Shown here: positions 1 to 46,590 of the stretch, piece after piece | Layout of the letters: each line of letters begins with the position of its first letter | How positions within the stretch are numbered: position 1 is the stretch's first letter | Assembly (NCBI GenBank): GCA_017513095.1 | Contig: JAFWDJ010000002.1 | Location: 1 to 46,590, forward strand | Direction of reading: 5' to 3' | Source: Clostridia bacterium | GTDB lineage: Bacteria > Bacillota > Clostridia > Oscillospirales > RGIG577 | DNA length: 46,590 nucleotides | Position numbers and translations under genes: made by a program | The notes under the pieces: generated by a model | Seen by the model: the letters and a program-made list of their open reading frames with translations, nothing else | Databases searched by the model: none | What the model was told of the DNA's origin: nothing

Positions 1-436
1 GAGCTGGCTGCAAAGCAGACTGAGGGAGTTGTCCGTCTCTCGTAGGGAGGCGTCCCCAGACGCCTCCGCATGTCTTAGCCGTGTTTTCACGGAGGCATGA
101 AGGCATGCCTCCCTACGGGCGCACGATTGATAACTCAATGCACAAATAAGCTTCATCGCCAAGTTTTTAACCTATCTTTTGCCTTATCCAAAACTCCCTG
201 TTCTGCTTAAACATAATTCTTTTTCAGAACTTCGTTCTAAAAAGACAATATGTCAAAGCAGGACGCCTTGTTTTAAATAAGTCTAAAGCAAATTTAAATA
301 CTCATCAACAAGCTTTCTGATAAGCCTTTTGTCTGCACTGATACAGTGTGCAGACACCCCTCATCCGTCACGGCTTACGCCGTGCCGCCTTCCCCCTCGG
401 GGGGAAGGCTTTATACGCCGCCGGAGGCGGCAAAGC
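1..436. repeat. Intergenic repeat mosaic downstream of polA
   Basis: No gene is visible here. Bases 1-36 are the end of a module A copy (hairpin unit ending in the GACTGAGGGA motif). Bases 41-117 form a small element (E) with 11-bp perfect inverted ends, CGTAGGGAGGC at 41-51 and its complement at 107-117, and more inverted repeats inside. Bases about 142-250 match the head of module C, including the TTCAGAACTTCGTTCTAAA palindrome. Bases 359-418 are a module B copy in reverse orientation, followed by a GCCGCCGGAGGCGGC hairpin (module F) that almost touches the polA stop codon. Confidence 0.75.
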
Positions 437-2998
437 TCACTTCGCCTCATACCACGACCGGCCGTGGCTTACGCTCACCTTGAGCGGCACGTTTATATCG
501 CACACATTCTCCATCTCGCGCACGAGTATCGCGCTCGCGGCCGAAAGCTCGTCTTTGGGCGCCAAAAGCACGAGCTCGTCGTGTATCTGAAGCACGATCT
601 TCGTCTCAAGACCGGCTGACTTAAGCGCGCGGTGCACGTTGACCATCGCAAGCTTAATAATATCGGCCGCCGTGCCCTGTATCGGCGTATTGAGCGCGAC
701 GCGCTCACCGAACGCGCGCACGTTCTTATTCGAGCTTTTAAGCTCGTCTATGAATCTTACGCGGCCGAACTTCGTTTTAACGAATCCGTCGGCCTTCGCG
801 TTCTTCACTACCTCGTCGAGATACCGTCTGACGCCCGTGAACGTCTCAAAATAGCTGTCGATATACTCCTTCGCCTTCTTCACGCTCACACCGATATTGC
901 CCGCCAGCGTAAAGCCCGATATGCCGTAGATTATGCCGAAATTGACGGCCTTCGCGCCGGAGCGCATCTCGGGCGTCACGTCCTCGGGCGAAACTCCCCA
1001 GACCTGGGCCGCCGTGGCCGTATGGATATCGCCGCCCTTTTTAAATATATCCGTCATCGCCTCGTCGCCCGACATACCGGCAAGAACGCGAAGCTCGATC
1101 TGCGAATAATCGGCCGAAAGGTACTCGCAATCCTCCCTTTCGCATACGAACGCCTTTCGTATGCGCCGCCCCTCGGGCAGCCGCACGGGGATATTCTGAA
1201 GATTCGGCTCCGCCGACGACAGCCGCCCCGTGAGCGTCAGCGCCTGATTGAAGCACGTGTGCAGGTACCCGTCGCCGCCGCGCGCCTTCTTTAACCCCTC
1301 GATATACGTCGACGAAAGCTTCGTCTTCTGGCGGTATTCGAGTATCTTTTCGATAATCGGATGATACGGCGAAAGCTTCTCAAGCGTCTCCGCGTCCGTC
1401 GAATAGCCCGTCTTCGTCTTCTTTAGCACGGGCAGGCCGAGCCGCTCAAAGAGCACCGAGCCGAGCTGCTTTGGCGAGCCTATGTTGAACTCTCCGCCTG
1501 CCATATCGTATATTTCGCGCGTCGTGCGCTCTATGGCCCCCGAGAGCTCTGCGCCTATTTCGTCAAGCACGGCCTCGTCTATATACATGCCCTCGCGCTC
1601 CATCTCAAAAAGCACGGGCGCAAGCGGCATTTCGATTTCGTAGAACAGATAATGCTGCCCGCTTTCCTCTATATGGGCGCACATCTTCTCAAAAAGCGCA
1701 GGCATACATAAAAGCGCCTCGCACGCGTCCGACTCGCTTTCGTAAATATCGCCCATCGGCGATATGCCGCCGCCCAAAAAACGCCCCGCCGCGCGGAAAA
1801 AGCCGCCCGCGGGCAGCGACGGGTCCGCAACGTAGGCCGCGAGCATAAAGTCGAAATCTCCGCCCGAAAGGCGCGCGCCCTCGCGGTCGAGCCTCGTCAT
1901 GTCGCGCTTTAAATCGTAGGCGCGCTTTTTTACGCTTTCGTCGGAAAAGAGGCCGTAAAGCGCGCCGTTTTCGCATCTGTATACATCGCCGCCGCAGAGA
2001 ACGAACGTGTGTTCGTCCTGCATTATATAATACATAACGCCATCGTTTTGTATCTTTTTTATAATACCTTCATCATACCCGCGCGCCTCGCGTTTTTCTC
2101 GCGCGCCTCCGTCCGCCGATTTTTCGGACGGTTTTAATCCCAGCCTTGCAATCATCGCCTTCAGCTCAAGCTCCGAAAGTATCTCATAAAGCCTGTCCGC
2201 GTCGTAATCTCTCACGCGCGCGTCTTCGGGCGAAAAATCTATCGGCGCGTCCTTTCTTATCGTGCCCAGGTCGCGGCTCAGATACGCCATATCGCGTCCC
2301 GCGGCAAGCTTGTTTTTAACGCCCGCCTTTTCGCCGTCCGCGGCGCCGTCTTTATATATCTCGTCAAGCGAGCCATACTTCTTTAGAAGCGACACCGCCG
2401 TCTTTTCGCCTATGCCTGAAACGCCCGGGATATTGTCGGACGCGTCGCCCGAAAGCGCCTTTAAGTCTATAAGCTGCGTGACCCTAAGCCCGTACGTCTT
2501 TTCCACCTCGTCGGCCGTATATCGCGTCGTGAGCGTCTGACCGCCCTTCGTAGTTATGAGAAGCACATTTGTCTTATCGCCGATAAGCTGAAGGTCGTCG
2601 CGGTCGCCCGTCACGATATCGCAGAAATGGCCGCCCTCTTCGCATATGCGCGCCACGGTGCCGATAACGTCGTCCGCCTCAAAGCCCGCGCATTCAAGGC
2701 AGGGCACGTTCATGGCGGCAAGTATATCCTTCACAACGGGAAGCTGCGCGGCGAGCTCGTCGGGCATTCCCTTTCTCTTTATCTTATACCCGTCGAACAT
2801 CTTATTTCGGAACGTGCCGCCCGGCAGGTCGAACGCGGCGCAGACGCAGTCGGGCTTTTCGTCCTCGATGAACTTTAAGAATATATTGAGAAAGCCGTAT
2901 ACGGCGTTAGTCGGCTGCCCCTTTGAATTTGTGAGCATCCGTATAGCATAGAACGCGCGGTTTATTATGCTGTTGCCGTCGAATATCATTAGCTTCAT
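437..2998 (-). CDS. polA: DNA polymerase I
   Basis: Repair and Okazaki-fragment-processing DNA polymerase of 853 residues, the usual length for bacterial Pol I. The N-terminal 290 residues are the 5'-3' exonuclease (FDGNSIINRAFYA start, then the GFEADDVIGT and TGDRDDLQLI metal-site motifs). The central region (about 310-450) sits where the 3'-5' exonuclease should be but lacks recognisable DxE/YxxxD exonuclease motifs, so proofreading is probably absent, as in Bacillus and Thermus Pol I. The C-terminal polymerase domain has LTGRLSSAEPNLQNIPVR, motif A with Asp630 (ADYSQIELRV), motif B (AKAVNFGIIYG) and motif C His-Asp-Glu 806-808. The start ATG follows GGAGGCGGG. The gene appears monocistronic, with its own promoter at 3031-3059 behind the terminator of the upstream operon. 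Its stop lies against a repeat cluster. Confidence 0.97.
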   Translation of the reverse strand: MKLMIFDGNSIINRAFYAIRMLTNSKGQPTNAVYGFLNIFLKFIEDEKPDCVCAAFDLPGGTFRNKMFDGYKIKRKGMPDELAAQLPVVKDILAAMNVPCLECAGFEADDVIGTVARICEEGGHFCDIVTGDRDDLQLIGDKTNVLLITTKGGQTLTTRYTADEVEKTYGLRVTQLIDLKALSGDASDNIPGVSGIGEKTAVSLLKKYGSLDEIYKDGAADGEKAGVKNKLAAGRDMAYLSRDLGTIRKDAPIDFSPEDARVRDYDADRLYEILSELELKAMIARLGLKPSEKSADGGAREKREARGYDEGIIKKIQNDGVMYYIMQDEHTFVLCGGDVYRCENGALYGLFSDESVKKRAYDLKRDMTRLDREGARLSGGDFDFMLAAYVADPSLPAGGFFRAAGRFLGGGISPMGDIYESESDACEALLCMPALFEKMCAHIEESGQHYLFYEIEMPLAPVLFEMEREGMYIDEAVLDEIGAELSGAIERTTREIYDMAGGEFNIGSPKQLGSVLFERLGLPVLKKTKTGYSTDAETLEKLSPYHPIIEKILEYRQKTKLSSTYIEGLKKARGGDGYLHTCFNQALTLTGRLSSAEPNLQNIPVRLPEGRRIRKAFVCEREDCEYLSADYSQIELRVLAGMSGDEAMTDIFKKGGDIHTATAAQVWGVSPEDVTPEMRSGAKAVNFGIIYGISGFTLAGNIGVSVKKAKEYIDSYFETFTGVRRYLDEVVKNAKADGFVKTKFGRVRFIDELKSSNKNVRAFGERVALNTPIQGTAADIIKLAMVNVHRALKSAGLETKIVLQIHDELVLLAPKDELSAASAILVREMENVCDINVPLKVSVSHGRSWYEAK

Positions 2999-3030
2999 GT
3001 TCCCGCCTCCGAACGTAAACTTAATAAATT

Positions 3031-3059
3031 ATTATATCATAAATAGCAGCTTTTGTACA
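3031..3059 (-). promoter_or_regulatory. Putative sigma-A promoter of polA
   Basis: On the minus strand, TGTACA (-35, 4 of 6 matches) at 3054-3059 and TATAAT (-10, perfect) at 3031-3036 are separated by 17 nt. It lies 33 nt upstream of the polA start. Confidence 0.6.
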
Positions 3060-3074
3060 GCCCGCACCCTTTTG

Positions 3075-3103
3075 AAAACAAAAAAGCTGCCGAAGGGCAG
3101 CTT
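3075..3103 (-). terminator. Intrinsic terminator after phosphoglucomutase
   Basis: The 8-bp stem AAGCTGCC/GGCAGCTT (84-91 with 96-103 of the 3000s) is followed on the minus strand by a run of six T residues. It sits 19 nt past the phosphoglucomutase stop and closes that operon before the polA promoter. Confidence 0.8.
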
Positions 3104-3121
3104 CTTTGTTGTTTTAACCCC

Positions 3122-4837
3122 CTATTTTACAAGGCTTTTCGCGTACTGTCTGAACCTCTCTATCTTGCCTTCGCACTCCTTCGTGCTCTCGCCGTCCGTG
3201 AGGAAGTATATCTTTATCTTCGGCTCCGTGCCCGACGGGCGCATGATAAAGCGCGACCCGTCCGAAAGCTCATAATAGAGCACGTCCGACTTAGGAAGCA
3301 TGATCTTCGTTTTCTCGCCCGTTGCCGTATCCGTGCGAACGCCCGCCTTGTAATCGCGCACCGCCGCAACCTTATACCCGCCGATGCTCTCCGGCGTATT
3401 TTCGCGTATGCGCGCCATGACCTCGCCCATCTGTGCGGGCGTTGCGAACGCGGGATTCGTCACGTTTATTATCCCCTCGAGCGAACAGCCGTATTCGCCG
3501 TAAATCTCATCGAGCGCGTCCCACAGCGTCATGCCGCGCGTCTTATAATACGACGCCGCCTCGCAGACGAGCATCGACGACACGACCGCGTCCTTATCGC
3601 GGCAGTATGTGCCCTTTAAATAGCCGTAGCTCTCCTCGTAGCCGAAGATATACTCATACTCGCCCGTTTTTTCAAATTCGAGCATCTTTTCGCCGATGAA
3701 CTTAAAGCCCGTGAGCACTTCAAAAAGCTTGACGCCGTTCTTCTCGGCAATGCGCCTGAAAAGCTCGGAGCTCACGATAGTCTTTATCGCCGCGGGATGC
3801 GCGGGCATCCGTCCGCTTCTTTTAAGCCCCTTTATAACGTAATCAAGAAGCAGCACGCCTACCTGATTGCCGTTTAAGTGCCTGTATTCGCCGCCGCGCA
3901 AAGAGAGCACGCCTATCCTGTCGGAGTCGGGGTCGGTACCGATTACTATATCCGCGCTGACGCTTTTTGCGATATCCGCCGCCATCGAAAAGCTCTCCGG
4001 ATTTTCGGGATTCGGAGACTTCACCGTCGGAAAATCGCCGTCCGGCGTAAACTGCGCCGTAACGGGCACGATATCCGTAACGCCGATGCGCCCGAGCACC
4101 TCGGGCACTATCTTATAGCCCGCGCCGTGAAACGGCGTGTATACTATCTTCAAGCCCGCCTTCTTTACAAAACTTATGTCAACCGCCTCGTTGAGCACGC
4201 ATTTCATGAACGCCTCGTCCGTCTCGCGTCCCATAAGCACTATCTTCCCCTCGCGGACGGCCGCGTCAAAGTCCATGGTCTTAACGTCGTCGAAAACGTC
4301 CGTCGTCTCCATAATGTCGGACACCTTCTTCGAGTTCTCAAGCGACATCTGCGCGCCGTCCTCCCAGTACGCCTTATATCCGTTGTACTCCTTGGGATTG
4401 TGGCTCGCCGTAATGTTTATGCCCGCGATCGCGCCCTTATATCTCACCGCGAACGAAAGCTCCGGCGTCGGACGAAGCGCGTCGAAAAGATATGCCTTCA
4501 CGCCGTTCGCCGCAAGCACGCACGCCGCATGGCGCGCGAACTCTTCGGAATTGTTGCGGCTGTCGCACGCTATGCACACGCCGCGCGCCATGGCGCCGCT
4601 TCCGTTCGAGGCGATAAGCTTCGCCATCGCCTGCGTCGCCTGACCCACGGTATACAGATTCATGCGCGAGGTGCCCGCGCCCATAATGCCGCGAAGGCCC
4701 GCCGTGCCGAATTCAAGCCGCCGACCGAAGCGAAGGCGGATTTCCTCCTCATTGCCCGCTATCGCCTCAAGCTCCGTTTTCAGGCGCGCGTCCGTATTCT
4801 TTAAAAGCCAGCGCTTATATATCGCCGTATGATCCAT
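3122..4837 (-). CDS. pgcA: Alpha-phosphoglucomutase / phosphomannomutase
   Basis: Cytoplasmic alpha-D-phosphohexomutase that interconverts glucose-6-P and glucose-1-P (possibly mannose phosphates), supplying nucleotide sugars for wall and capsule. The 571 residues fit the PgcA-type group. All four active-site signatures are present: the phosphoserine loop TASHNPKEYNGYK, the metal loop GTDPDSDRIG, the sugar-binding FGYEESYGY and the phosphate-binding RPSGTEPKIKIY near the C-terminus. An N-terminal LEFGTAGLRG segment is typical of the PGM2-like branch. It is the last gene of a three-gene operon (34 nt after the DUF975 gene). Glucose versus mannose preference cannot be read from the motifs. Confidence 0.94.
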   Translation of the reverse strand: MDHTAIYKRWLLKNTDARLKTELEAIAGNEEEIRLRFGRRLEFGTAGLRGIMGAGTSRMNLYTVGQATQAMAKLIASNGSGAMARGVCIACDSRNNSEEFARHAACVLAANGVKAYLFDALRPTPELSFAVRYKGAIAGINITASHNPKEYNGYKAYWEDGAQMSLENSKKVSDIMETTDVFDDVKTMDFDAAVREGKIVLMGRETDEAFMKCVLNEAVDISFVKKAGLKIVYTPFHGAGYKIVPEVLGRIGVTDIVPVTAQFTPDGDFPTVKSPNPENPESFSMAADIAKSVSADIVIGTDPDSDRIGVLSLRGGEYRHLNGNQVGVLLLDYVIKGLKRSGRMPAHPAAIKTIVSSELFRRIAEKNGVKLFEVLTGFKFIGEKMLEFEKTGEYEYIFGYEESYGYLKGTYCRDKDAVVSSMLVCEAASYYKTRGMTLWDALDEIYGEYGCSLEGIINVTNPAFATPAQMGEVMARIRENTPESIGGYKVAAVRDYKAGVRTDTATGEKTKIMLPKSDVLYYELSDGSRFIMRPSGTEPKIKIYFLTDGESTKECEGKIERFRQYAKSLVK

Positions 4838-4871
4838 AATGCCTCATTCCTTTCGGTAAAAAAGCCGCGTC

Positions 4872-5756
4872 TTACCAATCGTTCTTCTCGTCCGCGTCCT
4901 TGTCCTCGTAATATCCGCCGCGGCCGTAATCGCCGCTTCTGTCAAAGGCGTCCTTTTCGTCATTTGCAAAGCCGCCGTTTTTATCGCCGCCGCGGCCGTC
5001 GTTTCGGTCGTCGCCGCGGTCATAAAATCCGCCCGACTGCGTCTGAGAGCCGCCGCCGTTATTGTTTAACGAAAGCCCCGTACCCCGTTCCAAAAGCAGC
5101 GCATTATAGAAGTTCGAGACCGTCGTCATGTAGTACGGATTGAGCCACAGAAGCAGTATGCCGAACGTGAGGCACGCAAGAATAGCCCAGCCGATAAAGC
5201 TAAGATGCAGCACGAAAAGGCGCCACTTATTTCCCTTCATGAGCTGCTTCGAGCGCTCCACCGCGGCCACGATGCCTATATCGGGATTCTCGGCCATAAT
5301 GATGAACGACTGCGAATACCTGTACGCCGCGATTATGCCGGGGATTATAAGTAACAGCGTCCACAGGAACGTCTTTATAAATACGTAGAGAAAAAGCCCC
5401 GCGATCTTCGGAAAGCGGCTTATCGGCGTGAACATATCGCCCGCGCGGCTCTCCTGCCCGCGCGAAATGCGAAGAAATACGAGGGCAACGCCTACGTATA
5501 TCGGCGAAAGCACTATGTTCATTATAAGACCGAGCCCCTCGTAGCCGTACATTACGGCGGGGTCCGGCTCGAACGATACGCCGTTAGCTATGCAGTTCGC
5601 GTAATATTCAAGCTCGTCGTGAAACGGCAGCTGTACCAGCCACGAAAGCACGCCGACGATGACCCAGAACAAAATCGTCACGCCTATCGCAAGGCCCCAT
5701 CTGCCTTTGAGCGACGCCTTCGCGTTACGCTTCATCTCTCCTCTTGTAACCTTCAT
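4872..5756 (-). CDS. DUF975 family integral membrane protein
   Basis: Polytopic membrane protein of 294 residues belonging by pattern to the DUF975 family common in Firmicutes, whose function is unknown. The start MKVTRGEMKRNAKASLKG is typical, followed by a first hydrophobic segment (about 23-42). Further membrane segments lie around residues 70-95, 120-150 (with LLIIPGIIAAYRYSQ, a family-typical loop) and 180-210. The last 70 residues are a soluble tail rich in Gly, Asp and Arg, which is unusual and low in complexity. A strong GGAGGTG ribosome site sets the start. It is the middle gene of the operon, 27 nt after the degenerate NodB-fold gene. No substrate can be inferred. Confidence 0.85.
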   Translation of the reverse strand: MKVTRGEMKRNAKASLKGRWGLAIGVTILFWVIVGVLSWLVQLPFHDELEYYANCIANGVSFEPDPAVMYGYEGLGLIMNIVLSPIYVGVALVFLRISRGQESRAGDMFTPISRFPKIAGLFLYVFIKTFLWTLLLIIPGIIAAYRYSQSFIIMAENPDIGIVAAVERSKQLMKGNKWRLFVLHLSFIGWAILACLTFGILLLWLNPYYMTTVSNFYNALLLERGTGLSLNNNGGGSQTQSGGFYDRGDDRNDGRGGDKNGGFANDEKDAFDRSGDYGRGGYYEDKDADEKNDW

Positions 5757-5783
5757 CTTATATACACCTCCGTGATAATAGGC

Positions 5784-6908
5784 TTACGGCCTCGTCGTAA
5801 GCTTTATCGTTATAAATTCCGCCTTCTTTTCCGCCATGTATCTCGAAATGCCTCCGATAAGGCTTTCGTCCGAAAGAAGCACCGAAGTGCGCGCGCTTCC
5901 CGTAAGGCGCTCCGTCACCGTTGAAAGGCCCGCGCCCGCCGTGATCCTCGGCCGCCATACGATAAAGCCCGCGGCCGAAATCTGCTCCGCCGCGCCCTCC
6001 TCAAGCGCGCCGTACTGCTCCTGCGAAATATATACGGCGTTCACGCCGACCTTGTAAAGCCGCGCCAGGGTATCCGCCGTATCGCGCGCGAGCGCCGACA
6101 GCGCCTCCGCGTCCGCTTCGGGCATGTCGGACAAATCTATGCCAAGCTCATGCCCCGCGGCAAGTATGCGCGCCGCGCTGTCGGGCGCGTTCTTTATATA
6201 GCCCGCCGACACGAAAAACGTCGCGTGCGCGCCGTTTGTCCGAAGCGCTTCTAAAATACCCGAAAGACGCTCCTCGGGCGGCGAGACGAACATAAGATAA
6301 ACGTCGGGCGTAATCTCCTCCTCGGGCTCTCCCTCGCCCGGCAAAGGTCCGCCCTGCTGTGTCTGCGCCGGCGTGTCCGTCTGCGTCTGAACGGGCGTGC
6401 TCTCCGGCTCCTTCGGCATAAGCTCGCCCTTATAGCGCTCCGTGAACTCACGGTCGCTCAAATTTGCGGCGCGAAGCGAAAGCCGCACAGTATTTATCGA
6501 CGAAAGAAAGCTGTACCGAAGCCCGAACACGTCGCACATCACGCGCGCCGGCACCATAAAGGTGGAATTCTCATAGTAGCACGGCACGTAGTACACCTCA
6601 AGATTCTCGTCCGTCGCGATATTCTGTATCATATTGAACGTAAGCGAATGGCGGCCTCCCGATACGGAAAGCGTTTTCGACACGCCGTCATAGCTGTACG
6701 AAAGCGCGAAGTAATTTGTAAACACCTCTATCGGCACATAGCAGACGTTGCTTACGAAGACGGGACGTATGCCCCTCGGCGGATCTGCAAGCGAATCGTT
6801 TATGCCGAGCGAGATATCCATAACGGCCAGCGAAACGCCCGACGAAAGCAGCGCCGAAATCACAAAAACGATAAGCGCAAGCACCGCCGCGCCGCGTCTT
6901 TTTTTCAT
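5784..6908 (-). CDS. Secreted protein: copper-amine-oxidase-N-like domain plus degenerate NodB fold
   Basis: 374 residues. An N-terminal hydrophobic segment (about 8-30) is a signal peptide or anchor. Residues about 40-146 resemble the copper amine oxidase N-terminal (stalk) domain, which is widespread in Clostridia as a cell-surface module and has no oxidase activity by itself. A Glu/Pro/Thr-rich linker (160-200) follows. Residues 201-374 look like a polysaccharide deacetylase (GAHATFFVSAGYIKN, then GHELG), but the catalytic motifs are gone: the TFDD position reads MFVSPP, the HxxxH position reads IDLSDMPEA, and the late Leu-His motif reads VLLSDE. It is therefore probably a non-catalytic sugar-binding or structural protein. 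It is the first gene of the operon with DUF975 and phosphoglucomutase. Assignment to the fold is by motif pattern only. Confidence 0.75.
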   Translation of the reverse strand: MKKRRGAAVLALIVFVISALLSSGVSLAVMDISLGINDSLADPPRGIRPVFVSNVCYVPIEVFTNYFALSYSYDGVSKTLSVSGGRHSLTFNMIQNIATDENLEVYYVPCYYENSTFMVPARVMCDVFGLRYSFLSSINTVRLSLRAANLSDREFTERYKGELMPKEPESTPVQTQTDTPAQTQQGGPLPGEGEPEEEITPDVYLMFVSPPEERLSGILEALRTNGAHATFFVSAGYIKNAPDSAARILAAGHELGIDLSDMPEADAEALSALARDTADTLARLYKVGVNAVYISQEQYGALEEGAAEQISAAGFIVWRPRITAGAGLSTVTERLTGSARTSVLLSDESLIGGISRYMAEKKAEFITIKLTTRP

Positions 6909-6951
6909 TTTTCACAGCCTCATCTCATAATATTCTTACCCGTATATTCCG

Positions 6952-6980
6952 ATTATCTCATAATTTTTTGAAAACTTCAA
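6952..6980 (-). promoter_or_regulatory. Putative sigma-A promoter of the NodB-fold/DUF975/pgcA operon
   Basis: On the minus strand, TTGAAG (6975-6980) and GATAAT (6952-6957) are separated by 17 nt, 44 nt upstream of the first gene. Confidence 0.65.
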
Positions 6981-7014
6981 CTTATTAGACGCCATCCGTT
7001 TTATCTTTGTTTCA

Positions 7015-7047
7015 AATATAAAAAGGGACGCGTCCGGCGTCCCTTTT
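7015..7047 (-). terminator. Intrinsic terminator after the glycyl-radical-tail gene
   Basis: The 11-bp stem AAAAGGGACGC/GCGTCCCTTTT (7021-7031 with 7037-7047) has a 5-nt loop. It lies 33 nt beyond the stop of the 7080-7370 gene. T-rich sequence follows on both strands, but only the minus strand has a gene ending here. Confidence 0.8.
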
Positions 7048-7079
7048 TAATCTTATAAACTTTTAACGATTCCTGCCCT

Positions 7080-7370
7080 TTACACGCTCAGGCTGTGCTT
7101 TACTCTGTCGTGCTCCTCGGCCAGCTTTGCATTATTCCAGCGCGTCATATCGCCCACGAGATAGCCCGTGATGCGTCTTATCCGCTCGAACGGCACGGCC
7201 TTCGTCTTGAACTTCTCGGTGCAGGTACCGTCGCCGTTGTCGTGAAATTCGGCACGTGAAATATAAAGCCCTTTCGCCGCAAGGCCCTGCTCCTCTTCGG
7301 CCTGGAGTATCTCGTCCATTATGAACTTCGCGTCCAGATTATCCGGATTTATTATATCTCTGTCATACAT
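7080..7370 (-). CDS. Stand-alone NrdD-type glycyl-radical tail protein (putative)
   Basis: 96 residues. The C-terminal third resembles the extreme C-terminus of anaerobic (class III) ribonucleotide reductase NrdD. Residues 64-72 (IRRITGYLV) fit the glycyl-radical signature S/T/I/V-x-R-I/V/T-C/S/A-G-Y-x-G/A/C/V except for Thr at the C/S/A position, which would make Gly69 the radical site. It continues with RWNNAKLAEEHDRVKH, matching the R-x-N-x-x-K...E...DRVKH tail of NrdD. The remaining 60 residues contain no reductase barrel and only one Cys (Cys50), so the NrdD zinc Cys cluster is absent. The gene has its own strong promoter, a GAGGAGGT ribosome site and a terminator, so it is not a decayed fragment. 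By analogy with GrcA/YfiD, which replaces the radical domain of pyruvate formate-lyase, it could be a spare radical tail. That is inference. Confidence 0.6.
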   Translation of the reverse strand: MYDRDIINPDNLDAKFIMDEILQAEEEQGLAAKGLYISRAEFHDNGDGTCTEKFKTKAVPFERIRRITGYLVGDMTRWNNAKLAEEHDRVKHSLSV

Positions 7371-7398
7371 ATTGTATTACCTCCTCGCAATATGCTTC

Positions 7399-7427
7399 AT
7401 TATAAACTATATATTGTGTTCGGTCAA
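7399..7427 (-). promoter_or_regulatory. Near-consensus sigma-A promoter of the glycyl-radical-tail gene
   Basis: On the minus strand, TTGACC (7422-7427) and TATAAT (7399-7404) are separated by exactly 17 nt, 28 nt upstream of the ATG. This is among the best promoters in the window. Confidence 0.8.
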
Positions 7428-7467
7428 GCACTTTGCGAATATTTTTCACGAAACGGGAGCGGGAAGC

Positions 7468-8676
7468 TTACGCCTTCTTTGCCCTGTAATCGTTGATGTA
7501 CGCCTCGGCCATTATCATGCTGTCGTAGAGCGTCTTGCCGGTGAGGGTATCTCTCAGCGTGGTGAGCCCCGCGTTCGGGCCGTGAGCGGCGATCTCGCAG
7601 TTCTTCATAAGGTCGTTCTTTATGTCGTCCTCGGTAAGCTCGAGCTCCTTGAACGTGATCGGGATGCCGACCTCCGTTGCGAAGTCGATGTACTGGTTTA
7701 TCTCCTCCTCGTCTGCGTTCGCCCACATGAGATACGGAACTACGCCCGCGCCGACAAGAAGACCGTGAAGCTTCGTGGTGCACTGCGGGAACTGGATGAT
7801 AACGTCGTCAACGAGATGCGGATAATGTACGTTTACGGCTATCGAGAGCGGGCCGCTCGTGTGAGCGATGAGGTTAAGCACGGAGTCGTAAGCGTTCGAC
7901 TGAACGTGAGTCTTTGCCGAAAGCATTGCCTTTGCGCCGTACTTGTAGAACGTATCGAAAACGCACTGGCTCAGCGCCCACGCGGGGGTAACTATCTCGT
8001 TCTCGGTATTCTTGTCCTTGATGGTCTGAATGCCCTCGTAGGCCGTGCCTATCATGTCGCCCATAGCGGCTGCCAGCGTTATCGGAGGAGCCTGGATGGT
8101 CTGCTCGGTGTCAACGAGCACGAGCTCGGGATGATACGGCATGAACCATGCGCCAACGGTCTTGTTCTCGTTGTTGTAAAGAACGGTTATCGTACTTGCG
8201 GGAGCGTTCGTAGCCACGATGGTCGGGCAGAGAACTACCTTTATCGGACGGCCGAGTCTGTGATATACGCCGCGCACCATATCGAGCGCCTTGCCGCCGC
8301 CGATACCGATGATGCAGTCCGCGTTGAACTTGCGCGCAAGTCCGGTGAGCGATTCAATGTTTTCCTCGGTTACCTGCTGGCCGTCTATGTCAACGATGGT
8401 GTACTCGGCCTTCTTTCCGGTCTCCTTCTCGATGGCGTCGTACTTCTGCGCAAGCAGCATCGACATGTACGCGCGAAGGTTCTTCTTGTTTACGTTGTTT
8501 ACCATCGGCTCGTCAAAGCTCTTCTTTACCTTTGCGATTACCTGATCCTTTACGGGGCCGCATGCCGTTGCGATAAGAAATCTCGAGCCGAGATGGAAAG
8601 CGTACTTTTTAAGCTCCAAAAGCGCGCCCTCGCCCTGAACGTAGCTCGCGTTCGTCCTGTATTCGAAATATGCCAT
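7468..8676 (-). CDS. Iron-containing / glycerol-dehydrogenase-like alcohol dehydrogenase
   Basis: NAD(P)-dependent dehydrogenase of 402 residues in the iron-containing ADH superfamily, closest by motif to the glycerol dehydrogenase branch. The dinucleotide-binding GIGGGKALD is followed by a PTIVATNAPAS segment that parallels PTIxATDAPxS of GldA. Candidate metal ligands lie in AAAMGDMIGT (Asp), VNVHYPH and KLHGLLVGAG (His). No signal peptide is present, so it is cytoplasmic. A strong promoter and an AAGGAGGAG ribosome site suggest high expression, fitting a fermentative role. No terminator is obvious after it. Glycerol, 1,2-diols or another alcohol may be the substrate; sequence alone does not decide. 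Confidence 0.88.
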   Translation of the reverse strand: MAYFEYRTNASYVQGEGALLELKKYAFHLGSRFLIATACGPVKDQVIAKVKKSFDEPMVNNVNKKNLRAYMSMLLAQKYDAIEKETGKKAEYTIVDIDGQQVTEENIESLTGLARKFNADCIIGIGGGKALDMVRGVYHRLGRPIKVVLCPTIVATNAPASTITVLYNNENKTVGAWFMPYHPELVLVDTEQTIQAPPITLAAAMGDMIGTAYEGIQTIKDKNTENEIVTPAWALSQCVFDTFYKYGAKAMLSAKTHVQSNAYDSVLNLIAHTSGPLSIAVNVHYPHLVDDVIIQFPQCTTKLHGLLVGAGVVPYLMWANADEEEINQYIDFATEVGIPITFKELELTEDDIKNDLMKNCEIAAHGPNAGLTTLRDTLTGKTLYDSMIMAEAYINDYRAKKA

Positions 8677-8729
8677 AGTTTACTCCTCCTTGTAATTATA
8701 ATTTGTATGGTTTGTACGGTTTATACTTT

Positions 8730-8758
8730 ATTATACATCCTGTTATGGTAATAATCAA
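8730..8758 (-). promoter_or_regulatory. Sigma-A promoter of the dehydrogenase gene
   Basis: On the minus strand, TTGATT (8753-8758) and TATAAT (8730-8735) are 17 nt apart. The leader of about 45 nt contains repeated ACCGTACAAACC/ATACAAATTA-like stretches before the ribosome site. Confidence 0.75.
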
Positions 8759-8814
8759 TAAATAATCGCATAATTGCGAACAAAAATTTGAAAGCGCCGC
8801 GAAAACGCTCCCCT

Positions 8815-8850
8815 AAAAGAAACGCCCGCCGCAAAAAGGCGGCGGGCGTT
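8815..8850 (-). terminator. Terminator of the aminotransferase-trpS-TagO-lipoprotein operon
   Basis: The 12-bp GC-rich stem AACGCCCGCCGC with its complement at 8839-8850 lies 13 nt past the lipoprotein stop and is followed on the minus strand by TTTCTTTT. Confidence 0.8.
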
Positions 8851-8862
8851 TTAATTTAACCG

Positions 8863-9585
8863 TTATTCCTGATTCTGAAGTGTCATCGAAGGCGCCGTGC
8901 CCTCGTCCGAAACGAAATACTCCACGTCCACGGTCTCGAGCGTATATATCACCCGTCCTGCGGCCGTGCTCTCGACGCGAAGCGGTATGCCGTCGGAGGC
9001 GCGAAGCTCATACTTTTCCGAAAATCCGTAGGCGGGGTCCTTATACTCAAACGAGATCACGGCGTCCGCGCCCTCATAGCCGAAGGTTATGTCGGAGATG
9101 TTCTCCGTCCGGGACGACTTTAAGATAAGCACGGGGTCCGAAAGGTTCACCGTACTGCCGAGATAATCCCCGTCGAACGATTCGCGCGTCATGCTCTCGC
9201 CCGTCAGAACGTCGTAAACGAAGAGCGAGCCGTCCGCGAACTCCGAATACATAAGATGCGTCCCGTTCTCCGAGTACTTATCGCAGCGCACGCGCTCCCC
9301 TGACGCCTGCTTTACTATCGTATACGAAACGGACTCCTCATCGGACAAATACGTCACCCTGCACGTCCACGTATACGCCTCGGGAGGCGCCATGCGCAAA
9401 AGAAGCTCCCCGAGCCGCTCTCCGTCAAGGGTTATAGGCTCGGCGCCGTCGCGGCTCTTTACGGAGTCGCCCTCAAGCGAATCATAGGGAAATCCGTCCT
9501 TCGCGCCGCCGCCGCCCGACAGGCTGCATCCGGCGAGCGCGCATATCATTATGATAATAACAAGCGGAAAAACTAACTTTTTCAT
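8863..9585 (-). CDS. Putative lipoprotein of unknown function
   Basis: 240 residues with a lipoprotein signal peptide: a KK start, a hydrophobic stretch VFPLVIIIMICA, then the lipobox LAGC with Cys20 as the lipidated residue. A Gly-rich spacer follows. The mature part looks like an extended beta-rich domain (alternating YTWTCRVTYLSDEESVSYTI, later VISFEYKDP and YELRASDGIPLRVES), a pattern that recalls LolA/LppX-type or sporulation lipoprotein folds, but no family can be named with certainty. It is the last gene of a four-gene operon, 20 nt after the TagO-like gene and before a strong terminator, so it is probably expressed with a wall-polymer enzyme on the outer face of the membrane. Confidence 0.75.
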   Translation of the reverse strand: MKKLVFPLVIIIMICALAGCSLSGGGGAKDGFPYDSLEGDSVKSRDGAEPITLDGERLGELLLRMAPPEAYTWTCRVTYLSDEESVSYTIVKQASGERVRCDKYSENGTHLMYSEFADGSLFVYDVLTGESMTRESFDGDYLGSTVNLSDPVLILKSSRTENISDITFGYEGADAVISFEYKDPAYGFSEKYELRASDGIPLRVESTAAGRVIYTLETVDVEYFVSDEGTAPSMTLQNQE

Positions 9586-9605
9586 GTCGTAAATCTGCGG
9601 CGGAC

Positions 9606-10727
9606 TTAAATGTCGTCGTCGCCCAAAAGCTTCTGCTTCTCTTCCTCTTCCTTCTTCTTCTGCTCCTCTATCGCCTTTCTGTGCGCGCGTTCGCGCTCGA
9701 AAATCTTAAATGCGATAAAGCCCACCACCAAAATGCTTACGAGCAGGATTATGGCCTTGAACATATCGTCGGACGCCCAGATTATAGCGCAGAGTCCCAA
9801 AAGCGCGCTGATTATATAGAGAATGGCCACGGTCTGCTTCTGCGAAAAGCCCATATCTATAAGCCTGTGATGAAGATGGCCGCGGTCGGCCGTCATCGGC
9901 GACTGTCCGCGCGCGAGGCGGCGGATTATCGCGAAAAGCGTGTCGAGTATCGGCAGTCCCATAATTAAAAACGGGATAAGGAACGAGATTATCGCGTAGA
10001 ACTTGAAAAATCCCGTTATTGATATCGTGGCAAGGATATAGCCTAAAAACATTGCGCCCGTGTCGCCCATGAATATTTTGGCGGGGTTGAAGTTGTACGG
10101 TATAAAGCCGACGCAGCCGCCCGTGAGCGCCGCCATGACTATGGCCACCTGCGGCTCCGCGATAAACAGCGCGATGAATAAAAGCGACAGCGACGATATG
10201 GCCGAAACGCCCACCGCGAGTCCGTCGAGACCGTCGATGAGATTAACGGCGTTCGTCACGCCGACTATCCAGATTATCGTTATCGGTATCGAAAGGAACC
10301 CGAGCGAGATATACGGGCTTCCCACGGGGAGGAGGTTTGAGAACATCTCAATCCTCACGCCGTAAAAGAGCGGTATCACCGCGGCAATTATCTGCCCTAA
10401 AAGCTTTACCTTGGCCTTTAGCTGGACTATGTCGTCCACCACGCCCAAAACGACGATGACAATGCATCCGAGAAGAATGCCCCTAAGCTCCGTCGTAATA
10501 TCGCAGAACGCGAGCATCGAGAAGATAAAGCCCATAAATATCGCCATGCCGCCGAGACGCGGTATCGGCGTCTTATGCATGCGCCGGTTATCCTTCGGCA
10601 CGTCCATCGCGCCCACTCTCGTTGCGAACACCTTAACGAGAGGCGTTGTGGCAAACGATATCACGCCCGCGACGAGAAAGGCCGCAATAAGCGCTATTAT
10701 GTTTATATCGATATTGTTAAAAACCAT
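9606..10727 (-). CDS. Undecaprenyl-phosphate GlcNAc-1-phosphate transferase (MraY/WecA/TagO family)
   Basis: Polytopic membrane enzyme that links a sugar-1-phosphate to undecaprenyl phosphate, the first step of teichoic-acid-like or other wall glycopolymers. The ATG at 10727 is preferred over an in-frame TTG 18 nt upstream, because the extra codons are themselves the AAAAAAGGTG ribosome site; this gives 373 residues and about 10-11 membrane segments. Family signatures are DNRRMHKTPIPRLGG, the Asp pair GVVDD, NLIDGLDGLA, IFMGDTGAMFLGY and the His motif DRGHLHHRLIDMG. The C-terminal 25 residues are a Lys/Glu-rich cytoplasmic tail. It lies 28 nt after trpS in one operon. The LCP enzyme at 32860 could act later in the same pathway. 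The HLHH motif favours the WecA/TagO branch over MraY. Confidence 0.92.
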   Translation of the reverse strand: MVFNNIDINIIALIAAFLVAGVISFATTPLVKVFATRVGAMDVPKDNRRMHKTPIPRLGGMAIFMGFIFSMLAFCDITTELRGILLGCIVIVVLGVVDDIVQLKAKVKLLGQIIAAVIPLFYGVRIEMFSNLLPVGSPYISLGFLSIPITIIWIVGVTNAVNLIDGLDGLAVGVSAISSLSLLFIALFIAEPQVAIVMAALTGGCVGFIPYNFNPAKIFMGDTGAMFLGYILATISITGFFKFYAIISFLIPFLIMGLPILDTLFAIIRRLARGQSPMTADRGHLHHRLIDMGFSQKQTVAILYIISALLGLCAIIWASDDMFKAIILLVSILVVGFIAFKIFERERAHRKAIEEQKKKEEEEKQKLLGDDDI

Positions 10728-10755
10728 GACCGCACCTTTTTTCAAAGTCAGAAAT

Positions 10756-11769
10756 TTATCTTATGAGTCCCACTTTTCTGTATACCTTGGAGAGCGTTTT
10801 ATTTGATATATACTGTGCCCTTTGACTGTTTTCGGTATACATTCTTTCAAGATAAGCCTTATCGGCGCTCACCTCGGCGAAGCGTTCGCGAACGTGCGCG
10901 AGCGCGTCGGACACGGCCTCGCCTACGGCAAGCTTCAAGTCTCCGTAGCCCTTGCCCGAAAACTCCGAAACGCAGGCGTCCATCGCCCTGCCCGTCACGG
11001 CGGAATATATCGAGAGAAGATTAGTCACGCCCTCGCGTCCCTCCTCGCCGGGCGCGAAGCGTATCTCGGCGAACGAGTCGGTAACGGCGCGCTTGAACTT
11101 GCGGATTATCGTATCGCGGTCGTCCAAAATGGCTATCGTGGAGTTTTCATTGGTATCGGACTTCGACATCTTCTTCGTCGGGTCCGTAAGGCTCATTATT
11201 TTCGACGTCTCCTTTACGGTGAAAGGTTCCGGCACCTTGAAGGTCGGGCTGTACGTATTGTTAAAGCGTATAGCAACGTCGCGCGCAAGCTCTAAATGCT
11301 GCTTTTGGTCTATTCCCACGGGCACGAGGTCGGCCTGATAGAGCAGTATATCCGCCGCCATAAGCACGGGATACGTAAAAAGGCCGGCGTTTACGTTGTC
11401 CTTATGCTTCTGCGCCTTATCCTTGAACTGCGTCATGCGCGAAAGCTCGCCGAACTGCGTATAGCACGAAAGTATCCACGCAAGCTCCGCGTGCGCGGGC
11501 ACCTGGCTCTGGATGAACACCATCGTCTTTTCGGGGTCAAGTCCGCACGCTATGAGAAGCGCATACGTGTCGAGCACGCGCTTTCTTAGTACCTTCGCCT
11601 CCTGACGCACTGTCAGCGCGTGCAGGTCGGCCACCATGTAATAGCATTCGTAAAGGCTTTCGGGGTCGTTCTGAAGCTTTACCCAATTCGATACCGCGCC
11701 CAGGTAATTGCCCAGCGTTATCGCGCCGGAGGGCTGTATGCCGCTTAAAATTATCTTCTTGTCGCTCAT
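10756..11769 (-). CDS. trpS: Tryptophanyl-tRNA synthetase
   Basis: Class I aminoacyl-tRNA synthetase of 337 residues that charges tRNA-Trp; full length for the bacterial type. The HIGH-equivalent PSGAITLGNYLG lies at residues 13-24. Typical middle motifs follow (YTQFGELSRMTQFKDK, FTYPVLMAADILLYQADLVPVG), and the KMSKS loop reads KKMSKSD. The C-terminal segment closes the anticodon-binding helices. It is the second gene of the operon, 24 nt after the aminotransferase and 28 nt before the TagO-like gene. A GGGAAGGG ribosome site precedes the ATG. No T-box leader is visible in the short gap, so any tryptophan control would act at the operon promoter. Confidence 0.97.
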   Translation of the reverse strand: MSDKKIILSGIQPSGAITLGNYLGAVSNWVKLQNDPESLYECYYMVADLHALTVRQEAKVLRKRVLDTYALLIACGLDPEKTMVFIQSQVPAHAELAWILSCYTQFGELSRMTQFKDKAQKHKDNVNAGLFTYPVLMAADILLYQADLVPVGIDQKQHLELARDVAIRFNNTYSPTFKVPEPFTVKETSKIMSLTDPTKKMSKSDTNENSTIAILDDRDTIIRKFKRAVTDSFAEIRFAPGEEGREGVTNLLSIYSAVTGRAMDACVSEFSGKGYGDLKLAVGEAVSDALAHVRERFAEVSADKAYLERMYTENSQRAQYISNKTLSKVYRKVGLIR

Positions 11770-11793
11770 ATGTCTTACCCTTCCCTAAGTCGC

Positions 11794-12984
11794 TTATTTG
11801 AGTTGTTCCTTTATTACCGAGCCCAAAATCTCCATGCCGCGCACTATCTGCTCGTCGGAGGGCGTGGAGTAATTGAGGCGTATAGCGTAGCTTACGTCGC
11901 TTGTGTCGACGAGAAAGGCGCTGCCGGGAACTACGGCCACCTTCTTTTCAAGCGCCGCGCGCGTGAGGCGGTCTATATCGGTGCCCTCGGGCATCTCGCA
12001 CCATACGAAAAGCCCGCCCTCGGGAGTAATTACCTTCACGCGGCTGTCGAAATGCGCCTTCGCGCCGTCGAGCATGAGGCGGCTCTTTCTTCCGTATATC
12101 GACTGCACCTTCTTTACCTGCGCCTCGAAGTCGTATTCCGTTATGAACTTATGCGCGAGTATCTGAAAGAACATATTCGTATGAACGTCGGAGCACTGCT
12201 TCGCAACGGTCATTTTCGCGATTATCGGCTTCGGAGCCACGCAGAAGCCGAGGCGTATGCCGCTCGAGAGCGTCTTTGAAAACGAGCCTACGTATATAAC
12301 TATGCCGTCCTCGTCGAACGACTTTATCGTGGGCACGTCCTCGCCCGCGAAGCGAAGCTCGCCGTAGGGGTTGTCCTCAAGGATGATAACGCCGTATTTC
12401 TTGCAGATCTCGTACATTGCCCTTCTCTTGTGAAGCGGCATCGTCTTTCCGGAGGGGTTCTGGAACGTCGGTATCGTATATACGAAGCGCACGTTCTTAT
12501 TAGCCTTTATAGCGGCTTCGAGCGCCTCTATATTCATGCCGTCGTCGTCCATCGGAACGCCGACGAGCTTCGTATTGTAGGAGCGGAACACGTTAAGAGA
12601 GCCGATAAACGACGGGCTTTCACAGATAACCACGTCGCCCTCGTTGCAGAGTATCTTCGTCGTAAGGTCCATGCCCTGCGTCGCGCCGGAGAGTATCACC
12701 GTGTCGTCGAAGTCGCGGCCTATGTTGAAGAGCGCTTTGTTTCTCGCCTTCAAGTCGGCGATGAGCGGCGCGTAGCCCTCGGATATGCCGTACTGCAGCG
12801 CGGGGATCGGGTCGGTCGCGTATATGTCCGCGCTTATCTTCGCCATTATCTCAACGGGGAACGATTCCGACGCGGGGTTGCCCGCCGCGAACGGGATTAT
12901 GTCGGGATTCGACGCGTATTTTAAAATTTCGCGTATCGCGGAAGGCTTTAAGGGATTTATTTTGTCCGAAAAGGTATAATTCAT
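11794..12984 (-). CDS. PLP-dependent fold-type I aminotransferase (2-aminoadipate/aromatic type)
   Basis: 396-residue class I/II aminotransferase without the GntR-type DNA-binding domain of MocR regulators. The opening (KPSAIREILKYAS, then IIPFAAGNPASESFP) is typical of the LysN/2-aminoadipate and aromatic transaminase branch. Also present are the ALQYGISEGYAPL substrate loop, LEDNPYGELRF, and the PLP-binding Lys in GSFSKTLSSGIRLG. The ATG at 12984 is chosen over an adjacent in-frame TTG because GAGGTG lies 7 nt before it. It is the first gene of the operon with trpS, which loosely suggests aromatic or branched amino-acid metabolism. The true amino-acid partner cannot be told from sequence. 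Confidence 0.9.
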   Translation of the reverse strand: MNYTFSDKINPLKPSAIREILKYASNPDIIPFAAGNPASESFPVEIMAKISADIYATDPIPALQYGISEGYAPLIADLKARNKALFNIGRDFDDTVILSGATQGMDLTTKILCNEGDVVICESPSFIGSLNVFRSYNTKLVGVPMDDDGMNIEALEAAIKANKNVRFVYTIPTFQNPSGKTMPLHKRRAMYEICKKYGVIILEDNPYGELRFAGEDVPTIKSFDEDGIVIYVGSFSKTLSSGIRLGFCVAPKPIIAKMTVAKQCSDVHTNMFFQILAHKFITEYDFEAQVKKVQSIYGRKSRLMLDGAKAHFDSRVKVITPEGGLFVWCEMPEGTDIDRLTRAALEKKVAVVPGSAFLVDTSDVSYAIRLNYSTPSDEQIVRGMEILGSVIKEQLK

Positions 12985-13020
12985 CAAACGGCACCTCTTT
13001 TTTATTATTTATTCTTTTTA

Positions 13021-13049
13021 TATTAACATAACTTTGCCCCGCTTGACAA
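13021..13049 (-). promoter_or_regulatory. Putative sigma-A promoter of the aminotransferase operon
   Basis: On the minus strand, TTGTCA (13044-13049) and TTAATA (13021-13026, or TAATAT one base further on) are 17-18 nt apart, followed by an AT-rich leader and GAGGTG. Confidence 0.6.
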
Positions 13050-13085
13050 TAATTTTCGCTTAAATCGTGTCTCTTTTTTGCAAAT

Positions 13086-13264
13086 CCCCCGCCGGCCACG
13101 CCGTGGCGGGCGCATCGTGCGCCCGTCCTCTCTATTGCCTTCCCCTTCGAGGGGAAGGTGGCCGCCGTGCGGCTGGATGAGGTGCAGCGCCAACGGCGCA
13201 TGCGTCCCCTTAATAGCTCCCTTGTGTAAAGGGAGCTGTCGGCGCAGCCGACTGAGGGATTGTC
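13086..13264 (+). repeat. Repeat mosaic: CGCCCG hairpin, module B, module A
   Basis: Starts with a GCCACGCCGTGGC palindrome and the GGGCGCATCGTGCGCCC hairpin. Module B follows at 13137-13210 (CCTTCCCCTTCGAGGGGAAGG hairpin, GCCGCCGTGCGGC, then GGATGAGG and GCGCC...GGCGC). Module A at 13215-13264 has the hairpin AGCTCCCTT/AAGGGAGCT and a second hairpin before GACTGAGGGATTGTC. No protein is supported. Confidence 0.75.
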
Positions 13265-13299
13265 ACGGCACTGCTCTATTTTCACATTAATGACAATGA

Positions 13300-13620
13300 T
13301 TTTCTCACAAGTATTTAACCTACCTCCCCCTGCTTTCGCCTTCCCATCCTGCTTTAACATATATTCTTTTTAGAGCCCTGCTCTAAAGACTCAAATCGCC
13401 TGCCGGCGGGGCCTACTTTTGCAAACAAAAGTAGCAAAATTTCCGGGGGACCGCGGCACAGGCTCGCGGGGCTTGTGTTAAATGCAGTCTTCCTGCAGCG
13501 CTTAGGCCGCCTTCCCCCCGTCCCCTTTGGTTTTACGGCCTCGACATCTTTCATCATCGGTAGATGACGCAATCTCGATCAGACGGGCGCACGATGCGCC
13601 CGACACGGCTTGACCGGTGG
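13300..13620 (+). repeat. Dispersed repeat C, near full-length copy
   Basis: A roughly 320-bp unit that recurs at 40388-40745 (inverted) and 46048-46395, with heads at 142-250 and 39988-40150. Ordered landmarks: TTTAACCTACC; a TTCTTTTTAGAGCCCTGCTCTAAAGAC palindromic region; CTACTTTTGCAAACAAAAGTAG hairpin; GGCTCGCGGGGCTTG; CCTTCCCCCCGTCCCC; a CATCATCGGTAGATGA segment; and the terminal GGGCGCACGATGCGCCC hairpin before GACACGGCTTG. The unit has no conserved reading frame. Confidence 0.75.
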
Positions 13621-13640
13621 GAAGGGCTTCAGCGCACTAA

Positions 13641-13766
13641 GAGCCTTCCCCTCGGGGGAAGGTGGCCGCCGTGCGGCCGGATGAGGTGCAGCGCCGCCAC
13701 GGCGCGTGCGTCCCTCGTCTTGGCTTCCTTGTGCAAATGGAGCTGTCTGCAAAGCAGACTGAGGGG
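13641..13766 (+). repeat. Modules B and A (degenerate) upstream of the lipoprotein-birA promoter
   Basis: Module B occupies 13641-13713 (GCCTTCCCCTCGGGGGAAGG hairpin onward). A slightly decayed module A occupies 13722-13766, with mismatches in its first stem (TTCC versus TCCC, AAATGG versus AAAGGG). The order C-B-A ends 32 nt before the -35 box of the next promoter. Confidence 0.7.
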
Positions 13767-13797
13767 GTCCCCCTCCCGCCGCCTTTCGCCTTTCCAT

Positions 13798-13826
13798 TTG
13801 CGTTGTATGAAAAACCGATGTAAAAT
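13798..13826 (+). promoter_or_regulatory. Putative sigma-A promoter of lipoprotein-birA
   Basis: TTGCGT (13798-13803) and TAAAAT (13821-13826) are 17 nt apart. Between it and the start codon lies a hairpin, CCGCGGG with its complement around 13842-13860, in the predicted 5' leader. Confidence 0.6.
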
Positions 13827-13880
13827 AAACAATAGTAATATCCGCGGGGCGTGCCCGCGGCGAAAAAAGGGGGTTAAGCA

Positions 13881-14924
13881 ATGCGAAAAAGAATCATTGC
13901 GCTCGTGCTTGCGGCACTGTTCGCGTGCGCGCTTTTCGGATGCTCGGCGAAGGATAAGGCCGCAGATGAACGCGGGCAAACAAAAGAAAGCGAAGAAAGC
14001 GGCGGCGAGAGCCGCGATTTCGGGAAAACTGCGTATTATTTCGTCGGCGGCAGCCTTGTGGGAAGCCTTGAAAACGGCGTTTTCATGACCGCCACGGACC
14101 CCGCCCGCGACCGGACGGACGCGGGAAGGTACCGCCGCTATACGATAAAGGAGCTCTTTTCCGACGAATATATATACTTCGACCGCGACAGCGCGCGCGG
14201 CGAGGCAAACGAGGCCGCGATATATACGGGCGAGGGCCCGGGCGGCTTCGATGAGGACATGACCGCCGTATTCGCGCCGTATGCGGTGCGCACTATCGAC
14301 GGCGGCTGGGTCTCGGTACTGCCGCTGCCGTGCATTCTTCCCGACGGCTTCGCCGTTTACGCGCCGGAGTACGGCTTTTTCGTAAACGTCTCGCGCGACA
14401 TACGCGCCATGGGCGACTGCCCCGCACTCGCGACGAATTTCATGGGCGCGCGCCTTCCCGACGGGCTGTCGTGGGATAACGGCTTCACCGCGCGCGACGA
14501 GGATGCGACAGAATCGGCGCTTGCGGCGAACGGGATAAAATTCGGTGCGATCGATATAAATACCGTCTCGGGCGACTTCGACTCCGACGGCAAAACGGAG
14601 AGCGTGATATTCGCGAACGCCGCGGCGGACGCCGAGGGCTTTCTCGTGCTCGACCCCGACGCGGGCGAAGCGCCGTTCGGCCTCATACTCTTTTGTGACG
14701 ACGACGAGCGATACGAGACTGTGTATCTGTGCGCGGGCGAGGCCGTGTCAGACGTAACATCGCACTTTACGATAGTGCCCGTGGGCATTTTCGACCTCGA
14801 CGCGGACGGCGATTTTGAGATATGCGCCTCCTCGCATGAGTGGGAGTGGGGCTCTACGTTCGTGCTCGCAAAGAACGACTCAGGCGCGTGGGATACAGTG
14901 ATGACCGCCGAGTGGGGAACGTGA
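13881..14924 (+). CDS. Putative lipoprotein with calcium-loop-like repeats
   Basis: 347 residues beginning with a lipoprotein signal (RKRIIALVLAALFACA) and the lipobox LFGC with Cys21. A charged, low-complexity spacer (residues 22-45) precedes a globular extracellular part. Two Asp-rich loops, DFDSDGKTE (around residue 233) and DLDADGDFE (around 312), resemble the calcium-binding loops of FG-GAP/VCBS or EF-hand-type proteins, spaced like blades of a propeller repeat. No catalytic motif is recognised. It lies 24 nt upstream of birA in an apparent operon. A surface-exposed binding role is inference. The start follows GGGGG at a suitable distance. Confidence 0.78.
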   Translation: MRKRIIALVLAALFACALFGCSAKDKAADERGQTKESEESGGESRDFGKTAYYFVGGSLVGSLENGVFMTATDPARDRTDAGRYRRYTIKELFSDEYIYFDRDSARGEANEAAIYTGEGPGGFDEDMTAVFAPYAVRTIDGGWVSVLPLPCILPDGFAVYAPEYGFFVNVSRDIRAMGDCPALATNFMGARLPDGLSWDNGFTARDEDATESALAANGIKFGAIDINTVSGDFDSDGKTESVIFANAAADAEGFLVLDPDAGEAPFGLILFCDDDERYETVYLCAGEAVSDVTSHFTIVPVGIFDLDADGDFEICASSHEWEWGSTFVLAKNDSGAWDTVMTAEWGT

Positions 14925-14948
14925 TCTGATTTTGACGGAGGTAATATT

Positions 14949-15926
14949 ATGTCAACCAAAGACGACGTGCTCGATATTCTGAAAAAGAACGCGGACCGCG
15001 AGATGTCGGGTCAGCAGATAGCCGATATCTTGGGCGTGTCGCGCGCCGCGGTCTGGAAGGCCGTGGAGGCGCTGAGAGGCGAGGGCTTTGAGATAGAGGC
15101 GGCGACGAAGCGCGGCTACGTGATAAAGAGCGGCGCGGACGAGCTTTCGGCAGAGGAAGTCAGGCGGTTCTTGCCGCGGGAGCTTAAAAATATCGAAATA
15201 AACGTTGAAAAAAGCGTCGATTCAACGAATACGCGCCTGAAAGCGGCGGCGGCCGCGGGCGCGCCGTCGGGCAGCGTGCTCATTGCGCTTACGCAGACCG
15301 CGGGACGCGGGCGTCAGGGACGCGGCTTTTATTCGCCGCCGCACACGGGCCTTTATATGAGCATACTTCTGCGCCCGAAAACGGACGCGGCCGAAGCGCA
15401 GCTTACGACGATACGCTCCGCCGTGGCTGTGCGGCGCGCGCTCTTTAGGACGGCGCATGTCGACGCGAAGATAAAGTGGGTCAACGACGTTTATTATAAC
15501 AATAAAAAGGTCTGCGGGATACTTACCGAGGCCGCGATGGACTTCGAGAGCGGCGGCGTCGATTATCTCGTGACGGGGATCGGGATAAACTGTACGACGC
15601 GCGAGGAGCAGTTCCCCGAGGACGTGCGCGCTGTCGCAGGCTCCGTAAATCTGCGCGACGCGACGCGCGCCGAGCTTGCCGCCGCGGTCATAGAGGAGTT
15701 CTTCGCGCTTCAGAATGTTTCTCAGCGCGAGCTTATCGCCGAGTATAAGAGATATTCGATGATAACGGGCAAGCGCATCACGTTCGAGCGCGGCGGGCGC
15801 ACGTATACGGCCACGGCCGCCGATATAAACGAGAGCGGCAACCTCGTCGTGCGCTTTGACTCCGGCGAAACGGAGACGCTCTATTCCGGCGAGGTGCATA
15901 TAATGAAGGATTTTTTGAATCAATAA
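14949..15926 (+). CDS. birA: Bifunctional biotin-protein ligase / biotin operon repressor
   Basis: Activates biotin to biotinyl-AMP and transfers it to the carrier lysine of biotin-dependent carboxylases. At 325 residues it is the long, regulator-type form. Residues 1-60 are a winged helix-turn-helix (SGQQIADILGVSRAAVWK). The catalytic domain has the ATP/biotin loop GRGRQGRGF (119-127), KWVNDVYYNNKKVCGILTE (176-194; the second Lys of NKKVCG is the usual catalytic Lys) and GIGINCT. The small C-terminal SH3-like domain follows. A GACGGAGGT ribosome site fixes the start. It should repress biotin synthesis or uptake genes elsewhere; no biotin gene lies in this window. Confidence 0.96.
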   Translation: MSTKDDVLDILKKNADREMSGQQIADILGVSRAAVWKAVEALRGEGFEIEAATKRGYVIKSGADELSAEEVRRFLPRELKNIEINVEKSVDSTNTRLKAAAAAGAPSGSVLIALTQTAGRGRQGRGFYSPPHTGLYMSILLRPKTDAAEAQLTTIRSAVAVRRALFRTAHVDAKIKWVNDVYYNNKKVCGILTEAAMDFESGGVDYLVTGIGINCTTREEQFPEDVRAVAGSVNLRDATRAELAAAVIEEFFALQNVSQRELIAEYKRYSMITGKRITFERGGRTYTATAADINESGNLVVRFDSGETETLYSGEVHIMKDFLNQ

Positions 15927-15930
15927 TGCG

Positions 15931-16345
15931 GCGGCGAAGCCGACGGATGAGCTGCAGCGCCGCCCTCAAAGATGTAGGCAGTTTTTGCGCAGAACGTCAT
16001 CCCACGGGTGCGCCGTGTCGGCGCGTGCGTCCCCCAAAGGCTCCCTTGTGCAAAGGGAGCTGTCTGCGCAGCAGACTGAGGGAGTTGCTTCCCCTCGCTC
16101 CCCCGTGTCATTCTGAGGAGCAAAGCTCCGAAGAATCTTAAAGCGTCTCCCTCGCAGGGCATGGCGGTTTACATAAAGCCTTCCCCTTCGAGGGGGAAGG
16201 TGGCCGCCGTGCGGCCGAATGAGGTGCAGCGCCGCAGCGGCGCGTGCGTCCCCAAAGGCTCCCTTGTGCAAAGGGAGCTGTCTGCGCAGCAGACTGAGGG
16301 ATTGTCGTCGCTCGTTCGCAGGGCTTCAAGGTTTACATAATTCTC
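15931..16345 (+). repeat. Tandem repeat mosaic between birA and gltX
   Basis: The 550-nt gap holds a degenerate B unit (15931-16031), module A (16039-16087), a single copy of a CATTCTGAGGAGCAAAGCTCC hairpin unit (about 16104-16140), linker H (CAGGGCATGGCGGTTTACAT, about 16157-16178), a good B (16179-16254), a second A (16257-16306) and another H-like linker ending in GTTTACATAA (16317-16341). The two A copies are almost identical. No coding sequence is supported. Confidence 0.75.
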
Positions 16346-16401
16346 GCCCAAAGAAAAGTCTTTGCGCCGGAGACAAAAACTTTCGGAATTTTATTTTTAT
16401 A

Positions 16402-16430
16402 TGGATTATCGCGTGCGGATATGGTACAAT
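16402..16430 (+). promoter_or_regulatory. Putative promoter of gltX-rubrerythrin
   Basis: TGGATT (16402-16407, weak -35) and TACAAT (16425-16430) are 17 nt apart. An upstream in-frame ATG at 16421 overlaps the -10 box, which argues for the gltX start at 16478. Confidence 0.5.
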
Positions 16431-16477
16431 TTATAAAAGAAGGCGTCAAAAGAATTACCAAGGGAGGACACGACATC

Positions 16478-17917
16478 ATGCAGACGCGCACACGTTTTGC
16501 GCCAAGCCCCACGGGATACATGCACGTGGGCAATTTACGCACCGCGCTTTACGCGTATCTTATCGCGAAAGGGGACGGCGGAAAATTCATACTGAGAATA
16601 GAGGACACGGACCGCGGCCGCCTTATTGAAGGCGCGGTGGACGTTATATACAAGACCTTAAAGGAGACGGGCTTAAAGCACGACGAAGGCCCCGACGTGG
16701 GCGGCGACTACGGCCCGTACGTTCAGTCGCAGCGAATGAGCCTTTATATGGACTACGCGAAGGAGCTCATCGCGCGCGGCCACGCGTACTACTGCTTCTG
16801 CGGCAAGGACGAGGAGGAGCAGCCCCACGGCCACGACAACAAGGGCGCGCAGAAATACGACCGCCGCTGCCTTAAGCTTTCGCCCGAGGAGGTAAAGGCA
16901 AACCTCGACGCGGGCAAGCCGTTCGTTATCCGTCAGAGGATTCCCGACGGCGGCTCGACCTCGTTTACCGACGAGGTATACGGCACGATAACCGTTGACA
17001 ACGACGAGATCGAGGATCAGATACTCATAAAATCGGACGGATTTCCGACGTACAACTTCGCCAACGTCATAGACGACCATCTTATGGCGATAACCCACAT
17101 AATCCGCGGCTCGGAGTATCTTTCGTCAACGCCGAAGTATAATCTTCTTTACTCGGCGTTCGGCTGGGACATACCGAAATACGTACACTGCCCGCCCGTT
17201 ATGAAGGACGCGCAGAACAAGCTGAGCAAGCGAAACGGCGACGCTTCCTACGACGACCTCATCGCGAAGGGGTATTTAAGCGACGCGATCCTTAACTACA
17301 TCGCGCTTCTCGGCTGGTCGCCCGGCGGCGAGCGCGAGAAATTCTCGCTTCCCGAGCTTGTCGAGGCGTTCTCCGTCTCCGGCATATCGAAGTCGCCCGC
17401 CATTTTCGACACGGCCAAGCTCGAATGGCTCAACGGCGAATATATAAAGGCGCTCTCGCCCGACGAGTTCTACGCGCTCGTGCGCGGCAGGCTCGAATCG
17501 TTCATAAAGGACAAGAACGTCGATTTATACACGCTTTCGACGCTGCTTCAGAAGCGCACGACGAAGCTTACCGACGTAATAGAGCAGTCCGACTTCTTAA
17601 ACGAGCTGCCCGACTACGATCCGCAGATGTACGTTCACAAGAAGATGAAAACGACGCCCGAAAGCTCGCTTGAAGCGCTGTGCGACATACTGCCCGTGCT
17701 CGAAGCGCTGCCCGAATGGACGATCGACGCGATACACGACGCGATGATGGAGCTCGTGGCGAAGAAGGGCGTAAAGAACGGCTGGCTTCTCTGGCCGCTC
17801 AGAACGGCGGTCTCGGGCAAGGCCGTAACGCCCGGCGGCGGCGTTGAGCTTGCGTATCTTCTCGGCAGGGACGAGACGATTAAAAGAATAAAAACCGGCA
17901 TTGAAAAGCTGAAATAA
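16478..17917 (+). CDS. gltX: Glutamyl-tRNA synthetase
   Basis: Class I synthetase of 479 residues that charges tRNA-Glu (and possibly tRNA-Gln, if the organism uses the amidotransferase route; not decidable here). The ATG at 16478 has AGGGAGGA 8 nt upstream and starts [13 protein letters not shown]. The HIGH motif reads [13 protein letters not shown], and [11 protein letters not shown] follows. The KMSKS loop reads [12 protein letters not shown]. The C-terminal anticodon-binding part is complete. The rubrerythrin gene begins 21 nt downstream with no terminator between, so the two are probably co-transcribed. Confidence 0.96.
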
Positions 17918-17938
17918 TAAGAAACGGAGGACGTAACG

Positions 17939-18595
17939 ATGGCAAAATTCAAGTGCAAGATATGCGGCGAGATATTTGAGGCTCCGAGTGCTGCGGAGGC
18001 CGTATGCCCCCGCTGCAAGGCGAAGGGCGACAAGCTAGAGGAAATTAAGGAAGCGGTGAAGAACCCCTACGCGGGCACCCGGACGGAGAAGAACCTTCAG
18101 GCGGCGTTCGCGGGCGAATCGCAGGCGCGCAACAAGTACACGTATTTCGCGTCCGTAGCGAAGAAGGAGGGCTACGAGCAGATCTCGGCGCTCTTTTTAA
18201 AGACGGCGGACAACGAGAAGGAGCACGCGAAGATATGGCTCAAGGAGCTTAACGGTATCGGCAATACTGCAGAAAATCTCGCGGCGGCGGCCGACGGCGA
18301 GAATTACGAATGGACGGATATGTACGAGGGCTTCGCAAAGACCGCCGAGGAGGAGGGCTTCCCGGTGCTCGCGGCCAAGTTCCGCATGGTGGCTGCGATA
18401 GAGAAGCACCACGAGGAGCGCTACCGCGCGCTTTTAAAGAACGTCGAGACGAAGCAGGTGTTCGAAAAGAGCGAAATAAAGGTATGGGAATGCCGCAACT
18501 GCGGCCATATCGTGGTCGGCACGAAGGCGCCCGAGCTCTGCCCCGTGTGCGCTCATCCGCAGAGCTATTTTGAAGTAAACGCGGAAAATTATTGA
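17939..18595 (+). CDS. rbr: Rubrerythrin with rubredoxin-like sites at both ends
   Basis: Non-haem iron peroxidase that reduces hydrogen peroxide in anaerobes; cytoplasmic, 218 residues. An N-terminal CxxC...CxxC knuckle (Cys6, 9, 23, 26) precedes the ferritin-like four-helix diiron domain (residues about 45-170) with [17 protein letters not shown] and IEKHHEERY carrying the Glu/His ligands. A second rubredoxin-type site follows at the C-terminus (Cys185, 188, 201, 204; WECRNCGH and [11 protein letters not shown]). Typical rubrerythrin has only the C-terminal site, so this is a double form. Electron donors are likely NADH-linked rubredoxin reductases. It follows gltX closely and ends at a strong terminator. 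Confidence 0.94.
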
Positions 18596-18607
18596 TGTGC
18601 TTTTTTG

Positions 18608-18643
18608 AAGCGGCGCGAAGCCCCCGGCTTCGCGCCGCTTTTT
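18608..18643 (+). terminator. Intrinsic terminator after rubrerythrin
   Basis: The 15-bp stem AAGCGGCGCGAAGCC with its complement at 18626-18640 has a CCC loop and is followed by TTT. It lies 12 nt past the stop. Confidence 0.88.
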
Positions 18644-18654
18644 CGTCCGCCGTA

Positions 18655-18880
18655 TTGCCTTCCCCACCGGCCGCGCCGTGTCGGGCGCATCGTGCCCTTA
18701 AAGTCTTCCCCGCGCCGGGGTCCCCAAAAAATACGTTCGCGGATTCCGGGGTCCCCAAAAAATGCTTGCATTTTTCGGGGTGGTTGCTGGGGTGGATTGA
18801 ACAAGGGAGCCAATAGAGAGGACGCACGCGCCGTGGCGGCGCTGCCCCTCATCCGCCCGCCTTCCGTCGGGGGCGGCTTT
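18655..18880 (-). repeat. Two D hairpin units flanked by B-type fragments
   Basis: Between the convergent rubrerythrin and yebC genes. Read on the minus strand, 18715-18795 holds two D units in tandem, each an AAAAAT...ATTTTTT hairpin followed by GGGGACCCCGG. Fragments of a B module lie on either side (18655-18700 and 18822-18880, reverse orientation). Other D units are at 37838-37882 and 40566-40610. Nothing here looks coding. Confidence 0.7.
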
Positions 18881-18887
18881 ATCGCAC

Positions 18888-18916
18888 ACAAAAAAGCGGG
18901 CTTGCGCCCGCTTTTT
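18888..18916 (-). terminator. Intrinsic terminator after yebC
   Basis: The 11-bp stem AAAAAGCGGGC/GCCCGCTTTTT (18891-18901 with 18906-18916) has loop TTGC and a T tract on the minus strand. It ends 12 nt past the yebC stop. Confidence 0.85.
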
Positions 18917-18927
18917 GCGATAATATT

Positions 18928-19659
18928 TTATTCCGGCTCGTTTTCCATGTTGTGATAAACGTTCTGCACGTCGTCGTTGTCGTCGAGCATCTCAAGAAGC
19001 CTTCGCATCGATTCAACGTCGTCCTCGCTTTCGACGGTGATATAATTCTGGGGCACCATCTCGATCTCGGCGTACTCCGCCTCGAAGCCCGCGCCCGAAA
19101 GGCCCGCTCTGACCGCGTCGAAATCCTCTGGCGCGGTGAGTATCTCATACGAGCCGTCCTCCGTCGAAAAGTCGAGCGCGCCCGCGTCGAGCGCCGCCAT
19201 CATAACGTCGTCCTCATCTCCCGCGTCGGCCGGTACAACGATGACTCCGCGCTTGTCGAACTGCCACGATACGGCGCCGGGCGCCGCGAGTCCCGCACCG
19301 AACTTATCGAAATAATGGCGCATCTCGCCGGCGGTGCGGTTCTTATTGTCTGTAAGCGTTTCCACGATTATTCCGACGCCGCTCTTGCCGTAGCCCTCGT
19401 ACGTCATTGATTCGTAATTAGCGGAGTCCTTGCCCTCCTGCGCGCGCTTTAAAAGGCGCTCTATATTGTCGTTCGGAACGTTGTTCTGCTTCGCCTTGGC
19501 GATAAGGTCGCGCAGCTTCGAATTCGCCGCGGGGTCCGCGCCGCCGTCGCGTATTACGATTATCATCTCTTTTGAAATCTTCGTAAATACCTTGGCGCGC
19601 TGGGCGTCGGTCTTGCCCTTTTTATGCATTATATTTTTCCATTTGGAGTGTCCTGACAT
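18928..19659 (-). CDS. yebC: YebC/PmpR/TACO1-family protein
   Basis: 243-residue cytoplasmic protein of the YebC family, described as DNA-binding transcriptional regulators and, for some members, as translation factors that relieve ribosome stalling at proline runs. The start at 19659 is set by the invariant MSGHSKWKNIMHKKGK; an in-frame codon 36 nt upstream is rejected. GGADPAANSKLRDLIAKAKQ, NVPNDNIERLL, YEGYGKSGVGIIVE and TDNKNRT are all present. The gene begins 32 nt after the subtilisin stop, so the pair is probably one transcript ending at 18888-18916. Which of the two proposed roles applies cannot be told from sequence. Confidence 0.95.
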   Translation of the reverse strand: MSGHSKWKNIMHKKGKTDAQRAKVFTKISKEMIIVIRDGGADPAANSKLRDLIAKAKQNNVPNDNIERLLKRAQEGKDSANYESMTYEGYGKSGVGIIVETLTDNKNRTAGEMRHYFDKFGAGLAAPGAVSWQFDKRGVIVVPADAGDEDDVMMAALDAGALDFSTEDGSYEILTAPEDFDAVRAGLSGAGFEAEYAEIEMVPQNYITVESEDDVESMRRLLEMLDDNDDVQNVYHNMENEPE

Positions 19660-19691
19660 TCGTTTTTCCCACCTTATTTTTAATCGTGAAA

Positions 19692-20783
19692 TCATTTTAC
19701 CATAAAGCGCCGTTTCTTTTCAAGTAAAAATGCCGAAAGAAGCGCGCCCGATATCGTATTTTCGGCCGATTTTTTGCGTCCGCGCGCCTTTGGCGCTAAA
19801 GAGGCGGCGTAAACGTCCGCAATATCGCCCCGATTCGCGATCTTCGAGGACGCGGCGACGTACGATTCCTTCGCGGCGTCGTAATAAAGCCTGTCGAACG
19901 TGAAAAGGCCGTAGCCGAAGTTCTCGTCGCGCCCGCCCGCGCCCAGCTTTTCGGCGTACATATGTAAAAGCAGCCTGACCTCGGCGGGGGTAAGGCGGCG
20001 GCCGTATCGCCTGCGCGCCTTGGCCTGAAGGAGCGCAATCGCGCCCGTGATAACGGGCGTGGCCATCGACGTGCCCGAAAGCACGGCGTAGGCGTTCCCC
20101 TTGTAGCAGGAGTATATATTCGTACCCGCGGCGCAGACCTCGGCCTTTTTGCCGCCCGTGGAGAAGGGCGCGTGCTTTTTGTCGATGTCGACCGCCGTTA
20201 CGGCTATGCACTCCTCGAAGCGCGCAGGGCAGCCGATTATGTTGTCGCCCTCGCCGTCGTTGCCCGCCGCCGATACGAGGCAGATGCCGCGCTCGTATGC
20301 CTCGCGTATAAGCGAGGCGAAGCGCTTCGTTGAGCGCGCCGCGGAGAAGGACATGTTTATCACGTCAACGTTCTCGTCTATGAGCCATTCGAGCGCGCGC
20401 GTGACCGCGTCGATGTTCGCGCTGCCGTCCGGCTCGAACGCGCGCGCCGAATAGACGCGGCATTCGGGAGCGACGCCTATTACGCCCACGCCGTTTCGTC
20501 TGGCCGCGATTATGCCCGCAACGTGCGTGCCGTGGCCGTTTTCGTCGCGCGGGCGCGTTTCGCCCGCGTCCGTAAAGTCGCGGTTCTCTGTGACCGCGCC
20601 CGATAGGTCCTCGTGGTCGTACTCCACGCCCGTGTCTATAATGCCGACAGGCACGCCCCTGCCGCCGTCGGTCTCCTCCCATTCGAGCGGCGCACCCACC
20701 ATTTTTACGCCGTAGTCTATCCGTTCGCCCAAAGATTCGGCGGATATGCTCTCCACGCCGAAGCCGTAAAGTTTAAAGCTCAT
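19692..20783 (-). CDS. S8 family serine peptidase, intracellular-subtilisin type
   Basis: Subtilase of 363 residues with a complete catalytic triad: Asp50 (GIIDTGVEYDHEDL), His84 (NGHGTHVAGII), Ser239 (SGTSMATP) and the oxyanion Asn175 (SAAGNDG). No signal peptide or inhibitor propeptide is visible: the catalytic domain begins within about 40 residues of the start chosen at 20783 (GGGG ribosome site). It is therefore probably cytoplasmic, like ISP-type intracellular subtilisins, though the usual short ISP inhibitory N-terminal motif is not evident. A Lys/Arg-rich C-terminal extension of about 85 residues (after LLHMYAEKLG) is unexplained. It sits just upstream of yebC. Exported action by a non-classical route cannot be excluded. 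Confidence 0.92.
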   Translation of the reverse strand: MSFKLYGFGVESISAESLGERIDYGVKMVGAPLEWEETDGGRGVPVGIIDTGVEYDHEDLSGAVTENRDFTDAGETRPRDENGHGTHVAGIIAARRNGVGVIGVAPECRVYSARAFEPDGSANIDAVTRALEWLIDENVDVINMSFSAARSTKRFASLIREAYERGICLVSAAGNDGEGDNIIGCPARFEECIAVTAVDIDKKHAPFSTGGKKAEVCAAGTNIYSCYKGNAYAVLSGTSMATPVITGAIALLQAKARRRYGRRLTPAEVRLLLHMYAEKLGAGGRDENFGYGLFTFDRLYYDAAKESYVAASSKIANRGDIADVYAASLAPKARGRKKSAENTISGALLSAFLLEKKRRFMVK

Positions 20784-20845
20784 ACGATACCCCGATAAGT
20801 TTTGTTCTTCTTTATGATATGAGCCGAAACGGGAAAGCGACACAC

Positions 20846-21150
20846 GCGAGGGGTTACATAAATCCTTACCTTTCACAGGGCATGTTGGTTTACATAAAGC
20901 CTCCTCGGGGAGTGAAAAAACGTAGAGAATAAACGACGATTTTCAGATATAAGCAAACGATAAAGCGCCCCGCCGGGAGGCGGCGGTAAAAAGCCTTCCC
21001 CTCGGGGGGAAGGTGGCACGGCGCCAGCCGTGACGGATGAGGGGTAGCGCCATCGGCGCGTGCGTCCCCGAAGCTCCCTTGTGCAAAGGGAGCTGTCTGC
21101 GAAGCAGACTGAGGGATTGTCCGTCCTTCGTAGGGAGGCGGACACCCCCC
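20846..21150 (+). repeat. Repeat mosaic H-F-B-A-E between subtilisin and the SLH gene
   Basis: Two H linkers ending in TTACATAAA (about 20850-20865 and 20877-20902) come first. Module F (CGCCGGGAGGCGGCGG hairpin, about 20970-20988) is followed by a clean B (20992-21068; hairpins CCTTCCCC/GGGGAAGG, CACGGCGCCAGCCGTG and GCGCCATCGGCGC) and A (21072-21121). An E-type CGTAGGGAGGCGG start follows at about 21129-21141. This is the most complete ordered composite in the window. Confidence 0.75.
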
Positions 21151-21162
21151 TGTCCCCCACGC

Positions 21163-21192
21163 AAAAAAGGACGGCTTTCGCCGTCCTTTTTT
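21163..21192 (-). terminator. Intrinsic terminator after the giant SLH gene
   Basis: The 13-bp stem AAAAAAGGACGGC with its complement at 21180-21192 has loop TTTC; the left-hand A tract gives a T tract on the minus strand. It lies 12 nt past the stop. Confidence 0.88.
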
Positions 21193-21203
21193 AACTTCGC
21201 TTC

Positions 21204-24200
21204 CTACTTCGCGTTCTTGTCGTAGTTCATCACGATCTGCGCGACCTCCGCGCGGGTCGCCTGTCCCGCGGGATCGAGCACGCCGTTTCCGCGGCCGCTT
21301 ACCACGTCGCACGAGAGCGCCCACTCGAACGCATCAACGGCCCACGGACTTATCTTATCGCCGTCCGAGAACGACGTAAGATTTCCGCCCTCGACTGCGG
21401 GCTTTCCTTTAAGCCTCCAGAACAGCGTTACCATCTGCTCGCGCGAAACGGGATCGTTCGTGCCGAACGTGCCGTCGCCGTAGCCCTCGATTATACCGTT
21501 TTCGGATGCCCACGCCACGGCGTCGGAGTACCACGTGCCGCTCTCGACGTCGTCGAATCCGGCCTTGCCGGACGATGCGGGGCTGCCCGCGATGCGATAG
21601 AGCACCGTCGCGAACATAGCGCGCGTCATCGTATCGTCGGGCGCGAACAAATCCTCGCTTACGCCCTTGAAGTAACCGTTGTCATAGCAGTAGTAAACGG
21701 CCTCGTTGTACCAGGCGCTGTCGGCCACGTCCTTAAACGGCCTTGAGGAGGTATCGTCGGGCGGGGTCGTATCGTCGGGATTATTCTGCGGCTTCGTGCT
21801 TCCGCCTCCGCCGCCTCCGCCGCCGCCTCCGCCGCCTCCGGAGGACTTTTTCGCGATCGTCATATTGAGGCTTACGTTCTCGGAGCCCGCGTTAAGGCTC
21901 TTTGAAGCAGCCGCGTACGTGTCGTTGCCCGCGAAGGTGAGCGTGTAACTGCCCTCGGGCACGCCGATCATGCTAAGCTTTCCGTTCATAACCTCTGCGG
22001 TGCGGCTTATGGTGCCGCCCAGCACGTCCGTGCCGGACAGCGTGAACTCCAGGCCCTCCATCGAGCCTCCGTCGGTGGACGAAACGTTTACGGTAACCGT
22101 TCTTATGAGCGACGTGGGCGTCGAATACGTCCCCGACGCTGCCGCGCTGTCGTTATAGCCCGTCTTTACGGCTATCGCCTTTATCGTCATGTCGCCCGAT
22201 ACCGAAACGCCGCCGTCATAGACTCTGCTGTCCTTCGTCGGCTCGCTTCCGTCGGTGGTGTAGTAGATCTTTGCGCCCTCGGCCGCCGATATCTCAACGA
22301 CGCTTCCGCGCTCTACCTGTCCCGACGCCGGAGTAAGCACCGGAGCCGCAAGCGCCGTGCGCTCTATTGCCGCGCCCGTATCGCTGTAATCTCTGCCCAT
22401 CGGCGTACCCGCGTAGCTTTCAACGTCGCCCGCAATGGCGAGCGTCACAACGCCGTCGAACGCGCTGCCGGACGCGGGCTTAATGCATACGGTCTTCGTG
22501 TACGTTCTTACGGCCTCGCCCGCAATGTTTTCGGGCGTATGTCCCTGTGTCTCGGCCTCGACCGTAAAGCCCGTGATATCTCCGCCGTCGTCCGCCAGCG
22601 TATAATTTGCGGCGTACAGTACGGACGAAGCGTCATTCGCCGTATCCTCCATATACTTCGTAAACGTTACGTAAATGCCGTCGCTCGTGTAGAGAACGTC
22701 CTCCACGGCGGGCGCGCTCTCGTCAACTATCGGAAGATTTACGTCAAGCTGAACGGGGAGTACCGGAAGCAGGCGGTCAACGCTCTCGCCGCCTAAAGTA
22801 ACACCCGAAACGGCCACGGTCGCGGCCTTGTCGTTTGCGCTCGTCACGCTCTTACCCATATAATCGGCCTTTACGAACCAGAGTCCCTCGGGAACGCCCC
22901 AGCCGAAGCGTCCGTCCTCGCCGGTTATCTGCGTCGCCTCGCACGGCATGAGGTATTTCACGTCGTCCGCGGATTTAAGCTCCGTTATCGTCTTTCCGAA
23001 CTCAACGGCGCCCGTGCCCGTCTTTCTGCCCGTACCGGCGTCGGCCGCCGTCGCCTCTCTTACGATGTTGCCGTATGCGTCGGCCGCGTAGTAAATGGTC
23101 ACCTGTACGCCCGAAACGGGATTTTCTATAACGCCCTCGTAAACTATGCCGGACGGGTCGTTGTTCTGCGGCGTCGGCTTTCCTTCCGTGATGCGCGGAC
23201 CTTTGCTGTCGCTTGACTTATTCTTTTCGTCCTTCTTGCAGTTCGGGTCGTTCATCTGCGACGCGCGCGCGCGGCACATGCTGTCTATCATCTTATAAGT
23301 CTTTACGTATTCCGTCGCGACTTCTTTCATCGCGTTCGTGCAGCTCGTGTTTATAACGTTGCCGGTGATAAAGCTGCCGAAGGCAAGCTTTGCGCCCGCC
23401 TGCACCGAAATTTTCGCAAGTCCGCCCCAAATGCTTGCAATTACTATCCCGGCGTCGGTAAGCTCCGCGGCGCCGTTGCCGAAGTCGAAGCGGTTGCACG
23501 TCTGCTCAAATCTTTTAAGCTGCTCCTGAAACGTCGAAAGCTGCGTCTCGGTAAGCGCCTGATAGCACGGGTGACTCGGCAGTATCTCGTTTATCTCGCG
23601 CTTCATGTCATTAACGTAGTTTCTGTAACGCTCTCTGCGTTTACATGCGTGCGCCCACGCCGGCAGACCCAGAATCGAACCTATCCAGCCGCACGGACCC
23701 GCGCTGGCCGTACCGAAGGCGCCGCTGCCGATGCCCAGACACGTTTCGTTCGTGTTTTCCTGCTGATGATATTTCTCCTCTTTGTCAAAATCAAATTCGC
23801 CGTGGAACTCATCGGGCACGCGCTCGATCGGCATACCGTATCCTTCAAGAGGATTGTTCTGATACGTATGCTCCTGAGGCCAGCCGTATGCGGGGCCGCT
23901 CTGACCCTCCGAATACTCGGCGTACGCAAGCGAAGCCTCCGGCTCGCTCTCTCTTAGCTCTGCCTCGGGGTCGTTTAAGTTTATAAGATAGCCGTAGAAG
24001 TCCTTCGTAAGCTCCGCCGTTATAAATGCGTAATACATCGTTCCCGAAGGGTCGGTGCGGTCTATCATAAACGACGCGTGTATAGCGTAGGTGCAGTATA
24101 CGATCTCGCCGTTCTTCTGCCATGCGTCCGTTATGATGTAGCGGTAAACCGTATGTCCCGCGTCGTCGTTTATCCGGTAGGGCAGCACGTTCTCGGTGCC

Positions 24201-27200
24201 GTGCGTGGCCTCGGCGATCTTTTGTATATTGCTTTTAGCGTTCTCAAAGTCCTCTGCTGACGCGAGCACGCCGCCGAAGTTGAATACGAGCGACTCGTCT
24301 GTCTCGTTTGCCATTCTTTCGGCGTATATTTCGTTGAGCCATGCTATCGTGCTGTTCTCAACTCCGCCCACGTCGTGCTTCATCTTTACGTAATTGAGCT
24401 TAAGGCCGTTCTTAGCCGAATTTGCGGCCGCCGCCGTAAACACCTCGGCGTCAAGGCCGTCCGAATTGCCGCCGAAGGTCGGCACGCCGTTCTCATCGAA
24501 CGTAACGCTCCAGTCGTCCCCGGGGGTAAGCTCCGTTACGTCTCCCGTTTCGTCCACAAGGCCGGACAGATCATCCATCGCGGGATCGCAGATTACCGTC
24601 TCGACGGTGTTCGCGTTCCACTCCCCGGGCTCGCTCTTCGGTATGTACATAAGCTCGGCGTACGTTATCGAATCGTGAAGCGCGGTATCGGCTCTGCCGA
24701 CAAATACGCCGCCCTCGTCCTTCATCGGAAGGAAGCGTATCTCGCCGTCGTTCGTGAACAGCTTCGTTACGGCCTTTACGTTCTCGCCCCATTCGCTCAT
24801 CGTCTCAAGCGCCTCGGGGTTGTCGAATACGGCCTCGAACGTTACGTCGCGCATCGAGCCGCCGTAGAAGTTATACGGCTCGCCCACGTTTATCGTCCTC
24901 GTGCCGTACTCCGTCCACGTCATCGTATAGCCCATAAGCTGCGGGCCGCTTGAGTCGTGTATTATCCAAAGCTCGTCGCTTTCCTCGCCCGATTCGGTAA
25001 CGGCGGTGATTATATGTACCGTCGCTTCCGTATCGCTTACGTCCGAAAGCGTTATCTCGGCCGTCCAGTCGCCCCATCTGTCGGCTGTTGCCGCACCGGC
25101 GCCCGCGCCGTTATCGAATACGGTGACCTCCTCGCCGGGCAGCGCGCGGCCGCTTATGAGCACGTTCTCGCGGTTTACATAAGTCGAAAGCGTATCGAGG
25201 AACGCGCCCGGCCGCTTCACCACGGCGCGGCCTATGAGCTGACCGGAGGATCTTGCGCTCCCGCCGTTATACGTTACGTCGGCCGAGAGCGTTACGTCCA
25301 TGTCAAGGTCAACGGCTCCGGGATTGCAGTATATCGTATACTCGCAGGGCAGCTCAACATCAAATCCGTTCATTCTGTAAGAATCGGAGTGATAATTATA
25401 ATACAGCTTGTCCGTATAGTCTTCACCGTTTATGATTATTGCCTGTATCGGCGCGCTGTTTAAGCAGCTCCAGCCCTTACGGCTGTCGGACACGCCCGTG
25501 CGGATGCGAATGCTCTTAAGCCTTCCGTCGTTTATGCCGCTGTCAAGGCCCATTTCGCCGCTGAAGGCGATAAGGTCGCCCGTGTTCGAAAAGCTCTCGG
25601 CGCTCGCGTACATCGTTGAGCCGGGCTTCGTAACGTAAACGGCGTTCTCGCTGTCTCGCTCGGTCGCGGTGTAGCCTTCAAGCTTTGCAACCTTGCCCGC
25701 CTCAAGCGTCACGTTCCACGTTTTAAGAGCATCGGTCACTTCCGATAAGGGCGTTTCGGCGTTGAGAAGGCCGTCGTACGCGGCGGGCATGAGCGCCGCG
25801 ATATAGCTGCCCGCCCCTTTAGGCGCAACGGACGTATACGTATCCGTCATGCTCGTTATATAGAAGCTCGGGCTCTTTGATATGAACGTCCCGTCCGCGT
25901 CGTACCACGCGAATATTACGGGAACGGTGAACGCCGCTTTAAGCTCCGTAAAAACGCCTGCCCTCGGCACGAGCGTGATCTCCGTCCGGCCGCGCGTGGT
26001 CGTAATATCTACCGTCTTCTCCGCCGCGGGCTCAAAGGTATCGGCGCTTATCGAAAGCGTTACGGTATCGGCCGACGCCGATCTGCACAGATAATACGTC
26101 TCGTTTCTCGTAAGCGTATTTCCGTACATATACATCCTGTCGCGGCAGATATCCGTCTCCGCCTCAGTGCCGCCGCTTATCGTTGTGTCCACCATGGGGT
26201 CTCGGGCACTGAGATATTCGCGAAGCGCCTCTTCGTTGCCCGGCACGGCCTGTATGTTCATCGTCGCGGCTATTGTCACTTCACCTACAACGATGTCCCA
26301 CGTACCGCCGTCGACCGGATTTCTGTTTGTGCTGCCCGAGTCAACGTACAGCCGGTAATCGCCCGAATATGCGCTTATATCCGCGGGCTCGCCGGGATAA
26401 AGCGCGAGCGTATAGCTGCCGTCGGCCGCCGTCACGGCCGTTGCGGTGCGGTACATATTCTTATAATACTGCGAAGCCACGACCTTTACGCCCGCCGCGG
26501 GTCTATTTGATCTTCTCGCGGTGACCTTGCCGCTCACCGTCGCCGACGGAGCCTCGATCTTCGGCAGCGTCACGCCCAGGATACCCGACGCCGCATTGAA
26601 CGAATACGTATAGGCGTCCTTTTGGTTCCAGTCGTATATGGGATAATTTTCGGAAGCGGTGTTCCCTTTTAAGTACACCTCGATGCCGTTTTCCGAAAAA
26701 TCGGGCGTGACCGCGCCCGGCGCGTATATCGTCGCGCCGCCGGCCGATTTCACCGCGCCGCTGTACGCGAAGTAATCGTCGGGGTTTTCAAGTCCCGTCA
26801 CGGCAATCCCGCTGAATAACGCAAGCTCGGGACCCGTGCGCGTCATAATGATATCGCCCGTGTCGTCGCTCACCTCTCCCGTGTATTCGGCCACGACGGC
26901 GGACTCGCCGTTTACGTACATGCAGAGCTCAAGCTTTTTATACGTGCTGCCGTTTCCGAAAAGCCACGGCTCAAGCGTTACGGTATCCTCGTTTGCCAAA
27001 ATGCTTGTATACCCTTCAAGGTCGGTGTAATATGCCCTTATCCATCTGTCGCCGGACAGAGAAGAGAGCTCCCCGGGCAGCGTCACGGTAACGGGAGGCT
27101 TCTCGCTCCAGCGCGCGATAAAGTTCACGCTGCCCGTGACCGTGTATTCCTCACCGGGGCCGTAAGTCTCGTCGCCGTAGGTCCAGCACTCGAAGTCATA

Positions 27201-28091
27201 TCCTCCGCGCTGCGGAGCCGCGGGCAGCGTTATTTTCGTGCCCTTTTTCACGGTAACGGAGTTGTACGCACCCGTGTAGTCGTACGCGCCGTTTAATATG
27301 TATCTCACCGTATATTCGGGCGTGGGCTTAACGGTGAGCGAAAACGTCTTCGAAACGCTCTGCCCCGCGCCGTCCGACGCGGTGACCGTAACGGTGAACG
27401 TACCGACCTCTGAGGTCTTACCGCTTATCTCGCCCGTCGCGGTATTAAGCGAAAGTCCCTCGGGCAGTCCCGCAGCCTGCCACGACGCGACCGCCGTGCC
27501 CGCAAGCGTATCCGTGTACGCGCAGTCCGCCTCCGCCGAGAGAAGCGCCGTCGTCGTAATCGACAGCGTCTGTGTGATCTCGTCGGTTATGTGCACCACG
27601 CCGTCGGTGTGGTAATACTCGTCGGTATATTCCTCGGATACGTACGAGCCGTTCGAGGTGACCACCTTCAAACGATAATCGCCCTTTTTGACGTTCGGTA
27701 TCGTCAGGTTCTGTATCCAGATGCTCACGCCGAATCCGTCGGCGCCGCCGTCGATTACCTCACATTCGTTCGAGCCTCCGTATGAGGGGGTCAAAAGATC
27801 GTACACCTCGGTCCTCGTCTCGCTGTCGACGAGCAGCACCTTCTTTATCGTGCAGCTCTGACCGACCGTAACGAAGCCGGAGACGGACATCTTCGCCTCT
27901 CCCGCCGAATTGATCATGAGACTGCCGTCGCTCGTCCCGAAGCCGTAGCTTTCGGGTCGGTTGTTGTCGTAAAACGACGCCTCAAGCCAGCCCTGGCTTC
28001 CGCCTGCCAGCGCCGCCGCGGGCAGTATCGTAAGACACATGGCAATCGCTATGATGAGCGACAGCGTCCGTTTAAACCTCTTACTTTCCAT
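21204..28091 (-). CDS. Giant secreted multidomain surface protein with C-terminal SLH repeats
   Basis: 2295 residues. The signal peptide (1-29; LSLIIAIAMCLTILPAAALA) is followed by a long chain of beta-sandwich modules: a putative Ig domain of the He_PIG type (about 176-255, GLPEGLSLNTATGEISGK), an InlB/Flg_new repeat (260-329, GYDFECWTYGDETY), a carboxypeptidase-regulatory-like domain (SATVSGKVTARRSNRPAAG), Ig-like segments (VLISGRALPGEEVTVFDNG), and a chitobiase/HexC-like domain (IYYTTDGSEPTKDSRVYDGG). A tract of thirteen glycines precedes a Pro/Asp linker. From residue 2115 come three SLH repeats (FKDVADSAWYNEAV, FDDVESGTWYSDAV, FSDGDKISPWAV) that attach to pyruvylated wall polymer. A mid-protein hydrophobic stretch (AGIVIASIWGGLAK region) and a Cys/His-containing segment are unusual. 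No enzyme domain is recognised. An adhesin or wall-scaffold role is likely. GAAGGAGGAAGG precedes the ATG. Confidence 0.9.
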   Translation of the reverse strand: MESKRFKRTLSLIIAIAMCLTILPAAALAGGSQGWLEASFYDNNRPESYGFGTSDGSLMINSAGEAKMSVSGFVTVGQSCTIKKVLLVDSETRTEVYDLLTPSYGGSNECEVIDGGADGFGVSIWIQNLTIPNVKKGDYRLKVVTSNGSYVSEEYTDEYYHTDGVVHITDEITQTLSITTTALLSAEADCAYTDTLAGTAVASWQAAGLPEGLSLNTATGEISGKTSEVGTFTVTVTASDGAGQSVSKTFSLTVKPTPEYTVRYILNGAYDYTGAYNSVTVKKGTKITLPAAPQRGGYDFECWTYGDETYGPGEEYTVTGSVNFIARWSEKPPVTVTLPGELSSLSGDRWIRAYYTDLEGYTSILANEDTVTLEPWLFGNGSTYKKLELCMYVNGESAVVAEYTGEVSDDTGDIIMTRTGPELALFSGIAVTGLENPDDYFAYSGAVKSAGGATIYAPGAVTPDFSENGIEVYLKGNTASENYPIYDWNQKDAYTYSFNAASGILGVTLPKIEAPSATVSGKVTARRSNRPAAGVKVVASQYYKNMYRTATAVTAADGSYTLALYPGEPADISAYSGDYRLYVDSGSTNRNPVDGGTWDIVVGEVTIAATMNIQAVPGNEEALREYLSARDPMVDTTISGGTEAETDICRDRMYMYGNTLTRNETYYLCRSASADTVTLSISADTFEPAAEKTVDITTTRGRTEITLVPRAGVFTELKAAFTVPVIFAWYDADGTFISKSPSFYITSMTDTYTSVAPKGAGSYIAALMPAAYDGLLNAETPLSEVTDALKTWNVTLEAGKVAKLEGYTATERDSENAVYVTKPGSTMYASAESFSNTGDLIAFSGEMGLDSGINDGRLKSIRIRTGVSDSRKGWSCLNSAPIQAIIINGEDYTDKLYYNYHSDSYRMNGFDVELPCEYTIYCNPGAVDLDMDVTLSADVTYNGGSARSSGQLIGRAVVKRPGAFLDTLSTYVNRENVLISGRALPGEEVTVFDNGAGAGAATADRWGDWTAEITLSDVSDTEATVHIITAVTESGEESDELWIIHDSSGPQLMGYTMTWTEYGTRTINVGEPYNFYGGSMRDVTFEAVFDNPEALETMSEWGENVKAVTKLFTNDGEIRFLPMKDEGGVFVGRADTALHDSITYAELMYIPKSEPGEWNANTVETVICDPAMDDLSGLVDETGDVTELTPGDDWSVTFDENGVPTFGGNSDGLDAEVFTAAAANSAKNGLKLNYVKMKHDVGGVENSTIAWLNEIYAERMANETDESLVFNFGGVLASAEDFENAKSNIQKIAEATHGTENVLPYRINDDAGHTVYRYIITDAWQKNGEIVYCTYAIHASFMIDRTDPSGTMYYAFITAELTKDFYGYLINLNDPEAELRESEPEASLAYAEYSEGQSGPAYGWPQEHTYQNNPLEGYGMPIERVPDEFHGEFDFDKEEKYHQQENTNETCLGIGSGAFGTASAGPCGWIGSILGLPAWAHACKRRERYRNYVNDMKREINEILPSHPCYQALTETQLSTFQEQLKRFEQTCNRFDFGNGAAELTDAGIVIASIWGGLAKISVQAGAKLAFGSFITGNVINTSCTNAMKEVATEYVKTYKMIDSMCRARASQMNDPNCKKDEKNKSSDSKGPRITEGKPTPQNNDPSGIVYEGVIENPVSGVQVTIYYAADAYGNIVREATAADAGTGRKTGTGAVEFGKTITELKSADDVKYLMPCEATQITGEDGRFGWGVPEGLWFVKADYMGKSVTSANDKAATVAVSGVTLGGESVDRLLPVLPVQLDVNLPIVDESAPAVEDVLYTSDGIYVTFTKYMEDTANDASSVLYAANYTLADDGGDITGFTVEAETQGHTPENIAGEAVRTYTKTVCIKPASGSAFDGVVTLAIAGDVESYAGTPMGRDYSDTGAAIERTALAAPVLTPASGQVERGSVVEISAAEGAKIYYTTDGSEPTKDSRVYDGGVSVSGDMTIKAIAVKTGYNDSAAASGTYSTPTSLIRTVTVNVSSTDGGSMEGLEFTLSGTDVLGGTISRTAEVMNGKLSMIGVPEGSYTLTFAGNDTYAAASKSLNAGSENVSLNMTIAKKSSGGGGGGGGGGGGGSTKPQNNPDDTTPPDDTSSRPFKDVADSAWYNEAVYYCYDNGYFKGVSEDLFAPDDTMTRAMFATVLYRIAGSPASSGKAGFDDVESGTWYSDAVAWASENGIIEGYGDGTFGTNDPVSREQMVTLFWRLKGKPAVEGGNLTSFSDGDKISPWAVDAFEWALSCDVVSGRGNGVLDPAGQATRAEVAQIVMNYDKNAK

Positions 28092-28194
28092 TTGCCTTCC
28101 TCCTTCGTTGCCTTGCCGTGCATTTTGTGTGGATTTTATGAAAAAAATATACTTCTTCTATTTTATCTTACACCCGAAAAGCGAAATTTGTATA

Positions 28195-28210
28195 CTGCGT
28201 AAATACGCAG
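28195..28210. promoter_or_regulatory. 16-bp inverted repeat upstream of the SLH gene, operator candidate
   Basis: CTGCGTAAATACGCAG is a 7-2-7 perfect dyad about 104 nt upstream of the SLH start and just after the LuxR-type gene's terminator. Its size and place suit a regulator site, possibly for the adjacent LuxR-type protein. No clear -35/-10 pair could be assigned between it and the gene. Confidence 0.35.
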
Positions 28211-28217
28211 CCGCATG

Positions 28218-28249
28218 AAAAAGCCCTCTCTTTTATGAAAAGAGAGGGC
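28218..28249 (-). terminator. Intrinsic terminator after the LuxR-type gene
   Basis: The 12-bp stem GCCCTCTCTTTT/AAAAGAGAGGGC (28223-28234 with 28238-28249) is followed on the minus strand by five T residues. It separates the regulator from the SLH gene. Confidence 0.88.
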
Positions 28250-28271
28250 AAAATACGAAAAATCCGTCCCG

Positions 28272-29654
28272 TTACCGTCCGCTCAGCGTCTCGTGGTATA
28301 TATCGGTAAGTCCCGCGCGCGTCGACGCGCCCGTTTTCTGATAAAGCGACGTGACGTAAAGCTGCACCGTGCGCGGACGTATCGAAAGACGTTCGCCGAT
28401 GACCGTCTGCTTGTCCTCGGTGAGCACAAGCTCTCTAAAAACGTCGGTCTCGCGCGCCGTAAGCTCGTACCGGCCGCGTATCACGTCAAAAACGTCCTCA
28501 CGCGGCGCGCCGGGCGCCGTTTTGTCCGCGGCCGGGGCGGCGCTTCTGTCGCCCAGCGCCATAAGCACGATTATCGCCGCGAGATACACGATGTCGAGCG
28601 CCAAAACGGACGACGCGGGCAGGCTTGAAATATGAAGCGCGCCGGCAAGCAGCACCGTGCCGCTGTCGATGATGCGCCCCATCGAAGCCCACAGCGCCGG
28701 ATGCTTCGTCCCCTGCGCGAGCCGCCAGAACGTAAGGTTGTAATACGACACCGCGCCCGCTATGGCGCAGTAAAAGAGGCACATATTGAGGCTGTACGCC
28801 TCCGCGTTTCCGATGAGCACCGAATTAAGGAGCGCCACGAGCGCGATGCACACGGCCGCGGCACGAACGGCGCGCCCCTTTTGTCTGTCACCGATAAGCG
28901 CGAAGAGAAGATAGCACGGTATAAGCATAAGGCGCGGCCACGAATATACGTTATAATCCGTATATCCCGACGACACCTGAAGGTGATGTATATATCCGTT
29001 GTAGAAGCTTGAGAAAAGAAGAAGCGCAGCCGCGATAAGGCACGCAAAAAGCACGCTCATTTTCGGCGTCGGCGCGGGCGCGGACGCGGGCGCCTCCTGC
29101 GAGACCGAAAGCGCGCGCGGCGGACGAAGGAGCATAACACAAAGAACGACGAACGCCGCCGGCATGAATACGTAAAATAGCGGCGTTATCCCCCACTCGA
29201 GCGCCAGCACGAACTGAAGCGCCACGGCCGCGGCGTAGCTTACGCCCATCACGGCGGCCGCCCTCGCGCCGGACGCGGCGGCCTCGCTCATCCGCTCGTA
29301 TACCGCGCCGCACCAGAATCCGAGGCACAGAACGGTCGCGAACGTAACGACAAGGGAAAACGGCGAGCCTCCACAGACGAGCATCACGGCCGTACCCGCG
29401 AAAAATACGCAGAGCGCCGCCGCTAAAATCACCCTTTCGGCGCGCCTGCCCCGCAGGGCCGCGCGCACGGCGGCGTACGCGAAAAATCCGATGATAACGA
29501 ACACCTGAAGCGCGTAATATACCCATTCGCGCCGTTCGGCGGGAAGATACCCCTCGCCCGCGTGGTTCGCAACTCCCAGCACGCATAGCTGCAAAAAGAC
29601 TGCGGCGGTGAACATTACCGAAAGAAGCACGTTTCTTTTCGCGCTCTTTGACAT
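28272..29654 (-). CDS. LuxR-family regulator with polytopic membrane N-terminus
   Basis: 460 residues. The first 370 or so form about ten to twelve hydrophobic segments (for example AVFLQLCVLGVANHA, VILAAALCVFFAGTAVML, MSVLFACLIAAALLLFSSFY) with the look of a transporter-like sensor. The C-terminal 65 residues are a LuxR/GerE helix-turn-helix (YELTARETDVFRELV, then IGERLSIRPRTVQLYVTSLY). There is no receiver or PAS domain. Such membrane-LuxR proteins are best known from Coriobacteriia; finding one here is notable. The ATG at 29654 is preferred over a GTG two codons earlier, because the latter lies too close to GGGGG. It is transcribed alone and lies directly upstream of the SLH giant gene, which may be its target (inference). 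Confidence 0.85.
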   Translation of the reverse strand: MSKSAKRNVLLSVMFTAAVFLQLCVLGVANHAGEGYLPAERREWVYYALQVFVIIGFFAYAAVRAALRGRRAERVILAAALCVFFAGTAVMLVCGGSPFSLVVTFATVLCLGFWCGAVYERMSEAAASGARAAAVMGVSYAAAVALQFVLALEWGITPLFYVFMPAAFVVLCVMLLRPPRALSVSQEAPASAPAPTPKMSVLFACLIAAALLLFSSFYNGYIHHLQVSSGYTDYNVYSWPRLMLIPCYLLFALIGDRQKGRAVRAAAVCIALVALLNSVLIGNAEAYSLNMCLFYCAIAGAVSYYNLTFWRLAQGTKHPALWASMGRIIDSGTVLLAGALHISSLPASSVLALDIVYLAAIIVLMALGDRSAAPAADKTAPGAPREDVFDVIRGRYELTARETDVFRELVLTEDKQTVIGERLSIRPRTVQLYVTSLYQKTGASTRAGLTDIYHETLSGR

Positions 29655-29687
29655 ATTCACCGCCCCCTTTAATCAAAATATGAAATT

Positions 29688-29716
29688 ATTATACCGCCCG
29701 CGCACGCGGATTTCAA
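29688..29716 (-). promoter_or_regulatory. Sigma-A promoter of the LuxR-type gene
   Basis: On the minus strand, TTGAAA (29711-29716) and TATAAT (29688-29693) are 17 nt apart; the GC-rich spacer contains a CCGCGTGCGCGG dyad that could bind a regulator. Confidence 0.75.
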
Positions 29717-29734
29717 GCCCCGCGCACCCACGCA

Positions 29735-30724
29735 TCAAAGCCCCGTATTGTCAAAGCCTATGGAGCCGAGTCCGAAGCCGTTCGGCAGAAGCACCTCGCT
29801 GTAAAGATGTGCAAGCATTATGCCCGTAAGGTCGTTCGCGATCGCGAGAACGTCGGCCATACCGGCCTCGTCTCCGGTATACGACTGAATAATTATGTTA
29901 ACCGAATCGTCGTCGGAAAGCACGCCCACCGAAGCGGGGTCTATTTCGCCGCTTCCCGTGTCTATATCGCCGCCGAGGTTGTGCTCGATGTATACGTCAT
30001 ACGGCCCCTCGAGCGACGCGGGTACGGCAATGGCAACGTATTCGTAGTAGTCGCCCATCTGTCCCTCTATGTCGATTATGATGTAGTCTATTTCGGGCAC
30101 GTAGGCAACGCCGTAGATATATACCATTTCGGTCGTTTCCGACTGCTCCTCGCCGTAAATGTAAGTTAAGTTTCCGCCCGTCGTCACTTCGCCGCCGTTT
30201 ACGGCCATCGCCTTAAGAAACTCCGCCGCGGTCACGCCCACGTCGAACACCATCGCCGTCTGCGTATACTGATTGTAGTTCACGGCAAAGCCGAGCTCCC
30301 AGCCAAGGTCGCGAAGCTTGAAGTAGTTGTTGCCGCCGATGTTCCAGACGGAAAGGCCCTCGACCTTCCTGCCGTCTATCATAACGGTCTGCGAGCTCGG
30401 CACGGCCGTGGCGCTCTTGTCCGCGCCCCTTACAAGCTCGGTGCCGTCGGGCGACGAGTAGGCCGCGCCGGTCGTTATTGCGATAACGCCGTTTTCGGCA
30501 TCCCATCCCACGTCGAACTGGCTCTCTGTGCCGTTAAGCAGCGCCGCAAGGTCGCGAAGCTTGAAGTAATTGCTGCCGTCGATGTTGTACTTGTCGCAGT
30601 CGGCGGGCACATTGTTCACCGACAGATTCTGCGACGACGCGACTACGCTTGCGGCCGACGCCGGAACGGCCGCCATCGCCACAAGCAGCATTACGGCTAA
30701 AAGTATCGCTATGATTTTTTTCAT
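29735..30724 (-). CDS. Secreted copper-amine-oxidase-N-domain-like protein
   Basis: 329 residues with a clear Sec signal peptide (KKIIAILLAVMLLVAMAAVPASA, cleavage after ASA about residue 24). Two copies of the stalk-type motif occur: YNIDGSNYFKLRDLAALL (about 46-63) and WNIGGNNYFKLRDLGWEL (about 127-144), as found in Clostridial surface proteins carrying copper-amine-oxidase N-terminal-like domains. The C-terminal 170 residues are acidic, Gly- and Asp-rich and match no family known to me. There is no lipobox, SLH or LPxTG motif, so it is probably released or held non-covalently. A near-consensus promoter suggests good expression. No terminator was found after it. Confidence 0.8.
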   Translation of the reverse strand: MKKIIAILLAVMLLVAMAAVPASAASVVASSQNLSVNNVPADCDKYNIDGSNYFKLRDLAALLNGTESQFDVGWDAENGVIAITTGAAYSSPDGTELVRGADKSATAVPSSQTVMIDGRKVEGLSVWNIGGNNYFKLRDLGWELGFAVNYNQYTQTAMVFDVGVTAAEFLKAMAVNGGEVTTGGNLTYIYGEEQSETTEMVYIYGVAYVPEIDYIIIDIEGQMGDYYEYVAIAVPASLEGPYDVYIEHNLGGDIDTGSGEIDPASVGVLSDDDSVNIIIQSYTGDEAGMADVLAIANDLTGIMLAHLYSEVLLPNGFGLGSIGFDNTGL

Positions 30725-30761
30725 GATACGTTCCCCCTTAGATAAATATTTTGATATTTAA

Positions 30762-30790
30762 ATTATACCAACCGCGAAAACGCGCGTCAA
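30762..30790 (-). promoter_or_regulatory. Strong sigma-A promoter of the stalk-domain protein gene
   Basis: On the minus strand, TTGACG (30785-30790) and TATAAT (30762-30767) are 17 nt apart. It is divergent from the tRNA promoter that starts 44 nt further on. Confidence 0.8.
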
Positions 30791-30833
30791 CAAAGCGCGC
30801 GGAATGCAAAAAAGGATTTTTTTAAAAAATATA

Positions 30834-30862
30834 TTGACAAGGCGGCGCTCATTTGATATAGT
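30834..30862 (+). promoter_or_regulatory. Sigma-A promoter of the tRNA-Thr/tRNA-Tyr operon
   Basis: TTGACA (30834-30839, perfect) and TATAGT (30857-30862) are 17 nt apart, 39 nt before tRNA-Thr. Confidence 0.82.
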
Positions 30863-30901
30863 AATTAAGCGCATTGAACGAAGATGACTTGAGCTTGATA
30901 C

Positions 30902-30977
30902 GCTGGTGTAGCTCAACAGGCAGAGCAACTGACTTGTAATCAGTAGGTTGATGGTTCAATTCCGTTCACCAGCTCCA
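30902..30977 (+). tRNA. tRNA-Thr (anticodon TGT)
   Basis: 76 nt including an encoded CCA. The acceptor stem GCTGGTG pairs with CACCAGC (30967-30973). The anticodon loop CTTGTAA presents TGT, and the T-loop TTCAATT is recognisable. It reads ACA and, by wobble, other Thr codons. Confidence 0.95.
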
Positions 30978-30982
30978 TATAT

Positions 30983-31067
30983 GGGGGGATTCCCGAGTGG
31001 CCAAAGGGGGCAGACTGTAAATCTGTTGTCACTGACTTCGGTGGTTCGAATCCACCTCCCCCCACCA
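30983..31067 (+). tRNA. tRNA-Tyr (anticodon GTA)
   Basis: 85 nt with encoded CCA and the long variable arm of a class II tRNA. The acceptor stem GGGGGGA pairs with TCCCCCC (31057-31063). The anticodon loop CTGTAAA presents GTA. The T-arm is GGTGG/CCACC with TTCGAAT. It lies 5 nt after tRNA-Thr, so the two are one transcript. Confidence 0.95.
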
Positions 31068-31068
31068 G

Positions 31069-31096
31069 AAAAGCCTCGCGTAAAGCGAGGCTTTTC
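31069..31096 (+). terminator. Intrinsic terminator of the tRNA operon
   Basis: The 11-bp stem AAAAGCCTCGC/GCGAGGCTTTT (31069-31079 with 31085-31095) has loop GTAAA and starts one base after the CCA of tRNA-Tyr. Confidence 0.85.
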
Positions 31097-31099
31097 AAC

Positions 31100-31252
31100 T
31101 AAATCCACCCTGTCGGGTGGGATAAATCGGCTGACGCCGATGAAATCCGCCCGGACGGCGCACGGGTGGATTTAATTTCATTGTGAGCGGAGCGAACGAT
31201 TTCATCCGAGGGCAGCGTCCGGGGATTTCACCGCGGCATCGCCGCGATTTCA
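31100..31252 (+). repeat. Left hairpin array of the four-helix-bundle cassette
   Basis: A series of short hairpins separated by a constant hexamer. Clear stems are AAATCCACCC/GGGTGGGAT (31101-31123), ATCGGC/GCCGAT (31126-31141) and CGCGGC/GCCGCG (31232-31246). ATTTCA recurs at 31175, 31199, 31225 and 31247, spaced 24, 26 and 22 nt. A TGAAATCCGCCC...GGGTGGATTT inverted pair spans 31141-31180. The array ends 22 nt before the gene start. Confidence 0.65.
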
Positions 31253-31274
31253 TTAAAAAACGAAAGGCTATATC

Positions 31275-31604
31275 ATGGCTGAAAATAAACTCGCCGATCT
31301 TTCAACCGAATTTGCGGTTCAAATTCTGAAACTCACCGACGGTATTAAAGGCCATTATTCACTTGCAAATCAACTTGAACGGAGTGGAACAAGTATCGGC
31401 GCAAATATCCGTGAAGCAAAATACGCCCACGGCAAAGCGGACTTTGCAGCAAAATTGCAAATCGCTTTAAAAGAATGCTATGAAACCGAATACTGGCTTG
31501 AGATCGCGCAAAAAGCCGATATAGTTTCGGAGAAATCTGTTAAAGTGCTTTTGCACGACTGCGGCGCGATCCGCCGTATGCTATCTCCTCAATCAATACT
31601 TTAA
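31275..31604 (+). CDS. Four-helix-bundle protein (S23/IVS family, Avd-like)
   Basis: 109 residues, all alpha-helical in pattern, with the family signature RSGTSIGANIREAKYAHGKA (residues 36-55) followed by DFAAKLQIALKECYETEYWL. Members occur as open reading frames in 23S rRNA intervening sequences and as free genes. The related bAvd is the accessory protein of diversity-generating retroelements, a basic oligomer that binds nucleic acid and the reverse transcriptase. No reverse transcriptase, template repeat or rRNA lies nearby. The coding sequence is visibly richer in A+T than its neighbours, which suggests transfer. A GAAAGG ribosome site precedes the ATG. It is flanked on both sides by hairpin arrays and a 24-bp imperfect direct repeat, so it is probably the cargo of a small mobile unit. 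Confidence 0.85.
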   Translation: MAENKLADLSTEFAVQILKLTDGIKGHYSLANQLERSGTSIGANIREAKYAHGKADFAAKLQIALKECYETEYWLEIAQKADIVSEKSVKVLLHDCGAIRRMLSPQSIL

Positions 31605-31810
31605 AGGAAAACAATAAATAGTGAAAACGCAAAACCTTTGGAACAGATTTCTTTTGACAAATTATCAAGCGAATAAAGGCTGCAATTTGATATTCCCTTT
31701 TGAAATATTAATAAAAATCGCCGATCTAAATTGCTTGCGCGGTTTTTCCGAACAATACCGAAAACTCGGCTTTTTGGGCAATCCGATCTAAACTGTTTGT
31801 CGTTGCCGGA

Positions 31811-31838
31811 AAAAAGCAGCCGTAAGGCTGCTTTTTTT
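31811..31838 (+). terminator. Intrinsic terminator downstream of the four-helix-bundle gene
   Basis: The 11-bp stem AAAAAGCAGCC/GGCTGCTTTTT (31811-31821 with 31826-31836) is followed by two more T. It lies about 200 nt past the stop. The intervening AT-rich stretch carries only a 56-codon GTG-started frame (31621-31791) without good support. Confidence 0.8.
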
Positions 31839-31841
31839 AAG

Positions 31842-31924
31842 CGAAATCCGCCCCTTTCGGGCGTGAAATTGCCCCTCAAGGGCAGTGAAATGCGCCTCGC
31901 GGCGCGCGGGTGGATTTTATTTCA
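31842..31924 (+). repeat. Right hairpin array of the four-helix-bundle cassette
   Basis: Mirror-image organisation to the left array. CGAAAT (31842) and TGAAAT (31864, 31886) recur at exactly 22-nt intervals, each followed by a small hairpin: CGCCC/GGGCG, TGCCC/GGGCA and GCGCC/GGCGC. The array ends in the 24-bp segment 31901-31924, which matches 31157-31180 with two mismatches. Confidence 0.65.
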
Positions 31925-31950
31925 CCGCAAATGTTATGAGCGATATCACT

Positions 31951-31972
31951 AAAAGCGCGTCCCGCGCTTTTT
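31951..31972 (+). terminator. Terminator-like hairpin in the thioesterase leader
   Basis: The 9-bp stem AAAAGCGCG/CGCGCTTTT with loop TCC is followed by T. It lies 27 nt upstream of the thioesterase ATG. It could end upstream transcription or act as an attenuator. Confidence 0.5.
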
Positions 31973-31998
31973 ACACTATCCCACCGGAGGTTTTACAC

Positions 31999-32754
31999 AT
32001 GCACAACAAGGCTTCCATCCGAAAAGGCGAGCGATTCTGCGAGCCGATACACGTGCCGTACCACGAATGCGACGCATTCCGCAATATGCGCCTCTCGGCG
32101 CTCATGGGCCGCATGTCCACGATAGCGGGCGAGGATTACGACGAGCGCGGCTTCCCGCACGAATGGCTGTGGGACAACGGCATGGTCTTTCTCGTTTCGC
32201 GCCTCTCAATGAGGATCATACGAAACGTAAAGAAGGACGAGCGCATAACGCTCGAAACGTACGAGCGCGGCTTAAAGGGCGCGACGTTCAACAGAAATTA
32301 CGAATTTGTGGACGAAGCGGGCAACACCGTAATCGAGGGCAAATCCGTATGGATACTCTGCAACCCCGAAACGCGCATGGTACTAAAGCCCAAGGCCTTC
32401 CCGCGCACCCCGAATCAGGATTGGGACACGCTTCCCGACTGCCCCGAGGCCGTAAAGCTCAAAATGCCCGCCGACGCCGAATTTCTGGGCGACAGAAAGA
32501 TAGTATATTCCGACATCGACTGGAACGGTCACCTGTTCAACGCGTATTACTGCGACATATCGCTTGATTTTCTGCCGATTGAACTCGTCGAACGCGGCGT
32601 GCGCGAGCTCGTTATAAACTTCCAGCACGAGGCCGTCTTCGGCGACTCTTTGAAGATCTACGGCAAAATCGAGGGCGACACGGCCACGGTCTGCGGCGTA
32701 AAGGAGGGCGAGAACACGCCCTGCTACATCTGCCGCTTCACGTTCGGGCTGTAA
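31999..32754 (+). CDS. Acyl-ACP thioesterase (FatA/FatB-type bacterial family)
   Basis: 251 residues; hydrolyses acyl-ACP to free fatty acid and ACP. The start at 31999 follows CCGGAGG and gives MHNKASIRKG. An upstream extension of 38 codons runs through the repeat region and is rejected. Two hot-dog folds are recognisable. The first has YHECDAFRNMRLSALMGRMS and GMVFLVSRLSMRI. The second opens with the family's substrate loop YSDIDWNGHLFNAYYCD carrying the Asn and His of the active site. It is full length for bacterial members. The transcript starts within or after the hairpin cassette, but no convincing promoter was identified, so read-through or the leader hairpin may control it. Confidence 0.9.
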   Translation: MHNKASIRKGERFCEPIHVPYHECDAFRNMRLSALMGRMSTIAGEDYDERGFPHEWLWDNGMVFLVSRLSMRIIRNVKKDERITLETYERGLKGATFNRNYEFVDEAGNTVIEGKSVWILCNPETRMVLKPKAFPRTPNQDWDTLPDCPEAVKLKMPADAEFLGDRKIVYSDIDWNGHLFNAYYCDISLDFLPIELVERGVRELVINFQHEAVFGDSLKIYGKIEGDTATVCGVKEGENTPCYICRFTFGL

Positions 32755-32859
32755 CGGCGAAAATTTTTAATAATTTATGCGTATTTGTTCATCTTTTGAT
32801 AATAATAATATAGATAATATTACTTACACGCGTTTCAACTTCTCAAAAGGAGATAAAAA

Positions 32860-34341
32860 ATGGGCAACGAAAGCCGCTCTGATGTAAAAAACAAGCGCCG
32901 CCGCAGAAAAAGGCGCGTCTTTCCCGCCGTGCTCGGGGTGATATTCGTCGCCGTCGCGACCGTTGCGGGCGTTACGACCGCGTTCCACTTTTTAGCGGGC
33001 GGCCTCAAAGACGGCTCGAACCTTTTGCCCGCGGCCATATTCGACGACGCCGAAACGGGCGAAGGCGCGGAAAGACTCAACTTCCTGCTCATAGGCACCG
33101 ACGGAAGCAACATGCGTACCGATACGATACTCATGGTCTCGCTCGACTTCGTCGATAAAAAAATAAACCTCGTATCGATCCCGCGCGACACGCGCGTACT
33201 TGTGAACGGCCGCTATCACAAGATAAACGCCTGCGCCGTAATAGGCGGCGACGAGCTTTTGATAAACACCGTGCGCGACATAACGGGCGCGCCGATACAC
33301 TACTACGTCAGGGTAAGCTTTACGGGCTTCCGAAATATTATAGACATTTTAGGCGGCGTCGACTACTACGTCCCGATGGATATGCACTACTCCGACCCGT
33401 ATCAGAATCTTTATATAGATTTAAAGGAGGGCCAGCAGCACCTTGACGGCGACAAGGCCGAACAGCTCGTGCGCTTCAGGCGCTATCCCGAGGCCGACAT
33501 CCAGCGCACCCGCGTTCAGAAGGATTTCCTAAAGGAGCTTTTAAAGCAGAAGCTCACGCCCGAGAACTTCCTTCGCGCGCCCGCGCTCTACTCCGATATA
33601 GCAGAGAATGTCACCACCAACTTCACCGTGGGCGACCTCATGAAGCATCTCGATATAATAAAGCTGTTCCAGAACGCCGGCGACGATACGATAACGGCCT
33701 ACGAGATGCCCGGCAGCGCGCGCATGATAAACGGCGCGTCGTATTGGATACACGACGTCGACGCGACTCTAAAGCTTTTCAAGGACAACTTCGGCGGAAG
33801 CGGCACGTCCCAGGCAAAGACGACGTACTCCGCCGCCGAGCAGAACGCGCTTTCCTCCTCCGAACGCGTGACCGCCGAGGAAGCGGCCGATTCGATATCC
33901 GAGTCGGACGCAACGGACGAGGGACTGCCCGCCGACGACCTCGATATGCTGCTCGAAGGCGAAGACGGCCCGGGCGAAGACAGCGAGGACGGCGACGCCT
34001 CCGACTCCGCCGATACGGACGCGGACGACGAAAACGGCTCCTCCGATACCCACTCCGGCGACACCCATTCGGGTGATACGCATTCGGGCGATACGCATTC
34101 CGGCGACACCCACTCCGGCGACACGCATTCCGGCGACACGCATTCGGGTGATACGCATTCGGGCGATTCCGGCGACGGCTCGTCGGGCGATTCGTCCTCC
34201 GGCTCCGGCGGCTCTGACGGCGGAGACGATTCCCACGGCGGCTCGGACGACGGCACGACGCCTCCCCCCGCCGACGGCGGCGGCTCCGACTCCTCCGGCG
34301 AGGAGCGCGACATAAGCACTCCCCCCGAATGGCTGAGATAA
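32860..34341 (+). CDS. LytR-CpsA-Psr (LCP) wall-polymer ligase with HSGDT-repeat tail
   Basis: 493 residues. Basic N-terminus (KNKRRRRKRR), one membrane anchor (about 20-43), then the extracellular LCP domain (about 72-215): LNFLLIGTDG, MRTDTILMVSLDF, SIPRDTRVLVNGRYHKINACAV, and RFRRYPEADIQRTRVQKDFLK with the Arg/Asp residues that bind the polyprenyl pyrophosphate. LCP enzymes attach teichoic acids or capsule to peptidoglycan; the TagO-like transferase at 9606 may supply the same pathway. After residue 330 comes an acidic Ser/Asp/Glu-rich region and eight perfect five-residue units HSGD(T/S) (398-437, encoded by eight 15-bp units at 34051-34170), then a Gly/Ser/Pro tail. AAAAGGAGAT precedes the ATG. 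A weak promoter-like pair lies at 32785-32814. Confidence 0.93.
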   Translation: MGNESRSDVKNKRRRRKRRVFPAVLGVIFVAVATVAGVTTAFHFLAGGLKDGSNLLPAAIFDDAETGEGAERLNFLLIGTDGSNMRTDTILMVSLDFVDKKINLVSIPRDTRVLVNGRYHKINACAVIGGDELLINTVRDITGAPIHYYVRVSFTGFRNIIDILGGVDYYVPMDMHYSDPYQNLYIDLKEGQQHLDGDKAEQLVRFRRYPEADIQRTRVQKDFLKELLKQKLTPENFLRAPALYSDIAENVTTNFTVGDLMKHLDIIKLFQNAGDDTITAYEMPGSARMINGASYWIHDVDATLKLFKDNFGGSGTSQAKTTYSAAEQNALSSSERVTAEEAADSISESDATDEGLPADDLDMLLEGEDGPGEDSEDGDASDSADTDADDENGSSDTHSGDTHSGDTHSGDTHSGDTHSGDTHSGDTHSGDTHSGDSGDGSSGDSSSGSGGSDGGDDSHGGSDDGTTPPPADGGGSDSSGEERDISTPPEWLR

Positions 34342-34346
34342 TATAT

Positions 34347-34379
34347 AAGGCTGTGACGAAACCCGTCACAGCCTTTTTT
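34347..34379 (+). terminator. Intrinsic terminator after the LCP gene
   Basis: The 12-bp stem AAGGCTGTGACG/CGTCACAGCCTT (34347-34358 with 34364-34375) is followed by TTTT. It lies 5 nt past the stop. Confidence 0.88.
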
Positions 34380-34463
34380 CGCCATCGAAAAAGAGCTCGA
34401 CGCATAAATATGCGCGCCCCCGCCCCGCAAATCAAAATTTATAAAATAACTTGCTTCTTTATA

Positions 34464-34492
34464 TTGAAATCACGTTTTCTCTGTGATAGAAT
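34464..34492 (+). promoter_or_regulatory. Sigma-A promoter of pyrG-purA
   Basis: TTGAAA (34464-34469) and TAGAAT (34487-34492) are 17 nt apart. The spacer begins TCACG and ends TGTGA, a short dyad. The predicted leader is about 160 nt long. Confidence 0.7.
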
Positions 34493-34562
34493 ATCAAAGT
34501 AAGCTTGGCGTGTTTGACAAGCGTTATATACGGGAACACCGTTAAAGTGATGTAAAGAATCA

Positions 34563-34600
34563 GCGAAGCTTCTTTATAAGGGCTTCGCCTTCTTATTTTT
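34563..34600 (+). promoter_or_regulatory. Possible attenuator hairpin in the pyrG leader
   Basis: The stem GCGAAGC/GCTTCGC (34563-34569 with 34582-34588) is followed by TTCTTATTTTT, the form of an intrinsic terminator about 60 nt before pyrG. Gram-positive pyrG genes are often controlled by CTP-sensitive attenuation. The characteristic GGGC start of that system is not evident here, so the mechanism would differ. Confidence 0.45.
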
Positions 34601-34659
34601 AAACTAAAAAGCGCGGGGGCAGACTTACCCCTTACGCATTTTTCTTTGGGAGGATACAT

Positions 34660-36306
34660 ATGTCAGACAATACCGCTTCGGGCAAACTTCAGAAGAAATA
34701 CATCTTCGTCATCGGCGGCGTCGTTTCGGGCCTCGGCAAGGGCATAACGGCCGCGTCGCTCGGCAGGCTTTTAAAGGCGAGGGGTTTTTCGGTCACGATG
34801 CAGAAGTTCGACCCATACATAAACATCGACCCCGGCACGATGAGTCCGTATCAGCACGGAGAGGTATACGTAACCGAGGACGGCGCGGAGACCGACCTCG
34901 ACCTCGGCCACTACGAGCGCTTCATCGACGAGAACCTCACGGCGACGTCGAACATCACCACGGGCAAGGTATACTGGTCCGTCATATCGAAGGAGCGCCG
35001 CGGCGAATACGCCGGCAAAACGGTACAGGTCATCCCCCATATAACGAACGAGATAAAAAGCAAGGTCTACTCTATGGCGCGCGAGACCGACTCGCAGATA
35101 GTCATAACCGAGATAGGCGGCACGGTCGGCGACATCGAAAGCCTGCCCTTCTTAGAGGCGATACGTCAGGTCGCGACCGACGTGGGACGCGAGAACTGCA
35201 TGTACATCTACGTAACTCTCGTTCCCAAGCTCCCCTCGGGCGAGCAGAAGACGAAGCCCACGCAGCACAGCGTAAAGGAGCTTTTAAACGTCGGCATCTG
35301 GCCCGACATCCTCGTATGCCGCTCGGAGGACCCGATATCGAAGGAGTCGCTTGAAAAGCTCAGCATGTTCTGCAACGTGCCGAAAAAGAACGTCATCTCC
35401 AACCTCGACGCCGAATCGCTCTACGAGATACCGCTCATGCTGGAAAATCAGAACTTCGCGGACGTTGTGCTCTCGCGCCTTAACCTCACGGCCCCCCACG
35501 CGCCCGACCTTACGGAATGGACGGCCATGGTCGACACTATCCGCGGCCTTAAAAGCCAAGGCACCGTTACGGTCGCGCTCGTCGGCAAATATACGGGCCT
35601 TCACGACGCGTATTTAAGCGTAGTCGAGGCATTAAAGCACGGCGGCATCGCAAACAACGTAAACGTCGATATAAAATGGATCGAAAGCGCGGACATAACG
35701 CCCGACAACGCGGGCGAAATATTCGCCGACATAGACGCAATGCTCATCCCCGGCGGCTTCGGCGACAGAGGCACCGAGGGCAAGATATGCGCGGCAAAAT
35801 ACGCCCGCGTAAACAAAATTCCGTATTTCGGCATCTGCCTCGGAATGCAGATAGGCGTGATCGAAGTGGCGCGCAACGTGCTCGGCCTCACCGACGCCAC
35901 GAGCACCGAATTTAACCCCGACTCGAAAAATCAGGTAATCCACATAATGCCCGACCAGCTCGGCGTAACGGATTTGGGCGGCACGCTCCGCCTCGGCGCG
36001 CAGACGTGCAATCTCAAGCCGGGCACGCTCATACATAAGATTTACGGCGAGGACACTATCCGCGAACGCCACCGCCACCGCTACGAGGTAAACAACGACT
36101 ACCGCGAGGCGCTCACGCGCGCGGGCGTAGTGATAAGCGGCCTTTCGCCCGACGGGCGGCTCGTCGACACGGTGGAGCTTTCGGACCATCCGTGGTACAT
36201 AGGCGTACAGTTCCACCCGGAATTCAAGTCGCGCCCCAACAGGCCGCACAAGCTTTTCGCCTCGTTCATAAAGGCGGGCAAGGAATACAGCGAAAACAAA
36301 AAATAA
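34660..36306 (+). CDS. pyrG: CTP synthase
   Basis: Makes CTP from UTP with glutamine and ATP; 548 residues, standard length. The N-terminal amidoligase domain begins [20 protein letters not shown] (P-loop-like nucleotide site) with [20 protein letters not shown]. The C-terminal class I glutaminase domain has the nucleophile in [11 protein letters not shown], the glycine loop [10 protein letters not shown] and the His-Glu of [21 protein letters not shown] precedes the ATG. It is followed after 62 A-rich nt by purA without a terminator, so the two nucleotide genes are probably one operon under the promoter at 34464-34492 and the leader hairpin. Confidence 0.97.
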
Positions 36307-36368
36307 GAGTAAAAACAAGAGTAAAAGAATAAGAATGAAAAGATTATAAAAAAAGAAGGTTTTTAAGA

Positions 36369-37640
36369 ATGGCAAGCAGAATAATAGTCGGCGCTCAGTG
36401 GGGCGACGAGGGAAAAGGCAAGGTAATTGACATACTGGCGTCTCAGTCGGATATGGTCGTGCGCTCTCAGGGCGGCAACAACGCGGGTCACACCGTCGTT
36501 GCGGACCACGAGGAGTACAAGCTTCACATGGTCCCCTCGGGCATACTCTATAAGGACTGCGACTGCGTTATCGGCAGCGGCGTCGTCATCGACCCGAAGG
36601 AGCTCATAGCGGAGATGGACGCGATAGCCTCGCGCGGCGTGTCGCTCGACAGGCTCAAGATAGACGCGCGCACCCACGTCATAATGCCTTACCACATCGC
36701 GCTCGACGCGCTCTCGGAGAGCGTGCGCGGCGATATGAAGATAGGCACCACGAAAAAGGGCATCGGCCCCTGCTATATGGACAAGGTCGAAAGAAGCGGC
36801 ATAAGAATGTGCGACTTTACCGACGACGCCGAATTTAGGAAAAAGCTCAAAGAGAACCTCGCGATAAAGAATAAAATAATCACGAACGTTTACGGCGGCG
36901 AGCCGCTCGACTATGAAAAGGTCTATGCGGAATACTCCGAATACGCCCGCTTGCTCTCGCGCTACGTATGCGACACGTCGGTGCTCATTTACGAGGCGAT
37001 AAAGGCCGATAAGAACGTCACCTTCGAGGGTGCGCAGGGCACGCTTTTAGACATCGACTTCGGCACGTACCCCTTCGTTACGTCGTCGCACCCCGTTTCG
37101 GGCGGCGTATGCATCGGCGCGGGCATCGGCCCCACGCTGATTGACGGCGTTTTAGGCATAATGAAGGCGTACACCACGCGCGTGGGCCTCGGCCCCTTCC
37201 CGACGGAGCTCTTCGACGAGACGGGCGAGTTCATACGTAACCGCGGCGCGGAATTCGGCGCGACGACGGGACGCGCGCGCCGCACGGGCTGGCTCGATAC
37301 GGTAATCGTAAGCTTCTCCGTCCGCGTGAACGGCTTAACGGAGCTTGCCGTAAACAAGCTCGACACTTTAAGCGGCATAAAGACCTTAAAGGTCTGCACC
37401 GCGTACGAGATAGACGGCCGGGTGACGAAGCACTTCCCCGCCGATCTTAAGACCTTCTCGCGCGCGAAGCCCGTTTATACCGAGCTTCCCGGCTGGGACG
37501 ACGACCTCACCGGCATAACGAAATACGAAGACCTGCCCCTAAGCGTTAAGAATTACATCGAATTTATCGAAAACGAATGCGGCTGCCGCGTTTCCATGGT
37601 AGGCGTAGGCCCCGACAGGACGCAGAATCTGTATAAGTAA
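36369..37640 (+). CDS. purA: Adenylosuccinate synthetase
   Basis: First committed step from IMP to AMP, using GTP and aspartate; 423 residues, full length. The GTP/IMP loop GAQWGDEGKGKVID lies at the N-terminus with the catalytic Asp and Lys, followed by GGNNAGHTVV with the catalytic His. GPCYMDKVERSGIRM, FEGAQGTLLDIDFGTYPFVT, TTGRARRTGWLD and VGVGPDR are all typical. An AGAAGG ribosome site precedes the ATG. Pairing with pyrG links the two pathways that finish ATP and CTP synthesis. An inverted-repeat element begins 11 nt after the stop. Confidence 0.97.
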   Translation: MASRIIVGAQWGDEGKGKVIDILASQSDMVVRSQGGNNAGHTVVADHEEYKLHMVPSGILYKDCDCVIGSGVVIDPKELIAEMDAIASRGVSLDRLKIDARTHVIMPYHIALDALSESVRGDMKIGTTKKGIGPCYMDKVERSGIRMCDFTDDAEFRKKLKENLAIKNKIITNVYGGEPLDYEKVYAEYSEYARLLSRYVCDTSVLIYEAIKADKNVTFEGAQGTLLDIDFGTYPFVTSSHPVSGGVCIGAGIGPTLIDGVLGIMKAYTTRVGLGPFPTELFDETGEFIRNRGAEFGATTGRARRTGWLDTVIVSFSVRVNGLTELAVNKLDTLSGIKTLKVCTAYEIDGRVTKHFPADLKTFSRAKPVYTELPGWDDDLTGITKYEDLPLSVKNYIEFIENECGCRVSMVGVGPDRTQNLYK

Positions 37641-37651
37641 GATATACGCCA

Positions 37652-37918
37652 GGCTGTCAAAAAAGGGCCAGACCGCCGAAAAGAATAAAAGAATTAAACA
37701 GAAACCGTGTGCGTGTATTTTACAAATCAAAATATTATGCACATTGTTTCCAGGCAGCTTTTGCGCCGTAACCTTTGGGTTACGGCGTTTTCGGCTATAT
37801 GCCGATTGCCTTCTCTACCGTATAACATACGCCCGATCCACCCCTAAAAATCCGCAAGCGTATTTTTAGGGGACCCCGGATTCGGCAATCGACAATTCTG
37901 ACCTCTTTTTTGGCAGCC
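37652..37918. mobile_element. Candidate miniature inverted-repeat element after purA, containing a D unit
   Basis: The left end 37652-37672 (GGCTGTCAAAAAAGGGCCAG...) and the right end 37897-37918 read as inverted repeats of about 21-22 bp with two substitutions and one extra base. The 267-bp element contains a terminator-like hairpin (37764-37791), a D hairpin unit (37838-37882) and an inner inverted pair GCCGATTGCC / GGCAATCG. No open reading frame of note is inside. No obvious target-site duplication was confirmed. Confidence 0.45.
37764..37791 (+). terminator. Intrinsic terminator downstream of purA
   Basis: The 10-bp stem CGCCGTAACC/GGTTACGGCG (37764-37773 with 37778-37787) is followed by TTTT. 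It is the nearest good terminator to purA, 123 nt past the stop. Confidence 0.75.
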
Positions 37919-37929
37919 GGTTCGGCGTG

Positions 37930-37958
37930 TTGACCTCGCGGGGCTGCGGTGGTATAAT
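37930..37958 (+). promoter_or_regulatory. Sigma-A promoter of the 37998-38867 lipoprotein gene
   Basis: TTGACC (37930-37935) and TATAAT (37953-37958) are 17 nt apart, 39 nt before the ATG. Confidence 0.8.
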
Positions 37959-37997
37959 AAAATTTACAAATCCTATTTTATGAAAGAAGGATGAAAA

Positions 37998-38867
37998 ATG
38001 AAAAAATTACTGATATCTCTGCTCATATTCGCAATGATAATCGTCTCCTGCGCGTGCGGAACGCAAGACTCCGAATCGACCGACACGAGCGGCGCCGAGA
38101 CGGAAGCGTCCTCCGAGACCGCCGATACCGCCGAGACGGACGTACCCGACGTCCCCGACAAGTCCCCCGAATCCGGGGATTACTCGGCGCTCGTCGGCAC
38201 GTGGTACGACGAGACAACGTACTGCGTTCTGACCGTTTACGAGAACGGCGGCTTCGCGCTCGACGACAACAACGGCCATTACGACGGCTACCTCGTCTAT
38301 ACCGACGAGAAGGGCGGCAAGTGGTCTCCCGTTCCGCGTTATGAGATGTATCTTGAGAATAACGAGCCGCTCTACGGCGACGCGAGCCTTTCGTTCGACG
38401 ATAACCACCCCGGCTGTCTCGTTTACGCGATAAGCGCGGGCGCGCAGCTTCTCACCTACGACGGCAGCGGCGAGGCGGCCGAAACCGACTCCGACGTTTT
38501 CGTGCAGTACGACGAGTACGCGACCGTATGTTATCAGAACGAGTATACATACACGCTGCCCACCGAGTCCGAAACGGTGAAGCTCGTGTTCTATACCGAT
38601 AAGAGCGTAAAGAATCTTACTCTGCTTTCGCTCACCTTCGTGGATTTCGACGACGAGGGCAGCATCACCTTCTCGGTTGAGCCTCTCTATACGGTGGACG
38701 AATTCGGACCCGCGGACGGACTTCTTTTCGACACGGTATTCTACGGCTCGATCCCGAACAACGGCTTCTCCTATGTGAACGAGAACGGCGAAACAAAGTA
38801 TTACACCATCGAGCAGAGCGGCAAGGACGGCTCCATCTGCCTTATTGAATTCATCCCGGCGGAGTAA
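37998..38867 (+). CDS. Putative lipoprotein of unknown function
   Basis: 289 residues. The signal peptide KKLLISLLIFAMIIVSCAC ends in a lipobox with Cys18 or Cys20 as the likely modified residue. An acidic Ser/Thr/Glu/Asp-rich spacer (residues 22-58) leads to a globular part that opens with LVGTWYDETTYCVLTVYENGGF, resembling the lipocalin-like or extracellular beta-barrel starts seen in many Clostridial lipoproteins. The rest is rich in Tyr and acidic residues, with no catalytic motif. It has its own near-consensus promoter and a strong terminator, so it is a single-gene unit. A binding or envelope-stress role would be a guess. Confidence 0.8.
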   Translation: MKKLLISLLIFAMIIVSCACGTQDSESTDTSGAETEASSETADTAETDVPDVPDKSPESGDYSALVGTWYDETTYCVLTVYENGGFALDDNNGHYDGYLVYTDEKGGKWSPVPRYEMYLENNEPLYGDASLSFDDNHPGCLVYAISAGAQLLTYDGSGEAAETDSDVFVQYDEYATVCYQNEYTYTLPTESETVKLVFYTDKSVKNLTLLSLTFVDFDDEGSITFSVEPLYTVDEFGPADGLLFDTVFYGSIPNNGFSYVNENGETKYYTIEQSGKDGSICLIEFIPAE

Positions 38868-38895
38868 AAGAGCGCAAAAAAACAAATCAACCGAG

Positions 38896-38923
38896 CGCCG
38901 AAGCGAAAGCTTCGGCGTTTTTT
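38896..38923 (+). terminator. Intrinsic terminator after the lipoprotein gene
   Basis: The 9-bp stem CGCCGAAGC/GCTTCGGCG with a GAAA tetraloop is followed by six T (38918-38923). Confidence 0.88.
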
Positions 38924-39104
38924 ATGTAAACCTGTCTCCCCTTCGGAAGAATCTCCCTTGGAAGAATTTTTGCATTGAAAACGCGGTGTGTCTTGATTTA
39001 AAATCTAAATATACCGATAAATGGTACCTAATTCGGTAACGAAGGATATATTTTTCAAACGAATCCCATAAAAACGGGACTTTTATGAAAGGAGACGGAA
39101 AAAC

Positions 39105-39869
39105 ATGAAAACAATCTTAAAGAGCGCCGCTTTAGGCGCTTTTGCCGCCGCGATAATTGCGGCGGGGCTTGTCCCCGCCTCGGCGCAGGGCGCGCCCGCC
39201 CCGTGCGGCGCTCGGGCGTCGTGCGGAATATGCGAAAGCGGTGCCCCGGACGCGCCGGACGGCGAAAGCGGGCTTTACGTTCTCGTGAGCGGCCGAAATT
39301 ATATTTATGTAAACCGGGAGCTTTTCCGGCTCATCTCCGTACCGCAGCCGGTAACGTGCGAAGACGCCGAAGAAGTCGGTGCTCCCGCGCCCGAAACTCC
39401 CGCGAAGCCCGACATAACGCTTGAGCCGTCGCCGGACGGCGACGTGGCGGATACGGACGCGCCGCCCGAGGACGCGGCCGAAGCGTCGGGCGAGATCGGC
39501 GCGGCTGAGCGCGAGGTCGTAAGGCTTACGAACGAGATACGCGCTTCATACGGCCTTCCCGCGCTTTCGATAAACGAAAAGCTATCCGCGGCGGCGCGCG
39601 CGAAGGCGCTCGACATGGCAGAGAACGGCTATTTTTCGCATGAAAGCCCGAGCTACGGCTCACCGTTCGATATGATGCGCGCCTTCGGCGTGACGTATAG
39701 GAGCGCGGGCGAAAATATAGCCTACGGCTACCGGGCGCCCGAGGCCGTCGTCACGGGCTGGATGAACTCAGCATCCCACCGCGAAAATATACTTAACCCC
39801 TCGTTTACCGAAATCGGCGTCGGCTTCGCCGAACGCGGCGCCTTCTGGTCGCAGATGTTCATAGGATAA
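39105..39869 (+). CDS. Secreted CAP-domain (SCP/PR1, YkwD-like) protein
   Basis: 254 residues. A Sec signal peptide (about 1-28, ending VPASAQG) is followed by a small Cys-containing segment (Cys34, 40, 43) and a Pro/Asp/Glu-rich linker (85-130). Residues 131-253 are a CAP domain: AAEREVVRLTNEIRASYGL, AARAKALDMAENGYFSHESP, SAGENIAYGYRAPEAVVTGW and SASHRENILNPSFTEIGVGF, which carry the conserved His and Glu of the CAP cleft. Bacterial CAP proteins of this kind are secreted or spore-coat associated, with no settled activity. GAAAGGAGAC precedes the ATG. A weak TTGATT/GATAAA pair about 100 nt upstream may be the promoter. The gene ends against a repeat cluster, with no clear terminator. Confidence 0.88.
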   Translation: MKTILKSAALGAFAAAIIAAGLVPASAQGAPAPCGARASCGICESGAPDAPDGESGLYVLVSGRNYIYVNRELFRLISVPQPVTCEDAEEVGAPAPETPAKPDITLEPSPDGDVADTDAPPEDAAEASGEIGAAEREVVRLTNEIRASYGLPALSINEKLSAAARAKALDMAENGYFSHESPSYGSPFDMMRAFGVTYRSAGENIAYGYRAPEAVVTGWMNSASHRENILNPSFTEIGVGFAERGAFWSQMFIG

Positions 39870-39927
39870 TGCAAAAAGGCCGCCCCCCGGGGGGGACAAA
39901 GGGGGGGCGCACGATGCGCCCCCATAG

Positions 39928-39978
39928 CCTTCCCCCTCGGGGGAAGGTGGCACGGCGCCAGCCGTGACGGATGAGGGG
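39928..39978 (+). repeat. Module B (short form)
   Basis: GCCTTCCCCCTCGGGGGAAGG hairpin, then the CACGGCGCCAGCCGTG hairpin and ACGGATGAGG. It is cut off before the GCGCC...GGCGC hairpin and runs into the head of repeat C. Confidence 0.75.
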
Positions 39979-39987
39979 CCTCCTTTT

Positions 39988-40150
39988 AAGCTCAAAATAG
40001 ACTCTGCGTTTAAGCTTTTAACCTACCTTCCTCTTTACTTACAGGATGGTGTCCTGCTTTAACATCATTCTTTTTCAGAACTCCGTTCTAAAGACTTGGG
40101 TCTCCTGCCGGAGGGGCCTACTTTTGGAAACAAAAGTAGCAAAATTTCCG
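39988..40150 (+). repeat. Repeat C, head portion
   Basis: Matches the head of C: TTTTAACCTACC, TTCAGAACTCCGTTCTAAAG palindrome, TCTCCTGCCGGAGG, and the CTACTTTTGGAAACAAAAGTAG hairpin, then AGCAAAATTTCCG. Past about 40150 the sequence departs from the other copies. It lies in inverted orientation to the copy at 40388-40745. The 240 nt between the two hold nothing I can identify. Confidence 0.75.
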
Positions 40151-40387
40151 AGAGGCAGCAGCCTCTCGGACTCTTCGCTCCCTCGCTCCCGGCCTCGCAA
40201 GCGGGCCTCTCCGCTCGGCGTTACTCGCGTTTATCTTTTGCCTTCTCCCACAACAAAAAGGCGCAATTTACTCTTATACTTATAGTTGCCTCGGCATGAA
40301 ACATCATTCGAGATAACTTCGCACGCCATCAAATTCCGCGGCCGAGCCGCTCCAAGTCTTCGGCTCCCGCTGAAAGCTTCTCCACCA

Positions 40388-40745
40388 GCTGCGCCGTGTC
40401 GGGCGCATCGTGCGCCCGTCTGATTTTGATTGCGTCATCTTATGATAATGAACGATGTCGAGGCCGCCAAATCAAAGGGGGACGGGGGGAAATCGGCGCT
40501 AAGCGCTGATGTAAGCCTGCATTTATATCAAGCCCCGCGAGCCTCAGCCGATTTCCCCCTCAATACCACCCCGCAAAATCCGCGGGCGTATTTTGCGAGG
40601 ACCCCGGATTTTGCTACTTTTGTTTCCAAAAGTAGGCCCCTCCGGCAGGAGACAAAAGTCTTTAGAACGAAGTTCTAAAAAAGAATAGATGTTGAAGCAG
40701 AGCATGAAGCTTAGAATATAAGGAAAGATAGGTTAAAAGCTTGTA
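40388..40745 (-). repeat. Repeat C, full copy interrupted by a D unit
   Basis: A reverse-oriented C copy whose landmarks appear in reverse order: GGGCGCATCGTGCGCCC hairpin (about 40398-40415), GCGTCATC...GATAATGAACGATGTCGAGG, GGGGGACGGGGGGAAATCGG, CCCCGCGAGCC, CTACTTTTGTTTCCAAAAGTAG (about 40613-40634), the TTTAGAACGAAGTTCTAAA palindrome and AGATAGGTTAAAAGC. Bases 40566-40610 are a D hairpin absent from the C copies at 13300 and 46048. Confidence 0.75.
40566..40610. repeat. D hairpin unit nested in repeat C
   Basis: CCACCCC, then the stem CGCAAAAT/ATTTTGCG (40572-40579 with 40590-40597), then AGGACCCCGG. It matches 37838-37882 and the tandem pair at 18715-18795 in plan: CCACCCC, an A-rich/T-rich hairpin, GGACCCCGG. 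Confidence 0.65.
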
Positions 40746-40784
40746 AAATAAAGTATTTTTTGTGCTTTTAGCAAGCAACCGTAC

Positions 40785-40882
40785 GCCCCGCCGGGAGGCG
40801 GCGGTAAAAGTCTTCCCCTTCGAGGGGAAGGTGGACGCCGTGCGTCCGGATGAGTCGCAGCGCCGCCGCGGCGCGTGCGTTT
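40785..40882 (+). repeat. Modules F and B upstream of the ctsR region
   Basis: F (CGCCGGGAGGCGGCGG, about 40790-40805), then B (40811-40882; CTTCCCCTTCGAGGGGAAG hairpin, GACGCCGTGCGTC, GCGCCGCCGCGGCGC). Immediately after come TTGGCTCCCTT and unrelated sequence, so a module A has been truncated at its first stem. Confidence 0.7.
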
Positions 40883-40970
40883 TTATTGGCTCCCTTATCC
40901 CGATTTACCCCGCATAAAACCGCCCGTCAAAGCCATACTATTATATATATAACAAAAAGGCGGTGTCCCG

Positions 40971-41108
40971 ATGAAAAATCCCCCGAAGGAGCCCCTGCCG
41001 GCGGACTTATGCCCCGCGACGCGCAAAACGCCGCGCGTGCTTCAGAGCGAGGAGCACGACCTCTCCTCGCGCACGTCCGGGATGAAAAAAGATTTTAAAA
41101 ATTCATAA
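40971..41108 (+). CDS. Possible 45-residue small protein upstream of ctsR
   Basis: An ATG frame of 45 codons (MKNPPKEPLPADLCP...), preceded by AAAAAGGCGG five nt before the ATG and an AT-rich TATTATATATATAA tract 24 nt upstream. It is hydrophilic, with one Cys and a basic end MKKDFKNS, and no recognised domain. It ends 8 nt before the -35 box of the ctsR promoter. A good ribosome site favours translation. The lack of a homologue known to me and the short length keep confidence low. Confidence 0.35.
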   Translation: MKNPPKEPLPADLCPATRKTPRVLQSEEHDLSSRTSGMKKDFKNS

Positions 41109-41116
41109 ATTATACA

Positions 41117-41145
41117 TTGATTTTCTTTTTATACGGATGTATCAT
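41117..41145 (+). promoter_or_regulatory. Sigma-A promoter of the ctsR-clpC operon
   Basis: TTGATT (41117-41122) and TATCAT (41140-41145) are 17 nt apart. The CtsR operator begins 9 nt after the -10 box and so covers the expected start of transcription. Confidence 0.75.
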
Positions 41146-41154
41146 ATATTCTAA

Positions 41155-41177
41155 AGTCAAGAACAGTCAAAGTCAAA
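41155..41177 (+). promoter_or_regulatory. CtsR operator (three heptads)
   Basis: The CtsR consensus is (A/G)GTCAAA-NAN-(A/G)GTCAAA. Here AGTCAAG (41155-41161), AAC, then AGTCAAA (41165-41171) matches in 13 of 14 fixed positions, and a third heptad AGTCAAA (41171-41177) overlaps the second by one base. Its position over the transcription start fits repression that CtsR would exert on its own operon. Confidence 0.88.
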
Positions 41178-41204
41178 AATCCATCGCGAACGGAGGCGAA
41201 AATC

Positions 41205-41651
41205 TTGAAACTGTCCGATGTTATCGCCGAATTCATAAGCGAAAGCCTGTCGGAAAACGGAGAATGCGAGATCGGCCGAAACGAGCTTGCTTTAAAATTC
41301 GGCTGCGCGCCTTCGCAGATAACGTACGTCATAACGACGCGCTTCTCGCCCAATCAGGGCTACATAGTAACGAGCAGGCGCGGCGGCGGCGGATACGTCC
41401 GCATCGCGCGGATGTGCTGCGACAGGCGGCAGACAATAATGCATATCGTCAACTCCATCGACGGCGATATGGACTCCAACACCGCCGATATTTTTTTAAA
41501 AAACATGACCGGCTACGACTACATGACTAAAGACGAGGCAAAAATGATAAGCGCGGCCGTATCCGAAAGCTCTCTTCGAAGCATTCCCCCGAAGATGCGC
41601 CCCTTCGTCCGCGCCGACATCTTCAAGAACATGCTGATAAGCTTACTTTAA
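41205..41651 (+). CDS. ctsR: Transcriptional repressor CtsR
   Basis: Heat-shock (class III) repressor of clp and related genes; 148 residues, family length. It starts with TTG at 41205, supported by CGGAGG 8 nt upstream and the canonical MKLSDVIAEFI. The N-terminal winged helix-turn-helix contains EIGRNELALKFGCAPSQITYVITTRFSPNQGY and the tetraglycine wing RRGGGGYVRI. The C-terminal four-helix domain (from about residue 75) mediates dimerisation and McsB/Clp contact. It is the first gene of ctsR-mcsA-mcsB-clpC and should bind the operator at 41155-41177, making the operon autoregulated and heat-inducible. Confidence 0.97.
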   Translation: MKLSDVIAEFISESLSENGECEIGRNELALKFGCAPSQITYVITTRFSPNQGYIVTSRRGGGGYVRIARMCCDRRQTIMHIVNSIDGDMDSNTADIFLKNMTGYDYMTKDEAKMISAAVSESSLRSIPPKMRPFVRADIFKNMLISLL

Positions 41652-41670
41652 ATCACAGGAGGTAAATAAT

Positions 41671-42204
41671 ATGCTTTGCGAATACTGCAATATGAAACCG
41701 GCAACGGTGATACTTAAACAAAACATAGACGGCGAAATGAAGACCGTCCACATCTGCCGCGACTGCGCGCAGGCTCTGGGCGTGACCCTCGATAAAATAA
41801 ACGTAGGCGAAGTAATGAACGACATGGACAGCTTCTTTGCCTCCATGTTCGGCAAAAAGAGCGCCTCGCAGTCAAAGCCCGGCACCATCGCGTGCGACTT
41901 CTGCGGCATGACGCTTACCGAGCTTCAGAAAACGGGCAAGGCCGGCTGCGCAAACTGCTACAACGTCTTCGCCGACGTTATGGACAACGCGATACGCCGC
42001 ATCCACGCCGCGAGTGCGCACTGCGGCAAGGTGCCCGCAAGCGTCGACGGCCATATGAGCGTAACGAGAAAAATAGAGGAGCTCAAAGCGAAGCTCAACG
42101 TCGCCGTACAGAACGAGGAATACGAGCAGGCGGCGCGCCTGCGCGACGAAATAAAGCTTTTACAGGCGAAGGGAGAGGAAAAGAATGAGCAGAAACTGGT
42201 ATAA
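41671..42204 (+). CDS. mcsA: McsA, zinc-finger activator of McsB
   Basis: 177 residues. Two pairs of CxxC zinc motifs are present: CEYC (3-6) with CRDC (29-32), and CDFC with CANC (about 74-96). A C-terminal UvrB/UvrC motif follows (about 130-165; RKIEELKAKLNVAVQNEEYE and AARLRDEI). McsA activates the protein-arginine kinase McsB and stabilises CtsR under normal conditions. It starts 19 nt after ctsR with AGGAGGT. Its last 20 nt overlap the start of mcsB, so the two are translationally coupled. Confidence 0.95.
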   Translation: MLCEYCNMKPATVILKQNIDGEMKTVHICRDCAQALGVTLDKINVGEVMNDMDSFFASMFGKKSASQSKPGTIACDFCGMTLTELQKTGKAGCANCYNVFADVMDNAIRRIHAASAHCGKVPASVDGHMSVTRKIEELKAKLNVAVQNEEYEQAARLRDEIKLLQAKGEEKNEQKLV

Positions 42205-43228
42205 ATCAACGGGCGACTGTTCCGACATCGTAATATCCACGCGCGTGCGTCTCGCGCGAAACCTCTCGCATTACCCCTTCCCCGGCCGCATGGACGACGA
42301 TATGCAGGAGGCGCTTCTTAACGAATTTCGTGCCGTTATGGAGCGTGAGACCGACATTTTCGGCGACGATTACACCTTTATCGACATGACGCAGCTTTCC
42401 GAGAACGAGCGCCTCGCCATGACGGAACAGCATCTTATCAGCACCGAATTTGAGACCTCGCCCGCAAAGCGCGCCCTCATAGTAAACGGCGACCAGACGG
42501 TGAGCATAATGATAAACGAGGAGGACCACGTCCGCATACAGTGCATAATGAGCGGCCTCGCCATAGACGAATGCTACGACCTCGCAAGCAAAATTGACGA
42601 CTGCCTTGACCGCGCGCTGGGATTTGCCTTCTCAAACCAGTACGGCTACCTCACCAAATGCCCCACTAACGTGGGCACGGGCATGAGAGTGTCCGTCATG
42701 GTAAACCTGACGGCGCTCTTTTTAAGCGGCAAAATGTCATCGACCGTGCAGTCGCTTTCAAAGCTCGGGCTTACCGTGCGCGGCATGTACGGCGAAGGCT
42801 CGCTGCCCTACGGAAACCTCTATCAGATCTCGAATCAGGTGACCTTAGGCCTTTCCGAGCACGAGATACTTGAAAAGCTCTATACGATAACCCGCCAGAT
42901 AGTCGAAAACGAGCGCAACACGCGCCGCGAGCGCGTATCGCGACGCCGCGACCAGATCGAGGACTACTGCTACCGCAGTCTCGGCATGATGAAGGCGGCG
43001 AGGATAATGACCTCGATGGAGACGATAAACCTTTTAAACGGCGTGCGCTACGGCGTATCGACGGGACTGCTGCCCGATATCGACTTCGCGCTCTTAAACG
43101 AGATCATGGTGCGCACTCAGAAGGCAAATCTGATGATGCAGTACGAAAACGAAAATATGAGCGAGGAGGAGCGCGACGCTGTGCGCGCCGAATACATCCG
43201 CGCAAAGCTTGCGGGCGTCGAAATATAA
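42185..43228 (+). CDS. mcsB: Protein arginine kinase McsB
   Basis: 347 residues, slightly shorter than the Bacillus form. It phosphorylates arginines, marking proteins (including CtsR) for ClpCP. Phosphagen-kinase features are visible: ISTRVRLARNLSHYPFPGR near the N-terminus, IMINEEDHVRIQCIMSG (active-site Glu region), CPTNVGTGMRVSVMVNL, and MYGEGSLPYGNLYQISNQVTLG. AGGGAGAGG precedes the ATG inside the end of mcsA. The gene ends 46 nt before clpC, with no terminator between. Confidence 0.96.
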   Translation: MSRNWYKSTGDCSDIVISTRVRLARNLSHYPFPGRMDDDMQEALLNEFRAVMERETDIFGDDYTFIDMTQLSENERLAMTEQHLISTEFETSPAKRALIVNGDQTVSIMINEEDHVRIQCIMSGLAIDECYDLASKIDDCLDRALGFAFSNQYGYLTKCPTNVGTGMRVSVMVNLTALFLSGKMSSTVQSLSKLGLTVRGMYGEGSLPYGNLYQISNQVTLGLSEHEILEKLYTITRQIVENERNTRRERVSRRRDQIEDYCYRSLGMMKAARIMTSMETINLLNGVRYGVSTGLLPDIDFALLNEIMVRTQKANLMMQYENENMSEEERDAVRAEYIRAKLAGVEI

Positions 43229-43274
43229 CGCCTTCGACCCCGCGGGTAACCGATAACCGAAGGAGGAAACAATT

Positions 43275-45746
43275 ATGTCCATGTTTGAAAATAAATTCAC
43301 CCAGCGCGCCGAGAACGCGATAAAGCGCGCCCACGAGGCGGCGGTGCGGCTGGGCAACGACTACGTCGGAAGCGAGCATCTTCTGTTGGGACTGCTCGAG
43401 GAAAAGGGCGGCATCGCGTCAAGCGTGCTTTCCGCCGAGGGCATAACCGACGAGGAGATAGTGGAGCTTATCGGCACCGGCACGGCCGTCGCACAGGACG
43501 GCGACTCCAAAGAGTCCCAGGGCGAAAACTCGACGCGCGGCCTTACGCCGCGCACGAAGCGCATAATCGAGGTAAGCTTCACCGAATCGCGCAAGCTTCA
43601 GCACAACTACATCGGCACGGAGCATCTCTTAATGGCTCTGCTGCGCGAGACCGACTGCGTGGCATGCCGCCTTCTCATGGAGTTCGGCGTCGACCCGCAG
43701 AAAATGTACAACGATATAAAAAATCAGATAACGAACGCGGCCCCCGCGGGCGTATCGGCTTCCCTGGGCGGCGAAAAGAAGGGCAATGCTCACTCCCAGA
43801 CCCCGACGCTCAATCAGTACGGCCGCGACCTTACGGAACTTGCGCGCGACGGCAAAATAGACCCGATAATCGGCCGCGAAAAAGAGATAGAGCGCCTTAT
43901 GCAGATACTCTCGCGCCGCACGAAGAACAACCCCTGCCTCATCGGCGAGCCGGGCGTAGGCAAAACGGCGATAGCCGAGGGCCTTGCAACGAAGATATTC
44001 TCCGGCGACATTCCCGAGAACCTAAAGGACAAAAGGCTTATAAACCTCGATATATCCTCGCTCGTCGCAGGCTCCAAATACCGCGGCGAATTTGAGGAGC
44101 GCCTAAAGTCGATCATCTCCGAGATAAAGAAGGCGGGCAACGTCATACTCTTCATCGACGAGGTGCACACGCTCATAGGCGCCGGCGCGGCCGAGGGCGC
44201 GATAGACGCGGCCAACATCTTAAAGCCGTCGCTTGCGAGAGGCGAATTCCAGCTCATCGGCGCGACGACGATAGACGAATACAGAAAGCACATAGAAAAG
44301 GACGCCGCGCTCGAGCGCCGCTTCCAGCCCATAACCGTATCCGAGCCGACCGTCGACGAAACGATACTCATATTAAAGGGCATCCGCGACAAATACGAGG
44401 CGCACCACAAGGTCAAGATAACCGACGAGGCGATAGAGGCGGCGGCAACGCTCTCTCACAGATACATCGGCGACCGCTTCCTGCCCGACAAGGCGATAGA
44501 CTTAATCGACGAGGCGGCCTCGAAGATACGCCTTAAGACCTTCACCGCGCCGCCCGAGCTCAAGGAGCTTGAAAAGCAGATACAGAGCATTTCAAAGGAG
44601 AAGGAATCCGCGATACGCGCGCAGGAGTTTGAAAAGGCGGCCTCGATACGCGACGAAGAGGTCGCAATGAAGAAAAAGCTCGACGAAAAGCGCCGCGCGT
44701 GGAGCAGCGCCTCGCATTCGGCGCAGCTCGAGGTCACGCGCGACCTCATCGAGGACATCGTGACGCAGTGGACGAATATTCCCGTAAAGAAGCTCGCGAG
44801 TCAGGAGGCCGAGCGCCTCTTAAATCTCGAGGAGGAGCTTCACAGACGCGTAGTAGGCCAGGACGAGGCCGTACACGCGATAGCGAAGGCGATACGCCGC
44901 GGCAGAGTGGGCCTTAAGGACCCCAAGCGCCCCACGGGCTCGTTCATCTTCTTAGGCCCCACGGGCGTGGGCAAGACCGAGCTTTCAAAGGCGCTCTCCG
45001 AGATACTTTTCGGCACCGAGAACGCGATGATTCGCATAGATATGTCGGAATACATGGAAAAGCACACCGTATCGCGTCTCGTGGGCTCGCCTCCCGGATA
45101 CGTCGGCTACGACGAGGGCGGCCAGCTTACGAAGAAGGTGCGCCGTATGCCCTACTGCGTGCTCTTGTTCGACGAGATAGAGAAGGCGCATCCCGACGTG
45201 TTCAACATACTGCTGCAGATACTCGAGGACGGCATTCTTACCGACGCGCAGGGACGCAGAGTCGACTTTAAGAACGCCATAATCATCATGACCTCGAACG
45301 TCGGCGCGAAGAGCATAACCGACAAGCGCCGCCTCGGCTTCGAGCAGAGCGACAACGACGAGGAGGCCGACTACAAGAAAATAAAGTCGTCGGTAATGAC
45401 CGAGTTAAAGCGCACGTTCCGTCCGGAATTCTTAAACCGCGTTGACGACATCATCGTATTCCATCAGCTCACGCAGGACAATATAAGACTCATCGCCTCT
45501 AAGATGATCGACAACCTCGTCGAGCGCTTAAAGACGCTCCAGATAGACCTTTCGGTCGAGGACGACGTAATCGACCATATCAGCGAAGCGGGCTTCGACA
45601 AGGTATACGGTGCAAGGCCGCTGCGCCGCGCCATCCAGAATTTCATGGAGGACGCGCTCGCCGAGGAGCTGCTCTCAGGCGCCGTCGCGGCCGGAGACCG
45701 AGTCACCGCAAAAATGCAGGATGACAAGATTATTTTCGTAAAATAA
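43275..45746 (+). CDS. clpC: ATP-dependent Clp protease ATP-binding subunit ClpC
   Basis: AAA+ unfoldase of 823 residues. Order: Clp N-domain repeats (1-150; FTQRAENAIKRAHEAAVRLG, RGLTPRTKRIIEVSFTES), which bind phospho-arginine; first AAA+ (GEPGVGKTAIAEGLA Walker A, VILFIDEVHTLIGAGAAEGA); the ClpC-type middle coiled coil with a UVR-like motif (about 420-470); and second AAA+ (LGPTGVGKTELSKAL, VLLFDEIEKAHPDVFN). An LGF loop near the end of the second AAA+ domain (RLGFEQSDNDEE) is where ClpP-binding loops lie in ClpC. With McsB it degrades arginine-phosphorylated proteins together with ClpP, whose gene is not in this window. CGAAGGAGG precedes the ATG. Confidence 0.97.
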   Translation: MSMFENKFTQRAENAIKRAHEAAVRLGNDYVGSEHLLLGLLEEKGGIASSVLSAEGITDEEIVELIGTGTAVAQDGDSKESQGENSTRGLTPRTKRIIEVSFTESRKLQHNYIGTEHLLMALLRETDCVACRLLMEFGVDPQKMYNDIKNQITNAAPAGVSASLGGEKKGNAHSQTPTLNQYGRDLTELARDGKIDPIIGREKEIERLMQILSRRTKNNPCLIGEPGVGKTAIAEGLATKIFSGDIPENLKDKRLINLDISSLVAGSKYRGEFEERLKSIISEIKKAGNVILFIDEVHTLIGAGAAEGAIDAANILKPSLARGEFQLIGATTIDEYRKHIEKDAALERRFQPITVSEPTVDETILILKGIRDKYEAHHKVKITDEAIEAAATLSHRYIGDRFLPDKAIDLIDEAASKIRLKTFTAPPELKELEKQIQSISKEKESAIRAQEFEKAASIRDEEVAMKKKLDEKRRAWSSASHSAQLEVTRDLIEDIVTQWTNIPVKKLASQEAERLLNLEEELHRRVVGQDEAVHAIAKAIRRGRVGLKDPKRPTGSFIFLGPTGVGKTELSKALSEILFGTENAMIRIDMSEYMEKHTVSRLVGSPPGYVGYDEGGQLTKKVRRMPYCVLLFDEIEKAHPDVFNILLQILEDGILTDAQGRRVDFKNAIIIMTSNVGAKSITDKRRLGFEQSDNDEEADYKKIKSSVMTELKRTFRPEFLNRVDDIIVFHQLTQDNIRLIASKMIDNLVERLKTLQIDLSVEDDVIDHISEAGFDKVYGARPLRRAIQNFMEDALAEELLSGAVAAGDRVTAKMQDDKIIFVK

Positions 45747-45758
45747 CTCAAAACCATA

Positions 45759-45786
45759 AAAAAAGCCCCCGAAAGGGGGCTTTTTT
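45759..45786 (+). terminator. Intrinsic terminator after clpC
   Basis: The 12-bp stem AAAAAAGCCCCC/GGGGGCTTTTTT has a GAAA loop (45759-45770 with 45775-45786). It closes the operon 12 nt past the stop. Confidence 0.9.
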
Positions 45787-45794
45787 GTTTGCCC

Positions 45795-46032
45795 CGCCGC
45801 GCGCGGCGAGGCGTATTAGCTCCCTTGTGTAAAGGGAGCTGTCAGCTCTGCTGACTGAGGGATTGTCACCCCCCTCGCACGGCATGGCGGTTTACATAAG
45901 CCTTCCCCCGAGGGGGAAGGTGGCACGGCGCAAGCCGTGACGGATGAGGGGTAGCGCCAACGGCGCGTGCGTCCCCCGTCTTAGCTCCCTTGTGCAAAGG
46001 GAGCTGTCAGCTCTGCTGACTGAGGGATTGTC
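45795..46032 (+). repeat. Repeat mosaic A-H-B-A after clpC
   Basis: Module A at 45818-45867, linker H with GGCATGGCGGTTTACATAAG (about 45880-45899), B at 45899-45976, then a second A at 45983-46032. Both A copies share GTCAGCTCTGCTGAC as second hairpin, differing from the GTCTGC...GCAGAC version elsewhere. The compensating changes on both arms keep the stem intact. Confidence 0.75.
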
Positions 46033-46047
46033 ACTGTGCAACGCTGT

Positions 46048-46395
46048 TTTATATTTCAAGCTCAAAATAAGCTTTACCGCCAAGTCTTAAACCTACCTTT
46101 CACCTTACTTACATCTATGGCACCCTGCTTCAACACCCATTCTTTTCAGAACTCCGTTCTAAAGACTTTTGTCGCCTCCCGCGGGGGTTCTTTTGGAAAC
46201 AAAAGAACCAAAATTTCCGGGGAAAATCGGCTGAGGCTCGCGGGGCTTCTTCTAAATGCAAGCACTCATCAGCGCTTAGCGCCGATTTCCCCCCGTCCCC
46301 CTTGATTTTACGCCCTCGACGTCATTCATCATCAGTAGATGACGCAATCAAAATCAGACGGGCGCACGATGCGCCCGACACGGCTTGTCCGATGG
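46048..46395 (+). repeat. Dispersed repeat C, full copy without D insertion
   Basis: Head AAGTCTTAAACCTACC, TCAGAACTCCGTTCTAAAG palindrome, TCTTTTGGAAACAAAAGA hairpin (the stem sequence differs from CTACTTTTG...CAAAAGTAG but still pairs), GGCTCGCGGGGCTTC, GATTTCCCCCCGTCCCCC, CATCATCAGTAGATGA, and the GGGCGCACGATGCGCCC end. It serves as the uninterrupted reference for the D insertion at 40566-40610. Confidence 0.78.
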
Positions 46396-46424
46396 AGATG
46401 GCTTAATTATAGCAATCGACAGAA

Positions 46425-46590
46425 CACCCCGCTGGGAGGCGGCGGTAAAAAGCCTTCCCCTCGGGTAAACGCTGAAGAAGTCACGACTTCTTCAGCAAAA
46501 ACGCCTAAAAAGTGATTTTTTAAAAGCGAATCCGGAGAAATGCGTGTATTTTTACATCTTTTCATCGGTGATTTGCTCTTTTAGGGCGCA
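46425..46590 (+). repeat. Truncated F/B module joined to unrelated sequence with a 26-nt palindrome
   Basis: F (CGCTGGGAGGCGGCGG) and the first 14 nt of B (GCCTTCCCCTCGGG) end abruptly near 46465. From there the sequence has no B homology and opens with a near-perfect dyad at 46471-46496 (12-bp arms GCTGAAGAAGTC and complement, 2-nt centre), then an AT-rich stretch to the window end. No gene is visible in the remaining 94 nt. Confidence 0.55.

Follow-up and report, generated by a model that had tools for sequence, protein, structure and literature searches.

Two tandem hairpin-array units and an S23-family gene behind a tRNA-Tyr gene of a Clostridia bacterium: a probable decayed mobile cassette

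The locus behind the tRNA-Tyr gene

We examined a window of 46,590 nucleotides from a Clostridia bacterium (assembly GCA_017513095.1, contig JAFWDJ010000002.1), in which an S23-family gene and two arrays of short hairpins lie between a tRNA-Tyr gene and a thioesterase gene (Table 1). The original prediction described the S23 gene at 31275-31604 as enclosed by two oppositely organised arrays, with ATTTCA on the left and its complement on the right, and these coordinates and spacings were correct: ATTTCA occurs at 31175, 31199, 31225 and 31247 (spacing 24, 26 and 22 nt), CGAAAT at 31842, and TGAAAT at 31864 and 31886 (22-nt spacing). Hairpins and hexamers were also beyond chance. The stretch 31100-31924 holds nine copies of ATTTCA and TGAAAT (one of them, TGAAAT at 31701, outside both arrays), against at most 2 in the other 825-nt stretches of the window (n=1,765, step 25) and at most 7 per stretch in 2,000 first-order Markov simulations, none of which reached 9.

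The opposed arrangement itself did not hold. The unit 1 array consists of a left half with TGAAAT-like linkers (Gut-1-like, 31096-31181), the core GGATTTAATTTCA and a right half with ATTTCA linkers. TGAAAT is found in the left half of this left array as well, at 31141, preceded by ATAAATC, and the right array closes with ATTTCA at 31919; therefore both orientations are present in each array, the right one being truncated. The right array is a second copy of the left array's left half in the same orientation, with palindrome, first half and core repeated, so the two are tandem copies of a left end. Both matched the Rfam Gut-1 model (RF01706) on the + strand, at 31096-31181 (32.8 bits) and 31839-31916 (32.3 bits), below the gathering score of 50 bits for membership in that family; a weaker match of 25.4 bits lay on the - strand at 31194-31278.

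Table 1. Features of the locus, in window coordinates
Feature	Position	Strand	Basis
tRNA-Tyr (GTA), insertion target; CCA ends at 31067	30983..31067	+	ARAGORN, Rfam
Left-end palindrome/terminator-like hairpin of unit 1; GAAAA starts right after CCA	31068..31095	+	sequence
Unit 1 hairpin array	31096..31252	+	sequence, Rfam, covariation in relatives
S23-family four-helix-bundle gene (PF05635, TIGR02436); frameshift near the 3' end relative to relatives	31275..31604	+	profile matches, relatives
Remnant of unit 1 cargo and right end; no sense ORF of at least 80 aa	31605..31808	+	ORF list, BLAST
Palindrome/terminator-like hairpin of unit 2	31809..31838	+	sequence, BLAST
Unit 2 hairpin array: Gut-1-like left half, core and one ATTTCA; truncated, without S23	31839..31925	+	Rfam
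Insert end (boundary inferred)	31926..31949	+	comparison with G001 and G002; homology resumes at 31986
Probable host tRNA terminator (inferred from its place; sequence unlike G001 and G002)	31950..31972	+	

The S23 protein scored far above the curated cut-offs of PF05635 (89.8 bits vs 33.8) and TIGR02436 (94.6 vs 24), with 2rld as its PDB relative (E 6e-20), and no recognised catalytic domain was found in it in Pfam or NCBIfam. Its usual family C-terminus is missing because of the frameshift. The protein had been described as basic, but its pI is 6.8, and 123 array-linked S23 proteins had a median pI of 7.76 (range 5.35-9.38), which rules out basicity as an argument for nucleic-acid binding. 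Rfam and ARAGORN detected no rRNA family in the window and only two tRNA genes, so that the S23 gene does not lie inside a 23S rRNA gene, and the sole RVT_1 match of the genome was on another contig; the locus thus carries neither rRNA nor reverse transcriptase, as originally noted.

Two genomes of the same genus (G001 and G002) provided the empty site that the original prediction had proposed to look for. They carry tRNA-Thr, tRNA-Tyr, a terminator-like hairpin and the thioesterase gene in this order, with nothing of the array or S23; their homology to the window stops at 31072, where the last aligned bases are A-rich, and resumes at 31986. Because both lack everything between tRNA-Tyr and the thioesterase gene, positions 31068-31949 are, judged from this comparison, evidently an insertion directly behind the tRNA-Tyr CCA. 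The host terminator probably lies just beyond it, which would place the insert after the CCA end and before that terminator. Another genus offered a second comparison, at a tRNA-Trp gene: two genomes (G005 and G047) carried a unit, of a different type, and two others (G029 and G256) had none, and the homology between G005 and G029 stopped exactly at the tRNA-Trp 3' end. The boundary at a tRNA 3' end and the empty sites in relatives are those of a tRNA-targeted integrative element.

The window copy is a decayed relic, since the end of S23 is frameshifted, the cargo is absent and unit 2 is truncated; intact members are found elsewhere. A BLAST search of 31605-31842 against the fetched loci for a right end gave terminator matches only.

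The unit in relatives

A scan of 84,980 species genomes gave at least 547 confirmed relatives, of which the best 80 were kept. The same array was present upstream of S23 in most loci with enough sequence, so that the predicted recurrence of arrays beside S23-family genes was borne out. The symmetric enclosure was not: in the relatives compared, what comes after S23 is a variable gene and then a right end of another kind, and intact units are laid out as palindrome/terminator, hairpin array, S23, variable cargo gene and conserved right end. Both ends could be placed in 10 of 14 group A loci, where the unit measured 1,005-1,343 bp.

Among 64 TGAAAT-type loci, ARAGORN placed a tRNA 3' end upstream of S23 at a distance of 200-289 nt in 47, representing 13 kinds of tRNA. 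The corresponding count was 23 of 58 for S23 loci of other types (within 340 nt) and 0 of 26 for loci from a phylum-wide draw of S23 genes. The remaining loci, 17 of the TGAAAT type and 35 of other types, had no tRNA in range; in some of them a tRNA fragment or another unit intervened. The left-end palindrome did not vary among loci behind Leu, His, Met and Tyr tRNAs, and it differed by 1-2 changes behind Arg, Gly and Ser tRNAs; as the same palindrome follows different tRNAs, it is part of the unit. Three loci, behind tRNA-Leu (L024), tRNA-His (L031) and tRNA-Arg (L061), were 90-92.5% identical over the unit of about 1.1 kb, with cargo and right end at 95.5-97.8%, and their tRNAs and downstream flanks differed.

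The cargo gene overlapped the S23 stop by ATGA in 32 of the 72 loci with at least 600 nt downstream. Cargo was scanned in 46 of 68 downstream ORFs, a sample from which most ORFs starting far from S23 were left out, and matched 37 Pfam families; among the 25 of these 37 families listed, acetyltransferases were the commonest and no recombinase, integrase, transposase or reverse transcriptase occurred. PADLOC assigned the cargo to 5 defence families, with 1 member each of the 46. All-vs-all comparison of the downstream flanks separated two kinds of right end: in group A, about 50 bp are conserved after the cargo and do not copy a tRNA 3' end; group B has a longer right end, and the tRNA accompanying it is tRNA-Trp. 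Another array often follows the right end, and at one locus (L018) a tRNA-Ser-like 3' end lies between two arrays. Downstream of the cargo of L014, L017, L019, L021, L032 and L056 we also observed a right end of about 150-200 nt whose stems seem compensated between loci; it had no Rfam match above gathering.

Taken as a family, these units are well supported as a mobile cassette at tRNA tails, and the compact protein-plus-structured-nucleic-acid unit of the original prediction was thus sustained. With regard to vehicles, two contigs from viral collections (L247 and L250) carried S23 with a TGAAAT array, and therefore phages may be vehicles. The plasmid search matched 25 records, all below 60% identity. 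Among the further S23 genes, that of a Monoglobus pectinilyticus megaplasmid (L248) has hsdS and hsdR of a type I restriction-modification locus on either side, with neither an array nor a tRNA; that of Treponema saccharophilum pTS1 (L249) follows a long direct repeat of GTGAAAG/GGAAAG words and then CTCTCCG words, perhaps a distant array type.

Array structure, S23 pairing and Gut-1

We aligned 53 arrays and counted the cells changed on both sides of a pair: 134 for the local-hairpin structure and 144 for the long-range outer stem, against 39 and 41 in shuffles, none of which (0/500) reached the observed values, although kinship among the aligned sequences inflates these numbers. The signal of both structures was lost on sliding; the weakest measure, further pair types, was reached by 17/500 and 4/500 shuffles. 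The alignment leans to regular arrays, since it comprised 53 of 60, with L013, L018, L021, L024, L073, L077 and L098 left out because hairpins were absent or unusually long or the ends were irregular, and several others trimmed at their ends. With 22-23 base pairs showing changes on both sides (0/500 shuffles), the proposed selection at the level of structure was supported. The outer stem was 98.1% paired and the local alternative on the same 5' strand 97.1%; the two are mutually exclusive, so the array could switch between them.

Loops were of the GNA type in 78 of 198 right-half units and of the complementary TNC type in 79 of 136 left-half units, and right-half stems contained 56 tandem GA/GA and 0 TC/TC mismatches (counts made without the hairpin units that failed to fold over their full length, 7 on the left and 5 on the right). 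The loops are mirror images, and thus an oriented unit of linker plus hairpin is repeated rightward on the top strand and leftward on the bottom strand. GNA triloops are unusually stable in DNA. We read this mirror pattern as fitting DNA folding, and double-stranded DNA better than one RNA strand. G-T content, at 2.5% in terminators, 2.7% in left hairpins and 2.1% in right hairpins, did not discriminate between folding as DNA and folding as RNA.

Other S23 subfamilies had the same array plan with other words (such as TGAAGT, TGATGT, TTATAT/TGATAT, TATATC, TGAATTG, ATGAAG and a hairpin-poor AGTGAA). Array similarity tracked S23 identity across 123 S23 genes from 91 genomes (Spearman 0.70, 0/500 permutations); these were selected from 175 S23 ORFs by dropping those with less than 235 nt upstream, less than 95 aa or E above 1e-20, as well as the phylum-wide set (L128-L157). 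Cross-genome pairs with at least 75% S23 identity (n=1,895) had a mean array cosine of 0.73, and same-genome pairs below 60% identity (n=57) one of 0.03, with 0 of 57 above 0.3. Array type therefore goes with S23 type and not with the genome. The pairing could owe much to physical linkage, which alone gives part of it, and recognition would give pairing too.

Gut-1 was published as an orphan noncoding RNA candidate from human gut sequences only (PMC2864571). Its model fits the left half of S23-linked arrays. Of 10 loci submitted, 6 scored above gathering: in 5 the match lay immediately before S23, and in L051 it lay in a following array (as further matches did in L017 and L063). Searched irrespective of S23, with 15 candidates scored per genome, Gut-1 was present in 125 of 295 genomes of the order. 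Only 2 of the 30 top-scoring Gut-1 loci held S23, a count in which 9 of the 30 sequences stop no more than 250 nt from the array; so low a share would be expected were many arrays non-autonomous copies. The original prediction had named, as what would speak against it, arrays as common without the gene and lacking covariation; arrays without S23 were indeed the commoner ones in this sample, but covariation was strong. In the 28 of the 30 Gut-1 loci that could be judged, a tRNA 3' end lay 30-38 nt before the array in 13, a slight undercount because L228 also has tRNA-Ser in range, and a CCA-AAAA-like junction (a loose pattern) occurred in 20.

The gene-free Gut-1 copies inspected consist of an array and a short right end. 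We observed in L210, L211, L214, L216, L219 and L220 a shared right end with the T-arm-like word GTTCGAATTC about 50 nt before the next hairpin, a word that may mimic the 3' part of a tRNA. The window genome has 8 Gut-1-like matches and one S23; the matches include two loci (L240 on contig C27 and L243 on contig C5) where arrays of another word, with linkers of the CGATAT type and no gene, stand in tandem immediately after tRNA-Trp and tRNA-Ser. G001 has a Gut-1 match and no S23 match.

Across 59 genomes, Gut-1 and S23 occurred together in 27, singly in 4 and 4, and neither occurred in 24 (p 1e-8; p 3e-6 without 8 genomes counted as Gut-1-negative but outside the matches listed). RVT_1 and Y1_Tnp showed no association in the same 59 genomes (p 0.78 and 1.0, respectively). 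RVT_1 was absent from 21 of the 31 S23-positive genomes, which does not fit a diversity-generating retroelement, and Y1_Tnp from 17 of the 31, which does not fit a REP/RAYT or IS200/IS605-like element. Phage_integrase genes, at the family level, were present in 59 of 59.

A proposed mobility system and its alternatives

We consider that 31068-31949 is an insertion of two tandem hairpin-array units and most likely a decayed mobile tRNA-tail cassette. Its S23 protein would, on this prediction, bind the array of its own unit and assist in moving that unit, and we give this reading a probability of roughly 0.6. An S23 oligomer would recognise the oriented linker plus short hairpin, repeated on each strand around the long-range stem, and the array, folded in single-stranded or cruciform DNA, would be the attachment site. 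A recombinase, either S23 itself or one acting in trans, would join the array behind the CCA end, the element's own terminator would spare tRNA transcription, and arrays without S23 (Gut-1) would be non-autonomous copies. S23 is proposed to bind the array and drive mobility because it pairs with array type and Gut-1 tracks it by genome.

This cassette reading agrees in part with several known systems. Folds of the S23 kind are related to the four-helix fold of bAvd of diversity-generating retroelements, which is thought to bind nucleic acid; unlike those retroelements, the units have no reverse transcriptase among the 25 of 37 cargo families listed, and RVT_1 is unassociated. Integron gene cassettes are small one-cargo units with folded, covarying attC sites, and our units are likewise small and one-cargo, with a folded, covarying attachment-like site and tandem occurrence. 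They differ in having no integrase gene (again among the 25 of 37 cargo families listed), in the site being at the 5' end, in their scatter over many tRNA genes, and in S23 being present in each full unit, partly by design, as S23 was the means of finding the full-unit loci. MITEs and REP elements with a RAYT transposase comprise many gene-free palindromic copies and few gene-bearing ones, as do the arrays described here, but we observed no Y1 transposase association and no terminal inverted repeats at both ends.

The 23S rRNA intervening sequence, e.g. that of Coxiella, is a short, selfish-looking insert with an S23-family ORF (PMC4990558). The cassette, too, is a short insert that combines an S23-family ORF with inverted-repeat structure and sits at a gene for a structured RNA, but it targets the 3' end of tRNA genes and not the interior of 23S rRNA, and it has a one-sided hairpin array, its own terminator and a variable cargo gene. 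Compared with the published description of Gut-1 RNA (RF01706, PMC2864571), Gut-1 is here one half of the array of a mobile unit, with the window copies under the cut-off. A literature search that covered few subscription papers and no preprints gave, among the papers listed, nothing relevant beyond PMC4990558 and PMC2864571.

The tRNA 3' ends are classic integrase targets, and a passive cassette might be moved in trans by an unrelated tRNA-targeting tyrosine recombinase (of an integrative element, a prophage or host Xer), with S23 only stabilising or regulating it. In favour of this, Phage_integrase occurs in all 59 genomes, Pfam and NCBIfam show no known catalytic domain in S23, and S23-less arrays are widespread. 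Nevertheless, a family present everywhere gives no presence signal, while Gut-1 tracks S23 across genomes; moreover, units of one type are found behind many different tRNAs, and the right end in group A does not copy a tRNA 3' end, so that we regard passive movement as unlikely, yet a serious alternative. The array could also be a structured noncoding RNA or leader, transcribed internally or from the promoter of the tRNA. S23, whose fold is related to that of bAvd, would then be its RNA-binding partner, perhaps with a reverse transcriptase in trans, as in diversity-generating retroelements. The strong covariation suits this RNA function, as does the publication of Gut-1 as a noncoding RNA candidate (PMC2864571). 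However, a terminator-like palindrome separates tRNA and array, the mirror GNA/TNC loops fit double-stranded DNA better than one RNA strand, and RVT_1 is missing in 21 of 31 S23-positive genomes, which makes it improbable.

Finally, the arrays might be functionless tRNA-flanking palindromic repeats spread by chance amplification or recombination, with S23 one of several genes caught among them. The frequency of Gut-1 (125/295 genomes) and of sampled arrays without S23 (S23 in 2/30) would accord with this, but the array word changes with the S23 subfamily, Gut-1 and S23 tend to be present in the same genomes, unit ends are consistent and distant S23 genes are not behind tRNAs (0/26), and we give chance spread very little credence.

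Extending the preferred cassette reading, we tentatively propose, as a conjecture that may well prove wrong, that S23 proteins serve as mobility factors for a large class of tRNA-tail cassettes among gut Clostridia. Each subfamily would read its own linker word in the folded DNA array, insert units and gene-free Gut-1 copies behind CCA although the unit encodes no known transposase, integrase or reverse transcriptase, and spread translationally coupled cargo. If true, this would explain the orphan Gut-1 'RNA' and the role of S23 in rRNA intervening sequences, and would join three puzzles in one testable system, namely S23 function, Gut-1 identity and the spread of small accessory genes in uncultured gut Clostridia. 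The match between S23 subfamilies and linker words would be a directly testable recognition code, and the unit's own terminator suggests harmless settling behind tRNA genes.

Elsewhere in the window, we observed 15-nt tandem repeats at 34044-34167 in a LytR-CpsA-Psr gene, encoding GETHR-like pentapeptides, and an ORF of 2,295 aa on the - strand at 21204-28091.
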